From the NCBI RefSeq assembly GCF_003143935.1, contig NZ_QFRX01000001.1, forward strand, positions 8,089,230 to 8,153,229: a stretch of 64,000 nt of DNA, written 5' to 3'. Shown here in pieces: positions 1 to 64,000 of the stretch (position 1 is its first letter; the number at the start of each line of letters is the position of its first letter). Made by a program: the position numbers and the translations under genes. The DNA is from Streptomyces sp. Act143 (GTDB taxonomy: Bacteria; Actinomycetota; Actinomycetes; Streptomycetales; Streptomycetaceae). The notes under the pieces are model-generated. The model was given only the letters and a program-made list of their open reading frames with translations. It was not told the DNA's origin and searched no databases.

Positions 1-1165
1 CCCCGCGATGGCGTACGAGGTGCTGCGCGCCTACACCGACCGCGACCTCACCGTCCGTTTCGTGTCGAACGTCGACGGCGCCGACCTGCACGAGGCGACC
101 CGCGACCTGGACCCGGCCGAGACACTGTTCATCGTCGCGTCCAAGACCTTCACCACCATCGAGACGATCACCAACGCCACTTCGGCGCGGGAGTGGCTGC
201 TCGATGAGCTGAAGGCCGGTCAGGAGGCCGTCGCCAGGCACTTCGTCGCCCTGTCGACGAACGCCGGGAAGGTCGCCGACTTCGGCATCGACACGGCGAA
301 CATGTTCGAGTTCTGGGACTGGGTCGGCGGTCGCTACTCCTACGACTCGGCGATCGGCCTGTCCCTGATGATCGCCATCGGCCCGGACCGCTTCCGCGAG
401 ATGCTCGACGGCTTCCGCATCGTCGACGAGCACTTCCGCACCGCGCCCGCCGAGTCCAACGTGCCCCTGCTGATGGGCCTGCTGGGCATCTGGTACGGCA
501 ACTTCCACGACGCGCAGTCGCACGCGGTGCTGCCCTACAGCCACTACCTGTCGAAGTTCACCGCCTATCTCCAGCAGCTGGACATGGAGTCCAACGGCAA
601 GCACGTCGGGCGGGACGGGCAGGCCGTGGACTGGCAGACCGGACCGGTGGTGTGGGGCACGCCCGGCACCAACGGGCAGCACGCCTACTACCAGTTGATC
701 CACCAGGGCACCAAGCTGATCCCGGCGGACTTCATCGGCTTCGCCGAGCCGCTGGCCGAGCTGAGCGAGGGGCTGAAGGCGCAGCACGACCTGCTGATGG
801 CCAACTTCTTCGCCCAGACCCAGGCGTTGGCGTTCGGCAAGACGCCGGACGAGGTGCGGGCCGAGGGGGTGCCGGAGGAACTGGTGGCCCACAAGACGTT
901 CCTGGGCAATCACCCGACGACGACGATCCTGGCGAAGGAACTCACGCCGTCGGTGCTCGGACAGCTCGTCGCGCTGTACGAGCACAAGGTCTTCGTGCAG
1001 GGCGCCGTCTGGAACATCGACTCCTTCGACCAGTGGGGCGTCGAGCTGGGCAAGGTGCTCGCCAAGCGGGTCGAACCGGCACTCACGGAAGGCGCGGAGG
1101 TGCCGGGGCTGGACGGCTCGACGCAGGCCCTGGTGGCCAAGTACCGGGAGCTGCGCGGCCGGTAA
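1..1165 (+). CDS. pgi: Glucose-6-phosphate isomerase, 5' end cut by window
   Basis: This is the C-terminal part (about 387 residues) of phosphoglucose isomerase, the cytosolic enzyme that interconverts glucose 6-phosphate and fructose 6-phosphate. The reading frame is open to the first bases of the window, so the gene starts upstream. The sugar-phosphate-binding SIS segment with [13 protein letters not shown] lies near residue 45 of the visible part. The PGI signature around [15 protein letters not shown] is present near residue 220, and the family-typical C-terminal [23 protein letters not shown] is intact. It converges toward the pentose phosphate operon and feeds the same glucose 6-phosphate node. 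Family assignment is certain. Confidence 0.95.
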
Positions 1166-1269
1166 TCGTCGCGAAGGGTCAACGATGCGGGAAAGCGGAC
1201 GGTGCGCCGCCGTCCGCTTCCCGTAGAATCCCCGACGATCATGGAAGCCATGGCTCGGGGGAGTGCAAA

Positions 1270-2253
1270 GTGGCTGGTTCGTACGGCAGTTGGACAGGTG
1301 GCTCGCTGACGGCGAGAGATCTGCTGAAGCCGAAGCACGCGGCACGGGCGGCGTTTCATCCCGCGTGGATCCCGGAGTCCATCGACCCGGCGGTCGAGCA
1401 GCTCAAGAAGATCCGCCTCATCGCCGGGACGATCGCCGCGGTCGGTGTCTACACCTTCGTCGAGGGCGGCTTCGCCTTCGACGAGATGCTGGAGAACATG
1501 CTGACGGCGTCCGTCGTCCTGCTGTTCGTCACACCGCTCACGGTGGGCATCATGCTTCTGGTGTGGAAGCGTGACGGAGACATCCGGGCGCTGAAGCCGT
1601 CGCTGTTCAACTCGTTGAAGCTGCTGCTGCTCTTCGTCGGGTCGATCGTGCTCACCGTCGTTCTGCTGCAGTCGGCGAACGCGGCGGGACTCCTCATCCT
1701 GCTGCTCGCCCCGCTGGTGATCTGGCTCGCGGTCTTCGTCGGGCGCGGTGCCTGGCACGTGGGCGCGAACTTCTTCGGCACGGCCGGTGTGCACCGCTGC
1801 CTGCCGCCGCTGCTGGCCACGGTCACCACCTGGCTGATGGCCCTGCCCGACCTCCTCACGGGCGATCTGCACGGCCTCAGCCTCGGGATGGGTGTCCTGT
1901 TCATCCTGGGCGCGCCGGTGACGGTCACGGGGATCGCGCTGATGGAGATGCGGCGACTGGACCAGCGGTACGGCATCCGGCTGAAGGCCCACCCGGCCAC
2001 CCAGACGCCGTTCGTCCCACCGATGCCACCGAACGCCCCGCCCGTACCGCCGGGCACCCCTCCGTACGTGCCGCCACAGGGCAATCCGTACGGCCCGCCG
2101 CCCGGAAACCCCTACAACCAGGGCAACCCGTACGGCCCGCCGCCCGGAAACCCGTACGGTCCGCCGCCCGGGCACCCCTACAACCGGGGCAGCAACCCGT
2201 ACGGTCCGCCCTCCGGGAGTCCCTACAACGGCGGGAACCCGTACGGAAGTTGA
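1270..2253 (+). CDS. Multispanning membrane protein with Pro/Gly-rich NPYGPPPG tail
   Basis: The function is not recognised. The chosen GTG start follows a GGGGGA Shine-Dalgarno-like run in a frame otherwise open far upstream inside pgi. The 327-residue product has hydrophobic segments near residues 40-60, 75-95, 110-130, 137-157, 180-200 and 208-228, so about six membrane helices. A basic stretch follows, then a low-complexity cytosolic or external tail of repeated NPYGPPPGNPYN units over the last 85 residues. Such tails occur in many actinobacterial membrane proteins and may serve protein-protein contact. The stop codon lies in the loop of a perfect hairpin that probably ends transcription from both sides. 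Confidence 0.75.
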   Translation: MAGSYGSWTGGSLTARDLLKPKHAARAAFHPAWIPESIDPAVEQLKKIRLIAGTIAAVGVYTFVEGGFAFDEMLENMLTASVVLLFVTPLTVGIMLLVWKRDGDIRALKPSLFNSLKLLLLFVGSIVLTVVLLQSANAAGLLILLLAPLVIWLAVFVGRGAWHVGANFFGTAGVHRCLPPLLATVTTWLMALPDLLTGDLHGLSLGMGVLFILGAPVTVTGIALMEMRRLDQRYGIRLKAHPATQTPFVPPMPPNAPPVPPGTPPYVPPQGNPYGPPPGNPYNQGNPYGPPPGNPYGPPPGHPYNRGSNPYGPPSGSPYNGGNPYGS

Positions 2254-2266
2254 CCGTACGGGTTCC
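2234..2266. terminator. Bidirectional hairpin straddling a stop codon
   Basis: Perfect 13-bp inverted repeat GGAACCCGTACGG / CCGTACGGGTTCC with a 7-base loop that contains the TGA stop of the upstream membrane-protein gene. It sits between convergent genes (membrane protein and pgl). There is no T-run, as is common in Streptomyces terminators. Confidence 0.7.
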
Positions 2267-2283
2267 TCAGGGGGCCGATGGCG

Positions 2284-3066
2284 TCAGGACGACGCCGGCG
2301 GGTACAGCGACCTCGGCAGCTGCGAGGCCGCCGCCGCGTCCAGCAGCCACAGGGTGCGGGAGCGGCCCTGGGCCCCGGCCGCCGGGGCCTGGATCTCGCC
2401 CGCGCCCGACAGGGCGATCGCCGCGGCCTGCGCCTTGTCCTCGCCGGCCGCCAGGAGCCAGACCTCGCGGGCGGCGCGGATGGCGGGCAGGGTGAGGGTC
2501 ACCCTGGTCGGCGGGGGCTTCGGGGCGCCGTGGACGCCGACCACCGTGCGCTCGGTCTCGCGGACCGCCGGGAGCTCCGGGAACAGCGAGGCGACGTGCG
2601 TGTCCGGGCCGACGCCCAGCATCAGGACGTCGAAGGTCGGCACGGAGCCGTGGTTCTCCGGGCCGGCCGCACGGGCGAGTTCCTCGGCGTAGGCGGCTGC
2701 CGCCGCCTCCACGTCGGCGCCGTGCGGGCCGTCCGAGGCAGGCATGGCGTGCACCCGCTTCGGGTCCAGCGGCACCGCGTCCAGCAGGGCCTCGCGGGCC
2801 TGCGTGACATTGCGGTCCGGGTCGCCCTCGGGCAGGAACCGTTCGTCGCCCCACCACAGGTCGAGCCGGCCCCAGTCGATCGCGTCCCGGGCGGGTGCCG
2901 CCGCCAGCGCGGCCAGCAGGCCGTTGCCGTTGCGTCCGCCGGTGAGGACCACGGACGCGTAGCCCCGGGAGGCCTGCGCGTCCACGATCTTCGTGATCAG
3001 GCGGGCCGCCGCGGCCTGCGCCATCAGCTCCTTGTCGCGGTGCACGACCAGCTGCGGAGTGCTCAT
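2284..3066 (-). CDS. pgl: 6-phosphogluconolactonase
   Basis: This is the second enzyme of the oxidative pentose phosphate pathway; it hydrolyses 6-phosphogluconolactone in the cytosol. The 260-residue protein has the NagB/DevB fold hallmarks: VVLTGGRNGNGLL near residue 45, DLWWGDERFLPEGDPDRNVTQAREALLD near residues 75-105, and PTFDVLMLGVGPDTHVASLFPE near residues 150-175. The ATG start overlaps the TGA stop of opcA (ATGA), so I chose it over the long open frame running upstream through opcA. The position at the end of tkt-tal-zwf-opcA indicates one operon that makes NADPH and pentoses. Confidence 0.96.
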   Translation of the reverse strand: MSTPQLVVHRDKELMAQAAAARLITKIVDAQASRGYASVVLTGGRNGNGLLAALAAAPARDAIDWGRLDLWWGDERFLPEGDPDRNVTQAREALLDAVPLDPKRVHAMPASDGPHGADVEAAAAAYAEELARAAGPENHGSVPTFDVLMLGVGPDTHVASLFPELPAVRETERTVVGVHGAPKPPPTRVTLTLPAIRAAREVWLLAAGEDKAQAAAIALSGAGEIQAPAAGAQGRSRTLWLLDAAAASQLPRSLYPPASS

Positions 3067-4097
3067 TTCGCCGCCGCCTTCCTCGACGAGGCAGTGGCCC
3101 GCTTGGCGGTCGCCTTCTTCGCCGGAGCCTTGACCGCCTCCTCCACGGGAGTCTCCACGGCCACCGCCGGGGCGGGGTTGAGCTTCTCCACCCCGAACCG
3201 CAGCGCGGACGCGTACGTGTCGTCCGGGTCCAGGCGGCGCAGCTCCTCCGCGATCAGCTCGGCCGTCTCGCGCCGCTTGAGCGCCACCGCACGGTCCGGC
3301 TGGCCCTCGATGGACAGCGTCGCGAGGGCGCCGTCCGCACGGTCGAGGACGATCGGGCCGTGATTGGTGTCCATGCGGACCGCGGTGAGACCGGGCCCCG
3401 AGGACAGCGACCGCTTCACCGGCACGTCCAGCCGGTCCGCGAGCCACATCGCGAGGAGCTCGCAGCTCGGGTTGAACTCCTCGCCCTCCACCTCGACCGC
3501 GTTGACGTCCACCGTGACCTGGTCGAGGGCCGCAGCCAGCATCGAGCGCCACGGCGTGATGCGGGTCCAGGACAGGTCGGTGTCGCCGGGCGTGTAGGTG
3601 TCGGCGCGGGCGCCCAGGTCCCGTACCGGCTGCTCGGAGGCGTAGGTGTCGGTGACCCGGCGCTGGGCGAGCGCGCCCAGCGGGTCGTTCGCCGGGTCGA
3701 GCGGCGCGTCCACCGGCCACCAGACCACCACGGGGGCGTCGGGCAGCAGCAGCGGCAGGACCACCGACTGGGCGTGGTTGACGACTTCGCCGTACAGCCG
3801 CAGGACGACCGTCTCGCCGGTGCCCGCGTCCGCGCCCACCCGCACCTCGGCGTCCAGGCGGGACTGCGTCCGGTCGCGGGGGGAGCGCGAGACCCGCTTG
3901 ATGACCACCAGCGTGCGCGAGGGATGCTCGCGCGACGCGTCGTTGGCGGCCTTCAGGGCGTCGTACGCGTTCTCCTCGTCCGTGACGATGACCAGCGTGA
4001 GCACCATGCCGACGGCCGGCGTGCCGATGGCCCGGCGGCCCTTGACCAGCGCCTTGTTGATCTTGCTGGCGGTGGTGTCCGTGAGGTCTGTCTTCAT
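3063..4097 (-). CDS. opcA: Glucose-6-phosphate dehydrogenase assembly protein OpcA
   Basis: OpcA is an actinobacterial and cyanobacterial partner that activates or assembles glucose-6-phosphate dehydrogenase. The 344-residue protein starts [17 protein letters not shown] and contains the conserved [23 protein letters not shown] segment near residue 125 and the [19 protein letters not shown] segment near residue 180. The last 40 residues are Ala/Lys-rich ([20 protein letters not shown]), a tail common in Streptomyces copies. ATG 4097 overlaps the last bases of zwf, and the stop overlaps the pgl start, so translation of the three is probably coupled. Confidence 0.95.
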
Positions 4098-5632
4098 GGC
4101 CGGCGCCAGCTCCGTCCCTCTCGTGCGAGCATTTCGTCCGCCTCGACCGGCCCCCACGTACCGGACGGGTACTGGGCGGGCTTGCCGTGCTTGTCCCAGT
4201 ACTCCTCGATCGGGTCGAGGATCTTCCAGGACAGCTCGACCTCCTCGGTGCGCGGGAAGAGGTTCGAGTCGCCGAGCAGCACGTCGAGGATCAGACGCTC
4301 GTACGCCTCGGGGCTGGACTCCGTGAAGGACTCGCCGTAGGCGAAGTCCATCGACACGTCCCGGATCTCCATCGAGGTGCCCGGCACCTTGGAGCCGAAG
4401 CGGACCGTGACGCCCTCGTCCGGCTGGACGCGGATGACGATGGCGTTCGACCCGAGTTCCTCGGTGGCCGTGGTGTCGAAGGGGGAGTGCGGGGCCCGCT
4501 GGAACACCACCGCGATCTCGGTGACCCGGCGGCCCAGACGCTTGCCGGTGCGCAGATAGAAGGGGACGCCCGCCCAGCGGCGGTTGTCGACCTCCAGCTT
4601 GATGGCGGCGTACGTGTCGGTCTTCGACTTGGGGTCGATGCCCTCCTCCTGGAGGTAACCGACCGCCTGCTCGCCGCCCTGCCAGCCCTCGGCGTACTGG
4701 CCGCGCACGGTGTCCCGGCCCAGGTCCTTCGGCAGCCGTACCGCGCCGAGCACCTTGGTCTTCTCGGCGGCCAGCGCGTCCGCGTCGAAGGACGAGGGCT
4801 CCTCCATGGCGGTGAGCGCCATGAGCTGGAGGAGGTGGTTCTGGATGACGTCACGGGCGGCGCCGATGCCGTCGTAGTACCCCGCGCGACCGCCGATGCC
4901 GATGTCCTCGGCCATCGTGATCTGCACGTGGTCCACGAAGGACCGGTTCCAGATCGGCTCGAACATCTGGTTGGCGAAGCGCAGCGCCAGGATGTTCTGG
5001 ACCGTCTCCTTGCCCAGGTAGTGGTCGATGCGGAAGACCTGGTCCGGGGCGAAGACCTCGTGGACGACCTTGTTCAGCTCCTCGGCCGACTTCAGGTCGT
5101 GGCCGAAGGGCTTCTCGATGACCGCGCGCCGCCAGGAGCCGGACGACTGGTCGGCCAGCCCGTGCTTCTTCAGCTGCTGGATGACCACCGGGAAGGAACG
5201 CGGCGGCACCGACAGGTAGAAGGCGAAGTTGCCGCCCGTGCCCTGCGCCTTGTCGAGCTCCTCGATGGTGCCGCGCAGCCGCTCGAAGGCGTCGTCGTCG
5301 TCGAAGGTGCCCTGGACGAAGCGCATCCCCTGGATGAGCTGCTGCCAGACCTCCTCACGGAACGGCGTACGGGCGTGCGCCTTGACGGCGTCGTGGACCT
5401 CGGCGGCGAAGTCCTCGTGCTCCCACTCGCGGCGCGCGAACCCGACGAGCGAGAAGCCCGGCGGCAGCAGACCCCGGTTGGCGAGGTCGTAGACGGCGGG
5501 CATGAGCTTCTTCCGGGACAGATCGCCCGTGACGCCGAAGATGACCAGGCCCGACGGCCCCGCGATACGCGGGAGCCGTCGGTCCGCGGGGTCACGGAGC
5601 GGGTTCGCTCCGGAACCGGAAAAGGCTGGCAA
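4094..5632 (-). CDS. zwf: Glucose-6-phosphate 1-dehydrogenase
   Basis: Oxidises glucose 6-phosphate to the lactone and produces NADPH. The 512-residue product carries the dinucleotide-binding [14 protein letters not shown] near residue 33 and the active-site RIDHYLGKE near residue 200, and has full family length. The start is a TTG: the TAG stop of tal lies in the same frame 6 bases upstream, and no other start codon occurs before the conserved Rossmann motif. The ribosome site is the GGAGGG inside the last two codons of tal, so zwf translation is probably coupled to tal. Its partner opcA follows with a 4-base overlap. Confidence 0.96.
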
Positions 5633-5635
5633 GGT

Positions 5636-6754
5636 CTAGCCCTCCGAGGGTGCGAGGCGCTCCAGCTCCGCCTCGGTCGACTTGAGCAGGTCGTTCCAGG
5701 ACGCCTCGAACTTCTCGACGCCCTCGTCCTCCAGGAGCTGCACGACCTCGTCGTAGGAGATCCCGAGCTTCTCGACGGCGTCGAGCTCGGCGCGGGACTG
5801 CTCGTACGTACCGGCGACGGCGTTGCCGCGGATCTCGCCGCTCTCCTCGGTGGCCTGGAGGGTGGCCTCCGGCATGGTGTTCACCGTGTTGGGCGCGACG
5901 AGCTCGTCGACGTAGAGGGTCGCCTTGTAGGCGGGGTCCTTCACGCCGGTCGAGGCCCACAGCGGGCGCTGCTTGTTGGCCTGCGCCTTGTCCAGGGCGG
6001 CCCAGCGGTCGGAGGAGAAGACCTCCTCGTACGCCTGGTAGGCGAGGCGCGCGTTGGCGACACCGGCCTTGCCGCGGGCGGCCTTGGCCTCGTCGGTGCC
6101 GAGCGCGTCGAGCCGCTTGTCGATCTCGGTGTCCACGCGGGACACGAAGAAGGACGCCACCGAGTGGATCAGGGACAGGTCGAGGCCCTTGGCCTTGGCC
6201 TTCTCCAGACCGGCGAGGTACGCGTCCATGACCTCGCGGTAGCGCTCCAGCGAGAAGATCAGCGTGACGTTGACGCTGATGCCGTTGCCGATCACCTCGG
6301 TGATGGCCGGCAGACCCGCCTTGGTGGCCGGGATCTTGATGAGGGTGTTGGGGCGGTCGACCAGCCACGCGAGCTGCTTGGCCTCGGCGACCGTCGCCTT
6401 GGTGTTGTGGGCCAGACGCGGGTCGACCTCGATCGACACCCGGCCGTCCTGGCCGCCGGTGGAGTCGAAGACCGGGCGCAGGATGTCGGCGGCGTCGCGG
6501 ACGTCCGCCGTCGTGATCATGCGGATGGCCTCTTCGACGGTGACCTTGCGGGCGGCGAGGTCCGACAGCTGCTGGTCGTAGCCGTCGCCCTGCGAGATCG
6601 CCTTCTGGAAGATCGACGGGTTGGTGGTGACGCCCACGACGTGCTGCTGGTCGATCAGTTCGGCGAGGTTGCCGGACGTGATCCGCTTGCGCGACAGGTC
6701 GTCCAGCCAGATCGCGACGCCTTCTTCGGAGAGGCGCTTGAGTGCGTCTGTCAT
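5636..6754 (-). CDS. tal: Transaldolase
   Basis: Transfers a dihydroxyacetone unit between sugar phosphates in the non-oxidative pentose phosphate pathway. The 372-residue product has [14 protein letters not shown] near residue 40, the Schiff-base lysine K140 in [10 protein letters not shown], and [11 protein letters not shown] near residue 265. Length is typical of the long actinobacterial class. It lies 33 bases downstream of tkt and 3 bases upstream of zwf, inside the same operon. Confidence 0.97.
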
Positions 6755-6787
6755 GGAATTACATCTCCTACGTGTCGTATGTCAGCG

Positions 6788-8875
6788 TCAGCGCTGGGCG
6801 TCGGCCAGGGATTCCCGGGCCTTGGCAGCCACGTTCTCGGCAGTGAAGCCGTACTCCTGGAAGAGGACCTTGCCGTCGGCGGAAGCGCCGAAGTGCTCCA
6901 GGGAAACGATGCGACCGGCGTCCCCGACGTACTTGTGCCAGGTCAGACCGATCCCGGCCTCGACCGCGACACGCGCCTTGACGGCGGGCGGCAGGACGCT
7001 GTCCCGGTACCCCTGGTCCTGCTCCTCGAACCACTCCACGGACGGCATGGACACGACGCGCGTGGGCACACCGTCGGCCTCCAGCGCCTCGCGCGCCTCG
7101 ACGGCGACGTGCACCTCGGAGCCGGTGGCGATCAGGACGACCTCCGGGGCGCCGTTCGACGCCTCGAAGAGGACGTAACCGCCCTTGGCGGCGTCCTCGT
7201 TGGGCTCGTACGTCGGCACGCCCTGGCGGGTCAGCGCGAGGCCGTGCGGGGCGCCCTTGCCGAACTCCTTCGTCCAGCGCTTGAGGATCTCGCGCCAGGC
7301 GATGGCCGTCTCGTTGGCGTCGGCCGGGCGGACCACGTTCAGGCCCGGGATCGCGCGCAGCGAGGCCAGGTGCTCGACCGGCTGGTGCGTCGGACCGTCC
7401 TCACCGAGGCCGATGGAGTCGTGCGTCCACACGTACGTCACCGGCAGGTGCATCAGCGCCGACAGGCGGACGGCGTTGCGCATGTAGTCGGAGAACACGA
7501 GGAACGTGCCGCCGTAGATGCGGGTGTTGCCGTGCAGCGCGATGCCGTTCATCTCCGCGGCCATGGAGTGCTCGCGGATGCCGAAGTGGATCGTGCGGCC
7601 GTACGGGTTCGCCTCCGGCAGCGGGTTGTCCGCCGGGAGGAACGAGGAGTCCTTGTCGATCGTGGTGTTGTTGGAGCCCGCGAGGTCGGCGGAGCCGCCC
7701 CACAGCTCGGGGATCACCGCGCCGAGCGCCTGGAGGACCTTGCCGGAGGCCGCGCGGGTGGCGACGCCCTTGCCGGGCTCGAAGACCGGGAGCTTCTCCT
7801 CCCAGCCCTTGGGCAGCTCGCCCGCGGCGATGCGGTCGTAGTCGGCGGCGCGCTCGACGTTGTTGTCCCGCCACTGCTGGAAGGACTTCTCCCACACCGC
7901 ACGGGCCGCCTGCCCGCGCTCGAGGGCGCCCCGGGTGTGGGCGATGACCTCGTCGGCGACCTCGAAGGTCTGCTCCGGGTCGAAGCCGAGGACGCGCTTG
8001 GTGGCGGCCACCTCGTCGTCGCCGAGCGCCGAGCCGTGGGCGGCCTCGGTGTTCTGGGCGTTCGGGGCGGGCCAGGCGATGATCGAGCGCATCGCGATGA
8101 AGGACGGCCGGTCGGTGACCGCCTTGGCCTGCTGGATCGCGGCGAAGATGGCGGCCGGGTCGAGGTCGCCGTTGGCCTGCGGCTCGACGCGCTGGACGTG
8201 CCAGCCGTAGGCCTCGTAGCGCTTGACGGTGTCCTCGGAGACGGCCGTCTCGGTGTCGCCCTCGATCGAGATGTGGTTGTCGTCCCACAGCAGGATCAGG
8301 TTGCCGAGGTTCTGGTGGCCGGCCATCGAGGACGCCTCGGCGGAGATGCCCTCCTGGAGGCAGCCGTCACCGGCGATGACGTACACGAAGTGGTCGAACG
8401 GCGACTCGCCCTCGGCGGCCTCCGGGTCGAACAGGCCGCGCTCGTAGCGGGCGGCCATGGCCATGCCCACCGCGTTGGCGACACCCTGGCCGAGCGGGCC
8501 GGTCGTGGTCTCCACGCCCTTGGTGTGGCCGTACTCCGGGTGGCCGGGGGTCTTCGAGCCCCAGGTCCGGAACGCCTTCAGGTCGTCCAGCTCCAGGCCG
8601 AAACCGGCCAGGTAGAGCTGGGTGTAGAGGGTCAGGGACGAGTGGCCCGCGGACAACACGAACCGGTCGCGCCCGACCCACTCCGGGTCCGCCGGGTCGT
8701 GCCGCATCACCTTCTGGAAGAGGGTGTAGGCGGCGGGGGCCAGGCTCATCGCCGTACCCGGATGGCCGTTGCCGACCTTCTGTACGGCGTCGGCGGCCAG
8801 GACGCGGGCGGTGTCCACGGCCCGCTGGTCCAACTCGGTCCACTCGAGGTCTGTGGTGGTCGGCTTGGTGCTCAC
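6788..8875 (-). CDS. tkt: Transketolase
   Basis: Thiamine-diphosphate enzyme moving two-carbon units between ketose and aldose phosphates. The 695-residue protein has the ThDP motif starting [19 protein letters not shown] near residue 165 and ending in [20 protein letters not shown] near residue 38, the transition-metal/active-site [14 protein letters not shown] near residue 430, and [15 protein letters not shown] near residue 480. The GTG start ([26 protein letters not shown]) is preceded by AGGAG at 12 bases, slightly long spacing. It is the first gene of the pentose phosphate operon, divergent from ctaB across a 420-base gap that must hold both promoters. Confidence 0.97.
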
Positions 8876-9295
8876 CCTGGGTCAGGGCTCCTCTCCACAT
8901 GTCGCGCATGTCGAAATGCCGGTGCTCGGGGCGCCCCGGACGTTGTCGAGCCTACCCCCGTAAGTACGTGCGTTTTTTCGACTCAATCCAGACTGACGGG
9001 CCCTTCGAGAATCCGCCTGCCGACTGGTCCGAATCGCGTTCGGCAACTGAATACGGCGCCGCTCGTTCGAGTGCTCAACCGAGTGTCGGCGGGCTCGTCC
9101 GAAGAGGGGGCGGCCGGGCCTTCCGAGGACCCCCGCCGCGCCCTGGTCCGGGTCATCCGTGGGGTGCTGCCCAACACGACCCCACCCCCGCGAATGTCGG
9201 GGTATGGGCAACGTCTACAGTGGCGTGGTACGCGCGAGCCTTTACCGGGACTTCACACGGGAGGGGTTTGCTGGGATGTCTCTGTAGGGGTGTGC
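8876..9295. other. Divergent tkt/ctaB intergenic region
   Basis: This 420-base stretch has no supportable gene. It separates the divergent tkt operon and ctaB and so should hold both promoters. It includes a short T6 tract near 8972 (A-rich on the tkt coding strand). I see no convincing -35/-10 pair, riboswitch or regulator dyad that I could name. Confidence 0.5.
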
Positions 9296-10276
9296 GTGAC
9301 GGCCGTCGAATCCCGTCCAGCCGATGGGGGCACCTCCCACGCCTTTAAGGCAGTGGGGGAGCTGGGGGAGAGCAAGAGCTCAAGTCACCGGCCGTTCGGG
9401 GCCCGTGTGAAGGCATTCGTGGCGCTGACCAAGCCGCGGATCATCGAGCTCCTCCTCATCACCACCGTTCCGGTGATGTTCCTCGCCGAGCAGGGGGTGC
9501 CCGACCTGACGCTGGTGCTGCTCACCTGCGTCGGCGGCTACCTGTCCGCGGGCGGCGCCAACGCGCTGAACATGTACATCGACCGGGACATCGACGCCTT
9601 GATGGACCGCACCTCGCAGCGTCCGCTGGTCACCGGCATGGTGTCGCCGCGCGAGTGCCTGGCCTTCGGCATCACCCTCGCGGTCGTCTCGACGCTGCTG
9701 TTCGGCCTGACCGTCAACTGGCTGTCGGCCTGGCTGTCCCTCGGTGCGCTGCTCTTCTACGTCGTCGTCTACACGATGATCCTCAAGCGCCGCACCGCGC
9801 AGAACATCGTGTGGGGCGGCATCGCCGGCTGCATGCCGGTCCTGATCGGCTGGTCGGCCGTGACCGACTCCCTCACCTGGGCGCCGGTCATCCTCTTCCT
9901 GGTCATCTTCTTCTGGACGCCGCCGCACTACTGGCCGCTGTCCATGAAGGTGAAGGAGGACTACGCGCGCGTGGGCGTGCCGATGCTGCCGGTCATCGCC
10001 TCCAACAAGACGGTCGCCAAGCAGATCGTCGTCTACAGCTGGGTGATGGTCGCCGTCTCCCTGCTGCTGACCCCCCTCGGCTACACCGGCTGGTTCTACA
10101 CGCTGGTCGCCCTTGTCGCGGGCGGCTGGTGGCTGTGGGAGGCGCACGCGCTCCAGAACCGCGCCAAGGCTGAGGTGACGGGCGCGAAGCTCAAGGAGAT
10201 GCGCCTGTTCCACTGGTCGATCACCTATGTGTCGCTGCTCTTCGTGGCGATCGCGGTGGACCCCTTCCTGCGCTGA
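9296..10276 (+). CDS. ctaB: Protoheme IX farnesyltransferase (heme O synthase)
   Basis: Membrane prenyltransferase that attaches a farnesyl group to heme b to make heme O for cytochrome oxidase. The 326-residue product has about nine hydrophobic segments and the UbiA-family motif [19 protein letters not shown] near residue 100, with a second loop near [17 protein letters not shown] at 160-176. The GTG start ([12 protein letters not shown]) is chosen by resemblance to Streptomyces CtaB N termini as I remember them; the frame is open for thousands of bases upstream by GC bias alone. Residues about 10-30 are encoded by a short palindromic repeat (see the repeat at 9325). ctaA, the next enzyme, is 2.4 kb away on the other strand. 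Confidence 0.94.
9325..9372. repeat. Streptomyces palindromic repeat inside the ctaB 5' end
   Basis: GGGGGCACCTCCCACGCC, TTTAA, then GGCAGTGGGGGAGCTGGGGGAG forms an imperfect hairpin. I recognise this as a short palindromic element scattered through Streptomyces genomes, usually between genes. Here it is read in frame as [17 protein letters not shown], so it appears to have been accommodated in the disordered N terminus of CtaB. Confidence 0.6.
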
Positions 10277-10344
10277 GCCGGGCTGACGTACGTCACAGTG
10301 CCCTGGCCTCGCCAGTGGATCTACCGGTGAGTAGCATCCTGGCC

Positions 10345-10677
10345 ATGGCAGACACGCAGCAGGTTGACGCGAAGGCGGACCGCAAGGCGGCCAAGCTCGC
10401 CAAGCAGATCACCGCCTTCTCCAAGGCACACGGCGGCGCCGAGGGCCAGGTGGCCTACCTCGGTCAGCGCGGCGCCCGGATCGCCCTCGTGGGCGAGGAC
10501 GGCAACTGGGGCAACCTGGTCGCCCCCACCTTCGAGATCGCCCAGAAGGCCGTCGAGAAGTCCGGCATCACGGTCCACGAGGACTTCGACGGCGAGTTCG
10601 CGGCCAAGGTGCGGACGGGCCGGTACGAGTGGACCCGCATGGCGGGCATCCAGGTCGGCGGCCCGAGCAACGGCTGA
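10345..10677 (+). CDS. Conserved actinobacterial hypothetical protein (110 aa)
   Basis: A charged 110-residue soluble protein starting MADTQQVDAKADRKAAKLAKQ, with no signal peptide or membrane segment. The central VAYLGQRGARIALVGEDGNWGNLVAP and the C-terminal TGRYEWTRMAGIQVGGPSNG look conserved in Streptomyces as I recall, but no function is assigned. No clear ribosome site precedes the ATG, so it may be poorly led or leaderless. It sits 68 bases after ctaB in the same direction. Confidence 0.75.
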   Translation: MADTQQVDAKADRKAAKLAKQITAFSKAHGGAEGQVAYLGQRGARIALVGEDGNWGNLVAPTFEIAQKAVEKSGITVHEDFDGEFAAKVRTGRYEWTRMAGIQVGGPSNG

Positions 10678-10768
10678 CGATTCACACCGGGCGCGCGGGA
10701 CCAACACCTGACGCCCCGTTCACCCGTTAGGCCCCGTGAGAGGACAAGGTCCAGTCACGGGAGCCCGG

Positions 10769-11875
10769 ATGATCGAAACGCCGTCCCTCGTGGACCAGTA
10801 CTGCCACGGCGTACTGAGAACCGAGCTGGGCCTCGGCACCTTCGAGGCCCAGTTGGCGCGCACCGAGGGGCCGCCCGCCCCCGGTACGACCCTCTTCGAC
10901 ACCCAGACCGGCTTCGCCGTGCGCCGCTGGTGCCCCCCGCTGCTCGGTCTGGAACCGCACTGCCCGCCCGCCCGCTACCTCGCCCGGCGCCGTGAACTCG
11001 GCGTGCTGGAAGCGGGCCGCAGGCTGCTGCGCGGCAGCGGCATCACGACGTACCTCGTCGACGCGGGCCTGCCCGGCGATCTGACCGGCCCCGACGAGAT
11101 GGCGACGGCGTCGGACGCCGACGCCCGCGAGATCGTGCGGCTGGAGCTCCTCGCCGAACAGGTCGCCGACACCTCCGGCACCGTCGAGTCCTTCCTCGCC
11201 AACCTCGCCGAGTCGGTGCACGGCGCGGCGAGCGGCGCGGTCGCCTTCACCTCGGTGGCGGGCGTACGGCACGGACTCGCCCTCGCCCCCGAGCCGCCGG
11301 GGCCGGGCGAGGTGCGGGGCGCGGCGGGGCGGTGGCTGGCGGACCGCCGGGTGGGCGGCGAGCTGTCCGATCCGGTGCTGTTACGGCACCTGCTGTGGAT
11401 CGCCGTCGCGTCGGGGCTGCCGCTCCAGCTGCACGCCGGGCTCGGCGAGCCGGGCCAGCGGATCGACCGCACCGACCCGGTCCTGCTCACCGACTTCGTC
11501 CGGGCCACGGCCGGCCTCGGCACCGACCTGGTCCTGCTGCACGGCTACCCGTACCACCGGCACGCCGCCCACCTCGCGGGCGTCTTCCCGCACGTCTACG
11601 CCGACTCCGGTGCGGCACTCGTACGGACCGGGGCCCGGGCGGCGACCGTCCTCGCGGAGATCCTCGAACTCGCCCCCTTCGGCAAGATCCTCTTCTCCAG
11701 CGGCGCACAGGGGCTGCCGGAACTGCACGTGGTGGGCGCCCGGTTGTTCCGCGAGGCCCTGGGGCGGGTGCTCGGCACCTGGGTCGCCGAGGGGGCCTGG
11801 TCGCTGGCGGACGCGCAGCGGGTGGCGGGGCTGATCGCGGCGGGCAACGCGCGACGGGTGTACGGGCTGGAGTGA
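10769..11875 (+). CDS. Amidohydrolase-family protein with a TTA codon
   Basis: A 368-residue protein resembling the metal-dependent amidohydrolase (TIM-barrel) family. LPLQLHAGLGEPGQRIDRTDPVLL near residues 215-238 supplies a probable metal-binding His, TDLVLLHGYPYHRHAAHLAG near 255 supplies further His ligands, and FGKILFSSGAQGLPE near 310 holds the usual C-terminal acidic/Ser region. The N-terminal half has the YCHGVL motif in place of the classical HxH. The ATG at 10769 follows GGGAG; a GTG at 10736 in the same frame is less likely. Codon 205 is TTA (11381-11383), so full translation probably needs the bldA tRNA. The substrate is unknown. Confidence 0.75.
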   Translation: MIETPSLVDQYCHGVLRTELGLGTFEAQLARTEGPPAPGTTLFDTQTGFAVRRWCPPLLGLEPHCPPARYLARRRELGVLEAGRRLLRGSGITTYLVDAGLPGDLTGPDEMATASDADAREIVRLELLAEQVADTSGTVESFLANLAESVHGAASGAVAFTSVAGVRHGLALAPEPPGPGEVRGAAGRWLADRRVGGELSDPVLLRHLLWIAVASGLPLQLHAGLGEPGQRIDRTDPVLLTDFVRATAGLGTDLVLLHGYPYHRHAAHLAGVFPHVYADSGAALVRTGARAATVLAEILELAPFGKILFSSGAQGLPELHVVGARLFREALGRVLGTWVAEGAWSLADAQRVAGLIAAGNARRVYGLE

Positions 11876-11921
11876 GGCGCACGGGGTGTACGAGCCCGGA
11901 GGGTCTGCACAGGATGGGGGC

Positions 11922-12662
11922 ATGCAGACCGACGCGTTACTCGACCGCTTCCTGTCCGGCCTCGCCGCGCTGCGGCCGCTCGCCGTCTGGGCGCACGGGT
12001 CGCTCGCCGGCGGCGACTACCAGGAGGGCCGCAGCGATCTGGACCTGATCGCCGTGCTGGACCGCCCGATCGGCGCGCGCACGCTCTGGCGGCTGGCGAC
12101 ACTGCACGCCCGGCTGCGGAACGAGCCGCTCGCCGGGCTGCTGCACTGCACCTACCTGCACCCCGAGGCCGTCGAGGACTCCCGGCGCTCCCATCCGACC
12201 TGGGCGCACGCGCAATTGTTCAAGCGCCCGGTCACCCCGGTGACCCGGCGGGAACTGCACACCTTCGGGCGGGTGCTGCACGGGGAGGCGCCCGCGGAGC
12301 TGTTGCCGCCGGTGCCGGACATCGCGCTGGACGCGTTCGTCGTACGCGATCAGCGCGACTTCTGGCGGCCGAAGCTCGCGAAGCCGGAGCGGTGGCGCGA
12401 GGCGCCCTGGGTCGACGTGGGGCTGACGACCTTCGCCCGCGCGACCGCCACCCTGCGCGAGGGACGGCTCATCACCAAGCGGGAGGCGCTGGAGCTGCTG
12501 CCGGAGCTCGGCGCGCCCGCCGAGGTCGTCGAGGACATCCGCCGGCGGCGGTACGACAGGACGCCGACGCCGGCCACCGAGGAGTGGGCGGCGCGCAGGG
12601 GCGAGCTGACCCGGAACTACCTGGGACCGGCGATCGACGAGCTCGTGGCGGCGTACGGCTGA
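11922..12662 (+). CDS. Nucleotidyltransferase-domain protein with a TTA codon
   Basis: A 246-residue protein with a polymerase-beta-type nucleotidyltransferase core: AVWAHGSLAGGDYQEGRSDLDLIAVLD at residues 21-47 gives the GS and DLD catalytic signature. The rest is helical, as in aminoglycoside nucleotidyltransferase-like proteins, but the target is unknown. Codon 6 is TTA (11937-11939), an early position that would make expression strongly dependent on bldA. It follows the TTA-bearing amidohydrolase by 46 bases. Its 3' end overlaps the end of ctaA, on the other strand, by 46 bases. Confidence 0.8.
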   Translation: MQTDALLDRFLSGLAALRPLAVWAHGSLAGGDYQEGRSDLDLIAVLDRPIGARTLWRLATLHARLRNEPLAGLLHCTYLHPEAVEDSRRSHPTWAHAQLFKRPVTPVTRRELHTFGRVLHGEAPAELLPPVPDIALDAFVVRDQRDFWRPKLAKPERWREAPWVDVGLTTFARATATLREGRLITKREALELLPELGAPAEVVEDIRRRRYDRTPTPATEEWAARRGELTRNYLGPAIDELVAAYG

Positions 12663-13636
12663 TCCGGCAGCCGGACCTCGACCTCGGGCCGCTCGCGCAG
12701 CGCCAGCAGCACCCGCAGCACCGCGATCCACACCAGGCACGAGCCGAACATGTGCACGCCGACGAGGATCTCGGGAAGGTCGGTGAAGTACTGGACGTAC
12801 CCGATGACGCCCTGCGCGAGCAGGATCAGGAAGAGGTCGCGGGTGCGGTCCAGGGGGCCCTTGGGCGCGTCGACGGCCTTGAGGACGAACCACAGGGCGA
12901 ACGTCAGCGTCACCACGATCCACGCCAGCACGGCGTGCAGCTTGCTGACCGTCTCCCAGTTCAGCGGCATCCGCTCGACCTCGCTGGAGTCGCCCGCGTG
13001 CGGGCCCGAGCCGGTCACCACCGTGCCCACCGCGATCAGCAGGACGGACGCGGCGACCAGGAACCACACCAGCTGCTGCACCGACTTGCCGACCAGCGGA
13101 CGCGGCGTGCCGTCCCCCTCCCGGGTGCGCTGCCACATCACGGTGGCGACCGCGATCAGGGCGGAGGAGAGCAGGAAGTGCGCGGCGACCGTGTACGGGT
13201 TCAGACCGACGAGGACGACGATGCCGCCGAGCACGGCGTTGCCCATCACGACCCAGAACTGCGCCCAGCCCAGCCGGGTGAGGCTGCGGCGGTACGGCTT
13301 CTCGGAGCGCGCGGCGATGATGGCCCAGCCGACGGCGGCGCACAGGACGTACGTCAGCATGCGGTTGCCGAACTCGATGTAGCCGTGGACGCCCATCGCG
13401 GCGGTGTTGTGGATCGAGTCCTCGGTGCACTTGGGCCAGGTCGGGCAGCCGAGGCCCGATCCGGTGAGCCGCACCGCCCCGCCGGTGACCACGATGACCA
13501 CCGACATGACGAGCGCGGCGAGAGCCGCCCGCTGCACCGTCCGGGGTTCCGGGGTCCAGCGCGCGGCGATGAAGGCGAGCGGGTTGCGCACGGCGGCTGC
13601 GGCGTCGGCGCGGGTCATCTTTGGCACGGGGTCCAT
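12617..13636 (-). CDS. ctaA: Heme A synthase (COX15/CtaA)
   Basis: Polytopic membrane oxygenase that oxidises the C8 methyl of heme O to give heme A. It has eight hydrophobic helices and conserved His ligands in MGVHGYIEFGNRMLTY, TVAAHFLLSSAL, KLHAVLAWIVV and ILVGVHMFGS. The cysteine-containing loop GGAVRLTGSGLGCPTWPKCTE is present. The start is uncertain between ATG 13636, GTG 13627 and ATG 13618; none has a strong ribosome site, and I chose the first ATG. Its substrate is made by CtaB nearby. The C terminus overlaps the convergent nucleotidyltransferase. Confidence 0.93.
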   Translation of the reverse strand: MDPVPKMTRADAAAAVRNPLAFIAARWTPEPRTVQRAALAALVMSVVIVVTGGAVRLTGSGLGCPTWPKCTEDSIHNTAAMGVHGYIEFGNRMLTYVLCAAVGWAIIAARSEKPYRRSLTRLGWAQFWVVMGNAVLGGIVVLVGLNPYTVAAHFLLSSALIAVATVMWQRTREGDGTPRPLVGKSVQQLVWFLVAASVLLIAVGTVVTGSGPHAGDSSEVERMPLNWETVSKLHAVLAWIVVTLTFALWFVLKAVDAPKGPLDRTRDLFLILLAQGVIGYVQYFTDLPEILVGVHMFGSCLVWIAVLRVLLALRERPEVEVRLPDQPYAATSSSIAGPR

Positions 13637-13684
13637 CGTAGGGGGCTGCTTGTGCACGCTTTCACGAGGGGGTTGCCCGAGGGG

Positions 13685-14455
13685 CTATTCCCACCGGAAG
13701 AACCGCCCGGCCGCGGCGAGTCCGACGACTGCCCACACCGCCAGGATTCCCAGGTCGCCCCACGGCATGGCGGCCCCGTGCTGGAGCACGTCCCGCAGAC
13801 CGTCCGAGAGGGCCGAGATGGGCAGCAGGCCGAGGACGTCCTGCGCGCCGGCGGGGAACTTGTCCATCGGGACGATGACTCCGCCGCCGACCAGGAGGAG
13901 CAGGAAGACGAGGTTGGCGGCGGCCAGGGTGGCCTCGGCCTTCAGCGTCCCCGCCATCAGCAGGCCGAGGCCCGAGAAGGCGGCCGTCCCCAGGATCAGC
14001 AGCAGCACGACGGCCGCCGGGTTCCCCTGCGGGTCCCAGCCCAGCGCGAAGGCGATCACCGTCAGCAGCACGATCTGGAGGATCTCCGTCACCAGCACCG
14101 ACGCCGTCTTCGCCGTCATCAGGCCCCAGCGGGGGAGCGGGGAGGCGGCCAGCCGCTTCAGCACGCCGTAGCGGCGCTCGAAACCCGTCGCGATCGCCTG
14201 ACCGGTGAAGGCCGTGGACATGACCGCGAGCGCGAGGATGCCGGGGGTGAGGAAGTCCACCGCCTCGCCCGCGCCCGTGTCGACGATGTCGACGGAGCTG
14301 AACAGGACGAGGAGCAGGGTCGGGATCACGACCGTCAGCAGGAGCTGCTCGCCGTTGCGGAGCAGCATCTTCGTCTCGAGTGCCGCCTGAGCCGCGATCA
14401 TGCGGCCGAGCGGGGCCGCGCCCGGCTTCGGGGTGTACGTACCGGTCGCGGTCAC
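13685..14455 (-). CDS. ABC-2 type transporter permease
   Basis: A 256-residue membrane protein with six predicted helices and the ABC2_membrane layout (QAALETKMLLRNGEQLLLTVVIPTLLLVLF at the N terminus, then a long loop with ATGFERRYGVLKRLAASPLPR). It is the membrane half of an exporter, with its ATPase encoded just upstream (ATGA overlap at 14452-14455). It lies close to ctaA, as in other Streptomyces by memory, which suggests but does not prove a role in the cell-envelope or heme context. The substrate is unknown. Confidence 0.9.
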   Translation of the reverse strand: MTATGTYTPKPGAAPLGRMIAAQAALETKMLLRNGEQLLLTVVIPTLLLVLFSSVDIVDTGAGEAVDFLTPGILALAVMSTAFTGQAIATGFERRYGVLKRLAASPLPRWGLMTAKTASVLVTEILQIVLLTVIAFALGWDPQGNPAAVVLLLILGTAAFSGLGLLMAGTLKAEATLAAANLVFLLLLVGGGVIVPMDKFPAGAQDVLGLLPISALSDGLRDVLQHGAAMPWGDLGILAVWAVVGLAAAGRFFRWE

Positions 14456-15375
14456 GAGCGCAGCTCCTTGCCGGTCAGCTCAAGAAATACGTCTTCCAGC
14501 GTGTGCCGCTCGACCGAGATCTTCTCCGGCATCACGCCGTGCTGGGCGCACCAGGAGGTGACGGTGGCGAGCAGCTGCGGGTCCACCTTGCCGCCCACCC
14601 GGTAGGAGCCCGGTGTCAGCTCCGCCGCCGTGCAGTCCGCCGGGAGCGCCTTCAGCAGGGAGCCGACGTCCAGGCCAGGGCGGCCCGAGAAGCGGAGGGT
14701 GTTCTCGGCGCCGCCCTTGCACAGCTCCTCCGGGGAGCCCTGGGCGATGACCCGGCCGGCGTCGATGATCGCGACGTCGTCGGCGAGCTGCTCGGCCTCG
14801 TCCATGTGGTGCGTGGTGAGGATGACCGAGACGCCGTCGGCGCGCAGCTCGCGGACCAGGTCCCAGGTGGCGTGCCGGGCCTGGGGGTCGAGGCCGGCGG
14901 TCGGCTCGTCCAGGAAGACCAGCTCCGGGCGGCCCACCACCGCCATCGCCAGCGCGAGGCGCTGCTGCTGGCCGCCGGACAGCCGCCGGTACGTCGTCCG
15001 GCCGCAACTGCCCAGCCCCAGACGCTCGATGAGGGCGTCGACGTCCAGGGGGTGGGCGTGCAGCTTGGCGACATGGCGCAGCATCTCGTCCGCGCGGGCG
15101 CCCGAATAGACGCCGCCGGACTGGAGCATGACGCCGATCCGGGTGTGCAGCTCGCGGGACTGCCGGACCGGGTCGAGGCCCAGGACGCGTACCGTGCCGG
15201 AGTCCGGTTTCCGGTAGCCCTCGCAGGTCTCGACCGTGGTCGTCTTGCCCGCCCCGTTGGGACCGAGCACGGCGGTGACACCCGCCCTGGCCACCAGGTC
15301 GAGGCCGTCCACCGCGGTCTTCGTGCCGTACCGCTTCACCAGGGCCTGGACCTGGACCACGGGCTCACTTCGCAT
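14452..15375 (-). CDS. ABC transporter ATP-binding protein (DrrA-like)
   Basis: A 307-residue ATPase with Walker A GPNGAGKTTT near residue 39, signature LSGGQQQRLALAMAVV near 133, Walker B LVFLDEPTAGLD near 152 and the H-loop TTHHMDEAE near 185. A C-terminal extension of about 70 residues resembles the DrrA class. It energises the ABC-2 permease encoded immediately downstream with overlapping start and stop. The exported substrate is unknown. Confidence 0.93.
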   Translation of the reverse strand: MRSEPVVQVQALVKRYGTKTAVDGLDLVARAGVTAVLGPNGAGKTTTVETCEGYRKPDSGTVRVLGLDPVRQSRELHTRIGVMLQSGGVYSGARADEMLRHVAKLHAHPLDVDALIERLGLGSCGRTTYRRLSGGQQQRLALAMAVVGRPELVFLDEPTAGLDPQARHATWDLVRELRADGVSVILTTHHMDEAEQLADDVAIIDAGRVIAQGSPEELCKGGAENTLRFSGRPGLDVGSLLKALPADCTAAELTPGSYRVGGKVDPQLLATVTSWCAQHGVMPEKISVERHTLEDVFLELTGKELRS

Positions 15376-15420
15376 GGCTCAAGAGTCTAGGTACGGCGGG
15401 GACGGCTCCGGTCGCCGGGT

Positions 15421-16218
15421 TCAGATCTCCTCCTCGCGGGACCGGTGCACCGCCAGCCAGCGCTGCGCGTACGCCACCGCGTCCACCACCGGGAACAGCC
15501 GTGCGTCGGCCGCGCCCACCGTGCCCCGGACGACGGGGCGGTCCCGTTCGAAGTCGTGCCCCAGCTCGTCGAAGCGGTCGGAGGTGATCGACACCTCGGT
15601 CACCGTCTCCCAGCCGACCGGGCCCGGGCGGCCGACCTTCACCAGGGGCGACGGAATGCGGTACTCGGCGAGGTGGAAGCTGGTGCAGGCGTCGTAACCG
15701 GCGCCCAGGAGCAGCACGCGCGCGTGGAGCTCCTCCAGGCGGGCCAGGGGGCTGCGCTCGCCGAGCCGGCAGTCGGTGGCGTGGCCGTCGATCACCTCAC
15801 GCGCGCGGGCGCCGATCGCCGCGAAGGACGTCTGGGGGTGCGCGCTGCGCAGGGCGCCGGGCCAGGTGCGGACGGTCTCAGGGATCACACCGACCCCGCG
15901 GGTGGGGGTGATCGAGGGGTCGTAGGCGGGCATGGCGGCCCGGATCGGCTCCCACCACTCCTCGGGCACCGGCGGGTTCTCCCAGAGGGCCGGGTCGGAG
16001 AGGTCGCCGGTCTGGGTGGGGACCACCAGGGTGCCGCGCGGGCCGAGGGCGTCGAGAAGTCCCTGGACGACGGCCACCGGCCCGCCGCAGACCCAGCCGA
16101 GCGCCTTCAGGGAGGAGTGCACGAGGAGGATCTCGCCGTCCCGGACACCCAGCTCGCGCAGGTGCGCGGCGATGGTGCCGCGGGTGACAAGAGGGCCGGT
16201 CGGAGGGGGTGTGGGCAT
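15421..16218 (-). CDS. AAC(3)-family acetyltransferase
   Basis: A 265-residue member of the aminoglycoside N3-acetyltransferase family, which transfers acetyl from acetyl-CoA. [46 protein letters not shown] over residues 30-75 is the family signature, followed by the [26 protein letters not shown] block and the [18 protein letters not shown] block. ATG 16218 ([14 protein letters not shown]) is preferred over an upstream in-frame ATG lacking support. Chromosomal copies are common in Streptomyces and need not confer resistance. It is divergent from the suf operon. Confidence 0.88.
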
Positions 16219-16260
16219 GGTTGTGGAGTGTCCCCGAAGGGGGTCGGCGATGCCACCGAA

Positions 16261-16272
16261 TTGATCGATCAA
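16261..16272. promoter_or_regulatory. 12-bp perfect palindrome upstream of suf
   Basis: TTGATCGATCAA is a perfect palindrome in the AAC(3)/sufR intergenic region, 17 bases before the iron box. Regulator unknown; it could be fortuitous. Confidence 0.35.
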
Positions 16273-16288
16273 AGATCGTTCTCGCAGG

Positions 16289-16307
16289 TCAGGTTAGCTT
16301 TACCTAA
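16289..16307. promoter_or_regulatory. Iron box (DtxR/DmdR1-type operator)
   Basis: TCAGGTTAGCTTTACCTAA matches 15 of 19 positions of the actinobacterial iron-box consensus TTAGGTTAGGCTAACCTAA, including both AGGTTA / ACCTAA-type arms. It lies 73 bases before the sufR start, in a place to give iron-dependent control of the suf operon. The regulator gene is not in this window. Confidence 0.7.
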
Positions 16308-16366
16308 GTGATGCACCGCACCGTTGATCGGTCCGGACGTGGGTTGCCCGGCTCTGGAGAATTACG

Positions 16367-16380
16367 CAACAATGGCGTTG
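16367..16380. promoter_or_regulatory. SufR-type operator CAAC-N6-GTTG
   Basis: CAAC-AATGGC-GTTG is the inverted-repeat core I remember for cyanobacterial SufR operators. Its last G is the first base of the sufR GTG start codon, so binding would block transcription or initiation of the gene itself (autoregulation). Confidence 0.65.
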
Positions 16381-17123
16381 TGAAAAACGTCGGCGAGGCT
16401 CGGGAGACCCCCACGGGGACCCCGCAGGAGGAGCTCGCGACCGGGGAGCGCTCGACGCGCAACCGGGTCGCGCGATCCATCCTGGACCACGGGCCGTCGA
16501 CCGTCGCCGAGCTGGCCGGCCGGCTGGGCCTGACCCAGGCCGCCGTGCGCAGGCATCTCGACGCGCTGGTCGCCGACGACGTCGTGGAGGCGCGCGAGCA
16601 GCGGGTCTACGGAGCGCGGACGCGCGGTCGCCCCGCCAAGGTCTTCGCGCTCACCGACTGCGGCCGCGACGCCTTCGACCAGTCGTACGACAAACTCGCC
16701 GCGGACGCCCTGCGCTTCATCCAGGAGCGGTTCGGCGGGGACGAGGCCGTCGCCGCCTTCGCGCGCGCGAGGGTCGCCGAGCAGGCCGGCGCCTACCGCG
16801 AGGCCATCGAGGCCGCCGCCCCCGAGGAGCGCACCGAAGCCCTGGCCAAGGCCTTGAGCGCGGACGGGTACGCTGCTACGGCGCGCAGCGCACCGGTCGG
16901 CGAGCAGCTGTGCCAGCACCACTGCCCCGTCGCCCACGTCGCGGAAAAGTTCCCGCAGCTCTGCGAGGCGGAGACCGAGATCTTCTCCCAGCTGCTCGGA
17001 ACGCACGTCCAGCGACTGGCGACCATCGCGCACGGTGACGGCGTCTGCACGACGTTCATCCCCAAGATTTCCCACACCACACACAACGCATCTGCAAGCA
17101 CGGCCGGGAGGAACCCCGCATGA
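16380..17123 (+). CDS. sufR: SufR-type iron-sulfur transcriptional repressor
   Basis: A 247-residue winged-helix regulator. The HTH spans roughly residues 25-80 ([39 protein letters not shown]). The C-terminal half carries [21 protein letters not shown], a cysteine cluster of the type that holds a 4Fe-4S centre in SufR. The GTG start (VKNVGEARE) is chosen because upstream codons are weak and the operator sits there. It is the first gene of the suf operon and its stop overlaps the sufB ATG. By family knowledge, the cluster-bound form represses suf and loss of the cluster relieves repression. Confidence 0.9.
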
Positions 17124-18544
17124 CTCTCCCCATCGAGGAGACTGCCCACCCCGAGCTCGAGGGCCTGGGTAAGTACGAATACGGCTGGGCGGACTCCGAC
17201 GAGGCCGGTGCCTCTGCCAAGCGCGGCATCAACGAGGACGTCGTCCGCGACATCTCGGCGAAGAAGAACGAGCCGGAGTGGATGACCAAGCTCCGCCTCA
17301 AGGGCCTGCGCCTGTTCGACAAGAAGCCCATGCCGACCTGGGGCTCGGACCTCTCGGGCATCGACTTCGACAACATCAAGTACTTCGTGCGCTCCACGGA
17401 GAAGCAGGCGGAGTCCTGGGAGGACCTGCCCGAGGACATCAAGAACACCTACGACAAGCTCGGCATCCCGGAGGCGGAGAAGCAGCGCCTCGTCGCCGGT
17501 GTCGCGGCCCAGTACGAGTCCGAGGTCGTCTACCACCAGATCCGCGAGGACCTGGAGGAGCAGGGCGTCATCTTCCTCGACACCGACACCGCCCTCAAGG
17601 AGCACCCGGAGCTCTTCAAGGAGTACTTCGGCACCGTCATCCCGGTCGGCGACAACAAGTTCGCGTCGCTGAACACCGCGGTGTGGTCCGGCGGCTCCTT
17701 CATCTACGTCCCGCCGGGCGTCCACGTGGAGATCCCGCTCCAGGCCTACTTCCGCATCAACACGGAGAACATGGGCCAGTTCGAGCGGACCCTGATCATC
17801 GTCGACGAGGGTGCCTACGTGCACTACGTCGAGGGCTGCACCGCCCCGATCTACAAGTCGGACTCGCTGCACTCCGCGGTCGTCGAGATCATCGTCAAGA
17901 AGAACGCCCGCTGCCGCTACACGACCATCCAGAACTGGTCGAACAACGTCTACAACCTGGTCACCAAGCGCGCCGTGGCGTACGAGGGCGCGACCATGGA
18001 GTGGATCGACGGCAACATCGGCTCCAAGGTGACGATGAAGTACCCGGCCGTCTACCTGATGGGCGAGCACGCCAAGGGCGAGACCCTGTCCATCGCCTTC
18101 GCGGGCGAGGGCCAGCACCAGGACGCCGGCTCCAAGATGGTCCACATGGCGCCGAACACCTCCTCCAACATCGTCTCCAAGTCGGTGGCGCGCGGTGGCG
18201 GTCGTACGTCCTACCGCGGTCTCGTCGAGATCGGTGAGGGCGCCGCCGGCTCCAAGTCCAACGTGCTGTGCGACGCGCTGCTCGTCGACACCATCTCCCG
18301 CTCCGACACGTACCCCTATGTGGACGTCCGCGAGGACGACGTGTCCATGGGCCACGAGGCGACCGTCTCCAAGGTCTCCGAGGACCAGCTCTTCTACCTG
18401 ATGAGCCGTGGTCTGAGCGAGTTCGAGGCGATGGCCATGATCGTGCGCGGCTTCGTCGAGCCCATCGCCAAGGAGCTGCCCATGGAGTACGCGCTGGAAC
18501 TCAACCGGCTGATCGAGCTCCAGATGGAAGGCGCGGTCGGCTAA
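17120..18544 (+). CDS. sufB: Fe-S cluster assembly scaffold SufB
   Basis: Component of the SufBCD scaffold that builds Fe-S clusters. The 474-residue protein has the beta-helix core with [21 protein letters not shown] near residue 190 and [13 protein letters not shown], the SufB cysteine region, near residue 380. It ends in [29 protein letters not shown]. The ATG overlaps the sufR stop (ATGA). Length and motifs are normal for SufB. Confidence 0.97.
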
Positions 18545-18598
18545 GCGACCCCCGTCTCCGTCAAGTCACTTACGCAGGAAGAGAGCAGACCGACAGCC

Positions 18599-19780
18599 AT
18601 GGCTGAGGCTCACAACATCCCGGTGGGTTCCACCACCGCCGGCTCGATCGCGGTGGCCGCCGAGTCGACCGTCGCCACGCGCATGAGCGCGCCCCCGTCC
18701 TTCGACGTGGCGGATTTCCCGGTCCCGCACGGCCGCGAGGAGGAGTGGCGGTTCACCCCGCTGGAGCGCCTGCGCGGGCTCCACGACGGCACCGCCGTCG
18801 CCACCGGCGACGGCGTGAAGGTCGACGTGCAGGCCCCCGAGGGCGTCACCGTCGAGACCGTCGGCCGCGACGACGCGCGCCTCGGCAAGGCGGGCACCCC
18901 GGTGGACCGCATCGCCGCGCAGGCGTACTCGGCGTTCGAGAAGGCCGGTGTCATCACCGTCCCCAAGGAGACGGTCCTCACCGAGCCGATCCGGATCGCC
19001 GTGCACGGCGAGGGCGGCACCGCCTTCGCCCACCAGGTGATCGAGCTGGGCGCCTTCGCCGAGGCCGTCGTCGTCATCGACCACACCGGTGACGCCGTCC
19101 TCGCCGCCAACGTCGACTACGTCCTGGGCGACGGCGCCAAGCTGACCGTCGTCTCCGTCCAGGACTGGGACGACAAGGCCGTGCACGTGGCGCAGCACAA
19201 CGCCCTCGTCGGCCGGGACGCCTCCTTCAAGTCCGTGGTCGTCACCTTCGGCGGTGACGTCGTACGGCTGCACCCGCGGGTCGCCTACGCCGGCACCGGC
19301 GGTGAGGCCGAGCTGCTGGGCCTGTACTTCACCGACTCCGGTCAGCACCAGGAGCACCGCCTCCTGGTCGACCACAACACCCCGCACTGCAAGTCCAACG
19401 TCGTCTACAAGGGCGCGCTCCAGGGCGACGACGCGCACGCGGTGTGGATCGGTGACGTGCTGATCGAGGCCGCGGCCGAGGGCACCGACACCTACGAGAT
19501 GAACCGCAACCTGGTCCTCACGGACGGCGCCCGCGTCGACTCGGTGCCCAACCTGGAGATCGAGACCGGCGAGATCGTCGGCGCCGGCCACGCCTCCGCG
19601 ACCGGCCGCTTCGACGACGAGCAGCTCTTCTACCTGATGGCCCGCGGCATCCCCGCCGACGAGGCCCGTCGCCTGGTGGTCCGCGGCTTCTTCGCCGAGC
19701 TGGTCCAGCAGATCGGCGTCGAGGACATCGAGACGCGGCTGCTGGAGAAGATCGAGGCCGAGCTGGAGGCCACCGTCTGA
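18599..19780 (+). CDS. sufD: Fe-S cluster assembly protein SufD
   Basis: Partner of SufB and SufC in the scaffold complex. The 393-residue protein has HGREEEWRFTPLERLRGL near residue 42, HRLLVDHNTPHCKSNVVYKGAL near 255, and the family C terminus FDDEQLFYLMARGIPADEARRLVVRGFFAELVQQI. A GGAAGAG Shine-Dalgarno lies before the ATG. The stop overlaps the ATG of the Rieske gene (TGATG). Confidence 0.96.
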   Translation: MAEAHNIPVGSTTAGSIAVAAESTVATRMSAPPSFDVADFPVPHGREEEWRFTPLERLRGLHDGTAVATGDGVKVDVQAPEGVTVETVGRDDARLGKAGTPVDRIAAQAYSAFEKAGVITVPKETVLTEPIRIAVHGEGGTAFAHQVIELGAFAEAVVVIDHTGDAVLAANVDYVLGDGAKLTVVSVQDWDDKAVHVAQHNALVGRDASFKSVVVTFGGDVVRLHPRVAYAGTGGEAELLGLYFTDSGQHQEHRLLVDHNTPHCKSNVVYKGALQGDDAHAVWIGDVLIEAAAEGTDTYEMNRNLVLTDGARVDSVPNLEIETGEIVGAGHASATGRFDDEQLFYLMARGIPADEARRLVVRGFFAELVQQIGVEDIETRLLEKIEAELEATV

Positions 19781-20097
19781 TGGCCTACGTACGCGCCTGT
19801 GGGCTGAGCGAGCTGGAGGAGGACACCCCGAAGCGGGTGGAACTCGACGGCACGCCGGTCTCGGTCGTCAAGACCGAGGGCGAGGTGTTCGCCATCCACG
19901 ACATCTGCTCCCACGCGAACGTCTCGCTCTCCGAGGGCGAGGTGGAGGACTGCCAGATCGAGTGCTGGCTGCACGGCTCCAGCTTCGACCTCCGCACCGG
20001 CAAGCCGTCCGGCCTTCCCGCGACGCGCCCCGTCCCCGTATACCCCGTAAAGATCGAAGGGGACGACGTGCTCGTCTCCCTCACCCAGGAGTCCTGA
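19780..20097 (+). CDS. Rieske-type ferredoxin in the suf operon
   Basis: A 105-residue Rieske [2Fe-2S] protein with ligands C43-S-H45 and C62-W-L-H65 (C-x-H ... C-x2-H) in IHDICSHANVSL and ECWLHGSSFD. No signal peptide, so it is a cytosolic electron-transfer protein. It is translationally coupled to sufD and sits 7 bases before sufC. In actinobacterial suf operons such a protein is usual; it probably supplies electrons or is a cluster client. Confidence 0.93.
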   Translation: MAYVRACGLSELEEDTPKRVELDGTPVSVVKTEGEVFAIHDICSHANVSLSEGEVEDCQIECWLHGSSFDLRTGKPSGLPATRPVPVYPVKIEGDDVLVSLTQES

Positions 20098-20104
20098 GGC
20101 ACCC

Positions 20105-20869
20105 ATGGCAACGCTTGAAATCCGAGACCTGCACGTCACCGTCGAGGCCGACAACGCCACGAAGGAGATCCTCAAGGGTGTCGACCTGACCGTGAAGCAG
20201 GGCGAGACGCACGCCATCATGGGCCCCAACGGCTCCGGCAAGTCGACCCTCGCCTACTCGCTCGCGGGTCACCCGAAGTACACGATCACCAGCGGCACCG
20301 TCACCCTCGACGGCGAGGACGTCCTGGAGATGTCCGTCGACGAGCGCGCCCGCGCGGGCCTGTTCCTGGCGATGCAGTACCCGGTCGAGGTCCCCGGCGT
20401 GTCCGTCTCCAACTTCCTGCGCACCTCCGCCACCGCCGTCCGCGGCGAGGCCCCCAAGCTGCGCACCTGGGTGAAGGAGGTCAAGGAGGCCATGGAGCGC
20501 CTCAACATGGACCCCTCCTTCGCCGAGCGCAACGTCAACGAGGGCTTCTCCGGCGGTGAGAAGAAGCGCCACGAGATCCTCCAGCTGGAGCTGCTCAAGC
20601 CGAAGGTCGCGATCCTCGACGAGACCGACTCCGGTCTGGACGTCGACGCCCTCCGCATCGTCTCCGAGGGCGTCAACCGCGTCCGCGAGACCGGCGAGGT
20701 CGGCACCCTGCTGATCACGCACTACACGCGCATCCTGCGCTACATCAAGCCCGACCACGTCCACGTGTTCGCCAACGGCAAGATCGTCGAGTCGGGTGGC
20801 CCCGAGCTCGCCGACAAGCTGGAGGCCGAGGGCTACGAGGCTTACACGAAGGGTGGCGCATCCGAGTGA
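20105..20869 (+). CDS. sufC: Fe-S assembly ATPase SufC
   Basis: ABC-type ATPase that drives the SufBCD complex. The 254-residue protein has Walker A MGPNGSGKSTLAY near residue 38, the SufC-specific signature FSGGEKKRHEILQ near 147, Walker B VAILDETDSGLDVDAL near 168 and the H-loop LLITHYTRIL near 203. The stop overlaps the GTG of sufS. Confidence 0.97.
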   Translation: MATLEIRDLHVTVEADNATKEILKGVDLTVKQGETHAIMGPNGSGKSTLAYSLAGHPKYTITSGTVTLDGEDVLEMSVDERARAGLFLAMQYPVEVPGVSVSNFLRTSATAVRGEAPKLRTWVKEVKEAMERLNMDPSFAERNVNEGFSGGEKKRHEILQLELLKPKVAILDETDSGLDVDALRIVSEGVNRVRETGEVGTLLITHYTRILRYIKPDHVHVFANGKIVESGGPELADKLEAEGYEAYTKGGASE

Positions 20870-22122
20870 CACAGCTGCCGGGCCTCCTCGACGTCGAGGC
20901 GATCCGCAAGGACTTCCCCATCCTGGACCGCCAGGTCCACGACGGGCAGAAGCTCGTGTACCTGGACAACGCGGCGACGTCGCAGAAGCCGCGCCAGGTG
21001 CTGGACGCCCTGAGCGAGTACTACGAGCGCTACAACGCCAACGTCCACCGCGGTGTGCATGTGCTCGCCGAGGAGGCCACGGCGCTGTACGAGGGCGCGC
21101 GGGACAAGGTCGCCGCGTTCATCAACGCGCCCTCGCGCGACGAGGTCATCTTCACCAAGAACGCCTCCGAGTCGCTCAACCTCGTGGCGAACATGCTGGG
21201 CTGGGCCGACGAGCCCTACCGCGTGGACTCCGACACCGAGATCGTCATCACGGAGATGGAGCACCACTCCAACATCGTGCCGTGGCAGCTGCTCGCGCAG
21301 CGCACGGGCGCGAAGCTGAAGTGGTTCGGGCTGACCGACGACGGCCGTCTCGACCTTTCCAACATCGACGAGATCATCACGGAGAAGACGAAGATCGTCT
21401 CCTTCGTGCTGGTGTCGAACATCCTCGGCACGGTCAACCCGGTCGAGGCGATCATCCGCCGTGCGCAGGAGGTCGGTGCGCTCGTCTGCATCGACGCCTC
21501 CCAGGCGGCGCCCCACATGCCGCTGGACGTCCAGGCCCTGCAGGCCGACTTCGTGGCCTTCACCGGCCACAAGATGTGCGGTCCGACGGGCATCGGCGTG
21601 CTCTGGGGCCGCCAGGAGCTCCTGGAGGACCTGCCCCCGTTCCTGGGCGGCGGCGAGATGATCGAGACGGTGTCGATGCACTCGTCGACGTACGCTCCCG
21701 CCCCGCACAAGTTCGAGGCGGGCACGCCCCCGATCGCCCAGGCGGTCGGGCTCGGCGCGGCGATCGACTACCTGAACTCGATCGGCATGGACAAGATCCT
21801 CGCCCATGAGCACGCGCTGACGGAGTACGCCGTCCAGCGGCTGGCGGCGGTCCCCGACCTGCGGATCATCGGCCCGACCACGGCCGAGGACCGGGGCGCG
21901 GCGATCTCCTTCACGCTCGGCGACATCCACCCCCACGACGTGGGCCAGGTGCTGGACGAGCAGGGCATCGCGGTCCGCGTGGGTCACCACTGCGCCCGGC
22001 CCGTCTGCCTGCGCTACGGAATTCCCGCGACCACGCGAGCGTCGTTCTATCTGTACTCCTCGCCGACCGAGATCGACGCACTGGTCGACGGCCTGGAGCA
22101 CGTACGGAACTTCTTCGGCTGA
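20866..22122 (+). CDS. sufS: Cysteine desulfurase SufS
   Basis: PLP enzyme that takes sulfur from cysteine as a persulfide. The 418-residue class II desulfurase has the PLP lysine in FTGHKMCGPTGIGVLWG near residue 229 and the persulfide cysteine in VRVGHHCARPVCLRYG near residue 375. LDNAATSQKPRQVLD is at the N terminus. The GTG start overlaps the sufC stop. The adjacent SufU is its expected sulfur acceptor. Confidence 0.97.
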   Translation: MTQLPGLLDVEAIRKDFPILDRQVHDGQKLVYLDNAATSQKPRQVLDALSEYYERYNANVHRGVHVLAEEATALYEGARDKVAAFINAPSRDEVIFTKNASESLNLVANMLGWADEPYRVDSDTEIVITEMEHHSNIVPWQLLAQRTGAKLKWFGLTDDGRLDLSNIDEIITEKTKIVSFVLVSNILGTVNPVEAIIRRAQEVGALVCIDASQAAPHMPLDVQALQADFVAFTGHKMCGPTGIGVLWGRQELLEDLPPFLGGGEMIETVSMHSSTYAPAPHKFEAGTPPIAQAVGLGAAIDYLNSIGMDKILAHEHALTEYAVQRLAAVPDLRIIGPTTAEDRGAAISFTLGDIHPHDVGQVLDEQGIAVRVGHHCARPVCLRYGIPATTRASFYLYSSPTEIDALVDGLEHVRNFFG

Positions 22123-22131
22123 GAGGCTGTC

Positions 22132-22599
22132 GTGAAGCTGGATTCGATGTACCAGGAAGTCATCCTGGACCACTACAAGAACCCGCACGGGCGTGGTCTC
22201 CGGGACGGCGACGCCGAGGTGCACCACGTGAACCCGACGTGCGGTGACGAGATCACCCTGCGTGTGAAGTACGACGGCACGACGATCGAGGACGTGTCGT
22301 ACGAGGGCCAGGGCTGCTCCATCAGCCAGGCCTCGGCCTCGGTCCTGAACGAACTCCTGGTCGGCAAGGACCTGTCCGACGCGCAGAAGATCCAGGAGAC
22401 CTTCCTGGAGCTGATGCAGTCCAAGGGCAGGCTGGAGCCCGACGACGCGATGGAGGAGGTGCTGGAGGACGCGGTCGCGTTCGCCGGTGTCTCCAAGTAC
22501 CCGGCCCGGGTCAAGTGCGCCCTCCTCAGCTGGATGGCGTGGAAGGACGCGACGGCCCAGGCCCTGGGCGGAGCCGACGCGGAAAGGAAGACGGCATGA
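22132..22599 (+). CDS. sufU: SufU zinc-dependent sulfur transfer protein
   Basis: A 155-residue IscU-like protein that accepts persulfide sulfur from SufS. Three cysteines occupy the canonical places: HVNPTCGDEI near residue 37, GQGCSISQASAS near 63 and RVKCALLSWMAW near 126, with the insertion between the last two that marks SufU rather than IscU. The GTG start is 9 bases after sufS; the stop overlaps the next ATG. Confidence 0.95.
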   Translation: MKLDSMYQEVILDHYKNPHGRGLRDGDAEVHHVNPTCGDEITLRVKYDGTTIEDVSYEGQGCSISQASASVLNELLVGKDLSDAQKIQETFLELMQSKGRLEPDDAMEEVLEDAVAFAGVSKYPARVKCALLSWMAWKDATAQALGGADAERKTA

Positions 22600-22928
22600 G
22601 CGAGACCGTTGAGATGAAGCCGGCCTCGGAGGAAGAGATCCGCGAGGCGCTGTACGACGTCGTCGACCCCGAGCTGGGCATCGACGTCGTCAACCTGGGC
22701 CTGATCTACGGCATCCACATCGACGACGCCAACATCGCGACGATCGACATGACCCTGACCTCCGCGGCCTGCCCGCTGACGGACGTCATCGAGGACCAGG
22801 CCAAGTCCGCCACGGACGGCCTCGTCAACGAGCTGCGCATCAACTGGGTCTGGATGCCGCCGTGGGGCCCGGACAAGATCACGGACGATGGGCGGGAGCA
22901 GCTTCGGGCGCTCGGGTTCAACGTCTGA
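22596..22928 (+). CDS. SufT-like metal-sulfur cluster protein (DUF59/MIP18)
   Basis: A 110-residue DUF59 protein, the last gene of the suf operon. VVDPELGIDVVNLGLIYGI near residue 24 and TLTSAACPLTDVIEDQ near residue 54 (with the conserved Cys) define the family, which helps maturation of Fe-S proteins. ATG overlaps the sufU stop. A strong hairpin follows 12 bases after the stop. Confidence 0.94.
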   Translation: MSETVEMKPASEEEIREALYDVVDPELGIDVVNLGLIYGIHIDDANIATIDMTLTSAACPLTDVIEDQAKSATDGLVNELRINWVWMPPWGPDKITDDGREQLRALGFNV

Positions 22929-22940
22929 CACAGGGCGTGC

Positions 22941-22975
22941 GGAAGGGGCCGTGGTCGTGGACCGCGGCCCCTTCC
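22941..22975. terminator. Terminator of the suf operon
   Basis: A 15-bp inverted repeat, GGAAGGGGCCGTGGT / ACCGCGGCCCCTTCC, with one G-U pair and a 5-base loop, between the convergent suf operon and the AbfB-domain gene. It probably serves both. Confidence 0.8.
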
Positions 22976-22982
22976 CGTGTGC

Positions 22983-23798
22983 TCAGGCCGGCCCCGCCAC
23001 CAACCGGAACGCCGAGTCCTGGCGGTACAGGTCGCTGTACTGGTACGGGTCCAGCTTGAGTTGGAAGTTCTGGTGGCGCAGGTAGCGGCCGGGGTAGTTG
23101 ACCGACTCCAGCATGATCGCGCCGGAGACGGATGCCGCGCGGGAGCAGAAGGTCGCGTCCTGCCGGAACAGGGGCGAGCCGTCGTTGCGGCCGGCCACCA
23201 GGATGAAGTCGCGGTGGCGCAGGTACTGGCCGTCGGCGGTGGCGAAGGAGTAGCAGGAGCTGTCGGCCAGGCCCTTGACCAGCTTGAAGGTGGAGTCCTC
23301 GCGGAACTCCGAGCCGCCGACGGGGTCGAGCTTCACATAGCCGCCGCTCACGTGCCAGTACCGGTCGGGGTAGTTGACCGAGCGGACGGAGCGCCAGCTG
23401 GCCGCAGGCTTCGGGGCCGATGAACTCGGCTGTGACGACGGGGATTTGGCCGTCGGATGCGCGGCCGGGGAAGGGGACGCGGAGCCCTGTTGGCGGGGGG
23501 CCGAGGTAGTGGCCTCGTCGGTGGTGAGACCGCTCTTGCCCTTCGGCGGCGTCACCTCCGGCTGTGACGGGGTGCCGAACGAGATCAGGCCCGGCAGTGT
23601 CCCGCCGTCCGAGGGGGACGCCTGTGACAGGGTGTCAGGATTCCGGTCCGTCCAGGCTATCGCCGTCACACAGGCGATGATCGTGGCCACCGCCAGCGCA
23701 CCCGCGAGATAGAGACGCCGGGTGCCGGGGGCTCGGGACGGGTCGGGGGCCCACCCGCTCTCCCAGGGCTGAGGAGGGCGGGACTGGTCTTCTGGCAT
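22983..23798 (-). CDS. Membrane-anchored AbfB-domain (CBM42-like) protein
   Basis: A 271-residue single-pass protein. A Pro-rich cytosolic stretch precedes a transmembrane segment near residues 30-52 (LYLAGALAVATIIACVTAIAW), then a long Ser/Pro/Thr linker, and finally an AbfB-like beta-trefoil from about residue 130, with repeated SVNYPDRYWHV, QYLRHRDF and SVNYPGRYLRHQNF units. Such domains bind arabinofuranosyl side chains of plant polysaccharides. No catalytic domain is seen, so it is a surface lectin or adhesion candidate. ATG 23798 follows GGAGGA. Confidence 0.82.
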   Translation of the reverse strand: MPEDQSRPPQPWESGWAPDPSRAPGTRRLYLAGALAVATIIACVTAIAWTDRNPDTLSQASPSDGGTLPGLISFGTPSQPEVTPPKGKSGLTTDEATTSAPRQQGSASPSPAAHPTAKSPSSQPSSSAPKPAASWRSVRSVNYPDRYWHVSGGYVKLDPVGGSEFREDSTFKLVKGLADSSCYSFATADGQYLRHRDFILVAGRNDGSPLFRQDATFCSRAASVSGAIMLESVNYPGRYLRHQNFQLKLDPYQYSDLYRQDSAFRLVAGPA

Positions 23799-23881
23799 GC
23801 GCGGTTCCTCCGGCGGAGCCCATGGCAAGGCCGCGGCTGTGATGGGGGGTGGATGAACGGTGAAGCAGACGGCACAGTAGT

Positions 23882-23924
23882 GGAACCGCTTGCTTCGCAG
23901 CAGTCCTTTCAGCGAGCGGTTTCC
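23882..23924. promoter_or_regulatory. Bulged inverted repeat upstream of the sulfotransferase
   Basis: GGAACCGCTTGCT and AGCGAGCGGTTTCC form a 13-bp stem with one bulge and one G-U-type mismatch, separated by about 16 bases. It sits between the divergent AbfB and sulfotransferase genes and could be an operator or mRNA leader hairpin. Confidence 0.35.
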
Positions 23925-24029
23925 ATATCGTTCCCCACCGCGCGTTCACACCGCTTTCGCCGCCGCTTCCACATCGCTTTCTCAGCGCCCTCCCAGGCCC
24001 GCCTCATCCCCGGTCGGCAGCGTGGAAGC

Positions 24030-25124
24030 GTGGTTACCTCCGTACCTTCCGTACCTTCCGAGCCCTCCGTACCTTCCGAGCCCTCCGAGCCCTCCGTACC
24101 TTCCGAGCCCTCCGAGCCCTCCGCCCCTCGTGGTCCGTCCGCCGTGCGGCCCGTCTTCGTGCTCGGCTGCCCCCGCTCCGGGACCACGCTGCTGCAACTC
24201 ATGCTGCACGCCCACCCGCGCATCGCCCTGCCTCCCGAGACCCGTTTCGTGCTGCCCGCCTACGAGCGGCGGCTGGGCTTCGGCGACCTGCGGGAGCGGG
24301 GCAACCGTGCCGCGCTCGCCCAGTGGATCACCGGCCGCGAGGAGACCCGCTTCCATGAACTCGGCCTGGACGCCGACGCCGTGGCCGAGCGGATCGCGGA
24401 CGGGCCGCCCACCCTCGGCTCCGCGCTGGGCGTCCCGCTCCAGGCCTACGCCGAGAGCCACGGCAAGGTGCGCTGGGGCGACAAACGGCCCGCCTACGCC
24501 CTGCACGTCGAGGAGATCCTGCGGCTCTTCCCCGACGCCCAGTTCGTGCACCTGGTCCGCGACGGCCGCGACTGCGTCGCCTCCCTGCTGGGCATGCCCT
24601 GGTGGCATCGCGGCTTCCACGAGGCCGTCGCCACCTGGGCGCAGGTGATGGACACGACCCGCCGACACGCCCGCCGACTCGGCCCCGGCAGCTGGCACGA
24701 GCTGCGCTTCGAGGACCTGGTCGCCGATCCCGAGCCGCAACTGCGCGCGCTGTGCGGTTACTTGGGTGAGGAGTACGACCCCCGGACGACCGAGCCGCGG
24801 CGCCTCGCGAGCACGGCCGTACCCGCCCGCAAGACCTGGCACCGCCGCACCCACGGCGCGCTCGACGCCTCCCGCGCGGGGAGCTGGCAACAGCGGTTGA
24901 CGCCCCATCAGATACAGCTGTGCGAGGCGGCGTTGGGTGAACGCCTGCGCCGCAACGGCTACGAACTCAGCGGCGCCGTCCGGCCCGACCCCGCCGAGCT
25001 GCTCCGCTACCGCAAGGTCTCCGCCCTGCGCCGCGCCGCCCACGCCAAGCGGCGGCTGCTCGACCGCATGGCGCGGCTGCGTGAACCCGGTCCCGTGAGC
25101 AGTTGTGTACGCCCGTACGCATGA
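24030..25124 (+). CDS. Sulfotransferase-family protein with PS[VE] repeat N terminus
   Basis: Probable PAPS-dependent sulfotransferase, about 364 residues from GTG 24030. The PAPS 5'-phosphosulfate loop is VFVLGCPRSGTTLLQLM near residue 42; the 3'-phosphate motif is FVHLVRDGRDCVASLL near residue 175. The N terminus is a run of about nine PS[VE] tripeptides from a 9-bp DNA repeat. The true start is uncertain because the frame is open back to 23853 without typical coding content. Its last codons overlap the first of two tandem operators for the next gene. Acceptor unknown. Confidence 0.8.
   Translation: MVTSVPSVPSEPSVPSEPSEPSVPSEPSEPSAPRGPSAVRPVFVLGCPRSGTTLLQLMLHAHPRIALPPETRFVLPAYERRLGFGDLRERGNRAALAQWITGREETRFHELGLDADAVAERIADGPPTLGSALGVPLQAYAESHGKVRWGDKRPAYALHVEEILRLFPDAQFVHLVRDGRDCVASLLGMPWWHRGFHEAVATWAQVMDTTRRHARRLGPGSWHELRFEDLVADPEPQLRALCGYLGEEYDPRTTEPRRLASTAVPARKTWHRRTHGALDASRAGSWQQRLTPHQIQLCEAALGERLRRNGYELSGAVRPDPAELLRYRKVSALRRAAHAKRRLLDRMARLREPGPVSSCVRPYA
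24041..24128 (+). repeat. 9-bp tandem repeat encoding Pro-Ser-Val/Glu units
   Basis: Alternating units CCTTCCGTA, CCTTCCGAG, CCCTCCGTA and CCCTCCGAG run for about ten copies. They encode a PSVPSEPSEPS-type linker before the sulfotransferase domain. The near-identical units suggest slippage-prone length variation between strains. Confidence 0.8.
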
Positions 25125-25142
25125 TGTGTACACTCGTACACA
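25104..25142. promoter_or_regulatory. Two tandem TetR-type operators
   Basis: TGTGTAC-GCCC-GTACGCA (25104-25121) and TGTGTAC-ACTC-GTACACA (25125-25142) are two 18-bp dyads of the same form, the second perfect. Their starts are exactly 21 bp apart (two helical turns). The second ends on the A of the SMR gene ATG. The TetR gene two genes along is the natural binder. Confidence 0.65.
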
Positions 25143-25462
25143 TGGGATACGTACTGCTGGCCGGGGCCATCGCCGCCGAAGTGGCCGCGACGACCGCGAT
25201 GAAGTACAGCGAGGGCTTCAGCCGGCTGCTGCCGTCGCTGCTGACCGTCCTCGGCTACGTGGTCTCCTTCGCACTGCTCGCGCAGACCCTGAAGTCGGTC
25301 GCGATCGGTACGGCGTACGCGATCTGGGCCGGGGTCGGCACCGCGACCATCGCCACCATCGGGATGGTCTTCCTCGGGGAGGGCATGACGGCCGCCAAGG
25401 CCGCCGGGATCGCGCTGATCATCGTCGGGGTGGTCGTGCTGAACCTGGGCGGGGCGCACTGA
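25142..25462 (+). CDS. Small multidrug resistance (SMR) family exporter
   Basis: A 106-residue four-helix EmrE/QacE-type proton antiporter. The membrane-embedded glutamate is in GAIAAEVAATTAMKYSEGF near residue 13, and the signature YAIWAGVGTATIATIGMVFLGE is near residue 60. ATG 25142 matches the family N terminus (MGYVLLAGAIAAE); in-frame starts further upstream read through the operators. There is no clear ribosome site, so a leaderless transcript controlled by the operators is possible. Overlaps the regulator start by TGATG. Confidence 0.9.
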   Translation: MGYVLLAGAIAAEVAATTAMKYSEGFSRLLPSLLTVLGYVVSFALLAQTLKSVAIGTAYAIWAGVGTATIATIGMVFLGEGMTAAKAAGIALIIVGVVVLNLGGAH

Positions 25463-26004
25463 TGGCCCGCCGCTACGACCCCGAGCGCCGGCAGCGGATC
25501 ATCGACGCGGCGATCCGGGTCGTCGGGGAGAAGGGGCTGGCCGGGCTGAGCCATCGCACGGTCGCCGCCGCGGCCGATGTGCCGCTCGGCTCGACGACGT
25601 ACCACTTCAAGACCCTCGACGAGCTGATGGTCGCGGCCCTGCGGCAGGCGAACGAGGGCTTCGCCAAGGTGATCGCGGCGCGCGGCGGGCTGGAGGACCC
25701 GCGGGCCGACCTGGCCGCGGAACTCGCGGGCTGGATGGGCGAGTGGCTCGCCGGGGACCGTACCGGTGTGGAGCTGGAGTACGAGCTCTACCTCGCCGCC
25801 CTGCGCCGCCCCGCGCTGCGTCCGGTCGCCGGCGAATGGACCGAGCGGCTCGTCGACCTGGTGGCCCGCCGCACCGATCCGGTCACGGCGCGGGCGCTGG
25901 TGGCGCTGATGGACGGGATCTGTCTTCAGGTGCTGCTGACGGACGGGGTGTACGACGAGGAGTACGCGCGGGACGTGCTGGCGCGGATCATCCCCGCCCG
26001 GTGA
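25462..26004 (+). CDS. TetR-family repressor of the SMR exporter
   Basis: A 180-residue regulator with N-terminal TetR HTH: RQRIIDAAIRVVGEKGLAGLSHRTVAAAADVPLGSTTYHFKTLDEL over residues 10-55. The C-terminal ligand domain is short and helical. It is translationally coupled to the SMR exporter, so the pair forms a drug-sensing unit likely autoregulated through the two tandem dyads at 25104-25142. Its 3' end overlaps the convergent HxlR-peroxiredoxin gene by 17 bases. Confidence 0.9.
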   Translation: MARRYDPERRQRIIDAAIRVVGEKGLAGLSHRTVAAAADVPLGSTTYHFKTLDELMVAALRQANEGFAKVIAARGGLEDPRADLAAELAGWMGEWLAGDRTGVELEYELYLAALRRPALRPVAGEWTERLVDLVARRTDPVTARALVALMDGICLQVLLTDGVYDEEYARDVLARIIPAR

Positions 26005-26875
26005 GGTTCCGGACGGTGGTCAGCGCCGCCGCCACGCTCCCCGCGATGTCCGTCACCGGATACTGCACGTCCCGTACCACCCGCTCCCGGTCGACCACGA
26101 GGGTGAGCCGCTTCAGCCTGCTCGCGCCCGCCGCGCGGAACGTCGGCAGCCGCAGGGCGGCGATGAGATCGAGGCCGGCGTCGGAGAGCAGGGGGAAGCC
26201 CAGCCGTTCCTTCTCCGCGAACGCCCGCTGTTCGTCCGGGCGTTGGGTGGAGACGCCGTGCACGGTGGCGCCCGCCGCGGTGAACTCGGCCCGCCGGTCG
26301 CGGTAGGTGCAGGACTCCAGGGTGCAGCCGGGGGTGCCGGGGATGTCCGACCAGCCGGGCGGATAGGAGTCGGCGCGGGCGTAGGCGCCGGGGAAGCAGT
26401 ACAGGACGGTGAACGGGGTGCCGTCCGCGACCGGGTCGCGCAACTCGCCCTGGTCGTCGAGGAGTCGGAGCTCGGGGAGGCGGGTGCCGGCGAGTTCGTG
26501 GACCCGCCGGGTCTCCGCCGAGGCCTGTGCCGCGGTGGCCGTCGTGCCGCCGTCGCCGAGGACCCAGGTGTCGCCCCAGTCCTGGAGGGCGACGAGGACG
26601 GGCAGCAGGGCGTGGCCGCGCGGGGTGAGCCGGTACTCGTAGCGCACGGGGCGTTCCTGGTACGGCACCCGGGTGAGCACGTCCGCGTCCACGAGGAGGT
26701 GCAGCCGTTCGGTCAACACCTTTCGGGACATGCCGAGTTCGCGCTGGAGCTCGTCGAAGCGGTGCACGCCGCGGGCGGTGTCGCGGACGATCAGCAGGGT
26801 CCACCAGTCGCCGACGACGTCCAGGGCCTGCGCGATGGCGCAGGTGGAGTCCTCCAGGCTCGTCCTGCGGGCCAT
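25988..26875 (-). CDS. HxlR regulator fused to a PrxQ/BCP-type peroxiredoxin
   Basis: A 295-residue two-domain protein. Residues 1-105 are an HxlR/MarR-like winged helix (CAIAQALDVVGDWWTLLIVRD with the family cysteine C12, then RFDELQRELGMSRKVLTERLHLL). Residues 125-290 are a thioredoxin-fold AhpC/TSA domain with TPGCTLESCTYRD, whose C184 and C189 match the peroxidatic and resolving cysteines of PrxQ/BCP. An insert of about 14 residues (YARADSYPPGWSDI region) precedes the motif. The fusion suggests a peroxide- or electrophile-sensing regulator. It is divergent from an MFS exporter. Confidence 0.88.
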   Translation of the reverse strand: MARRTSLEDSTCAIAQALDVVGDWWTLLIVRDTARGVHRFDELQRELGMSRKVLTERLHLLVDADVLTRVPYQERPVRYEYRLTPRGHALLPVLVALQDWGDTWVLGDGGTTATAAQASAETRRVHELAGTRLPELRLLDDQGELRDPVADGTPFTVLYCFPGAYARADSYPPGWSDIPGTPGCTLESCTYRDRRAEFTAAGATVHGVSTQRPDEQRAFAEKERLGFPLLSDAGLDLIAALRLPTFRAAGASRLKRLTLVVDRERVVRDVQYPVTDIAGSVAAALTTVRNLTGRG

Positions 26876-26970
26876 GGTGTCCCGTCCCTTCGTCCGCCGG
26901 CTGGTGTCCGGCGGGGTGTCCGTCGGCGTCTTGTGTGTCGTTGACCCGAGGCTGCCATGCTGACATAGTC

Positions 26971-26987
26971 AGTTCCCAAAAGGAACT
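26971..26987. promoter_or_regulatory. Inverted repeat AGTTCC-N5-GGAACT, probable HxlR operator
   Basis: A perfect 6-bp dyad with the A-rich spacer CAAAA lies in the 133-base gap between the divergent HxlR-peroxiredoxin and MFS genes, 22 bases before the MFS start. Position and size suit an HxlR-family dimer. Confidence 0.55.
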
Positions 26988-27008
26988 CAGTCGGGCGGTG
27001 GGGGACCG

Positions 27009-28271
27009 GTGCGAGCGTTGCGAGAAGTGCCGCGGGCGGTGTGGCTGTTGGCCTGCGGCACGTTCGTGAACATGGCCGTGAGTGTCGGGTTCGCGTTCGT
27101 GTTCCTGTACGCGACCGGTCCGCGGGGGCTGGGTGCCGGCGAGGCCGGGGTGCTCGTCGGGATCGGGGGCGCCGGGCTGGTCGCGGGGAACTTCACCGGG
27201 GGGTGGTACGGGGACCGGTTCGGGCATCGGCGGGTGCTGCTGGTGGCTGCCGTGGGGGCGGGGGTGCTGCTGGGGGCGGTGCCGGTGCTGCCGACGGCGG
27301 CCCTGTACGGGGCGCTGCCGCTGGCGCAGTACGCGTCCGGGGTGCAGCGGGCCGCGCAGTCGGCGTTGGTCGCCGTCATCGTGCCGGAGGGGGTGCGGCG
27401 GCAGGCGTTCGCCGTGGTGCGGGCCGCGGCGAACGGGGGGTTCACGGTGGGGCCGGTGCTGGGGGCGGTGGTCGCGACGCGGTTCTCGTACGACTGGCTG
27501 TACGTGGGGGAGGGGGTGGGGAGTGCGGGGCTGGCGTGCTGGACGGCTCGGGTGGTGCCGGCGGCGCGCGAGGTGATCCGGCGCCGGCCGCGGGAGGAGC
27601 GGAGCGGGGGTGTGTGGGCGGCGTTGCGGGCGCGGCCGGCGGTGCTGGTGCTGCTGCCGGCGATCGTGGTCGTCGACGTCGTCTACCGGCAGCAGTACTC
27701 GACGTTTCCCGTCTTCCTCGCGGAGCACGGGATGGATGCGCGGGTGTACGGGACGCTGCTCGCCGTCAACGGAGGGATGCTGCTGTGCCTTGAGCTGCCG
27801 GTCGCGGTGGTGCTGCGGAAGCGGTCGCCGTTGCGGGTGATCGGCGCGGGACTGGTGTTGGTGGGGGCGGGGTACGGGGTGCTGCTGGTGGGGGTGGGAC
27901 TCGGTACGTGTGTGGTGATGATGGCGTTGCTGACCTTGGGGGAGGCGCTGTACAAGACGACGGCCACGGCGTACGTCGCCGATCAGGCGCCGGAGCATGT
28001 GCAGGGGCGGTTCCAGTCGTTGTACGCCGGGGCCTCGATCAGTGGGGTGGTGCTGGCTGCGCCGTTGGGCGGGGGGTTGTATGCGGTGGCCCCGGGGACG
28101 GTGTGGCCGGTGTGTGCGGGGCTGGCGGTGGTGGCGGGGGGCGCGGTGTTGTGGAGCGGTGGGCTCTTTCGCCCCCGCCGCCCGCACCCGTCCCCAGGGG
28201 CTGCCGCCCCTTCGCCCCCGCCGCACCCCCGCCCCACCGCCCGCCACCTGAGACGCGCCCGCGCTGGTTAG
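27009..28271 (+). CDS. MFS transporter
   Basis: A 420-residue, 12-helix major facilitator exporter. The loop 2-3 motif GGWYGDRFGHRRVLL is near residue 64, the motif-like GGFTVGPVLGAVVATRF is near 140, and the family C-half ALYKTTATAYVADQAPEHVQGRFQSLYAG is near 315. GTG start follows GGGGGA. The last 35 residues (RPRRPHPSPGAAAPSPPPHPRP) come from an intergenic-type repeat and are probably not functional. Divergent from, and likely controlled by, the HxlR-peroxiredoxin protein. Substrate unknown. Confidence 0.88.
   Translation: MRALREVPRAVWLLACGTFVNMAVSVGFAFVFLYATGPRGLGAGEAGVLVGIGGAGLVAGNFTGGWYGDRFGHRRVLLVAAVGAGVLLGAVPVLPTAALYGALPLAQYASGVQRAAQSALVAVIVPEGVRRQAFAVVRAAANGGFTVGPVLGAVVATRFSYDWLYVGEGVGSAGLACWTARVVPAAREVIRRRPREERSGGVWAALRARPAVLVLLPAIVVVDVVYRQQYSTFPVFLAEHGMDARVYGTLLAVNGGMLLCLELPVAVVLRKRSPLRVIGAGLVLVGAGYGVLLVGVGLGTCVVMMALLTLGEALYKTTATAYVADQAPEHVQGRFQSLYAGASISGVVLAAPLGGGLYAVAPGTVWPVCAGLAVVAGGAVLWSGGLFRPRRPHPSPGAAAPSPPPHPRPTARHLRRARAG
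28164..28235 (+). repeat. Streptomyces CCCCCGCC-type repeat forming the MFS gene tail
   Basis: The stretch with TTTCGCCCCCGCCGCCC, TCCCCAGGGGCTGCCGCCCC and TTCGCCCCCGCCGC resembles the widespread Streptomyces GC-rich repeat that normally sits between genes. A related fragment (TTTTCGCCCCCGGCGCCCC) lies at 47572-47590. Confidence 0.5.
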
Positions 28272-28304
28272 CCTCCGCGGCCCCCCGCCGGTTAGGTTGC
28301 CCTC

Positions 28305-29294
28305 ATGACCGACACGACTGCTCCTCGTACCACCGGCGCCGTGGCCGCCGGGCTTGCCACCATCGCTGCTGACGGCACCGTTCTCGACACCTGGTTCCCC
28401 GCGCCCGAGCTGAAGGAAGAGGCCGGGCCCTCCGGCACCGAGCGGCTGTCCGCCGAGCAGGCCGTGGCGGCGCTCGGGGACGGGGCCGCCAAGGCAATCG
28501 GTCCGGACGCACGCCGTGGGGTCGAGGTCGTCGCGGTTCGTACGGTCATCTCCTCGCTCGACGCCAAGCCGATCGACGCCCATGACGTCTACCTGCGCCT
28601 CCACCTGCTCAGTCACCGGCTGGTGAAGCCGCACGGGCAGAGCCTGGAAGGCATGTTCGGCTTCCTCGCCAACGTCGCCTGGACCTCCCTCGGCCCCGTC
28701 GCCGTCGACGACGTCGAGAAGGTGCGGCTCAACGCCCGCGCCGAGGGCCTGCACCTGCAGGTCACGTCCATCGACAAGTTCCCGCGGATGACGGACTACG
28801 TCGCCCCCAAGGGTGTCCGGATCGCCGACGCGGACCGGGTCCGCCTCGGCGCGCACCTCGCCGAGGGCACCACCGTCATGCACGAGGGCTTCGTCAACTT
28901 CAACGCCGGCACCCTCGGCACCTCCATGGTCGAGGGCCGTATCTCCGCCGGTGTCGTCGTCGGTGACGGTTCCGACATCGGTGGCGGCGCCTCCACCATG
29001 GGCACCCTCTCCGGCGGCGGCAGCGTCATCATCTCCATCGGCGAGCGCTGCCTCGTCGGCGCCGAGGCCGGCGTCGGCATCGCGCTCGGCGACGAGTGCG
29101 TGGTCGAGGCCGGGCTGTACGTCACCGCCGGCACCCGCGTCACCATGCCCGACGGCCAGATCGTCAAGGCCCGGGAGCTCTCCGGCGCCTCCAACATCCT
29201 CTTCCGCCGCAACTCGGTCACCGGCGCGGTCGAGGCCCGGCCGAACAACGCGGTGTGGGGCGGCCTGAACGAGATCCTGCACAGCCACAACTGA
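28305..29294 (+). CDS. dapD: 2,3,4,5-tetrahydropyridine-2,6-dicarboxylate N-succinyltransferase
   Basis: Succinylates tetrahydrodipicolinate in the lysine and meso-diaminopimelate pathway. The 329-residue protein has the actinobacterial DapD layout: an alpha/beta N domain, then a left-handed beta-helix with hexapeptide repeats ([78 protein letters not shown]) over residues 180-280. ATG 28305 starts [21 protein letters not shown] strong hairpin terminator follows. Confidence 0.95.
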
Positions 29295-29314
29295 TCAGCG
29301 GCCACGGAGCAGAC

Positions 29315-29352
29315 AGCGCCCTCCCGGCGGACCCCGTCCCCGGGAGGGCGCT
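29315..29352. terminator. Bidirectional terminator after dapD
   Basis: A perfect 13-bp inverted repeat, AGCGCCCTCCCGG / CCGGGAGGGCGCT, with a 12-base loop between convergent dapD and the DUF4231-like gene. Confidence 0.85.
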
Positions 29353-29360
29353 CGCGCACC

Positions 29361-30281
29361 TCACTCCGGATGCATCCGCACGGCCCGCATCCCCAGCCGC
29401 CGCGCCAGCCACATCGTGTGCTCCCTGCTGATCGCCTGCTCCGCCGAGACGACGTACCGCGACCAGTCGGCCTCGGTCGTGACGTTGGTACCCGTCATAC
29501 GGACGAAGCCGAGTTCCGTGGCCGTGAGGGAGTAGGCCGAGGCGAGGTTGTCGTACTGCTTGACCTCCAGCCACGCACCCGCCGCGGCGACGGCGGCGGC
29601 CACGACACTGCCGGCGTCGATGTCGGCGAGGTCCAGCAGACTGACGGTGCTCGCGGCCACGCCGAGGACCTCGAAGACGATCAGAGTGGTGCGCCACTTG
29701 GCGGAGTTCTGCTTGTTGAACCTGGCTTTGCCGATGTACCAGGCCTCCTGGTCCGCCACCCGCAGCGTGAGGTAGGCGGACTTGCGGCCCGCGAAGTCGA
29801 GCGCCCTGACCTCCCGCATCCGGTCCGTGACCTGTGCCTGGCCGAACGCCAGGCCGGGGAGACCGCCCTCCGTCGTCAGGTCGTGGATGCGGGTCAGCAG
29901 GACGTCGCGGGCCTCGTCGTCCGCGAGCGACGGCGGGAACGGCTCCGCGCCCGCCATGTAGCGCCACGCCAGCGTCTTGACGGACTCGGCCAGCGCCCGG
30001 CCGTTGTACCAGCGTTCCTCGGGCTTGTCCCGCAGCAGATGGACCTCGGTGAGCAGCGCGGCGATGAAGGCGGTCAGCGCGAGGGCCGCCGCCGTCCTCC
30101 CCACCGCGCCGTGGCGGTCGACGGCGGCCGCGACGCCGCCGAACACGGCTGCGGCGAGGGCGAGTTGCAGCCGTCCCCGGGTCCACTTGAGGTAATCGCG
30201 CTGCCCTTCCTTGGATATCGCGTCCGCCGACTCGAACACCCCGGGAAGATCCTTCTCCTCGAGGGGGCTTGGCGACGTCAT
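29361..30281 (-). CDS. DUF4231/SLATT-like two-helix membrane protein
   Basis: A 306-residue protein with two pairs of hydrophobic helices: about residues 38-75 (LQLALAAAVFGGVAAAVDRHGAVGRTAAALALTAFIAALL) and about 200-238 (TLIVFEVLGVAASTVSLL, AGSVVAAAVAAAGAWLEV). YLKWTRGRLQLAL before the first pair and KQNSAKWRTTLIVFEVLG before the second show the internal duplication typical of DUF4231/SLATT-type proteins. The SLATT group is proposed in the literature to be pore-forming in conflict systems, so a stress or defence role is possible but unproven. Its ATG overlaps the stop of a HAD-like remnant upstream. Confidence 0.7.
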   Translation of the reverse strand: MTSPSPLEEKDLPGVFESADAISKEGQRDYLKWTRGRLQLALAAAVFGGVAAAVDRHGAVGRTAAALALTAFIAALLTEVHLLRDKPEERWYNGRALAESVKTLAWRYMAGAEPFPPSLADDEARDVLLTRIHDLTTEGGLPGLAFGQAQVTDRMREVRALDFAGRKSAYLTLRVADQEAWYIGKARFNKQNSAKWRTTLIVFEVLGVAASTVSLLDLADIDAGSVVAAAVAAAGAWLEVKQYDNLASAYSLTATELGFVRMTGTNVTTEADWSRYVVSAEQAISREHTMWLARRLGMRAVRMHPE

Positions 30282-30511
30282 CGAGTGGTTCCCCCGCTCT
30301 GCGCTGACGGTGCGTTCACGTCAGCGTAGCGTTCCGCAACATCGCAAAGTCCCGCTCCCGGGTGCAGGGTCACCCGGATCGTCGTGCAACCCTCGGGGCG
30401 GCGCTCCGGCTTCGCCGCGTACGGGTTCAGCGGGCCGTCGACGTTGAGGAAGAGCAAGTCGAGGAAGAGCAAGTCGGGGAAGAGCAAGGGGCGCAAGGAG
30501 CGGCTGCTCAC
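30278..30511 (-). pseudogene. Truncated HAD-like phosphatase remnant with repeat-expanded active site
   Basis: A 77-codon frame, VSSRSLRPLLFPDLLFLDLLFL then NVDGPLNPYAAKPERRPEG, resembles the N terminus of Streptomyces HAD-fold proteins, normally RPLLFLDVDGPLNPYAAKPERRP. Two extra DLLFL units from a 15-bp tandem repeat were inserted, the first catalytic Asp of DxD became Asn, and homology stops near residue 60. It is therefore a non-catalytic remnant. Its TGA overlaps the ATG of the downstream membrane protein, so it may now act as a coupled leader ORF. Confidence 0.65.
30446..30490. repeat. Three 15-bp tandem repeats inside the HAD remnant
   Basis: GAGGAAGAGCAAGTC twice exactly, then GGGGAAGAGCAAGGG. 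On the minus strand each unit encodes DLLFL or a variant. The duplication enlarged the beta-strand that precedes the HAD nucleophile. Confidence 0.8.
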
Positions 30512-30635
30512 CGGATCACCGTACGGCGAGGAGGGGATGCCGGCCGCTGAGAATTCCGCGCGCGGCAGGCATAGCGGGACGCGACCGCGCGCGTCACAAG
30601 GGGGCAGAGGGGCGGACACCGGGTCCGCCCGGGGG

Positions 30636-30687
30636 ACGGGCCCAAGGTACGGGCCCCAGGTACGGGTCCCAGGGACGGGCCCCGGGG
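30636..30687. repeat. Four 13-bp tandem repeats before the sigma factor gene
   Basis: Units ACGGGCCCAAGGT, ACGGGCCCCAGGT, ACGGGTCCCAGGG and ACGGGCCCCGGGG follow one another without gaps and end 28 bases before the sigma-factor ATG. Each contains a GGGCCC-like palindrome. They may be protein-binding iterons or a variable spacer. Confidence 0.75.
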
Positions 30688-30715
30688 GAATCAGCCGGGG
30701 GAAGAGAAGGTGACG

Positions 30716-31264
30716 ATGGATGCCGAGGCGCAGGACAGTTTCCGGGAGTTCGTGGAGCACCGGTCGTCCGCGCTGCTGAAGACGGCCGTGCTGCTCAGCG
30801 GCGGGGACCGGCACGCCGCCGAGGACCTGCTGCAGAACGCGCTGATCAAAGCGGCCGGCCGCTGGCACCGCATCGACGAACCCGAGGCGTACGTACGGCA
30901 GATCCTCTACCGCCAGCAGATCAGCCGCTGGCGGCTGAAATGGCCCAGACGCGAACTCAGCGTCGCCGAGCCGCCGGAGGGCCGTACCGGCGCCGACGAC
31001 TCCTCGGCCGCCGAGGTGCGCCTGGTGATGCGGGGCGCGCTCGCACGGCTCACCGCCCGGCAGCGCACCGTCCTGGTGCTGCGCTACTTCGAGGACCTGC
31101 CGGAGGCGGACGTGGCCCGCATCCTGGGCTGCTCCGTCGGCACCGTACGGTCCACCACCCACCGTTCGCTCGCGCGACTGCGCACCCTCGCCCCCGAACT
31201 GGCCGCCCTGAACACGTCGAGCCGGCCGTCCCGTGACTACGCACCCGTGGAGGTACGTCCGTGA
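30716..31264 (+). CDS. SigE-family (ECF-type) RNA polymerase sigma factor
   Basis: A 182-residue group IV sigma factor of the Streptomyces SigE/SCO-type subfamily. Region 2 is around DRHAAEDLLQNALIKAAGRWHRIDEPEAYVR (residues 35-65); region 4 is LTARQRTVLVLRYFEDLPEADVARILGCSVGTVRSTTHRSLARLR (residues 110-155). ATG 30716 is chosen; GTG 30710 is an equally possible start because AGAAGG and GGGGGAAG lie just upstream. Its stop overlaps the GTG of a membrane protein that probably acts as its antagonist or sensor. Confidence 0.9.
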   Translation: MDAEAQDSFREFVEHRSSALLKTAVLLSGGDRHAAEDLLQNALIKAAGRWHRIDEPEAYVRQILYRQQISRWRLKWPRRELSVAEPPEGRTGADDSSAAEVRLVMRGALARLTARQRTVLVLRYFEDLPEADVARILGCSVGTVRSTTHRSLARLRTLAPELAALNTSSRPSRDYAPVEVRP

Positions 31265-32481
31265 ACGTCGAGGAACTCGTACGGGACTCGCTGCGGGACC
31301 TGGCCGGTGCGCAGCAGCCGGCGCCGCCGGGGTTCGCCGACCGGGTGCTGGCCGTGCGACGACGCCGGCGGGCCCGCACGTTCGCGTCCGTCGCGGCGGC
31401 CACCGCGGCCGTGGTCGCCGTCTCGGTGGCGGTGCCGCAGCTGGTCTCCGGCGGCGACGACGTACGGCCGAGCGGGGTCACGGGCGGGCGGAACGGCTCG
31501 CTGCCGGTGCGGGCGATCTCGGCCGGGCAGACCGTGATGGCCGCCTACTACACCGCCGAGGCCCGGCGGACCACCAAGGACGAGGGGATCTCCGAACGGA
31601 CGTACCGGCTCCTCGACCCCGCCACCGGGCGCTACCGGAAGGACACCCGGTGGTCCTACGTCGCCGTCGCACCCGGCGCCAGGACCGCCGCCGTCCTGGA
31701 ACGCACCCTGCCCACCCGCCGGATCGGGCTGCTCGACCTCACGACGCGGAAAGTCACGAAGTGGATCCCGGTCAGCGTGGGGGTCGGCGGGCTGGCGTTC
31801 TCCCACGACGGGACCAAGCTGGTCGCCACGACGTACGACGAGCACCCCGACCGGCTGTTCGAGGTCAAGAGCGCCAACGGCGGCGTGCCCGGCTGGATGG
31901 CGGACCGGGCCACGAGCCGGAGCGGATACATGGTCCTGGACCTGGTGAGCGGCGACGGTACCTGGTGGCAGATCAAGTCCGGCCGCGACGTCCCCAGCCG
32001 CGCGGACTTCGCCTTCACCGACGACGACAAGGCGCTGTACGGGCGCATCGTCAGCAGCGAGGACGGAACCGAGGAGTTCTACGACCTGTCCGGCCGGAAG
32101 ATCGCCGCGCCCGCGAAGGAGAAGCACCTGCGCTGGGACGTCCCGGCCCGGCTCTCCCCGAACGGTGAGCTGGCCGCCCTCGGTCTGACCAAGGAGGTCG
32201 ACCTCGGCAAGAAGCTCGCCGGCAAGTCCTACTCCTCGATCCGCAACCCCCGCACCGGCAAGGAGATCACCAAGGTGCGCGGCGGCCACCTGCTCGCCTG
32301 GGTCGACGACCACCGTCTGATCGCCTGGGAACGCACCACACCGCTCAAGAACGCCGGCTACAAGGACCATCTCGTCCTCGTCACGATCGGCAGCGACAAG
32401 GTCGTCCCCCTGAGCGGCGAGCGCGATCCGGACGACGGCTCCCAGCGCCTGGCCTGGGAGCCGGTGTTCGTGCGGCGCTGA
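31261..32481 (+). CDS. Single-pass membrane protein with beta-propeller-like domain, sigma-factor partner
   Basis: A 406-residue protein coupled to the SigE-type sigma gene (GTGA overlap). Residues 1-36 are cytosolic and basic, with LVRDSLRDLAGAQQPAPPGFADRVLAVRRRRRAR as in many Streptomyces anti-sigma-like proteins. A transmembrane helix spans about 40-62. The exterior portion has WD40/TolB-like repeats (LDPATGRYRKDTRWSYVAVAPGART, LAFSHDGTKLVATTYDEHPDRLF, ARLSPNGELAALGLTKE). Context suggests an anti-sigma factor or sensor, but no ZAS zinc motif is visible. The gene ends one base before the convergent dapA-like gene. Confidence 0.72.
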   Translation: MNVEELVRDSLRDLAGAQQPAPPGFADRVLAVRRRRRARTFASVAAATAAVVAVSVAVPQLVSGGDDVRPSGVTGGRNGSLPVRAISAGQTVMAAYYTAEARRTTKDEGISERTYRLLDPATGRYRKDTRWSYVAVAPGARTAAVLERTLPTRRIGLLDLTTRKVTKWIPVSVGVGGLAFSHDGTKLVATTYDEHPDRLFEVKSANGGVPGWMADRATSRSGYMVLDLVSGDGTWWQIKSGRDVPSRADFAFTDDDKALYGRIVSSEDGTEEFYDLSGRKIAAPAKEKHLRWDVPARLSPNGELAALGLTKEVDLGKKLAGKSYSSIRNPRTGKEITKVRGGHLLAWVDDHRLIAWERTTPLKNAGYKDHLVLVTIGSDKVVPLSGERDPDDGSQRLAWEPVFVRR

Positions 32482-32482
32482 T

Positions 32483-33379
32483 TCAGCGAAGCTCCCGGTA
32501 GGCCGCGAGCAGCCCGTCGACCGTCCGCCGGTCGGCGGGCAGCAGCGGTGCGCGGACCGGGCCCGCGGGCAGGCCCAGTTCGTTCAGCAGGGCCTTCGCG
32601 GTGACCGTGCCGGGCAGGCCCGCCGACATCATCAACTCGATGAGGGGCGTGGCGCGTTGCTGGAGGCGGGCCGCCTCGGCCGTGTCGCCCGCGTCGAACG
32701 CGTCGAGAACGGCGCGCAGTCGGGCGGGTACGACATTCCCCACCGTGCTGATGTAACCCGCGCCGCCCACCGCGTACAGGGCGAGGTTGTGCTCGTCGCA
32801 GCCCGCGTAGTACGCCAACTCCGTGCGGGCGATGACCTTCTGGGCGGCGAGGAAGTCGTAGGAGCAGTCCTTGACCGCGACGATCCTCGGGTGTTCGGCG
32901 AGCCGGATCAGGGTGTCCGGCTCGATGCGGGTGCCGGTGCGGCCGGGGATGTCGTAGAGGGCGATCGGCAGGCCGGAGGCGTCCGCGATCTGGCGGAAGT
33001 GCGCCTCGAGGGCGTCCTGCGGGGGCCTGCTGTAGTACGGGCTGACCAGCAGCACCCCGTCGGCGCCCGACTTCTCGGCCTCCAGGGCGAGTTCGACGGT
33101 GTGCCGGGTGTCGAAGGTGCCGATGCCGGTGAGGACCGACGCCCGGGTGCCCACCGCCTCCCGCACCGCCCGTACGAGGTCCGCCTTCTCGGCGTCCGAG
33201 GTGGTCGGCGACTCACCCGTCGTGCCGGACAGGACCAGGCCGTCGCAGCCCTCCGACACCAGCCGCTCGGCGAGCCGCTGCGCGCCGTCCAGGTCGAGGG
33301 CGCCGCCCTCGGTGAAGGGCGTGATCATCGCGCAGAGGGCGCGGCCGAAGGGCGGGGCGGCGGAACCGGAGTAGGTCAT
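32483..33379 (-). CDS. 4-hydroxy-tetrahydrodipicolinate synthase family protein (DapA paralogue)
   Basis: A 298-residue class I aldolase-fold protein. GLVLSGTTGESPTTSDAEK near residue 50 is the substrate-binding TTGE motif, ALYDIPGRTG near 140 holds the catalytic Tyr, and RIVAVKDCSYD near 165 holds the Schiff-base Lys. These are true DapA residues, so DHDPS activity is plausible, but other lyases share them. The start at ATG 33379 (MTYSGSAAPPFGRALCAMITPFT) fits the family; GTG 33415 is an alternative. Confidence 0.82.
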   Translation of the reverse strand: MTYSGSAAPPFGRALCAMITPFTEGGALDLDGAQRLAERLVSEGCDGLVLSGTTGESPTTSDAEKADLVRAVREAVGTRASVLTGIGTFDTRHTVELALEAEKSGADGVLLVSPYYSRPPQDALEAHFRQIADASGLPIALYDIPGRTGTRIEPDTLIRLAEHPRIVAVKDCSYDFLAAQKVIARTELAYYAGCDEHNLALYAVGGAGYISTVGNVVPARLRAVLDAFDAGDTAEAARLQQRATPLIELMMSAGLPGTVTAKALLNELGLPAGPVRAPLLPADRRTVDGLLAAYRELR

Positions 33380-33554
33380 GGGAGTAGTCTCGGCACAGTC
33401 ATCGTGAAGCTCCACTTAATTCTTCTACGATGTATTGATAAGCGATGCTGAGAGATTGTGGGGGTGCGGTCCGGCGCAGGCCCTATGTCCAAATCGGCCC
33501 CTGATGGGTCACCATGGCCAGGACGGTCATCGGCCCCTGGTCATGGGAGGCGTC

Positions 33555-33689
33555 ATGAAGCTCGGCAAGGCACTCGCCACCGGAGTCGCGGAAGAACGGC
33601 CGCAGACCCATGAGGAAGAACCCGGACTCCGGCTCCCCGAGGAGATCGAGGAACTGCAGGCGCCCGAAGAGGTACCGGCCGCCCGATGA
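33555..33689 (+). CDS. 44-residue acidic protein
   Basis: A short frame, MKLGKALATGVAEERPQTHEEEPG then Glu/Pro-rich to VPAAR, with a good GGGAGG ribosome site 4 bases before the ATG. The stop overlaps the ATG of the Cys-rich protein gene (ATGA), which supports translation. I recall similar MKLGKALA-type small proteins in other Streptomyces. Function unknown; perhaps a leader that couples translation. Confidence 0.65.
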   Translation: MKLGKALATGVAEERPQTHEEEPGLRLPEEIEELQAPEEVPAAR

Positions 33690-34357
33690 GGTTCCGGCTT
33701 CCGGAGGAACGCCCGACGGAGCCACCGACCGGATACAAGATCGCCCACCCGGTGCTGTCCCACGACGGCACCCGGGCCGGGTTCACCGGTGTGTCGCTGG
33801 GCGGCGCGCTGCCGTACGGGGTCCTGGCCGACGCGTCCTGCGTCTACGGCCTGCGGCACCGGGCGCCGCACCGCCGCTGCGACTGCGGCTTCCACTGCGT
33901 CCACGACCGCGCGACGGCCGAGGCGCTGCTCTGCACCGCCGAGCACCGCGCGGCCGTCCTGCTGGAGGTCACCGTCCTCGGCCGCTACCTCCGCTTCGAA
34001 CTCGGCTACCGCTACGCCCGCCAGCGCGTACGCACCGCCACCGTCGCCCCCTGCGCCTGCGGCGCGACCGCCTCCGCCCTCGCCGACGCCGGCTGGGGCA
34101 GGCCGGGCTGGCGCGGCCTCGCCCCGTCCTGCGCGGCCTGTCTGCGCGGGCGCACATCCGTGTCGCTCGCCTCCTTCGCCCGGCTGGCGGGGGAGGGGCT
34201 GCGGGTGGTGGCGGGCAGCGGGGGCACGGCGACGGCGGACCTCGACGTGTCCGAACTCGCCGCGGAGGCGGCCCTGTTGCAGGCACGCCTCGACTGGTTC
34301 CAGACGCAGCTGGCCAGGCTCGGGGAACGGGGGCACGGCCGGGACCCGCAGGGGTAG
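33686..34357 (+). CDS. Cysteine-rich protein of unknown function (223 aa)
   Basis: A soluble protein not assigned to a family. It contains CVYGLRHRAPHRRCDCGFHCVHDRATAEALLC near residues 53-83 and PCACGATASALAD ... LAPSCAACLRG near residues 121-155. The paired CxC and CxxC elements could bind one or two zinc ions or an Fe-S cluster. The N-terminal PPTGYKIAHPVLSHDGTRAGFTGVSLGG region looks beta-rich. Coupled to the 44-residue protein upstream and 52 bases before the holin-like gene. Confidence 0.7.
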   Translation: MRFRLPEERPTEPPTGYKIAHPVLSHDGTRAGFTGVSLGGALPYGVLADASCVYGLRHRAPHRRCDCGFHCVHDRATAEALLCTAEHRAAVLLEVTVLGRYLRFELGYRYARQRVRTATVAPCACGATASALADAGWGRPGWRGLAPSCAACLRGRTSVSLASFARLAGEGLRVVAGSGGTATADLDVSELAAEAALLQARLDWFQTQLARLGERGHGRDPQG

Positions 34358-34409
34358 CGCGGGCGGGTCCGGGTACCCGGAGGTTCCGAACCGAGAGGAG
34401 GCGGACACC

Positions 34410-34820
34410 GTGACCCAGACCCCGGAATCCCGGCAGGCCCAGCACTCCGTGGGCGAACTCGTCGGCCAGGCCACCGAGCAGCTCTCCCAGCTCGTACGAC
34501 AGGAAGTGGCCCTCGCCAAGGAGGAGCTCGCCGAGAAGGGGCGGCGGGCCGGCCGCGGCGGCGGGCTGCTCGGCGCCGCGGGCGCGATCGCCTACGCCGG
34601 GCTGCTCGCCCTCGCCGCCACGGCCGCCGCCGCCCTCTCGCTGACGCTGCCCGTCTGGGCCGCGGCGCTCATCGTGACGGCCGTGCTCTTCCTGACCGCC
34701 GCCCTGCTGGCCGCGAACGGCCGCGCCCAGCTCCGCCGCGCCGCGCCGCCCACGCCCGAGGAGGCCCTCGGCAGCGTCAGGGCCGATGTCGAGGAGATCA
34801 GGGAAAGGGCGCATCGATGA
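34410..34820 (+). CDS. Phage-holin-family (DUF1469-type) membrane protein
   Basis: A 136-residue protein of the actinobacterial putative holin superfamily. An amphipathic N-terminal helix SVGELVGQATEQLSQLVRQEVALAKEELAEKGRRAG precedes two transmembrane helices (about residues 54-76 and 80-102). The C terminus is charged. The GTG start follows AGGAGG. The stop overlaps the ATG of the DUF3618 gene. This pair is usual in Streptomyces and is linked to envelope stress rather than to phage lysis, as far as known. Confidence 0.85.
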   Translation: MTQTPESRQAQHSVGELVGQATEQLSQLVRQEVALAKEELAEKGRRAGRGGGLLGAAGAIAYAGLLALAATAAAALSLTLPVWAAALIVTAVLFLTAALLAANGRAQLRRAAPPTPEEALGSVRADVEEIRERAHR

Positions 34821-35317
34821 CGGACAGGACGACGCCGGGTGTGGACAGCGGGGCCAAGGGCCCCGAGGAACTGCGCGAGCAGATCGAGCGGACCCGCAGC
34901 CAACTCGGTGACACAGTGGAGGAGCTGGCAGGAAAGATGGACGTGAAGAGCCGGGCGCGGGCGCGCGCGGCCGACCTGCGGGACAAGGCGGGCGCGATGA
35001 CCGTGCAACTGCGCAGCACCGCGGCGCAGGCCGGCCACACGGCGCACGACAAGGCGGCCCAGGCCGGGCACGCGATGCACGACAAGGCCGCCCAGGCCGG
35101 TCGGAAGGTCCAGGACCGGGCCGCGCGGACCGGTCATCAGGGCCAGGACCGGGCCACGAAGGCGGGGCACGAGGTGCAGCGGCGGGTGGAGCACAGCGTT
35201 CCGCAGCCCGCCCGGTACGTCGTCCAGGCGGCGATCCGGCACCCGCGGCCGGCGCTCGTCATCGGCGCGACGCTCGCCGCGGTGGCCGTGGTGACGTGGC
35301 GGTACCCGAAGAAGTAG
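34817..35317 (+). CDS. DUF3618-containing protein with AQAGH repeats
   Basis: A 166-residue protein. DUF3618 is GPEELREQIERTRSQLGDTVEELAGKMDVKSRAR over residues 14-48, a predicted coiled coil. Then repeats of the type HDKAAQAGHAMHDKAAQAGRKVQDRAARTGHQGQDRATKAGHEV follow, and a C-terminal membrane helix near residues 145-162 (PALVIGATLAAVAVVTW). Coupled to the holin-family gene by an ATGA overlap, so the two probably work together at the membrane. Confidence 0.82.
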   Translation: MTDRTTPGVDSGAKGPEELREQIERTRSQLGDTVEELAGKMDVKSRARARAADLRDKAGAMTVQLRSTAAQAGHTAHDKAAQAGHAMHDKAAQAGRKVQDRAARTGHQGQDRATKAGHEVQRRVEHSVPQPARYVVQAAIRHPRPALVIGATLAAVAVVTWRYPKK

Positions 35318-35348
35318 GGAGCTGGGACGCACCGGACAGGATGAGCAC

Positions 35349-35370
35349 TTGACCTGAACCTTGGTTGAGG
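35349..35370 (+). promoter_or_regulatory. MerR-type promoter dyad
   Basis: TTGACC at 35349 overlaps the dyad CCTGAACC-TT-GGTTGAGG (35353-35370; palindrome with one mismatch per arm). A stretched spacer of 19 bases to GAGGGT is the MerR-family layout, in which the activator untwists the promoter. It drives the monooxygenase-like gene 50 bases downstream. No MerR gene lies in the window. Confidence 0.6.
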
Positions 35371-35419
35371 CCGGAGGGTCGTCGGTACACGCATCGGCAA
35401 GCGAACAGCGGAGACCGAC

Positions 35420-36121
35420 ATGACCCGTCGTACCGACGACCACCCCGACCTGACCGACCCGCGCGTCGGAGCGCCCTTCTTCAGCACCTGGCGCGTCGGC
35501 ACCCCCGAGCGGCAGCGCCGGGCGGTGGCGGCGATCGCGCGGACCTGGGAGCGCCGCGCCTGGCCCACCGCCGGCCTGCTCGGCTACCACGTCTACGCCG
35601 GACACGACGGCTCCACACTCCTCCACCACTCGCAATGGACGAGCGAGGCCGCGTACGAGGCCTTCGTGAAGACCCAGCGGCAGGAGCGCGTCGACGAGGT
35701 CGACACCGACGTGCCGGGCATCGAGCGGGTCCGGCTCGACCGCTTCCGCCGCTATCGCAGCGGTACCCGCGAGGGCGACACACGGGTGCCGGGGTGCATC
35801 GTGATCGTCGACGTCGAGTTCGAGGGCCCCGACCCGGAGCGGCAGCGCGCCTGGGTCGACGCCGTCCTCGAGGCGCTGGAGAGCGAGCCGGACCCGCACC
35901 CCGGCGGCATCGGCGCCCACTTCCACCTCGCCACCGACGGCACCCGCGTCCTCAACTACGCGGAGTGGGAGACCGCCCAGGCCCACATCGACGCCCTGGC
36001 CGCACCCGGCGACGGCATCGGCTCGGCGACCGAACCGTGGCGGCGCGTCCAGAACTTCCCCGGACTCAAGAGCAGCACGGTCAGCCGCTACGAGCACGTG
36101 CTCGGGCTGGTACCCGCCTAG
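35420..36121 (+). CDS. Antibiotic-biosynthesis-monooxygenase-like protein, two ABM domains
   Basis: A 233-residue protein with two tandem ferredoxin-like ABM/dimeric alpha-beta-barrel units: residues 20-115 (FFSTWRVGTPERQRRAVAAIARTWERRAW ... LLHHSQWTSEAAYEAFV) and 125-225 (VIVDVEFEGPDPERQRAWVDAVLEAL ... VLNYAEWETAQAHIDAL). SQWTSE and AEWET are the usual ABM W motif. ABM enzymes act on quinones, heme or polyketides without cofactor, but many members are of unknown role. The MerR-type dyad suggests induction by a small molecule. Confidence 0.8.
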   Translation: MTRRTDDHPDLTDPRVGAPFFSTWRVGTPERQRRAVAAIARTWERRAWPTAGLLGYHVYAGHDGSTLLHHSQWTSEAAYEAFVKTQRQERVDEVDTDVPGIERVRLDRFRRYRSGTREGDTRVPGCIVIVDVEFEGPDPERQRAWVDAVLEALESEPDPHPGGIGAHFHLATDGTRVLNYAEWETAQAHIDALAAPGDGIGSATEPWRRVQNFPGLKSSTVSRYEHVLGLVPA

Positions 36122-36125
36122 TACG

Positions 36126-36164
36126 GCCGGGCCCGGCCGAACTCGTCGTCCGGCCGGGCCCGGC
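36126..36164. terminator. Strong bidirectional terminator
   Basis: A perfect 14-bp stem, GCCGGGCCCGGCCG / CGGCCGGGCCCGGC, with an 11-base loop, between the convergent ABM and nuclease genes. An outer GTACGGC / GCCGTAC pairing extends it. Confidence 0.85.
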
Positions 36165-36178
36165 GAAGTGCCGTACGG

Positions 36179-38008
36179 TCACGGCTTGAAGCGCAGGACC
36201 TGCGGGTCGTGGTCGCTGATCTGGTCGTTGAACTCCGAGTTGACGTGCACGCTGTCGTACTCGAAGCCGCAGCCGCGCCGGATCGACGGGGAGACCAGGA
36301 TCTGGTCCAGGACCTGGGCGTTGCCCTGGTAGACGTACGAGTAACGCTCGCTCTTCGGCAGCGACTTGATCGCCGACCACAGGGCGCCGTCCGTCTCCAG
36401 GATCTTGGCGGTGTCGGAGAACTCGTAGTCGTTGATGTCGCCGAGGGCGACGACGTCCGCGTTCTTCTGGGTGTCGAGGATCGACTTCACGAAGGCGTTG
36501 ACCAGGGTGGCCTGCTGGTGGCGCTGCACCTCCGAGCTGCGCGGCACCGGCTGGTACTGCGAGGTCAGGCCGTAGTCGCCGCCCTTGGAGTTGAAGTGGT
36601 TGGCGATCACGAAGACCGTGCGGCCGCGGAAGACGAACTCGCCGGCCAGCGGCTTGCGGCTGTCGTCCCAGGCCGCGTCGGCCGGGGCGATGCGACCGGG
36701 GGAGACCGTCAGGGCCGCCTTGCCGTGCTCCCTCGTCACCCCGACGGCCGTCGTGGCGTCGCCGCCCGCGCGGTCGGTGAAGGAGACCCGCTCCGGGTTG
36801 AACAGGAACACCTGGCGGATGTTGCCGCCCGGCTGGCCGCCGTCCTCGCCGTTCACCGGGTCGATGGAGCGCCAGTCGTACGCCGGGCCGCCCGCGGCCA
36901 CGATCGCGTCGATCAGCTTCTGCACCGTCTGGTCGGCGGCGACCGTACCGTCGTTCGTCACGCCGTTGTTGTCCTGGATCTCCTCCAGGGACACGATGTC
37001 GGGCGACTGCAGGTTGTTCACGATCGCGGCGGCGTGCGCGGCGAAGGTGCCGTCGGAGGGGTCGAGGTTCTCGACGTTGTACGTCGCGACCGCCAGCTCG
37101 CCGTTCTTCTGCTTCTGCGTCGTCTCGCGGGCGATGCCGCTGCTCTTCAGCGTGCCGATGGTGTGGGCGACGAGGGTGTAGCCGCCGTACTGGCTGTAGT
37201 CCAGCGGGCCCTCGGTGGCGCCCTCCAGGACGTCACCGACGTTCGCCACCGGGAAGGCGGAGGTCGCGCCGAGCGACTGGATCTGCAGCCGGCCGGTGTT
37301 CTGGGAGTCGTAGGAGCCGTAGACCGTGCCGCCGCGGCGGTTGGCGTTCTCGTGCGGCTTCACCGTGACCCACAGCTCGGTGTACGGGTCGGTGGCGCCG
37401 GTCACCCGGGTGTCGGCGACCCGGACGTTCTCGCCCTCCAGGGACTCGTAGTAGTCCAGGGCGTACTTCGACGGCTGCAGGGTCAGGCCGTTGACCGAGT
37501 TGTTCGCGGCGCTGTCGCCGGCCGGGGCGTAGGCGTCCGGGACCGACTCGGCGTCGACGACCGTGGCGGCCGGGACGGCGTTGCCGCTGGAGACGACCGT
37601 GGTGGTCGGCTTGGTGATCTCGGTGATCGACTGGTTGCCGGAGGAGGTGCCGCCGGGGACGTACTCCGAGACCGTGCCCGACACCCTGACGAGGTCGCCG
37701 ACGGCGACGCCCTTCGGGGTGGAGCTGGTGAAGACGAAGACGCCCTCACTGGTGGCCGGGTTGTCGTCCGCGTCCGGGTCCTGGATCCAGAAGCCCTTCG
37801 ACGAGCCGTAGGTGCGGATGCCGGTGACGATGCCGGAGACGTCCGCGACCTTCTGGCCGGCGTACGGGGATATCCGGGTCGTGCCCTGGATGTCGTGGAT
37901 GCGCACGGAGTCGGCGTGCGCGGGGGAGGTCAGGACGACCGTGGACGCGGCGGAGCACACGGCGGCGACGGTGAGCGCGGCGAGGCGCGCGGAAGACTTG
38001 CTCGGCAA
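36179..38008 (-). CDS. Secreted endonuclease/exonuclease/phosphatase (ExeM/NucH-type nuclease)
   Basis: A 609-residue exported protein. The Sec signal peptide spans residues 1-32 (AALTVAAVCSAASTVVLTSPAHA with AHA cleavage). An OB-fold/lamin-tail-like region with VADVSGIVTGI follows, then a C-terminal EEP domain: VATYNVENLDPSD near 310, IVSLEEIQDNNG near 338, FVIANHFNSKGGD near 470, VVALGDINDYEFSD near 530 and NDQISDHDPQVLRF at the end, which are the metal and catalytic residues. It likely degrades extracellular DNA for phosphate or nutrient gain. The start is TTG after GGAGGGATCCCG. Confidence 0.88.
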   Translation of the reverse strand: MPSKSSARLAALTVAAVCSAASTVVLTSPAHADSVRIHDIQGTTRISPYAGQKVADVSGIVTGIRTYGSSKGFWIQDPDADDNPATSEGVFVFTSSTPKGVAVGDLVRVSGTVSEYVPGGTSSGNQSITEITKPTTTVVSSGNAVPAATVVDAESVPDAYAPAGDSAANNSVNGLTLQPSKYALDYYESLEGENVRVADTRVTGATDPYTELWVTVKPHENANRRGGTVYGSYDSQNTGRLQIQSLGATSAFPVANVGDVLEGATEGPLDYSQYGGYTLVAHTIGTLKSSGIARETTQKQKNGELAVATYNVENLDPSDGTFAAHAAAIVNNLQSPDIVSLEEIQDNNGVTNDGTVAADQTVQKLIDAIVAAGGPAYDWRSIDPVNGEDGGQPGGNIRQVFLFNPERVSFTDRAGGDATTAVGVTREHGKAALTVSPGRIAPADAAWDDSRKPLAGEFVFRGRTVFVIANHFNSKGGDYGLTSQYQPVPRSSEVQRHQQATLVNAFVKSILDTQKNADVVALGDINDYEFSDTAKILETDGALWSAIKSLPKSERYSYVYQGNAQVLDQILVSPSIRRGCGFEYDSVHVNSEFNDQISDHDPQVLRFKP

Positions 38009-38093
38009 CGGGATCCCTCCGGGGACGTTCTGGTGCGCCGGGACGAGGGTGGAGCGTGGAACGGCGGGAGCCGCGACCGGTGGGGCGGTGGCG

Positions 38094-38144
38094 ACGCGCG
38101 TAGAAAATACAGTGAACAGGTGTGCAGCAGGTTTCTACGCGCGT
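38094..38144. promoter_or_regulatory. 13-bp perfect inverted repeat upstream of the nuclease gene
   Basis: ACGCGCGTAGAAA (38094-38106) and TTTCTACGCGCGT (38132-38144) are separated by 25 bases. The right arm contains the palindrome TACGCGCGTA. It lies 86 bases upstream of the nuclease TTG, in the 318-base gap shared with the divergent gene, so it is a candidate operator. The rest of the gap shows only the repeat at 38281. Confidence 0.5.
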
Positions 38145-38280
38145 AATCTCCTGTGTGATCAGGTCACTTGTCAAGGTTTCGGCCATGTACGGGACCTGAC
38201 GGGGAGATGAACCGGGCGGCATGGGTGGAAATCCGTCTAGGCTGAGCGGCTGAGTGGTACGAAGCGCTGCCCCGCGGCCT

Positions 38281-38308
38281 CGCGTCGTCCCGCGTCGTCC
38301 CGCGTCGC
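38281..38308. repeat. 10-bp tandem repeat before the hypothetical gene
   Basis: CGCGTCGTCC twice plus a partial third unit CGCGTCGC, directly before the CTAGGAG ribosome site of the next gene. Confidence 0.6.
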
Positions 38309-38326
38309 CTCTAGGAGAACCATCCG

Positions 38327-39754
38327 ATGTCAGACAGCTCCCCCCTGCCGCCGGTGCGGCTGCACCCCGAAGCGGAGCTGGCGCGGGACGCGCTGTCCAC
38401 GCCGTTGCTCGCCCGGGCCGCCCGGCTCGCCCGCTGGGCCTCCGCCGAGACCCGCGTCGACGCCGGCGGCGGGCTCGTCGAGGACCAGCTCCCCGCCGCC
38501 GCCGAGTTCCTCGGCCTGACCGGGGACGACGCCGCGGCCTGGGCGAGCGAGGCCTGGCGGGTCGCCGTCGACACCGGGCTCGTCGAGATCACCGACGAGG
38601 AGGAGGGCGCCGTCGCGGCCGGCGAGGACCTCGCCCTGCTCACCGGCGGCTCCCCGCAGGACGTGCTCGGGGTGTGGCTCGGGGCGCTGGAGACGGTCGT
38701 CGCCGACGCGAGTGTGCCCGACCTCGACGACCTGATGGACGCCATGGACGAGGGCGGCGAGATCGACCTCTCCTCCCTCGACTGGGACCCGGAGGCCGAG
38801 GCCGACTTCCTCGACGGCGTGCTCGGCAACCTCTATCTGCTCACCGTCAACGAGGACGGCCCCGGCGACCGCCCGGTGCCGCTCCCCGCGCTCGCCGCGT
38901 CCATGATCGTGCCCAACGACATGGGGGAGCCCACCAACGACGTCCTCGAACAGGTCTCCGACGCGATGATGCGCCTCGACGACCAGTTCCGGGTCCTGGA
39001 GCCGATCGGGCTCGTCGAGTACCAGCCCGTCGACGAGGCCCTCATGGCCGACGCCGACGAGGAGCCCGCCGCCCCGGTCGACGACACCGACGTCTCCCGC
39101 TACGGCATGGTGCGGCTCACCCCGCTCGGGCTCTACGGGCTCCGGGCGCGGCTGCTGGAGGCCGGATTCGCGGCGCCCGCCGTCGGGGACCTCGCCGACA
39201 AGGGTGCGGACGTGCTCCTCGACGGGACGGCGGCCTTCCCGCCCGGCGCCGCGCAGGCCGAGACCGAGCAATGGCTCACCCGGCGTGAACCCCTCGCCGC
39301 CGCACGAGAGTTGCTCGCCGCCAGCCGCGGCGGCGACAGCGGCGCCCCGCTGCGCAGACTGCGCTGCCAGCAGGCGCTGTCCCTCGTGGGCGCGGAGGCC
39401 GAACCGGCGCTGCGGGACGTCCTCGACGACCCCGAACTCGGCGGACTGGCCCGCGTCTGGCTGACCGAGCGCGGCGCCACGGACGTACCGCCGCCCTCGG
39501 AGGCGATGATCTTCTGGCTCACCGTCGACACCGTCGCCGCGCAACTCGCCGCCGAAGGCAACTCCGAGGAGCTGCAAGGGCTCGTGGAGGGCCTCGCCCA
39601 GCAGCACAGCGGGTTCTTCGCCGCCGCCTGGCGGGTGGACCACCCGGCCACCGCGGACGTGCTGGAGGCGATGGGCCGGCTGCACCCCGACAAGAAGATC
39701 GCCAAGGAGGCCAGGAAGGCCGCCTTCAAGGCCCGCTCCCAGCAAGGCGGTTGA
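38327..39754 (+). CDS. Conserved Streptomyces acidic protein of unknown function (475 aa)
   Basis: A soluble, acidic, mostly helical protein. The N-terminal half has ARLARWASAETRVDAGGGLVEDQLPAAAEFLGL, which looks like a winged-helix-type unit, and an aspartate/glutamate-rich segment near residues 125-165. The C-terminal half has ARELLAASRGGDSGAPLRRLRCQQALSLVGAEAEPALRDVLDDPELGGLARVWL, which resembles a HEAT-like repeat, and ends in HPDKKIAKEARKAAFKARSQQ. I remember orthologues in Streptomyces but no assigned role. AGGAG precedes the ATG by 10 bases. Confidence 0.78.
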   Translation: MSDSSPLPPVRLHPEAELARDALSTPLLARAARLARWASAETRVDAGGGLVEDQLPAAAEFLGLTGDDAAAWASEAWRVAVDTGLVEITDEEEGAVAAGEDLALLTGGSPQDVLGVWLGALETVVADASVPDLDDLMDAMDEGGEIDLSSLDWDPEAEADFLDGVLGNLYLLTVNEDGPGDRPVPLPALAASMIVPNDMGEPTNDVLEQVSDAMMRLDDQFRVLEPIGLVEYQPVDEALMADADEEPAAPVDDTDVSRYGMVRLTPLGLYGLRARLLEAGFAAPAVGDLADKGADVLLDGTAAFPPGAAQAETEQWLTRREPLAAARELLAASRGGDSGAPLRRLRCQQALSLVGAEAEPALRDVLDDPELGGLARVWLTERGATDVPPPSEAMIFWLTVDTVAAQLAAEGNSEELQGLVEGLAQQHSGFFAAAWRVDHPATADVLEAMGRLHPDKKIAKEARKAAFKARSQQGG

Positions 39755-39770
39755 CCCGCCCCCGGGATGC

Positions 39771-39809
39771 CGCGGGGCCCGGCGGCGGGCGACGCCGCCG
39801 GGCCCCGCG
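39771..39809. terminator. Very strong bidirectional terminator
   Basis: A 16-bp perfect stem (CGCGGGGCCCGGCGGC and its complement) with the 7-base loop GGGCGAC, 17 bases after the 475-residue protein gene and before the convergent 149-residue gene. Confidence 0.88.
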
Positions 39810-39822
39810 TCCGGAAAACGGG

Positions 39823-40272
39823 TCAGCAGTGGTACACCGTCGTGTGCCGGAACGACGACGTGGCCCCGTTGAAGCCGTACGTCCCCCGGTACGCCGGCGG
39901 GTTCTGGAACTCCCCGATGAGGGTCAGCGTCTCGGCGCAACCGCCGCCGCTTCCCGCGCGCCGGGCGTCCAGCCGGATCGTCTGGCCCATGAAGCCGCCC
40001 GTGATGTTCCAGGTGCCGCCGCAGATCGTGCCGGTGATCTGACCGCCGATCACGACGTACGGGTAGGTGTTGGGGTTGTACTTCACCTCCAACTGCCAGG
40101 TGACCGCGGCCCCGTTGTGCAGCTCCAGCTTGGCCGACGTCGCCAGCGCCTCCGGCGACACGCCCTGCTCCCTCGCGAAGGCCTCGTCGCGCGTCTTGAC
40201 CTCGGCGCCCTGCGCGTTGTGGAAGCGGTGCTCGGCCTGCGCGCCCTTCTTCTTCTGTGCCTGTGTGGTCAT
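39823..40272 (-). CDS. Beta-rich protein of unknown function, protease-cluster member
   Basis: A 149-residue protein without signal peptide. It begins MTTQAQKKKGAQAEHRFHNAQG, has a helical region to about residue 45, then alternating polar/hydrophobic strands (WQLEVKYNPNTYPYVVIGGQITG, WNITGGFMGQTIRLDARR, LTLIGEFQNPPAYRGTYGF) suggestive of a beta-sandwich or lipocalin-like fold, with Cys near residues 84, 109 and the C-terminal Cys. It lies 37 bases after the trypsin-like gene and is probably co-transcribed. Function unknown. Confidence 0.68.
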   Translation of the reverse strand: MTTQAQKKKGAQAEHRFHNAQGAEVKTRDEAFAREQGVSPEALATSAKLELHNGAAVTWQLEVKYNPNTYPYVVIGGQITGTICGGTWNITGGFMGQTIRLDARRAGSGGGCAETLTLIGEFQNPPAYRGTYGFNGATSSFRHTTVYHC

Positions 40273-40309
40273 GGGGATACGCCCCCTCCCGTGACGAGTT
40301 GACCGGCCG

Positions 40310-41470
40310 TCAGGCCAGCAGTTCGGCGATCTCGACACGCAGCAGCGCGCGGACGTTCTCGATGTGGTTGGCGACCGTCACCACGGACGACCCCGCGAAC
40401 AGCAGCCCCACCGCCACGTTGTCGAGCGAGGTGACCAGCGAACCGGAGTCGCCGCCGGCCGAGATGTTCGTGGTGAGGACCTGGTCCTTGAAGCGGGCGG
40501 TGCCCGCCGTGCCGTAGTTGACGTCGATCGTCGCGTCGACCGAGATGATCCGGCCGAAGCTGATGTTGGTCGTGCGGCCCGACTTCTTCACCAGATCGCC
40601 GACCGACACCTTGGCCTTGCGCCGCCAGGCCCGTGGCGCCCCGCTGAAGTACTGCTCCCGCGTCGCGTCCTGGAACTCCACCCGGCCCAGCGCCGCGTCC
40701 ACCACGTTGCCCTGGCGCTCCAGCGGGATCTGCGGCGCGAACTGGATCGGGATGAAGCGGTCCAGGGTCGCGATCCGGTCCGCCGGGTCCGTGCCGCCGT
40801 CGAAGACGCCCGGCTGCACGATCGGGCTGCCCAACTGCGCCCGGTTGGAGTCCGCCAGCACGTGGTTGTTGGACAGGAGGTAGAACTTCGCCGGTGTGCC
40901 CAGCCCCGGCCCCGGCGGGTCGACCGTCGCACCCGGCAGGAAGTCGTACACCACGCTGCCGAGCGTGCCCGCCGTCACCCGCACGTTGCCGATCGAGAAC
41001 CCCGACGGACACGGCCGCATCCGGCGCCGGAGCAGCTGCGGCTCCAGCCCCGGCGCCCCGCTCAGCTCCTCCAGCAACGGCTGGGAGAGCCGCGCCAGTT
41101 GCTCCTGCACGTTGCCGTCCGGGCCGTAGGACAGCCCGAGCCGGTCCTCGGCGCGCCGGGACTGCCGCTGCTGCCGCTGCGCGGCGACATGGCCGACCGC
41201 CACCACGTCCGTGGGGGTGCCGTCGTCCATCTGATACGGGATCACGTCCCGCTCCGGGATCATCGATTCCGGGACTTTCTGCGTCACGAACACCAACACG
41301 GCTTCCTCGCCGGTGGGTTGGCCGCCCGTCCACTTCACGCCGTGTCCGAAGCCGACCACGTTCGCCAGCGGCTGCTCACGGCGCAGGAAGTCCGACAGTG
41401 CCTGTTGGCGGGAGCTGTCGCTCAGCTGACCGCCGGTGGGTCCTCGCATCAGTTCGGGCCGGCTCGTCAT
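40310..41470 (-). CDS. Cytosolic trypsin-like serine protease-fold protein with N-terminal accessory domain
   Basis: A 386-residue protein. Residues 30-100 form a small domain, VVGFGHGVKWTGGQPTGEEAVLVFVTQKVPESMIP ... VVAVGHVAAQ, which also occurs alone in the next gene upstream. Residues 160-370 have a chymotrypsin-like fold with a complete triad candidate: H203 in LLSNNHVLAD, D258 in NVVDAALGRVE and S342 in ISAGGDSGSLV. No signal peptide is visible, unusual for trypsin-like enzymes. The layout resembles the plant NAL1-type protease group. Substrate unknown. Confidence 0.78.
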   Translation of the reverse strand: MTSRPELMRGPTGGQLSDSSRQQALSDFLRREQPLANVVGFGHGVKWTGGQPTGEEAVLVFVTQKVPESMIPERDVIPYQMDDGTPTDVVAVGHVAAQRQQRQSRRAEDRLGLSYGPDGNVQEQLARLSQPLLEELSGAPGLEPQLLRRRMRPCPSGFSIGNVRVTAGTLGSVVYDFLPGATVDPPGPGLGTPAKFYLLSNNHVLADSNRAQLGSPIVQPGVFDGGTDPADRIATLDRFIPIQFAPQIPLERQGNVVDAALGRVEFQDATREQYFSGAPRAWRRKAKVSVGDLVKKSGRTTNISFGRIISVDATIDVNYGTAGTARFKDQVLTTNISAGGDSGSLVTSLDNVAVGLLFAGSSVVTVANHIENVRALLRVEIAELLA

Positions 41471-41521
41471 GGCCAGACCACCTTCTTCCCCGGTGTCATC
41501 GCAGTTCCGGGGCAGGACGGG

Positions 41522-41755
41522 CTACTCCTCCTGCGCGGAGACCTCGCCGATCGCGAGCACGCGCACGGGTACGCCGTCGAGCTCGTCCGGAACCACGTCC
41601 TCGTCCCTGAGCCGGTCCCGGGGCACCTTGCGGGTCACGAAGACGAAGATGACGTCCTCGCCCGTGTGCTCGTCCTTCCCGGTTCCGACCCCCGTCACAT
41701 GGGGCAGGCTCAACAGCCGGCCCTCGTGGAGGCTGCGCGCACGATGTGCGTCCAC
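41522..41755 (-). CDS. 77-residue stand-alone copy of the protease accessory domain
   Basis: A small protein from GTG 41755 reading LPHVTGVGTGKDEHTGEDVIFVFVTRKVP then DVVPDELDGVPVRVLAIGEVSAQEE. It aligns along its length with residues 33-100 of the downstream protease (VVGFGHG ... VLVFVTQKVPES ... DVIPYQM ... VVAVGHVAAQ). A free copy of a pro-domain-like unit beside the enzyme suggests an inhibitor, chaperone or partner. It lies 51 bases upstream of the protease gene in the same direction. Confidence 0.7.
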   Translation of the reverse strand: MDAHRARSLHEGRLLSLPHVTGVGTGKDEHTGEDVIFVFVTRKVPRDRLRDEDVVPDELDGVPVRVLAIGEVSAQEE

Positions 41756-41933
41756 GTCGGCTCGCCTCCCCCGGGTTCTTCAGGTAGTTGGGTGTCTATT
41801 GCCGCGCACACCGGCGGTCAAGGTGTGCCGCCTTAAATCATGGCATTGGTGCAGTTTCACACGTGATGACCTTGTTTACGAAGATTCACGGATGTACGGA
41901 TTCATGGAAGCGATCCTGCGGACGTCGTCCGGT

Positions 41934-41955
41934 GTTCAACTCCCGTTCAGGCATG
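41934..41955 (+). promoter_or_regulatory. Possible PHO box (PhoP operator) before phoX
   Basis: GTTCAACTCCC followed directly by GTTCAGGCATG: two 11-bp direct-repeat units beginning GTTCA, the spacing and core of Streptomyces PhoP sites (GTTCACC-type). It ends 70 bases before the phoX ATG. Fits the gene's expected phosphate control. Confidence 0.5.
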
Positions 41956-42025
41956 GACGGGAGCGTGACGCCGACCCGAGGTCCGCCACCCTCCACGGCA
42001 CACCTTTCGCCACACAGGAGACACC

Positions 42026-43474
42026 ATGTCGCTCACCCGCAGGGACTTCGCCAGAACATCCGCGATCACCGGTGCCGGTGTCGTACTGGCCGGAAGCGTC
42101 GGCGCCCTCGCCACCGCGCCGCAGGCCCTCGCGTCCACCGACACCGGCCTCGACGCCGAGAGCGGGGCGGACGCTCGCGGCGGGGTCGGCTACGGTCCCC
42201 TGATCCCCGACCCCGACGGCATCCTCGCGCTGCCCGCCGGGTTCAAGTACCGCGTCGTCACCTACAGCGGCAAGACCAAGCTGGAGTCGGGCGAGACCAC
42301 CCCGTCCAACCACGACGGCACCGCCACCTTCGACGGCCCCCGCGGCACCACCCTCCTCGTCAACAACCACGAGCTGAAGGGCCCGCGCGCCAACTGGAAG
42401 TACCCCGTCCCGCTCACCGAGGGCCTGGTCTACGACCCCGCCGCGGCCGGCGGCTGCACCGTCGTCGAGGTCCGCCCCGACGGACACGTCGCCGAGTGGG
42501 TCGGCATCGCCGGCACCTCCACCAACTGCGCCGGCGGCCGCACCCCTTGGGGCACCTGGCTCACCTGCGAGGAGAACTCCGACAAGGCCGGCGTCAACGG
42601 CATGACCAAGGACCACGGCTACGTCTTCGAGGTCGACCCGTCCGACCGGCGCGCCAACCGTGACCCCAAGCCGCTGAAGTTCTTCGGCCGTTACGACCAC
42701 GAGGCCGTCGTCATCGACCCCAAGCGCGGCCACGCCTACCTCACCGAGGACGCGGCCTCGCCCAACGGCCTCCTGTTCCGCTGGACCCCGCCGAAGGGCT
42801 TCGCGTACGGCCGCGGCAAGTTCCGCACCCTCGCCGACGACGCCGGCGCCCTCCAGGCCTTCAAGTGCTTCGACTCCGGCGGCCAGTTCGTCGACGACCT
42901 CTCGCGCGCCACGAAGATCGGCACCGTCTACGGCGTCGACTGGGTGGACGTCCCCGACCGCGACGCCAGGACCGTCGCCGTCCGCAAGCAGTTCACCGAC
43001 GGCCAGGTCACCCGCGCCCGCAAGCTGGAGGGCATGTGGTGGGGCGACGGCGGCGCCTACATCGTCTCCTCCTACGCCCGCGCGGAGAGCCCCGTCCAGC
43101 ACGACGGCCAGGTCTGGTTCTACGACCCCAAGCGCCGCACGCTGACCCTCAAGGTGCTCCTCGGCGTCAACCCCGACCCCTCCGCCGACGGTGCCTTCGA
43201 CGGCCCCGACAACATCACCGTCTCCCCGTACGGCGGCCTCGTCATCGCCGAGGACGGCGAGGGCGTCCAGCACCTCTTCGGCGCCACCGACAGCGGCCGG
43301 ACCTACCCGATCGCCCGCAACGAACTCAACATCGGCACCGAAGACGAGCCCGAGTACAGCGAGTTCACCGGCGTCACCTTCTCCTGCGACGGCAGGACCC
43401 TGTTCGCCAACATCCAGACCCCCGGCATCATGCTCGCCATCACCGGCCCCTGGAAGCGCCAGAAGCGCGCCTGA
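42026..43474 (+). CDS. PhoX-family alkaline phosphatase (DUF839), Tat-exported
   Basis: A 482-residue protein with a Tat signal (SLTRRDFARTSAITGAGVVLAGS, AxA-like APQALA cleavage near residue 36). The mature part is a beta-propeller of PhoX type: LPAGFKYRVVTYSGKTKLESGETTPSNHDGTATF, LVNNHELKGPR, WGTWLTCEENSD (metal-binding Glu/Asn), FGRYDHEAVVIDP, LTEDAASPNGLLFRW and GPDNITVSPYGGLVIAEDGEG. PhoX enzymes are calcium/iron-dependent phosphatases induced by phosphate starvation, in line with the possible PHO box upstream. Confidence 0.88.
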   Translation: MSLTRRDFARTSAITGAGVVLAGSVGALATAPQALASTDTGLDAESGADARGGVGYGPLIPDPDGILALPAGFKYRVVTYSGKTKLESGETTPSNHDGTATFDGPRGTTLLVNNHELKGPRANWKYPVPLTEGLVYDPAAAGGCTVVEVRPDGHVAEWVGIAGTSTNCAGGRTPWGTWLTCEENSDKAGVNGMTKDHGYVFEVDPSDRRANRDPKPLKFFGRYDHEAVVIDPKRGHAYLTEDAASPNGLLFRWTPPKGFAYGRGKFRTLADDAGALQAFKCFDSGGQFVDDLSRATKIGTVYGVDWVDVPDRDARTVAVRKQFTDGQVTRARKLEGMWWGDGGAYIVSSYARAESPVQHDGQVWFYDPKRRTLTLKVLLGVNPDPSADGAFDGPDNITVSPYGGLVIAEDGEGVQHLFGATDSGRTYPIARNELNIGTEDEPEYSEFTGVTFSCDGRTLFANIQTPGIMLAITGPWKRQKRA

Positions 43475-43508
43475 ATTTAATTGAGTCGCCCACCCGCGGC
43501 CCGCCTCC

Positions 43509-43514
43509 TAGAGT
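43509..43514 (+). promoter_or_regulatory. Candidate -10 box of the first Y RNA
   Basis: TAGAGT lies 7 bases before G43522, the first base of the outer RNA stem. A TTGAGT at 43481 is too far (22-base spacer) to be a normal -35. The call rests mainly on the match between predicted start and RNA structure. Confidence 0.4.
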
Positions 43515-43521
43515 GAAGAAC

Positions 43522-43658
43522 GTCCAGGTGCGAAGGCAGGACCTACTTCCACTCATAATGGGGCGGCCGCGGGTTCGAATCCCGCCACCGGTACCACGCG
43601 CCGGTGTAGCTCAGGGGTCAGAGCACCTACGTCGGTTCCGCCGACCTGAACTCTGGAC
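43522..43658 (+). ncRNA. Y RNA (YrlA-type) 1, with circularly permuted tRNA-like module
   Basis: A 137-base RNA, paired end to end by GTCCAG / CTGGAC. Inside lies a tRNA-like module in permuted order: T arm GCGGG-TTCGAAT-CCCGC (43569-43585), an acceptor-like stem closed by a loop instead of free ends (CACCGGT, 7-base loop, GCCGGTG; 43586-43606), U8-A9-like TA, and D arm GCTC-AGGGGTCA-GAGC (43609-43624). A further hairpin, GTCGG-TTCCG-CCGAC, follows. There is no anticodon arm. This is the architecture described for bacterial YrlA RNAs, and the Ro60-type protein gene follows. Confidence 0.8.
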
Positions 43659-43670
43659 ACCACAACTTCA

Positions 43671-43694
43671 CGCACTTCCCGGTGCGAGTCTTTT
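43671..43694 (+). terminator. Possible terminator of Y RNA 1
   Basis: CGCAC-TTCCCG-GTGCG hairpin, then AGTCTTTT with a run of four T, 13 bases after the outer stem of Y RNA 1. The stem is short, so partial read-through is likely. Confidence 0.45.
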
Positions 43695-43721
43695 GATCTC
43701 GGGGAGGCGCAGCTCATGGTG

Positions 43722-43862
43722 GGTGCCCGGTGCGCAGGCAACGGCTACTTCTCCGGATCAGAACGTTGCGGGTTCGAATCCCGTCATCGACTCAGGGTCG
43801 GTGTAGCTCAATGGACAGAGCATCTGACTTAGTTCCGTGGCCGACTTCTGATCTCGGGCACC
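43722..43862 (+). ncRNA. Y RNA (YrlA-type) 2, tandem copy
   Basis: A 141-base RNA with an 8-bp outer stem GGTGCCCG / CGGGCACC. The permuted tRNA-like module is T arm GCGGG-TTCGAAT-CCCGT (43768-43784), a 7-bp acceptor-like stem-loop CATCGAC-TCAGG-GTCGGTG (43785-43803), TA, and D arm GCTC-AATGGACA-GAGC (43806-43821). It shares GTGCG[AC]AGGCA, CTACTTC and GTTCCG ... CCGAC blocks with copy 1, while the outer-stem sequences differ but still pair, which is covariation. It ends 55 bases before the Ro60-like gene. Confidence 0.8.
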
Positions 43863-43917
43863 CTCCTTCTGCCGCGCCTCCCTCCGAAAACCTTCAGTGA
43901 ATTCGGGGGAATTCAGC

Positions 43918-45498
43918 ATGTCGCGATTCAACAAGCGAGCCGCCAGGGCACAGCCCACTTCGCGCGTCACCGCCACGGGCCGCGTGCTGCGCACCTACGA
44001 GGGCGGCCGGGGCCGCGAGCGGGACGCGCGCTCCGAGCTCTTCCTCCTCGCCGTCGCCAACTTCGTCTCCCAGCAGACCTTCTACGAGAGCGGTGCCGAC
44101 CGCGACGACCGGTTCGCGAAGCTCGTGCGCGAGCTCGCCGTCACCGACCCGGAGTGGACCGCCGGCCTGCTCGGCTGGCTGCGCGGCGAGGGCAACCTCC
44201 GTACCGCGTCCGTCGTCGGCGCCGCCGAGTACGTGAAGGCACGCCTCGACGCGGGCGCCACCGGCGGCCCCTCCAACCGGCAGGTCGTCGACTCCGTGCT
44301 GCGGCGCCCGGACGAGCCCGGTGAGCTGCTCGCGTACTGGACGGCGACCCACGGCCGCAACGTGCCCAAGCCCGTCAAGCGCGGCATCGCCGACGCCGTA
44401 CGCCGTCTCTACAGCGGGAAGTCCCTGCTGAAGTACGACACCGCGGCCAAGGGCTACCGCTTCGGCGACATCCTCAACCTGGTGCACGCGGCGCCCGACC
44501 CGGACAAGGCATGGCAGGGAGAGCTGTTCCGGTACGCCCTCGACCGCCGGCACAACCCGGACACGGCCGTGCCGCCCGCGTCGAACCGGACGCTGGTTGC
44601 GCACCGTGAGCTGATGGCGCTGCCGGTCGGGGAGCGGCGCGCGGTCGTCACCGCCGAGGGCGGCGCCGAGCGGCTCGCCGCGGCCGGGATGACGTGGGAG
44701 GCGCTGGCCGGGTGGATCCAGGGGCCGATGGACCGGGCCGCCTGGGAGGCGGTGATCCCGTCCATGGGCGCGATGGCCCTGCTGCGCAACCTGCGGAACT
44801 TCGACCAGGCCGGCGTCTCCGACGAGGTCGCCGCCCAGGTGGCGGCCCGGATCAGTGACCCGGCGGAGGTCGCGCGGTCGCGGCAGTTCCCCTTCCGGTA
44901 CCTCGCCGCGTACCAGCACGCACCGTCGCTGCGCTGGGCGTACCCGCTGGAGCAGGCGCTCGGCCACTCGCTGGCCAACGTGCCCGCGCTGCCCGGCCGG
45001 ACGCTCGTGCTCGTGGACCGTTCGGGCTCGATGTGGGGCCGGCTGTCCGACCGTTCGCAGCTCAACCGGGCGGACGCGGCGGCGATCTTCGGCACCGCGC
45101 TCGCGCTGCGTGCCGAGCGCGCCGTCCTCGTGCAGTTCGGCACCACCAGCGCCGAGGTGCGGTTCCGCAAGGGGGAGTCGGTGCTGAAGATCCTGGAGCG
45201 CTTCGGCGACCTGGGCGGCACCGACACCACGGGCGCGGTGCGCCGGCACTACCGGAAGCACGACCGGGTGCTGATCGTCACCGACGAGCAGTACGCGTTC
45301 AGCCACTACGGCGACCCGACCGAGCAGGTCCCCGCCGACGTGCCGGTCTACACCTGGAACCTCGCCGGCTACCGGGCGGGCCACGGCCCGTCGGGCAAGG
45401 CGAACCGGCATGTATTCGCGGGACTTTCGGATGCCGCGTTCCGCATGGTTTCACTGATCGAAAGGGGCCATGACGGTCATTGGCCCTGGCTTGCCTGA
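43918..45498 (+). CDS. rsr: Ro60-type TROVE/VWA protein (Rsr)
   Basis: A 526-residue orthologue of the Ro autoantigen. Residues about 1-350 form the HEAT-repeat TROVE ring that clamps Y RNA and misfolded RNA ends (RDARSELFLLAVANFVSQQTFYE, LLGWLRGEGNLRTASVVGAAEYV, AMALLRNLRNFDQAGV, RQFPFRYLAAYQ). Residues about 360-526 form the von Willebrand A domain with MIDAS DRSGSM (D367, S369, S371). ATG 43918 follows TCGGGGGA. In other bacteria Rsr, YrlA RNA and PNPase form an RNA-degrading complex. The two Y RNAs just upstream are its probable partners. Confidence 0.92.
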   Translation: MSRFNKRAARAQPTSRVTATGRVLRTYEGGRGRERDARSELFLLAVANFVSQQTFYESGADRDDRFAKLVRELAVTDPEWTAGLLGWLRGEGNLRTASVVGAAEYVKARLDAGATGGPSNRQVVDSVLRRPDEPGELLAYWTATHGRNVPKPVKRGIADAVRRLYSGKSLLKYDTAAKGYRFGDILNLVHAAPDPDKAWQGELFRYALDRRHNPDTAVPPASNRTLVAHRELMALPVGERRAVVTAEGGAERLAAAGMTWEALAGWIQGPMDRAAWEAVIPSMGAMALLRNLRNFDQAGVSDEVAAQVAARISDPAEVARSRQFPFRYLAAYQHAPSLRWAYPLEQALGHSLANVPALPGRTLVLVDRSGSMWGRLSDRSQLNRADAAAIFGTALALRAERAVLVQFGTTSAEVRFRKGESVLKILERFGDLGGTDTTGAVRRHYRKHDRVLIVTDEQYAFSHYGDPTEQVPADVPVYTWNLAGYRAGHGPSGKANRHVFAGLSDAAFRMVSLIERGHDGHWPWLA

Positions 45499-45558
45499 CC
45501 AGTTGGAGTTCATCGGTATGTCGCCATGAAAACAAGGCTGTGCGCCATGCCTGACTGT

Positions 45559-45967
45559 TCGAGGCCGCACAAGGGGGGGCCTTCGACCATCCGCTCGGCG
45601 GCCTCGGCCTCGCCGGATGGGCCTGTTCCACCCAGAAGCCGGCCGCGACGCGCGAGCAGATCGCCAGGATCGCGCGGGGCACCGGGCGACTCATCGGCGT
45701 CGAGCGGGAGCTGACCCCGGACGACGTCGAGCTGGACGAGCGCTACCACGCCGGTGTCTGCGGCATCCCCGACGAGGCCACCCTCGCCGCGATGCGGCTC
45801 GCCGCCCGGACCGAGGGGATGGTCACCGGCCCCGTCCACGAGGGAAGTCGATGGCCGGGATGATCGACCTCGTCGCGCGCGGGGAGATCGGGTGGGATGC
45901 GACGGTGCTCTACGCGCACCTGGGCGGGCAGCCGGCGCTGAACGCGTACAGCGCGCTGTTCGCGTAG
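45559..45967 (+). pseudogene. Decayed 1-aminocyclopropane-1-carboxylate deaminase-like gene
   Basis: One frame reads [15 protein letters not shown], then after an internal deletion [66 protein letters not shown]. It then shifts by one base near 45846 and continues as [40 protein letters not shown]. These pieces match the PLP-dependent ACC deaminase / D-cysteine desulfhydrase family. The N-terminal half with the PLP lysine is missing. A single missing base near 45846 would account for the frame change. Not functional. Confidence 0.75.
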
Positions 45968-46005
45968 ATCTCAGCGGCCCGGCTGCCCGTGGTCCGGCGG
46001 GCCGG

Positions 46006-47229
46006 CTACAGCGCCTGTGCCGCCGGCTTCACCATGCCCCGCACCGTGCGCGACTTCACGAAGTCGCCCATCGCCGTCATCTCCCACTCGCCGGAGAACT
46101 GCTTGATCAGCTTGGCCATCATCACGCCGGTCTGGGGCTCGGCGTTGGTGAGGTCGAAGCGGACGAGTTCCTCGCCGGTGGCGGCGTCGAGGAGGCGGCA
46201 GTAGGCCTTGGCGACCTCGGTGAACTTCTGGCCGGAGAAGGAGTTGACGGTGAAGACCAGACCGGTGACCTCCTGCGGGAGGCGGCCGAGGTCGACGACG
46301 ATGACCTCGTCGTCGCCACCGCCCTCGCCGGTGAGGTTGTCGCCGGAGTGCTTGATCGCGCCGTTGACGATGGACAGCTTGCCGAAGTAGCAGCTGTCGA
46401 TGTGGTTGCGCTGCGGGCCGTAGGCGATGACCGAGGCGTCCAGGTCGATGTCCTTGCCGCGGTAGGCCGGCTCCCAGCCGAGGCCCATCTTGACCTGGGA
46501 GAGCAGCGGGCGGCCGCCCTTGACCAGGGACACGGTCTGGTTCTTCTGGAGGCTGACGCGGCCCTTGTCGAGGTTGATCTTGCCGGTGCCGGGCGCGTGG
46601 GCCGGCGGCGGGGGAGTCGGCGAGGTCACCGGCGGGGCCGACGGGGCGACCGGGGGCTGGAGGGTGGGCTGCGGCGGGGCGGCCGGAGGAGCGGCCGGCT
46701 GGGGCGGCGCCACCGGGGCCGGGGCCGGTTCCTCGACCGACACGCCGAAGTCGGTGGCGATGCCGGCCAGGCCGTCGGCGTAGCCCTGGCCGACCGCGCG
46801 GGCCTTCCAGGCGCCGTTGCGCAGGTAGATCTCCACGACCACCAGGGCCGTCTCGGTGCCGAGCTGCGGGGGTGTGAAGGTGGCGAGGACGGAGTTGTCG
46901 TCGGCGTTGCGGATCGTGGCCGTCGGTTCGATGCCCTGGAAGGTCTGGCCGGCGGCGTCCGGGCTGGCCGTGACGACGATCTTCTCGATGCCCGGGGGGA
47001 CGGCCGCGGTGTCGACCGTGATCGCGTCGGGGCTGGTGCCGCCGCCCGAGCGGTACGTCACGCCCGGTCCCGTCGGCTGGTTGTAGAAGATGAAGTCGTC
47101 GTCGGAGCGCACCTTGCCGTCGGCGGTGAGCAGCAGGCCCGATACGTCGAGCCGCACCGGGGCGGCGACGTCCACCGTCACGCGCGCGGTGGAGAGAGGG
47201 ATGTTCGAGCCGGGGGTCATAGCTGTCAT
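46006..47229 (-). CDS. TerD-family protein with two TerD domains and a Pro-rich linker
   Basis: A 407-residue protein of the tellurite-resistance/stress family. TerD domain 1 spans residues 1-165 (VRSDDDFIFYNQPTGPGVTYR with the calcium-binding DDD, then KIVVTASPDAAGQTFQGI and AVGQGYADGLAGIATDFGV). A 60-residue Ala/Pro linker follows. The second domain (residues 215-405) is a variant with GGRPLLSQVKMGLGWEPAYRGKDIDLDASV and GEGGGDDEVIVVDL. The start at 47229 (MTAMTPGSNIPLS) or 47220 cannot be resolved. Streptomyces has several such proteins, linked to stress and morphology; exact role unknown. Confidence 0.9.
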   Translation of the reverse strand: MTAMTPGSNIPLSTARVTVDVAAPVRLDVSGLLLTADGKVRSDDDFIFYNQPTGPGVTYRSGGGTSPDAITVDTAAVPPGIEKIVVTASPDAAGQTFQGIEPTATIRNADDNSVLATFTPPQLGTETALVVVEIYLRNGAWKARAVGQGYADGLAGIATDFGVSVEEPAPAPVAPPQPAAPPAAPPQPTLQPPVAPSAPPVTSPTPPPPAHAPGTGKINLDKGRVSLQKNQTVSLVKGGRPLLSQVKMGLGWEPAYRGKDIDLDASVIAYGPQRNHIDSCYFGKLSIVNGAIKHSGDNLTGEGGGDDEVIVVDLGRLPQEVTGLVFTVNSFSGQKFTEVAKAYCRLLDAATGEELVRFDLTNAEPQTGVMMAKLIKQFSGEWEMTAMGDFVKSRTVRGMVKPAAQAL

Positions 47230-47305
47230 GACCGGTGAACGATCCAGCCCGCTTTACCGTTCCCTTACCCGCGATCGTTTGGACCACGGACGCGTAGGGG
47301 GCGGC

Positions 47306-47530
47306 TCAGCGGCGGTTGCGGGGGTGGTTCCGGGCCGTGCGTTCGTTGCCGCGCTTGTAGTTCCCGGTCCAGCGGGCCATGACGAGCTGGGGGTCGGGGG
47401 CGGTTTCCACCTCGGCGAGGAACTGGGCGGCACGGGGGCCGTGGAGGGTGGTCGCGGGGCGGTGGTGGTGGGTGATGCGGACGGTTCCGTCGGCGTGGGC
47501 TTCGTAGCGGAAGCCGTGGGGGCTGGGCAT
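47306..47530 (-). CDS. Small conserved hypothetical protein (74 aa)
   Basis: A basic protein, MPSPHGFRYEAHADGTVRITHHHRP then AATTLHGPRAAQFLAEVETAPDPQLVMARWTGNYKRGNERTARNHPRNRR. I recall Streptomyces relatives with the same GNYKRGNERTARNHPRNR tail, which supports a real gene. No function assigned; the basic C terminus may bind nucleic acid. Confidence 0.75.
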   Translation of the reverse strand: MPSPHGFRYEAHADGTVRITHHHRPATTLHGPRAAQFLAEVETAPDPQLVMARWTGNYKRGNERTARNHPRNRR

Positions 47531-47603
47531 GGGCGGGATGGTAGGGCGTGGGGCGGGGGTGCGCGCCAGGGGTTTTCGCCCCCGGCGCCCCGCCGTCAAA
47601 CCT

Positions 47604-48593
47604 CTACGGCACCACCACGATCTTCCGTCCCACCCCCGCCGCGAACTGCTCCAGCGCCTCCGGATACCGCTCCAGCGGGATGCGGTCGCTGATGAAGACC
47701 TCCGGGTCCAGGACCCCGTTCGCGAAGAGCTCCGCCGCCCGCTCGAAACTGTGCAGTACCGCCATGGAGCCGGTGATGGTGATCTCCTGGTTGTAGATGC
47801 GGTACGGGTCGATCGTCACCTTCGTCGCGTAGTCCGCCACACCGAACTGCAGGAACGTGCCGGCCTTGGCCACCCGGTCCAGGCCGTCCTGGATCGCCGC
47901 CGCGTTGCCGGTCGCGTCGACGACCAGGTCCCAGCCCTGGGGACGGTCCAGCTCGTCCGCGTCCGCCGCGGTTCCCGTGACGCCGAGCCGCCGTGCGGTC
48001 TCCAGCCGGGCCGGGTTCACGTCCACCACGTCCACGCTCGCCGCGCCCGTGCGCTTGGCCAGCTCCAGCATCATCAGGCCCATGGTGCCGGAGCCGTAGA
48101 TCAGGACGTGGGCGCCCAGGCGGGAGCGCAGGACGTCGTAGCCGCGTACCGCGCAGGACAGGGGTTCGACCAGGGCCGCGTCCTGGGTGCGGACGTGCTC
48201 GGGGAGCCGTACGCAGTTCGCCACCGGCGCGACCGCGTACTGCGCCGCGCCCCCGGCCGTGGTCACGCCGATCGCGGCCCAGCGTTCGCAGAGGTTGTTG
48301 TGGCCGGTACGGCAGTAGCGGCACTCGTGGCAGTAGAGGGAGGGGTCGACCGCCACCCGGTCGCCCACCGACAGTTCCGTGACCTGGGTGCCCACCCCGA
48401 CCACGGTGCCCGCGAACTCGTGGCCCGGCACGATGGGCAGCTTCGGGGCGAACTCGCCCTGGAGGATGTGCAGGTCCGTGCCGCACAGGCCGCACGCGGC
48501 GACCTCCACGACCACGTCCCGCGGGCCCGGCGTCGGGTCCGGGACCTCGGCTGTGACGGCCCTGCCCACGGACTCGATGACGGCGGCCTTCAT
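47604..48593 (-). CDS. Zinc-dependent medium-chain alcohol/polyol dehydrogenase
   Basis: A 329-residue MDR-family enzyme. Catalytic zinc ligands C37 (ACGLCGTDLH), H58 and E59 (PGHEFAG) are present. The structural zinc is held by C88, C91, C94 and C102 in YCHECRYCRTGHNNLC. The NAD site is LIYGSGTMGLMMLEL near residue 165. ATG 48593 overlaps the stop of the upstream permease. As the last gene of a polyol-type ABC operon it probably oxidises the imported sugar alcohol, like sorbitol dehydrogenase, but the substrate is inferred. Confidence 0.88.
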   Translation of the reverse strand: MKAAVIESVGRAVTAEVPDPTPGPRDVVVEVAACGLCGTDLHILQGEFAPKLPIVPGHEFAGTVVGVGTQVTELSVGDRVAVDPSLYCHECRYCRTGHNNLCERWAAIGVTTAGGAAQYAVAPVANCVRLPEHVRTQDAALVEPLSCAVRGYDVLRSRLGAHVLIYGSGTMGLMMLELAKRTGAASVDVVDVNPARLETARRLGVTGTAADADELDRPQGWDLVVDATGNAAAIQDGLDRVAKAGTFLQFGVADYATKVTIDPYRIYNQEITITGSMAVLHSFERAAELFANGVLDPEVFISDRIPLERYPEALEQFAAGVGRKIVVVP

Positions 48594-49435
48594 TTCACTG
48601 CTCCCAACGACAGGCCCTGGACCAGCTTGTCCTGGGCGGCGAACCCCGCGGCGAGCACCGGCAGGGAGATGATGAGCGACGCGGCGCACACCTTCGCCAG
48701 GAACAGGCCCTGGCTGGTGATGAAGCCGGTCAGGAAGACGGGGGCCGTCTCGGCGACCACTCCGGTCAGGACCCGGGCGAAGAGCAGCTCGTTCCAGCTG
48801 AAGATGAAGCAGATCAGCGAGGTCGCGGCGATGCCCGGCAGGGCGATCGGGGCCACCACCCGGGTGAGGATCGTCGGCAGGCGGGCCCCGTCCACCCGGG
48901 CCGCCTCGATGATCGCGACCGGGACCTCGGCCAGGAACGACTGCATCATCCAGACCGCGATCGGCAGGTTCATGGAGGTGTAGAGGATGACCAGCAGCCA
49001 GATGTTGTCCAGCAGGTCCGTGTTCTTCGCGAACAGGTAGATCGGCAGCAGACCCGCCACCACCGGGAGCATCTTCGTCGACAGGAAGAAGAACAGGACG
49101 TCCGTCCACTTGCGGACCCGGTTGACGGACAGGGCGTAGGCCGCGGGCAGCGCCAGCAGGAGGACGAACAGCGTCGACGCCACGGACGCCACGGTCGAGT
49201 TGATCAGCGCCGGCCAGGGGCTGGCGCCGCCGCCCGTGCCGAAGAACTCGCGGTAGCCGTCGAGGGTCAACGCCGCCCCGAAGGACGGGGGGTTGGTCGC
49301 GGCGTCCTGCTCGGAGTGGAAGGACGTCAGGGCCATCCAGGCGATGGGGAGGAAGAACGCGATGCCCAACAACCAGGCCAGCAGGCCCAGCCCGGCTTCC
49401 TTGCGGCGTACGCGGCGCACGGTCATGGCGCTCAT
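48590..49435 (-). CDS. Carbohydrate ABC transporter permease (MalG/SmoG type)
   Basis: A 281-residue membrane protein with six helices and the EAA loop IIEAARVDGARLPTILTRVVAPIALPGI near residues 182-210. It starts MSAMTVRRVRRKEAGLG at ATG 49435, overlapping the previous permease stop. Pairs with the permease at 49432-50370 and the lipoprotein at 50367. No ATPase gene is in the operon; in Streptomyces the shared MsiK ATPase commonly serves such systems. Confidence 0.92.
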   Translation of the reverse strand: MSAMTVRRVRRKEAGLGLLAWLLGIAFFLPIAWMALTSFHSEQDAATNPPSFGAALTLDGYREFFGTGGGASPWPALINSTVASVASTLFVLLLALPAAYALSVNRVRKWTDVLFFFLSTKMLPVVAGLLPIYLFAKNTDLLDNIWLLVILYTSMNLPIAVWMMQSFLAEVPVAIIEAARVDGARLPTILTRVVAPIALPGIAATSLICFIFSWNELLFARVLTGVVAETAPVFLTGFITSQGLFLAKVCAASLIISLPVLAAGFAAQDKLVQGLSLGAVK

Positions 49436-50370
49436 GCCCGGCCCACCTCCTCGCGGAACAGAGACGAGACGACCCGCAGGGCGAAGGTCGCGATGACGAT
49501 GGAGCCGATGACGACCAGGACGCCCGCGGCCGAGGCGAGGCCGTTCTCGTGGGCCTGGTAGAAGCTCTGGTATACGGTGTAGGGGAGGTTCGCCGTGCCC
49601 AGGCCGCCGGAGGTGATGGTGAAGACCGCGTCGAAGTTCTGGACGATGTAGATCGAGCCCAGCAGGGCGCCCAGTTCCAGGTAGCGGCGCAGGTGCGGGA
49701 GGGTCAGGTGGACGAAGATCTGCCAGTTGCTCGCGCCGTCCACCTTCGCGGCCTCGATCTGCTGGTGGTCGCGGCTCTGCAGTCCGGCCAGCAGGATCAG
49801 CATCATGAACGGGGTCCACTGCCAGACCAGGGACGCCTCCACCGCGAGCAGCGGGGTGTTCGAGATCCAGTCCGGCTGCGGGCCGCCCACATAGTGCAAC
49901 AGGCCGTTGAACAGGCCGTACTCGGGGTTGTAGAGGACGTGCTTCCAGAGCAGCGCCGCCGCCACGGGGACCACCAGGAACGGGGCGATGAGCAGGGTGC
50001 GGACCACTCCTCGGCCCCGGAACTTCCGGTCCAGGAGCAGTGCCAGCACCAGGCCGAGGAGCAGGCTGGCCAGGACCACGGCCACCGTCAGCAGGATCGT
50101 CGTCCACACCGAGTGGCGCAGGTCGGCGTCGGTGAGGACCTCCTGGTAGTTGTCGACGCCGGTGAAGTGACGGGCCTTCGGATAGAGCGCGTTCCAGTCG
50201 AAGAACGAGATCACCAGCGTGGCCACGAACGGGAGTTGGGTGACCGCGACCATGAAGACCAGGGCGGGCAGGAGCGGGGCGCGGGTGGCCCAGGCGCGCA
50301 AGCGGGCCGACGGTTGGCGCGTGGTGGGTACGGGTGTGGTGGCCAGGGGGGCCGTCGTCGTCGCGGTCAT
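49432..50370 (-). CDS. Carbohydrate ABC transporter permease (MalF/SmoF type)
   Basis: A 312-residue membrane protein. A Thr/Pro-rich N terminus precedes six helices, and the EAA loop is QQIEAAKVDGASNWQIFVHLTLPHLRR near residues 212-238. ATG 50370 (MTATTTAPLATT) overlaps the stop of the substrate-binding protein gene. Second membrane subunit of the same importer. Confidence 0.92.
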   Translation of the reverse strand: MTATTTAPLATTPVPTTRQPSARLRAWATRAPLLPALVFMVAVTQLPFVATLVISFFDWNALYPKARHFTGVDNYQEVLTDADLRHSVWTTILLTVAVVLASLLLGLVLALLLDRKFRGRGVVRTLLIAPFLVVPVAAALLWKHVLYNPEYGLFNGLLHYVGGPQPDWISNTPLLAVEASLVWQWTPFMMLILLAGLQSRDHQQIEAAKVDGASNWQIFVHLTLPHLRRYLELGALLGSIYIVQNFDAVFTITSGGLGTANLPYTVYQSFYQAHENGLASAAGVLVVIGSIVIATFALRVVSSLFREEVGRA

Positions 50371-51737
50371 CGTCCCTCGTACTCCTCGGAGATCTTCTCG
50401 GCGAGCCGCTGGGACTTGCTCAGCGCCGACTCGACGGACTGTCGTCCGGCGATGGCCGCGCTGATCTCCTGGGAGACCTTGGTGCCGAGATCGGTGAACT
50501 CGGGGATGCCGACGAACTGGATGCCGGGCGCGGGGCGCGGCTGCACCCCCGGGTCGGTGGGCCGGGCGCCCTCGATGGCCTCCTTGGTCATCTCCTGGAA
50601 GGCGGCGGCCTCTTGGCGGTAGGCGGGGTTCGTGTACGTCGAGGCGCGCTTGCCGGCGGGGACGTTGGACCAGCCGATCTCGTCGCCGACGAGCTGCTCG
50701 TACTGCTTGCCGGAGGCCCAGGAGACGAACTTCCAGGCCTTGTCGGGGTTGCGGGAGGCGTCCTGGATGCCCCAGGCCCAGGTGTAGAGCCAGCCGGAGG
50801 ACTCCGTCTTCTCCACGGGGGCGGGGGCGTAGCCCACCTTGCCCTTGACGGGGGAGCCCTTCGCCTCCAGCGAGCCGGCGGCGCTCGTGGCGTCGTACCA
50901 CATGGCGACCTTGCCCTGGGTCATGTTGTTCAGGCACTCGGCGAAGCCGGACTGGGCGGCGCCGGACTCGCCGTGGTCGCGGACCAGGCCGACATAGAAC
51001 TTCGCCGCCTTCTTCCACTCGGGGGAGTCGAGGCGGGCCTTCCAGTCCTTGTCGAACCAGGTGCCGCCGAAGGTGTTCACGACGGTGGTCAAAGGGGCCA
51101 TCACCTCGCCCCAACCCGGCAGTCCGCGCAGGCAGATGCCCTTCATGCCGGGCTCGGCGCCGTCCACTTTCGCGGCCAGGTCGGCCACCTGGGTCCAGGT
51201 GGGGTGCGCGGGCATCGTCACACCGGCCTTCTCGAACACGTCCTTGCGGTACATCAGGAAGGACGACTCGCCGTAGAAGGGCTGGCCGTAGAGCTTGCCG
51301 TCGTCGCCGGTCAGCGACTCGCGCATCGGTGTGAGGACGTCCTGCTCGTCGTATGCCGGGTCCTTGGCGACGTAGGAGTCCATCTCGTGCAGCCAGCCGT
51401 TGCGGGCGTAGATCGGGATCTCGTAGTTGGAGAGGGTCGCGACGTCGTACTGGCCGGCCTGGTTGGCGAAGTCCTGGCTGATCTTGTCGCGGACGTCGTT
51501 CTCCGGCAGGACGGTGAAGTTGACCTTGATGCCGGTCTCTTCGGTGAAGCGGGGGGCGAGCTTCTGGAGCTCGGTCATCTGGGGGTTGTTGACCATCAGG
51601 ACGTTGATCGAGTTGCCGCCCGATCCGGCCCCGCCCGCTCCGACCCAGCAGCCGGAGAGGAGTGGGGCGAGCAGCGTCCCTGCGGCGGCCAGGGCGAGCG
51701 TGGCTCGCGGTGGCCGTCGTCGGCTCGGGGTTCGCAT
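50367..51737 (-). CDS. Sugar/polyol ABC substrate-binding lipoprotein
   Basis: A 456-residue family 1 solute-binding protein. The lipobox LLSGCW is near residue 30 after a basic n-region (MRTPSRRRPPRAT). Mature features include INVLMVNNPQMTELQKLAPRFTEETGIKVNFTVLPEND and YGQPFYGESSFLMYRKDVFEKAG. It resembles sorbitol/mannitol-binding (SmoE-type) proteins. AGGAG lies 7 bases before ATG 51737. First gene after the DeoR regulator. Confidence 0.92.
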   Translation of the reverse strand: MRTPSRRRPPRATLALAAAGTLLAPLLSGCWVGAGGAGSGGNSINVLMVNNPQMTELQKLAPRFTEETGIKVNFTVLPENDVRDKISQDFANQAGQYDVATLSNYEIPIYARNGWLHEMDSYVAKDPAYDEQDVLTPMRESLTGDDGKLYGQPFYGESSFLMYRKDVFEKAGVTMPAHPTWTQVADLAAKVDGAEPGMKGICLRGLPGWGEVMAPLTTVVNTFGGTWFDKDWKARLDSPEWKKAAKFYVGLVRDHGESGAAQSGFAECLNNMTQGKVAMWYDATSAAGSLEAKGSPVKGKVGYAPAPVEKTESSGWLYTWAWGIQDASRNPDKAWKFVSWASGKQYEQLVGDEIGWSNVPAGKRASTYTNPAYRQEAAAFQEMTKEAIEGARPTDPGVQPRPAPGIQFVGIPEFTDLGTKVSQEISAAIAGRQSVESALSKSQRLAEKISEEYEGR

Positions 51738-51813
51738 GGATCGCTCCTGAACATATGGGGAGATAAGGGGCACCGTGAGGCAGGGGGGTGCCCCGGGAGG
51801 AGGGGACTGCTTT

Positions 51814-52581
51814 TCAGACGCGGATGACGTGTGGCCCGAGCAGGGAGTAGCGGTGGGCCTCCGCCGCCGGCAGCAGGGTGCTGGTGACGATCGCCTCCAG
51901 CGCGCCGATCTCCGCGAACCGGCAGAAGCTGACCGCGCCGAACTTGGTGTGGACGCCCGCGAACACCGTGCGGCGCGCGGCCCTGATGGCCTGTGCCTTG
52001 ACCTCGCTGACGGCCGGGTCGGGGGTGGTGAGGCCGTGTTCGCGGGAGATGCCGTTGGCGCCGATGTAGGCCAGGTCGAGGACGAAACCGGCGAGCATCT
52101 TCGTCGTCCAGTGGTCCACGGTGGCGAGGGTGCCGGGGCGGACCCGGCCGCCGAGAAGCAGGACGGAGGTGTGCGCGGCCTCGGCGAGCGCGCCGGCCAC
52201 CGGGAGGGACGCGGTGACCACGGTCAGCGGGCGGTCCCTGGGCAGGGCTTCGGCGATGAGCTGCGGGGTGAAGCCCTCGTCGACGAAGACCGTCTCGGCG
52301 TCCCCGAGCAGCTCGGCCGCGGCGGTCGCGATCCGGCGCTTCTCGGGGACGTGGCTGGTGGCGCGGAAGGCGAGCGTCGTCTCGAAACCGGCGCTCTCCA
52401 CGGGGTAGGCGCCGCCGTGGGTGCGGCGGATCAGACCGTGGTCCTCCAGGGCGCGGAGGTCGCGGCGGACGGTTTCCTTCGCCACGCCCAGTTCGGCGGC
52501 GAGGGCGTTGACGTCGACGGAGCCTCGTGCGCGGGCGGCCTGCACGATTTCCCGCTGGCGTTCTTCCGCGGTGCCGGTCAT
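51814..52581 (-). CDS. DeoR-family transcriptional regulator
   Basis: A 255-residue sugar-phosphate-responsive repressor. The N-terminal HTH is RQREIVQAARARGSVDVNALAAELGVAKETVRRDLRALEDHGLIRRTHGGAYPV (residues 8-61). The C-terminal DeoRC sensor has FVDEGFTPQLIAEAL, LTVVTASLPVAGAL and LAYIGANGISREHGLTTPDP. It lies 76 bases upstream of the substrate-binding protein gene, same strand, and probably controls the polyol operon. Confidence 0.92.
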   Translation of the reverse strand: MTGTAEERQREIVQAARARGSVDVNALAAELGVAKETVRRDLRALEDHGLIRRTHGGAYPVESAGFETTLAFRATSHVPEKRRIATAAAELLGDAETVFVDEGFTPQLIAEALPRDRPLTVVTASLPVAGALAEAAHTSVLLLGGRVRPGTLATVDHWTTKMLAGFVLDLAYIGANGISREHGLTTPDPAVSEVKAQAIRAARRTVFAGVHTKFGAVSFCRFAEIGALEAIVTSTLLPAAEAHRYSLLGPHVIRV

Positions 52582-52888
52582 GAGGTCACCCGCTTTCCTG
52601 GTGCGTTGCCCGTTCGGGCGTCTGCAGGAAGTTCTACAGCGGGCGCGGGGTCGTGACCAGGCCTGTTGCAGGGGTGAAAGTGACCGGGTGTGCCCGTTCG
52701 GGCAGGGGGCGCCCAAGGGCGCGGAGTGTGTTGCCGTCGCGCGGCTGCGGGTGCGTTCGGGCTGGTCGCGGGGTTCCCCGCGCCCCTGGAGCGGTGTCGG
52801 CGCGCCACGTCCGGGGGCGCCGCCCGGTGCCCGGACATGCCTGCGGACGGGCCCGTTCGGCGCCCGTCCGGCGTGTGATCAGGACAAC
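52582..52888. other. GC-rich intergenic region with a Streptomyces repeat
   Basis: This 307-base gap has no supportable gene. From 52745 to 52789 it holds a copy of a repeat I recognise from many Streptomyces genomes (CTGCGGGTGCGTTCGGG, CTGGTCGCGGGGTTCCCCG, CGCCCCTGG) with the hairpin CGCGGGG-TT-CCCCGCG at 52767-52782, which may act as a terminator. Confidence 0.5.
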
Positions 52889-53698
52889 CTAGTAGGGCCA
52901 GATCGGCGGGTCGCTCACGAAGTGGCCGCCCAGGTAGGCGTGGGCGATGTTCTCGGGGTCCAGGTCGCCCTGTTCGGCGATCAGCTTCTCGGCGTACGGC
53001 TCGGAGTCGTCCTGCGGGTCGTAGCCGAGGGCGCGGGCCGTGCTCAGGTCCCACCACAGGCGGGTGTTGGCGGAGGAGCCGTGGACGACCGTGTGCTTGA
53101 CGTCCTCGGCGGTCAGGGCCGCGTGCAGGAGGCGGGCGCCGTCGGCGGGGCTCATCCAGACCGACAGCATGCGGACGCTGGTGGGTTCGGCGAAGCAGGA
53201 GCCGATGCGCACCGAGACCGTCTCCAGGCCGTACTTGTCCCAGTACAGCTGCGCGAGGTCCTCGCCGAAGGACTTGGACAGGCCGTAGAAGGTGTCCGGG
53301 CGGTGCGGGGTGTCGACGGGGATCAGGGGGTCGTCGCCCTGCGGGCGGGGGGTGAAGCCCACCGCATGGTTGGAGGAGGCGAAGACGATCCGCGGCACGC
53401 CCTCCTCGCGGGCGGCCTCGTACAGGTTGTACGTCCCCTCGATGTTCGCCTTGAGGATCTTGTCGAAGGAGGCTTCCAGGGAGATGCCCGCGAGGTGGAT
53501 GATCGCGTCGACGCCCCGCACGGCCTCGCGCAGGGCCTCCCGGTCGGCGAGGTCCGCGACGATCGCGTCCGGCTCGCCCTCGACGGGCAGGAGGTCGAGC
53601 AGGCGCAGGTCGTAGCCGTACGCGGGCAGCAGTCCCCGCATCAGGGTGCCGAGTCCGCCGGCGGCGCCTGTGAGCAGAACGGTGCGGGGCGCTGGCAT
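52889..53698 (-). CDS. udh: Uronate dehydrogenase (NAD-dependent SDR)
   Basis: Oxidises glucuronate or galacturonate to the aldarolactone. The 269-residue protein has the Rossmann TGAAGGLGTLMRG near residue 9, NIEGTYNLYEAAREEGVPRIVFASSNHAVGF near 82-112, catalytic YGLSKSFGED near 135, and RIGSCFAEPTSVRMLSVWMSPADGARLL. These match the Agrobacterium-type Udh family as I recall it, including the SSNH and RIGSC motifs. ATG 53698 (MPAPRTVLLTG). Divergent from the KdgD-like gene, which acts two steps later in the same pathway. Confidence 0.85.
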   Translation of the reverse strand: MPAPRTVLLTGAAGGLGTLMRGLLPAYGYDLRLLDLLPVEGEPDAIVADLADREALREAVRGVDAIIHLAGISLEASFDKILKANIEGTYNLYEAAREEGVPRIVFASSNHAVGFTPRPQGDDPLIPVDTPHRPDTFYGLSKSFGEDLAQLYWDKYGLETVSVRIGSCFAEPTSVRMLSVWMSPADGARLLHAALTAEDVKHTVVHGSSANTRLWWDLSTARALGYDPQDDSEPYAEKLIAEQGDLDPENIAHAYLGGHFVSDPPIWPY

Positions 53699-53861
53699 GC
53701 TCGGGTCTCCTCTGCCTGGTGTCCATCTGCACGGCATTCACATGCGTGGACAAGCTATGGATCAATGTCGCTCGGCGTCAAGGGTGGCACAGGATGCGTT
53801 CATAAATATAAACTTTGATCAGAAACTTGCACATCCATCGCATCCGTTCTAGGGAGAGCCC

Positions 53862-54806
53862 GTGACGTCTGCCGACCTCGCCACCCGACTCGGCATCCCC
53901 AGCGGTCCGCTGTTCTTCCCCGTCACCGCCTACGGTCCCGACGGCGCCGTCGACCTCGACACGTACCGCGCGCATGTCCGACGGGGTGTCGAGGCGGGGG
54001 CCGCCGCCGTCTTCGCCTGCTGCGGGACCGGCGAGTTCCACGCGCTCACCCCCGAGGAGTTCGAGGCGTGCGTACGGGCCGCGGTCGAGGAGACGGCCGG
54101 GCGGGTACCGGTCGTCGCGGGCGCCGGGTACGGCACCGCGCTCGCCGTGCGCTACGCCCGCCTCGCCGCGGCGGCCGGTGCGGACGGGCTGCTCGCCCTG
54201 CCGCCGTACCTGGTGATCGCCGGGCAGGAAGGGCTGCTGCGGCACTACCGGGAGATCGCGGCGGCCACCGCGCTGCCCGTCATCGTCTACCAGCGCGACA
54301 ACGCCGTGTTCACCCCCGGGACCGTCGTCGAACTGGCCCGTACGCCAGGGGTCATCGGGCTCAAGGACGGGCTCGGCGACCTGGACCTGATGCAGCGGAC
54401 CGTGAGCGCCGTCCGCACCGAAGTGCCGGGCGACTTCCTCTACTTCAACGGGCTGCCGACCGCCGAGCAGACCCAGCTCGCCTACCGCGCCGTCGGCGTC
54501 CCGCTCTACTCCTCCGCCGTGTTCTGCTTCGCCCCCGAGATCGCCCTCGCCTTCCACAGGGCCCTGGAGGCCGGGGACCGGGCGACGGCGGACCGGCTCC
54601 TCGACGGCTTCTACCGCCCCTTCGTCGAACTGCGCGCCCAGGGCCGCGGCTACGCCGTCGCCCTCGTCAAGGCCGGGGTACGGCTGCGCGGGCTCGACGT
54701 GGGGGAGGTCAGGCCGCCCCTGCACGAACCGACCGAGGATCATGTGAAGCAGCTCGCCCAGATCATCGAGCGCGGCTACGCGCTGCTGGAGGAGGACACC
54801 AAGTGA
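53862..54806 (+). CDS. kdgD: 5-dehydro-4-deoxyglucarate dehydratase (KdgD-like)
   Basis: A DapA-superfamily enzyme expected to convert 5-keto-4-deoxyglucarate to 2-oxoglutarate semialdehyde with loss of water and CO2. The 314-residue protein has FFPVTAYGPDGAVDLDTYRAHV near residue 20, CCGTGEFHALTPEEFEACV near 50, catalytic Tyr in VIVYQRDN near 145 and Schiff-base Lys in VIGLKDGLGDLDLM near 168. GTG start after GGGAG. The stop overlaps the next GTG. Specificity follows from GTGEF and context with udh. Confidence 0.85.
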   Translation: MTSADLATRLGIPSGPLFFPVTAYGPDGAVDLDTYRAHVRRGVEAGAAAVFACCGTGEFHALTPEEFEACVRAAVEETAGRVPVVAGAGYGTALAVRYARLAAAAGADGLLALPPYLVIAGQEGLLRHYREIAAATALPVIVYQRDNAVFTPGTVVELARTPGVIGLKDGLGDLDLMQRTVSAVRTEVPGDFLYFNGLPTAEQTQLAYRAVGVPLYSSAVFCFAPEIALAFHRALEAGDRATADRLLDGFYRPFVELRAQGRGYAVALVKAGVRLRGLDVGEVRPPLHEPTEDHVKQLAQIIERGYALLEEDTK

Positions 54807-55963
54807 CAGCGTCGGCATTCGTCTACCCCTGGGACGTCAACGGGGACCCGGAGGCCGCGCCGCGCATCGCCTCCCTCGGTGTCCAGCAGGTCACGCTCGC
54901 CGCCGCCTACCACTCCACGCGCGCGCTGACGCCCCGCCACCCGCGCCATCGCATCGTGACGGCGGAGCACGCCGCCGTGCTCTACCCCACCGACGACCGG
55001 TGGGACGGGCGGCTGCTGCGGCCCTACGCCGCCGGCGACTGGGCGCCCGGCGACGCGTTCGGCGAGGCCGCCGCCGCGCTCACCGACGCCGGCCTCGAGG
55101 TGCACACCTGGGTGGTGCTCGCGCACAACTCCCGGCTGGGCGCCGAGCATCCGGACACCTCCGTCGTCAACGCCTACGGCGACCGCTACCCGTGGGCCCC
55201 CTGCATCGCCCAGCCCGCCACGCGCGCGTACCTCGTCGACCTGGCCGCCGAGGCGGCGGTACGGCCCGGCGCGCGCGGCACCGAACTGGAGTCCCTCGGC
55301 TGGTACGGCCTCCAGCACCTGCACGCCCACGACAAGACCGGCGGCGTGGGCCTCGGCGACGCGGGCCTGTACCTGATGGCCCTCTGCTTCTGCCCCACCT
55401 GCCGGGAGGGCTACGGCGCCCACGGCCTCGACGCCGGCGAACTGGCGGCCGCCGTGCGCACCGCCCTGCAGCCGGTGTGGCAGGGGGCGCCCTCCGACGG
55501 GGCCTGGGCCGGCGTCGAGAAGCTCCTCGGCGAGCGGACGGCGGCGGCCACGCGCGCGTGGCGCGACGACACCGCCCGCACCCTCCAGGAGGCGGCCGTC
55601 ACGGCGGTGCGCGCCGCCGCTCCCGAGGGCTTCCAGATCCTGCTGCACGCCGATCCGGTCTCGTACCACGTCGGCGCCAACGCCGGGGTGGACCCCGCGC
55701 ACATCCTGTCCGTCGCGGACGGTGTGGTCGTGCCCTGCACGGGCGGGCCGGGCCTGCTGACCCCCTTCGCGGAGGCGTCCAGGGACTCCGTCGTCGCCGC
55801 CAACTTCACCGTGGTCTCCGGCATGGGCGGCAGCCCCGGCACCCTCGCCTCGGACGCGGCACGCGCGCGTGCGCTCGGGGCGACGGAACTGCGGCTGTAT
55901 CACGCCGGGTTGGCGTCGGACGAGGACCTGGGGGCGGTACGGGACGCGCTCACCGGGCGGTGA
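54803..55963 (+). CDS. Unassigned TIM-barrel-like protein coupled to kdgD
   Basis: A 386-residue soluble protein, GTG start overlapping the kdgD stop. Segments such as SAFVYPWDVNGDPEAAPRIASLGVQQVTLAAAYHSTRAL, GLEVHTWVVLAHNSRLGAEHPD, ELESLGWYGLQHLHAHDKTG and EGFQILLHADPVSYHVGAN look like barrel strands with polar ends, as in glycoside-hydrolase-like proteins. LCFCPTCREGYGAHGLD near residue 195 is a CxxC pair of the type seen in some alpha-galactosidase/uncharacterised GH-like families. Its coupling to kdgD suggests a role in uronate or aldarate metabolism. Function not known. Confidence 0.7.
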   Translation: MTASAFVYPWDVNGDPEAAPRIASLGVQQVTLAAAYHSTRALTPRHPRHRIVTAEHAAVLYPTDDRWDGRLLRPYAAGDWAPGDAFGEAAAALTDAGLEVHTWVVLAHNSRLGAEHPDTSVVNAYGDRYPWAPCIAQPATRAYLVDLAAEAAVRPGARGTELESLGWYGLQHLHAHDKTGGVGLGDAGLYLMALCFCPTCREGYGAHGLDAGELAAAVRTALQPVWQGAPSDGAWAGVEKLLGERTAAATRAWRDDTARTLQEAAVTAVRAAAPEGFQILLHADPVSYHVGANAGVDPAHILSVADGVVVPCTGGPGLLTPFAEASRDSVVAANFTVVSGMGGSPGTLASDAARARALGATELRLYHAGLASDEDLGAVRDALTGR

Positions 55964-56211
55964 AGCAGCGGCAGGGCGGTCGCCGGCCACACCAGCCCCA
56001 GGGCCGGCAACAGGCGCGCGGATGGGGAAGGTGCCCTGTAAAGCGCCGGGGAGGAGGGCGGGAGTGGAGGGCGGTGCTGAGTCCCGGGGAGGCGAGGGGA
56101 GGGGAGGGAAGCGGGCCGGAACGAGGAGGTGGGCGGCCGGATCGGTGGGCGGCGATGAGTTTCGGGGGCGGGGGCGGTCCACCTTCCAGACGACGCCCTG
56201 AGGAGCAGCGA

Positions 56212-56802
56212 ATGACCGACGCACCCCTGGATCTCGGACCGCAGACCCGTGTCGTGGCACGCCTCGCGGAGGCGGTGACCGACGAGCAGCTCGCGGCCGG
56301 GACGCCGTGTCCCGCGTACGCGGTCCACCACCTGCTGGGCCATGTGCTCGGCCTGTCCGCCGCCTTCCGTGACGCCGCTCGCAAGGACCTCGGCGCCACG
56401 ACCGACACCCCGCCGACCGCCGCGATTCCGGACATCGGCCCCGGCTGGCGCGAGGCGCTGCCCAAGGTGCTGGCCGAGCTCGCCGACGCCTGGCGCGACC
56501 CGGCCGCCTGGACCGGCATGACCCGGGCCGGCGGCGTCGATCTGCCCGGCGAGGTCGGCGGTGCCGTCGCGGCCGACGAACTGGTGATCCACGGCTGGGA
56601 CCTGGCCGTCGCGACCGGCCAGCGGTACGAGCCCGACCCCGCCGCGCTCCAGGCGACGTACGCCTTCCTCCTGGCCGCCGCCCAGGACCCGAGTCGCGGG
56701 GGCGGCATCTTCGGCCCGGTGGTCCCGGTTGCGGATGATGCGCCGCTGCTGGACCGGACGCTGGGGTTGAGCGGGCGGGACCCGGGGTGGACGCCGTCCT
56801 GA
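56212..56802 (+). CDS. TIGR03086/maleylpyruvate-isomerase-like metal-binding protein
   Basis: A 196-residue DinB/MDMPI-superfamily helical-bundle protein. TPCPAYAVHHLLGHVLGLSAAFRDAARKD near residues 30-60 contains the metal-binding HxxxH-like unit (HHLLGH), and ELVIHGWDLAVATGQ near residue 123 contains the third His. Members use mycothiol-dependent or related chemistry, or are uncharacterised. ATG follows AGGAG at 7 bases. Confidence 0.85.
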   Translation: MTDAPLDLGPQTRVVARLAEAVTDEQLAAGTPCPAYAVHHLLGHVLGLSAAFRDAARKDLGATTDTPPTAAIPDIGPGWREALPKVLAELADAWRDPAAWTGMTRAGGVDLPGEVGGAVAADELVIHGWDLAVATGQRYEPDPAALQATYAFLLAAAQDPSRGGGIFGPVVPVADDAPLLDRTLGLSGRDPGWTPS

Positions 56803-56869
56803 GCTCGCGCTGTGCGCGGTCCGGTTCGCCGGGGGGCGGGGCGGGGCCGCGCCCAGGGGCGCGCCAACT

Positions 56870-56927
56870 GAGGGGCGCCCAGGGGCCCAATCGAGGGGCG
56901 CCCAGGGGCCCGATTGAGGGGCGCCCG
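56870..56927. repeat. 23-bp tandem repeat, about 2.5 copies
   Basis: Units starting GAGGGGCGCCCAGGGGCCC at 56870 and 56893, and a shortened GAGGGGCGCCC at 56916, spaced exactly 23 bases. The two full units end in AATC and GATT. It lies 26 bases before the metallo-hydrolase ATG. No spacers as in CRISPR. Confidence 0.75.
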
Positions 56928-56953
56928 GATGTGTCTCCGCCTACTCTCCCCGC

Positions 56954-57703
56954 ATGTCTCTCCATGTCACCGTGCTCGGTACCGCCTCGCCCCATCCCGG
57001 CCCCGACACCCCCTGCTCCGGCTATCTGCTGCGGGGTGGCGGGGCCGAGGTGTGGGTGGACGCCGGGTTCGGGAGTTTCGCGGAGTTGCGGCGGCACACG
57101 GATCCGGCGCGGCTCGACGCCATCTGGATCTCGCATCTGCACGCTGACCACAGCGCCGATCTGCTGGCGGCCGTCTACGCGCTGGCCTACGGCGGGCTCA
57201 CCCCCGCCACGCCGATTCCCGTCCATGCGCCCGAGGGGTGCGCCCAGCGGCTCGCCGGGTTCCTCGGGCGGGCCGATGTCGGCTTCCTGAGCGGGGTGTT
57301 CGACTTCCGGAAGCTGTACGACGGGCATCGCGTCCGGCACGGTGACCTGACCCTCGCCGCCCACGAGGTACGCCACGACGTCGAGGCCTACGGGCTGCGG
57401 GCCGAGGCCGGCGGGCGGGTGTTCGCGTACTCCGGGGACAGCGGGCCCTGCCCCGCGCTCGCCGATCTCGCCCGCGACGCCGACCTGTTCCTCTGCGAGG
57501 CCGACATCGACACGCATCGCGAAAGCGAAGTGCATCTGACCCCCGAGGACGCCGGTCGCGTCGCCCGCGCGGCCCGCGCACGGCAGTTGGTCGTCACGCA
57601 TGTCGGCCCCACCTTGACCCCCGAGACCGCCACCGCCCGCGCCGCCGCCGTCTTCCCGGGTCCGACCCGCACCGCCCGGGTGGGTGACACCTACGCGGTG
57701 TGA
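56954..57703 (+). CDS. MBL-fold metallo-hydrolase (RNase Z-like)
   Basis: A 249-residue metallo-beta-lactamase-fold protein. Metal motif HLHADH in AIWISHLHADHSADLLA near residue 60, further ligands in HEVRHDVEAYG near 140, AYSGDSGPCPAL near 157, CEAD near 178 and VVTHVGPTL near 215. The arrangement matches the RNase Z/ElaC-like family of single-domain hydrolases, common in Streptomyces, though actual substrate is unknown. ATG 56954 (MSLHVTVLGTASPHPG). Confidence 0.88.
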   Translation: MSLHVTVLGTASPHPGPDTPCSGYLLRGGGAEVWVDAGFGSFAELRRHTDPARLDAIWISHLHADHSADLLAAVYALAYGGLTPATPIPVHAPEGCAQRLAGFLGRADVGFLSGVFDFRKLYDGHRVRHGDLTLAAHEVRHDVEAYGLRAEAGGRVFAYSGDSGPCPALADLARDADLFLCEADIDTHRESEVHLTPEDAGRVARAARARQLVVTHVGPTLTPETATARAAAVFPGPTRTARVGDTYAV

Positions 57704-57806
57704 CCGCAACCTCAACTTCCTTTGTCAGAAGCATTGACGAAACCCTTACCCCCTCCTACCTTCAACGCGTCGTACTTCGTACGTCATATATGAGACGCGA
57801 TACGCA

Positions 57807-57843
57807 AGATCAGATACGCGAGATCAGATACCCGACATCTGAT
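57807..57843. promoter_or_regulatory. GntR operator cluster (direct repeats plus dyad)
   Basis: AGATCAGATAC occurs at 57807 and 57821, a 14-bp spacing. The second copy is also the left arm of the perfect dyad ATCAGAT-N7-ATCTGAT (57823-57843). The dyad ends 23 bases before the GntR gene ATG, so autoregulation of the operon is likely. Confidence 0.6.
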
Positions 57844-57865
57844 ACGTGACTTCCGAGAGGCGCGC

Positions 57866-58534
57866 ATGACCTCTGTGCCCACGCCGATCCCGTCCCGCAC
57901 GCAATTCGTGCTGGACGCGATCAAACACCGCATCCTCACCGGGCAGTTGACGCCCGGGCAGGCGCTGGTCGAGACCGAGCTCGCCGCACAGTTCGGGGTC
58001 TCCAAGACCCCGGTGCGCGAGGCGCTCAAGACCCTCGCCGGCACCGGGCTCGTCGTGATGAGCCAGTACAAGGGCGTCACGGTGCGCATGGTGGACGCGG
58101 ACATGGCGCGCGAGGTCTACGACGTCCGGCTGCTCCTCGAACCCGAGGCGCTGAAGCGGGCCGTCAGGCTAGGGGCCTCCCTGGACGAGGCCCGGGACGC
58201 GCTGACCCGCGCCGACCAGGCCACCGACACCGCCGAACGCTCCCTGGCCAACCGGGAGTTCCACCGCGCCCTGTACCTGCCGTGCGGCAACCCGCTGCTC
58301 GGCCGGATGCTCGACGAGGTCCGCGACCAGGCGGCCCTCGTCTCCGCCGTCGCCTGGGCGGCCTCGCCCTCCTGGGAGCGGGAGGCCGGCGAGCACCGCG
58401 AGATCCTGCGGCTCGCCCTGGACGGTGACGCCGACGGCGCCGCCCGCGCCCTCCACGCGCACATCGCGTCGTTCGTGCAACGGGCCTTCCCGGACGCCGG
58501 GTCCGAGGCCCAGGGAGAGGACGGTCAGGCATGA
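57866..58534 (+). CDS. GntR-family (FCD) regulator of the sugar-acid operon
   Basis: A 222-residue FadR-subfamily regulator. The winged helix is RTQFVLDAIKHRILTGQLTPGQALVETELAAQFGVSKTPVREALKTLAGTGLV (residues 11-63). The FCD all-helical sensor has VYDVRLLLEPEALKRAV, NREFHRALYLPCGNPLLGRML and EHREILRLALDGDADGAARALHAHI, with the Asp/His metal-ligand positions. Its stop overlaps the next ATG. FCD regulators bind sugar acids or other organic acids, in agreement with the downstream dehydratases. Confidence 0.93.
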   Translation: MTSVPTPIPSRTQFVLDAIKHRILTGQLTPGQALVETELAAQFGVSKTPVREALKTLAGTGLVVMSQYKGVTVRMVDADMAREVYDVRLLLEPEALKRAVRLGASLDEARDALTRADQATDTAERSLANREFHRALYLPCGNPLLGRMLDEVRDQAALVSAVAWAASPSWEREAGEHREILRLALDGDADGAARALHAHIASFVQRAFPDAGSEAQGEDGQA

Positions 58535-59439
58535 CAACGACGTTCGAGACCCAGCGGGCCGCCCTGGCCGACGTGGTCGCGATCCCGGTGACACCGTTCG
58601 CCGAGGACGGCTCCGTCGACCAGGACGCCCACCGGGCCCTGCTGCGTCGTCTGCTCGACGGGGGGATCAGGACCCTCACCCCCAACGGGAACACCGGCGA
58701 GTTCTACGCCCTGACCCCCGACGAGCGGCAGCTCGTCACCGAGATGACGCTCGACGAGGCCGGGGACCGCGCCGCGATCCTCGTCGGCGTCGGCCACGAC
58801 GTGCCGACCGCCGTCGCCTCCGCGCGGCACGCCCGTGAGCTGGGCGCGGCGATGGTGATGGTCCACCAGCCGGTCCACCCCTACGTCTCCCAGGGCGGCT
58901 GGGTCGACTACCACCGCGCCATCGCCGAGGCCGTGCCCGAGCTGGGCGTCGTGCCCTACATCCGCAACGCCCAGCTCAGCGGTCTCCGGCTGGCCGAGCT
59001 CGCCGATGTCTGCCCGAACGTCATCGGCGTGAAGTACGCCGTGCCGGACGCGTCGCGATTCGCGGGCTTCGCCCGGGACGCGGGACTGGACCGCTTCGTC
59101 TGGATCGCCGGGCTCGCCGAGCCTTACGCCCCCTCCTACTTCTCCGCGGGCGCCACCGGCTTCACCTCGGGGCTCGTCAACGTCGCCCCGGCCGTTTCGC
59201 TGAACATGATCGAAGCGCTTCGATCCGGCGACTACCCGGCCGCCATGAAGGTCTGGGAGCAGATCCGCCGCTTCGAGGAGCTCCGCGCCGCCAACGGCTC
59301 CGCCAACAACGTCACCGTCGTCAAGGAGGCCCTCGCCTCCCTCGGCCTGTGCCGCCGCGACGTCCGCCCGCCCAGCAAGCCGCTGCCCGAGGACGAGCGG
59401 GACGAGGTCGCCGCGATAGCCGCCGGGTGGTCGATATGA
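58531..59439 (+). CDS. DapA-superfamily sugar-acid lyase/dehydratase
   Basis: A 302-residue class I aldolase-fold enzyme. TLTPNGNTGEFYALTPDERQLVTEM near residues 49-72 is the TGE motif of KdgD/KDG-aldolase-like members, VVPYIRNAQLSG near 145 holds a catalytic Tyr, and VIGVKYAVPDASRFAGFA near 165 holds the Schiff-base Lys. It is coupled to GntR upstream and to an IlvD-type dehydratase downstream, so it probably cleaves or dehydrates the 2-keto-3-deoxy acid that enzyme makes. Exact substrate (arabonate, galactonate or related) is not settled. An 18-bp perfect palindrome lies inside the gene. Confidence 0.85.
   Translation: MTTTFETQRAALADVVAIPVTPFAEDGSVDQDAHRALLRRLLDGGIRTLTPNGNTGEFYALTPDERQLVTEMTLDEAGDRAAILVGVGHDVPTAVASARHARELGAAMVMVHQPVHPYVSQGGWVDYHRAIAEAVPELGVVPYIRNAQLSGLRLAELADVCPNVIGVKYAVPDASRFAGFARDAGLDRFVWIAGLAEPYAPSYFSAGATGFTSGLVNVAPAVSLNMIEALRSGDYPAAMKVWEQIRRFEELRAANGSANNVTVVKEALASLGLCRRDVRPPSKPLPEDERDEVAAIAAGWSI
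59208..59225. promoter_or_regulatory. 18-bp perfect palindrome of LacI-operator type inside a gene
   Basis: GATCGAAGCGCTTCGATC is perfectly palindromic with the central AAGCGCTT typical of LacI-family operators. It lies within codons for MIEALRSG of the DapA-like gene. A related AAGCGCTT recurs at 61217 before the transporter genes. Confidence 0.45.
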
Positions 59440-61175
59440 GCGACAGCAGACAGCGGCTGAGCCCGGAGCAGCTCCGCAGCCACCAGTGGTACGGCACCGA
59501 GGGCCAGTTGCGCACCTGGTCGCACAACGCCCGGATGCGGCAGCTGGGTTACGAGGCGGAGGAGTACCGGGGCCGCCCGGTGATCGCCGTCCTCAACACC
59601 TGGTCCGACATCAACCCCTGCCACGTCCATCTGCGCGAGCGCGCCGAGGCGGTCAAGCGGGGGGTGTGGCAGGCCGGGGGCTTCCCGCTCGAATTCCCGG
59701 TCTCCACCCTCTCGGAGACCTACCAGAAGCCGACCCCGATGCTCTACCGCAACCTGCTCGCGATGGAGACCGAGGAGCTGCTGCGGTCGTACCCGATCGA
59801 CGCGGCGGTGCTGCTCGGCGGCTGCGACAAGTCGACGCCCGCCCTGCTCATGGGTGCCACCTCGGCCGACGTGCCGTCGCTCTTCGTCCCCGCGGGGCCG
59901 ATGCTCCCCGGGCACTGGCGCGGCGAGACCCTCGGGTCCGGCACCGACATGTGGAAGTACTGGGACGAGCACCGCGCGGGCAATCTGACGGACTGCGAAC
60001 TGCGCGAGCTCCAGGGCGGGTTGGCGCGGTCGCCCGGTCACTGCATGACCATGGGTACGGCGTCCACCATGACCGCCGCCGCCGAGGCCCTCGGCATGGC
60101 GCTGCCCGGCGCCTCCTCGATCCCGGCCGTCGACTCCGGGCACGAGCGGATGGCCGCCGCCTCCGGACGCCGCGCCGTGGAGCTGGCCTGGACCGCGCTC
60201 AGGCCGTCGGAGATCCTCACCCGCGAGGCCTTCGAGGACGCCGTCACCACGGCGCTCGGGCTCGGCGGCTCCACCAACGCCGTCATCCACCTGATCGCCA
60301 TGGCCGGCCGGGCCGGCGTCGAGCTCACCCTCGACGACTTCGACCGCATCGCCCGCACCGTCCCGGTGCTGGCCAACGTGCGGCCCGGCGGCCGGACACA
60401 CCTCATGGAGGACTTCTACTTCGCCGGCGGCCTGCCCGCCTTCCTCTCCCGGATCACCGACCTGCTCCACCTCGACCGGCCGACCGTCAACGGCACCCTG
60501 GGCGAGCAGATCGAGGGCGCGGAAGTCCACGACGACGACGTCATCCGCACCCGCGAGAACCCGGTCGCGGCCGAGGGCGGGGTCGCCGTCCTGCGCGGCA
60601 ACCTCTGCCCGGACGGCGCGGTCATCAAGCACATCGCCGCCGAGCCGCACCTGCTCAAGCACACCGGTCCCGCGGTCGTCTTCGACGACTACCGGACCAT
60701 GCAGCGGACGATCAACGACCCGTCGCTCGGCATCACCGCCGACAGCGTGCTGGTGCTGCGCAACGCCGGGCCCAAGGGCGGCCCGGGCATGCCCGAGTAC
60801 GGCATGCTCCCCATCCCCGACCACCTGCTCAAGCAGGGCGTGCGGGACATGGTCCGGATCTCCGACGCCCGGATGAGCGGCACGAGTTACGGCGCCTGCG
60901 CGCTGCACGTGGCGCCCGAGTCCTACGTCGGCGGACCGCTGGCCCTGGTCCGCACCGGCGACCGGATCACCCTGGACGTCGCGGCCCGCTCCCTCCATCT
61001 CCATGTGGACGACGAGGAGCTGGAGCGCCGCCGGGCCGCGTGGACGCCGCCGCCGGTGCGGTACGAGCGCGGCTACGGCGCCCTCTACAACGAGCAGATC
61101 ACCCAGGCCGACACCGGCTGCGACTTCGAGTTCCTCGCCCGGAAGGGCACCGTGCAGGACCCCTACGCGAGCTGA
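59436..61175 (+). CDS. IlvD/Edd-family sugar-acid dehydratase (arabonate dehydratase-like)
   Basis: A 579-residue Fe-S dehydratase. Cluster-ligand cysteines are expected in NTWSDINPCHVHL near residue 63, LLGGCDKSTPALLMGA near residue 130 and SPGHCMTMGTASTM near residue 200. LGLGGSTNAVIHLIAMA and NAGPKGGPGMPEYGML are family signatures. It is nearer the sugar-acid branch (L-arabonate, D-xylonate, gluconate dehydratases) than to IlvD of valine synthesis, given its length and context. ATG 59436 overlaps the previous stop. It yields 2-keto-3-deoxy acids for the neighbouring DapA-type enzyme. Confidence 0.88.
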   Translation: MSDSRQRLSPEQLRSHQWYGTEGQLRTWSHNARMRQLGYEAEEYRGRPVIAVLNTWSDINPCHVHLRERAEAVKRGVWQAGGFPLEFPVSTLSETYQKPTPMLYRNLLAMETEELLRSYPIDAAVLLGGCDKSTPALLMGATSADVPSLFVPAGPMLPGHWRGETLGSGTDMWKYWDEHRAGNLTDCELRELQGGLARSPGHCMTMGTASTMTAAAEALGMALPGASSIPAVDSGHERMAAASGRRAVELAWTALRPSEILTREAFEDAVTTALGLGGSTNAVIHLIAMAGRAGVELTLDDFDRIARTVPVLANVRPGGRTHLMEDFYFAGGLPAFLSRITDLLHLDRPTVNGTLGEQIEGAEVHDDDVIRTRENPVAAEGGVAVLRGNLCPDGAVIKHIAAEPHLLKHTGPAVVFDDYRTMQRTINDPSLGITADSVLVLRNAGPKGGPGMPEYGMLPIPDHLLKQGVRDMVRISDARMSGTSYGACALHVAPESYVGGPLALVRTGDRITLDVAARSLHLHVDDEELERRRAAWTPPPVRYERGYGALYNEQITQADTGCDFEFLARKGTVQDPYAS

Positions 61176-61213
61176 TCCGAGCACCCCCGGTCCGCGCACC
61201 ACCATGCACCCGG

Positions 61214-61227
61214 AGAAAGCGCTTCCC
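61214..61227. promoter_or_regulatory. LacI-type operator candidate before the ABC permeases
   Basis: AGAAAGCGCTTCCC contains the perfect palindrome AAGCGCTT (61217-61224), the core of LacI-family operators. It lies in the 84-base gap between the dehydratase and permease genes, the only sizeable gap of the operon. Confidence 0.45.
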
Positions 61228-61259
61228 GCGCCACGTACTGAACTGAACGGAGAACAGTC

Positions 61260-62195
61260 ATGGCCCAAGCCGCAGCCGTGGCGAAACCGCCCGCGCCACC
61301 CCGGCGGCGCCGTGCCTCCGCCACCCCGCGCAGGCTCCCGTACCTGCTGATCGCACCGGCCGCCCTGCTCATGCTGGGCTTCATCGCCTACCCCGTGATC
61401 AGCGTCTTCTACTACAGCCTGCAGAACTACAACCCGACCAAGCCGTGGCGCAACGGCTACGCGGGCTTCGACAACTTCACGAAGATCTTCACCGACGACC
61501 CGGCCTTCTGGGACACGCTGACCTTCAGCGCCAAGTGGGTCTTCGTCGAGGTCGGTCTCCAGCTGCTGTTCGGTCTCGCGCTGGCGCTCATCGTCAACCA
61601 GACCTTCGTGGGCCGGGCGCTGGGACGCGCGATGGTCTTCTCCCCGTGGGCCGTCTCCGGCGTGCTGACCTCCGCGATCTGGGTGCTGCTCTACAACTCC
61701 CAGACGGGCATCACCCGTTACCTCGCGGACCTGGGCATCGGCTCCTACGGCACCAGCTGGCTGTCGGACACCTCCACGGTGTTCCCGGCGGCGATCGTCG
61801 CCGACCTGTGGCGCGGCGTCCCCTTCTTCGCGATCCTCATCCTGGCCGACCTCCAGTCCGTCTCGAAGGACCTGTACGAGGCCGCCGAGGTCGACGGGGC
61901 CGGCCGCCTCAAGCAGTTCTGGCACATCACGCTGCCGCACCTGAAGGACGCGATCGTGCTGTCCACGCTGCTGCGCGCGGTCTGGGAGTTCAACAACGTC
62001 GACCTCCTCTACACCCTCACCGGCGGCGGACCCGCCGGCGAGACCACGACCCTCCCGCTCTACATCGCCAACACCAGCGTCGACGCGCACAACTTCGGCT
62101 ACGCGTCCGCCCTGACCACGGTGGCGTTCGTGATTCTTCTCTTCTGCTCGATGGTCTATCTGCGCCTGAGCAAGTTCGGAGGCGAGGACAAGTGA
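61260..62195 (+). CDS. Carbohydrate ABC transporter permease (MalF type)
   Basis: A 311-residue membrane protein. A basic N terminus (PPAPPRRRRASATPRRLP) precedes six helices, and the EAA loop is LYEAAEVDGAGRLKQFWHITLPHLKD near residues 203-228. Pairs with the next gene (GTGA overlap). No solute-binding protein or ATPase lies between; the binding protein may be downstream of the window. Context suggests uptake of uronate-, pectin- or pentose-derived oligosaccharides. Confidence 0.92.
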   Translation: MAQAAAVAKPPAPPRRRRASATPRRLPYLLIAPAALLMLGFIAYPVISVFYYSLQNYNPTKPWRNGYAGFDNFTKIFTDDPAFWDTLTFSAKWVFVEVGLQLLFGLALALIVNQTFVGRALGRAMVFSPWAVSGVLTSAIWVLLYNSQTGITRYLADLGIGSYGTSWLSDTSTVFPAAIVADLWRGVPFFAILILADLQSVSKDLYEAAEVDGAGRLKQFWHITLPHLKDAIVLSTLLRAVWEFNNVDLLYTLTGGGPAGETTTLPLYIANTSVDAHNFGYASALTTVAFVILLFCSMVYLRLSKFGGEDK

Positions 62196-63085
62196 GCATC
62201 AAGGAAGCCGCCCCGGTCGTGTCCGAGGCCCGCAAGTCCCCGCCGCCGCCCCGCCCCAAGGCCAGGGAGCGCGCCTGGGACGACGTGCCCCGCTGGCAGA
62301 TCTACCTCCCGCTCTCGATCTACCTGATCTTCACCCTGATCCCGTTCTACTGGATCCTGCTCTTCGCGCTCCGCCCGACCGGCTCCACCTCGCTCGTCCC
62401 CTGGCCGATGACCTTCGACCACTTCCAGAAGGTCTGGACAGACCGTGAATTCGGCACCTACTTCCAGAACAGCGTCCTCGTCGGTGTCGCCACGCTGATC
62501 ATGACGACCCTGGTCGCGCTGGCCGGCGGGTACGCCCTCGCCCGGTTCAACTTCAAGATCAAGCGGGCGTTCATGCTGGGCCTGCTGTGCTCGCAGTTCG
62601 TGCCGGGCGCGCTGCTGCTGGTGCCGCTGTTCGAGATCTTCGCCAAGCTCCAGATGATCAACTCGCTGGGCAGCGTGATCATCGCCGAGACCGTCTTCCA
62701 GCTGCCGCTGTCGATCATCCTGATCAGCAACTTCATCAAGAACGTGCCGCCTTCCCTGGAGGAGGCGGCCTGGGTGGACGGCTGCAACCGCTTCACCGCG
62801 TTCCGGATCGTCGTGCTGCCGCTGCTGCGACCGGGTCTGATCGCCGTCGGCTCCTTCGCCTTCGTGCACTCCTGGAACCACTTCCTGTTCGCCCTGATGT
62901 TCCTCAACAACCCGGAGAAGCAGACCATCCCGGTCGGCCTCAACACCCTGATGGGCGCGGACAGCGTCGACCTCGGCGCCCTCGCGGCGGGCGGCATCAT
63001 CGCGGCCGTACCCGTGGTGCTCGTCTTCGCCTTCATCCAGAAGTGGCTGATCACGGGCTTCAGCGCGGGGGCGGTGAAGGGCTGA
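62192..63085 (+). CDS. Carbohydrate ABC transporter permease (MalG type)
   Basis: A 297-residue membrane protein with a Pro-rich N terminus, six helices and the EAA loop LEEAAWVDGCNRFTAFRIVVLPLLRPGLI near residues 189-217. The GTG start overlaps the previous stop. It ends in WLITGFSAGAVKG, typical for this class. Its TGA overlaps the pectate lyase ATG, so transport and polymer degradation are co-expressed. Confidence 0.92.
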   Translation: MSIKEAAPVVSEARKSPPPPRPKARERAWDDVPRWQIYLPLSIYLIFTLIPFYWILLFALRPTGSTSLVPWPMTFDHFQKVWTDREFGTYFQNSVLVGVATLIMTTLVALAGGYALARFNFKIKRAFMLGLLCSQFVPGALLLVPLFEIFAKLQMINSLGSVIIAETVFQLPLSIILISNFIKNVPPSLEEAAWVDGCNRFTAFRIVVLPLLRPGLIAVGSFAFVHSWNHFLFALMFLNNPEKQTIPVGLNTLMGADSVDLGALAAGGIIAAVPVVLVFAFIQKWLITGFSAGAVKG

Positions 63086-64000
63086 TGAGGGTACGTCGGA
63101 TCGCTGTCGTGGCAGGTGTGCTGGGGCTGCTCTGCGTCCCCGCGCACGCCGGGGCCCGGGACATCAGCCGCGACCCGCTCCCCGCGAACGACGGCTGGGC
63201 CGCCGAGGGAGCCGGCACCACCGGCGGTGCCGCCGCCGACGCCGGGCACGTCTTCGTCGTCACCGACCGTGCCGAGCTCGTGGCGGCCCTCGACGGTGGG
63301 AGCGCCACCCCGAAGATCATCAAGATCGCGGGGACCATCGACGCCAACACCGACGACGACGGCGACCACCTCGACTGCGACGACTACGCCACCGACGGCT
63401 ACGACCTGCACCAGTACCTCGCCGCCTACGACCCCCGCACCTGGGGTTCCGCCAAGCCCAGTGGCCCGCAGGAGGAGGCCCGCCAGGCCTCCGCCGCCCG
63501 GCAGGCCGAGCGGATCACGCTGAACGTCGGCTCCAACACCACGATCGTCGGCCTGAAGGGGGCCGTCCTCAAGGGCGCCGGCCTCCAGGTCAAGAACGCC
63601 GCCAACGTGATCATCCGCAACCTCGACCTGCGGGACGCCTACGACTGCTTCCCCGTCTGGCAGCCCAACACCGGCGGCCTCGGCGACTGGAAGACGGCGT
63701 ACGACAACATCTGGCTCACCGGCTCCCACCACGTCTGGGTCGACCACGTCACCCTCAGCGACAAGGGCCACCGGGACGAGCAGGAGCCCACCTGGTTCGG
63801 CCGGAACTACCTGCGCCACGACGGCCTGCTGGACATCACCAACGGCTCCGACCTGGTCACCGTCTCCTGGAGCCGGTTCGAGGGCCACGACAAGGCGATG
63901 CTCATCGGCAACAGCGACTCGGCGACCGGCGACCGCGGCAAGCTCCGGGTCACCCTGCACCACAACCAGTTCGAGTCGATCGTCCAGCGCGCCCCGCGCG
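63085..64000 (+). CDS. Secreted pectate lyase (PL1), 3' end cut by window
   Basis: The first 305 codons of a polysaccharide lyase family 1 enzyme that cleaves polygalacturonate by beta-elimination. The signal peptide is MRVRRIAVVAGVLGLLCVPAHAGA. The parallel beta-helix has TLNVGSNTTIVGLKGAVLKGAGLQVKNAANVIIRNL, DNIWLTGSHHVWVDHVTLSD (the WxDH signature) and DGLLDITNGSDLVTVSWSRFEGHDKAMLIGNSD, which holds calcium-binding Asp residues. The frame stays open to the window end. It is the last visible gene of the GntR-led operon and explains why uronate and sugar-acid enzymes are grouped here. Confidence 0.93.
   Translation, partial: MRVRRIAVVAGVLGLLCVPAHAGARDISRDPLPANDGWAAEGAGTTGGAAADAGHVFVVTDRAELVAALDGGSATPKIIKIAGTIDANTDDDGDHLDCDDYATDGYDLHQYLAAYDPRTWGSAKPSGPQEEARQASAARQAERITLNVGSNTTIVGLKGAVLKGAGLQVKNAANVIIRNLDLRDAYDCFPVWQPNTGGLGDWKTAYDNIWLTGSHHVWVDHVTLSDKGHRDEQEPTWFGRNYLRHDGLLDITNGSDLVTVSWSRFEGHDKAMLIGNSDSATGDRGKLRVTLHHNQFESIVQRAPR

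Follow-up and report, generated by a model that had tools for sequence, protein, structure and literature searches.

Upstream of a Ro60-type gene in Streptomyces sp. Act143 lie modules that carry the arms of a tRNA in the wrong order, raising the question of what these modules are and what they might do for the protein encoded beside them. We addressed this question in a window of 64,000 nt, the whole stretch of DNA that was analysed, and in related loci, other actinobacterial families and phages. A first-pass annotation of the window had read the modules as two tandem Y RNAs of the YrlA class.

Layout of the array and its TROVE gene

On the forward strand of the window, a -10-like box is followed by unit 1, a remnant of unit 2, unit 3 and the TROVE gene (Table 1). 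Units 1 and 3 correspond to the first and second copies of the first-pass annotation, and the middle unit was named unit 2. Of 42 loci, 40 carry the pattern TAnnnT at this same spot, which lies at -13 relative to the G that opens unit 1. All three kinds of unit share a basal architecture, 5' CCGGTGCG-AGGC-nCGG-TACTTC and 3' CCGnCGCCGA..GATCTCGG, with variants. The stems covary, and 99.7-100% of outer-stem cells were paired in units 1, 2 and 3.

The protein encoded at the end of the array matched Pfam TROVE (PF05731) with 51.9 bits, above the cut-off of 23, and the TROVE protein 9kop in the PDB with an E of 3e-27. Searching the genome with query P0001 at an E of 0.01 returned a single match. 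The VWA_2 model reached 24.6 bits on the same protein, below its cut-off of 27, and the protein sequence contains a DRSGSM motif, so that a VWA domain may be present.

Table 1. Positions of the array elements and the TROVE gene in the window
Feature	Position	Strand	Remarks
-10-like box TAGAGT	43509..43514	+	7 nt 5' of unit 1 start
Unit 1, predicted Y RNA with complete permuted tRNA head	43522..43658	+	covariation in 42 loci
Unit 1 basal stem GTCCAG/CTGGAC	43522..43527 / 43653-43658	+	6 pairs, 100% of cells paired, 1 double-change pair
Unit 1 upper stem GGCAGGACC/GGTTCCGCC	43535..43543 / 43634-43642	+	one A.C mismatch; 96.7% of cells paired, double changes in 3/8 pairs
Unit 1 anticodon arm TTCCA-CTCATAA-TGGGG	43547..43563	+	tRNA 27-43, loop with CAU; double changes in 2/5 pairs
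Unit 1 variable loop CGGCC	43564..43568	+	tRNA 44-48, 5 nt
Unit 1 T arm GCGGG-TTCGAAT-CCCGC	43569..43585	+	tRNA 49-65
Unit 1 acceptor stem	43586..43592 / 43600..43606	+	tRNA 66-72, loop, 1-7; 7 bp, 7-nt loop ACCACGC
Unit 1 U8 A9, D arm, A26	43607..43625	+	D arm GCTC-N8-GAGC at 43609-43624
Unit 2 remnant	43675..43706	+	32 nt; basal stem alone left
Unit 3, predicted Y RNA, tRNA-like head opened in anticodon loop	43722..43862	+	YrlA arrangement; covariation in 37 loci
Unit 3 outer stem GGTGCCCG/CGGGCACC	43722-43729 / 43855-43862	+	
Unit 3 anticodon stem TCAGA/TCTGA	43758..43762 / 43823-43827	+	tRNA 39-43 / 27-31; double changes in 5/5 pairs
Unit 3 T arm	43768..43784	+	
Unit 3 acceptor stem	43785..43791 / 43797..43803	+	7 bp, 5-nt loop, double changes in 5/7 pairs
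Unit 3 D arm	43806..43821	+	
TROVE (Ro60/Rsr-type) protein gene	43918..45498	+	526 aa; Pfam TROVE match

A complete permuted tRNA head and an open one

Unit 1 has as its head an entire tRNA with the permutation point at 26/27, running from the anticodon arm through the variable loop, T arm and acceptor stem to the D arm, and it stands on a basal stem that is presumed to bind Ro60. Across 42 sequences, including that of the window, 99.2% of cells were standard pairs, and double-sided changes affected 12 of 35 pairs versus 2.5 in shuffles; alignments slid as a control paired in only 32-47%. All cells of the 7 acceptor pairs (100%) were paired, with double changes in 4 of them. The acceptor loop varied among loci (ACCACGC, ACAACGC, TTCGG and others), and CCA was not conserved. 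Covariance model R1, built with the window's unit 1 as one of its rows, scored this unit at 166.4 bits (43520-43660). Taken alone, the window sequence did not have an unusually stable fold (z -0.70), and its minimum-energy fold omits the upper stem.

An anticodon arm, with a 5-bp stem, a 7-nt loop including U33 and a variable loop of 4-5 nt, was found in 40 of 42 unit 1 loci, compared with a mean of 0.13 and a maximum of 2 after shuffling. With L042 and L057 set aside, C32, U33, U36 and A38 were invariant in 40/40 loops and A37 occurred in 36/40, and positions 34-35 were variable. When un-permuted, unit 1 heads were called as tRNAs by ARAGORN in 42/42 loci and in 0/2000 whole-sequence shuffles, versus 6/42 loci in native order. 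We rejected these calls as proof of the anticodon arm: ARAGORN was still positive in 1662 of 2000 cases after the arm and variable loop were shuffled, and it still called 41-42 of 42 with the joint shifted by up to 3 nt. Because of this insensitivity, the arm was judged by the direct shuffle test and by covariation. The best identity of whole unit 1 modules to tRNAs of their own genome was 0.75-0.79 among the 15 modules listed. Comparison of unit 1 loops with real tRNA loops was uninformative, with 35 of 40 matching against a null of 35.1.

The unit 3 alignment comprised 37 of 56 sequences, including the window's; the Leu-like rows and L053, L068, L076, L044, L061, L071, L074 and L075 were left out. 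Here 98.9% of cells were paired, 95.6% in the anticodon stem (37 loci), and 17 of 36 pairs showed double-sided changes versus 7.7 in shuffles, with slid versions pairing in 30-52%. Model R1 matched the window's unit 3 over its full length at 83.2 bits, and its single-sequence fold had a z of -2.69. An anticodon arm was found in 4 of 55 unit 3 loci, inside the shuffled range. Across the TROVE tree the head of unit 3 switches between class I and tRNA-Leu-like forms, and the distribution of heads does not track the tree.

These alignments confirm the observation behind the first-pass annotation. Every element of its two modules, each with a T arm, a 7-bp acceptor stem and a D arm in reversed order, was found in the sequence. 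The outer stems it described as pairing and covarying keep their pairing in the 42 unit 1 and 37 unit 3 sequences, and relatives, in which the annotation had expected the outer stems and T- and D-arm pairs to persist, retain them.

The middle member, unit 2, is a minimal predicted Y RNA that lacks a tRNA head and was found in 57 of 70 related loci. Its model R2 matched the window remnant at 27.9 bits, with 42 model positions skipped and 2 nt in their place. This minimal unit may resemble the Y RNA of Deinococcus radiodurans. Three units were present in 34 of 70 loci, or 34 of the 63 with any unit, and 7 of the 70 inspected TROVE loci had none of the three by pattern. The annotation's count of two copies holds for the full units in the window but not for the array, of which a third member survives here as a remnant.

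Identity and distribution of the units

Assignment to the YrlA class in the Rfam sense was not supported by the covariance search that the annotation had proposed. The Rfam YrlA model (RF02553) scored unit 3 at 43.2 bits and the other unit at 29.9 bits against a curated cut-off of 69, and two tandem tRNA-Asn genes of this genome together reached 41.3 bits, near unit 3. We rejected the score as proof of identity because the tRNA-Asn pair scores equally. In 20 loci with R1 matches there was no YrlA match at the Rfam cut-off. Within the genome, R1 covered the tRNA-Asn pair at positions 28-106 only and both units at 1-142. ARAGORN found 0 tRNA genes in the window, and the Rfam tRNA model reached 20.9 bits, under its cut-off of 29. 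The RF02553 consensus lacks an anticodon arm; a domain opened in the anticodon loop, with no arm, describes unit 3 and not unit 1, whose complete anticodon arm sets it apart from the ordinary YrlA head that the annotation had supposed. The prediction that the units are bacterial Y RNAs, in a variant form, is well supported by sequence comparison.

Among 197 genomes, units and TROVE co-occurred in 100, units only in 1, TROVE only in 14 and neither in 82 (p 2e-39), placing TROVE in 100 of 101 unit-positive genomes. Unit-positive meant an R1 match better than 1e-10, a threshold fixed after tRNA pairs were seen reaching 1.3e-10. By this measure 14 of 114 TROVE-positive genomes had no match, 4 of which carry only a piece of the gene. 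Together with the Pfam match and the covariation, this linkage upholds the proposal of tRNA-mimicking Y RNAs ahead of a TROVE gene.

Units extend beyond Streptomyces. In other actinobacterial families, TROVE was found in the fetched stretch beside units at 13 of 15 loci. Orphan units also exist that have no TROVE match within ~3 kb; inspected by eye, they carry a -10-like box and a terminator-like hairpin of their own. Unit-like sequences were found in named actinophages, some with units upstream of TROVE (e.g., BRock and VanLee). In BRock, Alone3, Atuin and Neville the TROVE genes have units nearby and are located in or near tRNA arrays, and an RNA ligase gene immediately precedes TROVE in Kela. 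Two of the phage units bear the annotation of a tRNA gene. D arms vary, with possible tRNA-Leu-like, Glu-like or Gln-like forms.

The wider search used the best 80 of 238 sources, with L204 left out of one step, and gave a mixed set from viral contigs, other families and orphan units. Of its 153 matches, 150 entered the alignment, and 138 of these could be parsed. Anticodon arms were present in 67 of the 138 parsed units versus 0.87 after shuffling, and the variable loop measured 4-5 nt in every one of the 67; U33 is no evidence in this set because the parser demanded it. Whole loops equalled a real tRNA loop of the same genome in 57 of 67 arms, compared with 45.4 when the bases on either side of the anticodon were shuffled (0/5000 as high). 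The anticodon and D arm agreed on an amino acid in 15 of 67 units (chance 5.7, maximum 14 in 2000), too few for the heads to be faithful copies of single isoacceptors, a reading that we rejected.

Possible roles of the heads and comparison with known systems

We consider it probable that these units form an array of Y RNAs for the downstream Ro60-type protein, with the heads as adaptors that dock a protein recognising tRNA shape. The predicted promoter at 43509-43514 would yield one transcript, to be cut into the Y RNAs and the TROVE mRNA, and the basal stem would bind the TROVE ring. Each head would present a tRNA elbow together with a sealed acceptor end, and the head of unit 1 would add an anticodon arm. 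Being sealed at that end, the head would remain uncharged and could instead dock or occupy some protein able to recognise the shape of a tRNA. Such a protein, which might be PNPase or an enzyme acting on tRNAs, would then be linked to the Ro60 particle or else be kept from real tRNAs, and differing heads would be adaptors that can be exchanged on a single Ro60 handle. Ro60 binding by the units is inferred from their position and from precedent, their expression and a partner of the head are presumed, and PNPase, borrowed from Deinococcus, may be that partner. Since relatives and some phages carry whole sets of such mimics, the sets hint at a role in catching or misleading enzymes that act on tRNAs.

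A narrower reading, possible although we think it unlikely, makes the heads decoys or tripwires for enzymes attacking tRNA anticodon loops. Unit 1-type RNAs would present an intact anticodon arm on a molecule that translation can do without; cutting it would spare real tRNAs or alter the Ro60 particle, and head exchange would reflect changing attackers. The preservation of anticodon arms by covariation, the excess of mixed-set loops equal to their own tRNA loops, the independence of unit 3 heads from the TROVE tree, and the phage TROVE genes near tRNA arrays or behind an RNA ligase gene are all consistent with decoys. Excerpts of PMC7790460 propose a decoy role for YrlA, and parts of PMC10264068 and PMC11555353 report phage tRNAs evading tRNA-targeting defences. 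However, units 2 and 3 are without an anticodon arm, the anticodon and D arm in most units fail to match a single isoacceptor, the unit 1 loop test was flat, and Salmonella YrlA is uncut by its anticodon nuclease according to the same excerpts of PMC7790460. A broader version, which we regard as rather doubtful, is that Actinobacteria and their phages run exchangeable tRNA look-alikes on a shared Ro60-binding handle, many of them whole, circularly permuted tRNAs with a sealed acceptor end and a functional anticodon arm. These would serve as decoys or tripwires against toxins and defences that cut tRNAs, with heads swapped in a host-phage arms race.

It is improbable that the units are instead a cis-acting leader that controls how the TROVE mRNA is translated, for instance through autoregulation. 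The units do sit in the leader, and in 53 of the 55 loci examined the minimum-energy fold contains a hairpin that pairs the Shine-Dalgarno run, but the window hairpin is no stabler than shuffles (z 0.08), and the orphan units lie away from TROVE with signals of their own.

Very little probability attaches to the modules being circularly permuted tRNA genes from which splicing would make functional tRNAs. They share tRNA halves in permuted order with such genes (excerpts of PMC3978253), un-permuted unit 1 heads pass ARAGORN, and the window's acceptor loop opens A-CCA. Yet the ARAGORN call is blind to the anticodon arm, and the modules follow TROVE and lie inside a covarying Y stem. Their acceptor stays sealed, in some cases by short loops (TTCGG, TCG), and CCA is unconserved, although its absence alone is not decisive because CCA can be added after processing. 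The excerpts of PMC3978253 (2014) list permuted tRNA genes for six algae and one archaeon, joined by BHB splicing. Finally, there is next to no chance that the units are tandem tRNA gene remnants mimicking YrlA by accident, as the score of the tRNA-Asn pair might suggest: the basal and anticodon stems covary, which rules this out, and conserved basal stems, compensatory changes, TROVE linkage, the partial R1 coverage of that pair and the lack of ARAGORN tRNAs in the window all argue against it.

The unit 1 heads bear on what bacterial Y RNAs do with their tRNA-like domains. An anticodon arm that compensatory changes have preserved, with a fixed U-turn, U36-A37-A38 and variable 34/35, suggests that something contacts the loop without codon reading. 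The partner question becomes testable because anticodon-loop enzymes (modification enzymes and anticodon nucleases) join PNPase as candidates. Natural variants on one handle, namely headless units, open heads, full heads and several D-arm types, provide a comparison series in Streptomyces and phages. Annotation is affected as well, in that the Rfam YrlA cut-off misses the 20 loci tested and a tRNA gene is annotated at two of the phage units. In the literature searched, neither Y RNAs from Streptomyces nor Y RNAs bearing an anticodon arm were described, although an earlier report may exist.

The closest known relative is YrlA (RF02553; Salmonella YrlA, PDB 6CU1 according to passages of PMC8394870), which shares the basal stem, the order of T arm, closed acceptor and D arm, and a Ro60-type gene that is its operon partner or neighbour. 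In those passages, the basal stem of YrlA holds Rsr, whereas PNPase binds the tRNA-like domain, on which DusA and TruB introduce modifications. Unlike YrlA, the Streptomyces units score below the cut-off, form arrays of up to three, have a full anticodon arm in unit 1 and can carry D arms of the Leu, Glu or Gln kind. The Deinococcus radiodurans Y RNA of the RYPER likewise adjoins a Ro60 orthologue (passages of PMC8394870 and PMC7790460), but the window differs in its tRNA heads and array form. Like tmRNA and other tRNA mimics (passages of PMC8394870), the units place a tRNA-shaped domain within a longer RNA, from which they are distinguished by the sealed acceptor end and the link to TROVE. 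Phage TROVE proteins, annotated as 'Ro-like RNA binding protein', resemble the window in having units upstream of the gene, whereas several of their loci lie in or near tRNA arrays and two of their units pass as tRNA genes.

Conservation of the Y RNA units upstream of TROVE

The first-pass annotation had described, upstream of a Ro60-type gene, two tandem tRNA-like modules held within outer stems that pair, and all of these elements were found in the places it had assigned to them. The encoded TROVE protein is a relative of 9kop and 9l5y, TROVE proteins with solved structures (E 3e-27), and its VWA_2 match was under the cut-off for that domain (24.6 bits against 27). Searching the whole genome with this protein returned no second TROVE copy at E 0.01. 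Beyond the window's units, no full-length match in the window's own genome scored more than 30 bits with R1, our covariance model of unit 1.

Membership of the YrlA class was not borne out by the Rfam model, which gave copy 2 (unit 3) 43.2 bits and copy 1 (unit 1) 29.9 bits, both under the curated cut-off of 69. The genome's third match, at 41.3 bits (36.9 in a second search), consisted of two identical tRNA-Asn genes in tandem, in which YrlA is imitated by the first gene's T arm, both acceptor strands and the second gene's D arm. Such pairs are possibly a systematic false positive in YrlA searches. Given that a tRNA pair scores like YrlA, we used comparison among relatives instead of Rfam.

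Coordinates of the features discussed (positions without a locus label are those of the window)
Feature	Location	Remarks
Unit 1	43522-43658	predicted Y RNA, copy 1
Unit 2 remnant	43675-43706	32 nt; unit 2 model score 27.9 bits
Unit 3	43722-43862	predicted Y RNA, copy 2
Predicted hairpin between unit 3 and TROVE	43863-43917	pairs the Shine-Dalgarno run GGGGGA
TROVE protein gene	43918-45498	PF05731, 51.9 bits (cut-off 23)
Tandem tRNA-Asn pair	L007 9734-9884 = G000:C1:7422733-7422883	Rfam YrlA match
Orphan units	L158-L161, L163, L164, L169	about 3.0-3.6 kb into each locus
Unit in another genus	L170 3321-3457	
Annotated tRNA-Arg(tct), phage VanLee	L359 2204-2275	within unit 2202-2341
Annotated tRNA-Ser(gct), phage Alone3	L358 2274-2347	within R1 match 2268-2415
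RNA ligase gene, phage Kela	L362 1729-4165	directly upstream of TROVE

TROVE matched at E 1e-20 in 69 of the 121 genomes of a genus sample, and we compared the regions upstream of 70 TROVE genes (the window's and 69 others; that of L009 spans only 292 nt). A pattern search detected unit 1 in 42 of these loci and unit 2 in 57. It placed unit 3 in 56 loci, and inspection by eye added L030 and L031, for a total of 58. Unit 2 is a minimal Y RNA that lacks a tRNA head and measures 68-75 nt as cut; the basal frame is common to all three units. All three occur together at 34 loci, exactly two at 26, one at 3 and none at 7. The window has lost the inside of unit 2, and a similar stub is present in L031. 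The seven loci with no unit upstream of TROVE by pattern (L065, L066, L067, L069, L070, L072 and L073) encode TROVE proteins 65-73% identical to the window's and are a different kind of locus.

The pairing proposed for both copies is conserved in relatives. Across 42 unit 1 sequences, 99.2% of cells pair, compared with 32-47% in slid versions, and both partners change in 12 of 35 pairs versus 2.5 in shuffles. For class I, one of two forms of the unit 3 head, 37 sequences gave 98.9% pairing and 17 of 36 double-changed pairs versus 7.7 in shuffles. Covariation was weaker in unit 2 (57 sequences, 56 distinct): 99.0% of cells pair, 3 of 15 pairs are double-changed versus 1.4 in shuffles, a count reached by 14 of 500 shuffles, and pair types were no more numerous than in shuffles. 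Folding of single sequences said less: z was -0.70 for unit 1 and -2.69 for unit 3 of the window, and -3.13 for unit 2 of L012. Separately, minimum-energy folds at 53 of 55 loci place the Shine-Dalgarno run in a hairpin (z 0.08 for its stability in the window), which may point to translation control.

tRNA-like heads of units 1 and 3

Judged by sequence, the unit 1 head is a whole tRNA, permuted with the break between positions 26 and 27. From its 5' end it begins with an anticodon arm whose sequence is TTCCA-CTCATAA-TGGGG and a variable loop that reads CGGCC; the T arm, acceptor 3' strand, loop ACCACGC, acceptor 5' strand, U8-A9, a D arm with GG, and A26 come after these. The loop ACCACGC seals the acceptor end, and its CCA in the window is not conserved across loci. 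An anticodon arm with a 4-5 nt variable loop was present in 40 of 42 unit 1 loci, versus a mean of 0.13 and maximum of 2 in shuffles; in the exceptions, the anticodon stem has four pairs (L042) or the arm is lost (L057). The stem covaries, with C30-G40 becoming G30-C40 in six sequences and A31-U39 becoming G31-C39 in one. Within the 40 loops, C32, U33, U36 and A38 are invariant, A37 occurs in 36, and positions 34 and 35 vary (the window has CAU, other loci GAU, CUU, GUU, UCU, CCU and GGU). U36-A37-A38 is a mark for t6A modification. ARAGORN called a tRNA in all 42 un-permuted heads, a result carrying little information on the anticodon arm.

The break in the unit 3 head lies in the anticodon loop, and all five anticodon-stem pairs covary among 37 sequences. 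Its D arm is of tRNA-Leu type (GTGGCGGAA..GACGCG) in 12 of 58 cases, several having a long variable arm by eye. On a TROVE tree of 30 loci, 11 of them Leu-like, the head label needs nine changes, at least seven of them forced by well-supported branches. Because the shuffled mean is 9.1, the label does not follow the tree. The simplest reading is that heads are rapidly exchanged on a stable handle, although the mismatch could also stem from the whole locus having recombined relative to TROVE. By eye, L053 has an unusual, initiator-tRNA-like unit 3 D arm (GTGGAGCAG..GCTCG) and L076 a tRNA-Glu-like one.

Distribution in Actinobacteria and phages

Among 197 genomes of the order, R1 (better than 1e-10) and TROVE (E 1e-30) both matched in 100, units only in one (G130), TROVE only in 14, four of which have just a piece of the gene, and neither in 82. 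We set the R1 threshold after matches over model positions 28-106 only, which are what tandem tRNA pairs give, appeared at 1.3e-10 and weaker. In a class sample, R1 matched at 1e-10 in 30 of 296 genomes; 15 of the 30 are outside the window's family, where TROVE lay within the fetched stretch at 13 of 15 loci and several keep the anticodon arm. The orphan Streptomyces units had no TROVE match in their 6.5-7 kb stretches (about 3 kb around). They have a tRNA-Glu-like D arm, a full anticodon arm and, by eye, a -10-like box and terminator-like hairpin. The unit in L170, unparsed by our script, has by eye a tRNA-Gln-like D arm and the loop CTCTGGT with CUG. In L188, a unit-like match stands beside tRNA-like sequences, with no TROVE match in the 3-kb stretch.

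TROVE relatives are encoded by 238 IMG/VR stretches, and the best 80 of these gave 143 R1 matches at 1e-3, up to five consecutively and a few of them partial, of the tRNA-pair type. IMG/VR contigs may contain misjudged host DNA, yet named phages bear out the presence in phages: TROVE occurs in 54 phage records, six of which were examined. TROVE lies inside an annotated tRNA array in BRock, Alone3 and Atuin, and in Neville tRNAs are about 0.9 kb downstream of it; VanLee has just one annotated tRNA, and the one in Kela lies more than 2 kb from TROVE. BRock (65.8 bits), Alone3 (47.2 and 38.2), VanLee (104.3) and Neville (58.7) carry full-length R1 matches immediately upstream of TROVE; the one in Atuin (57.8) lies downstream of the gene, and Kela has only a weak match (32.2). 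Neither annotated phage tRNA in the table reaches the Rfam tRNA cut-off. The RNA ligase-TROVE neighbourhood in Kela would fit a role in RNA repair.

Of 138 parsed viral, other-family and orphan units, 67 include a complete anticodon arm, every one with a 4-5 nt variable loop (shuffled mean 0.87, maximum 4). In 57 of the 67, the anticodon loop is identical to that of a real tRNA in the same genome (null 45.4). D arm and anticodon name one amino acid in only 15 of 67 (null 5.7): these heads resemble tRNAs, but most are chimeras.

Predicted roles and comparison with YrlA

By precedent and linkage, the basal stem would bind TROVE, and the head would form a tRNA-shaped docking surface that could not be charged. 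The unit 1 anticodon arm suggests an extra surface not obviously needed by PNPase, and its conservation therefore gives weight to anticodon-loop enzymes, as partners or as decoy targets. Our literature search, which fell short of the central bacterial Y RNA papers, found no description of Y RNA anticodon arms or Streptomyces Y RNAs, and an earlier report may exist. For other bacteria, PMC8394870 reports that the YrlA head binds PNPase and is modified by tRNA enzymes. A decoy role has been suggested for YrlA, although YrlA itself went uncut (PMC7790460). Like the unit 3 head, that of YrlA is open at the anticodon loop.
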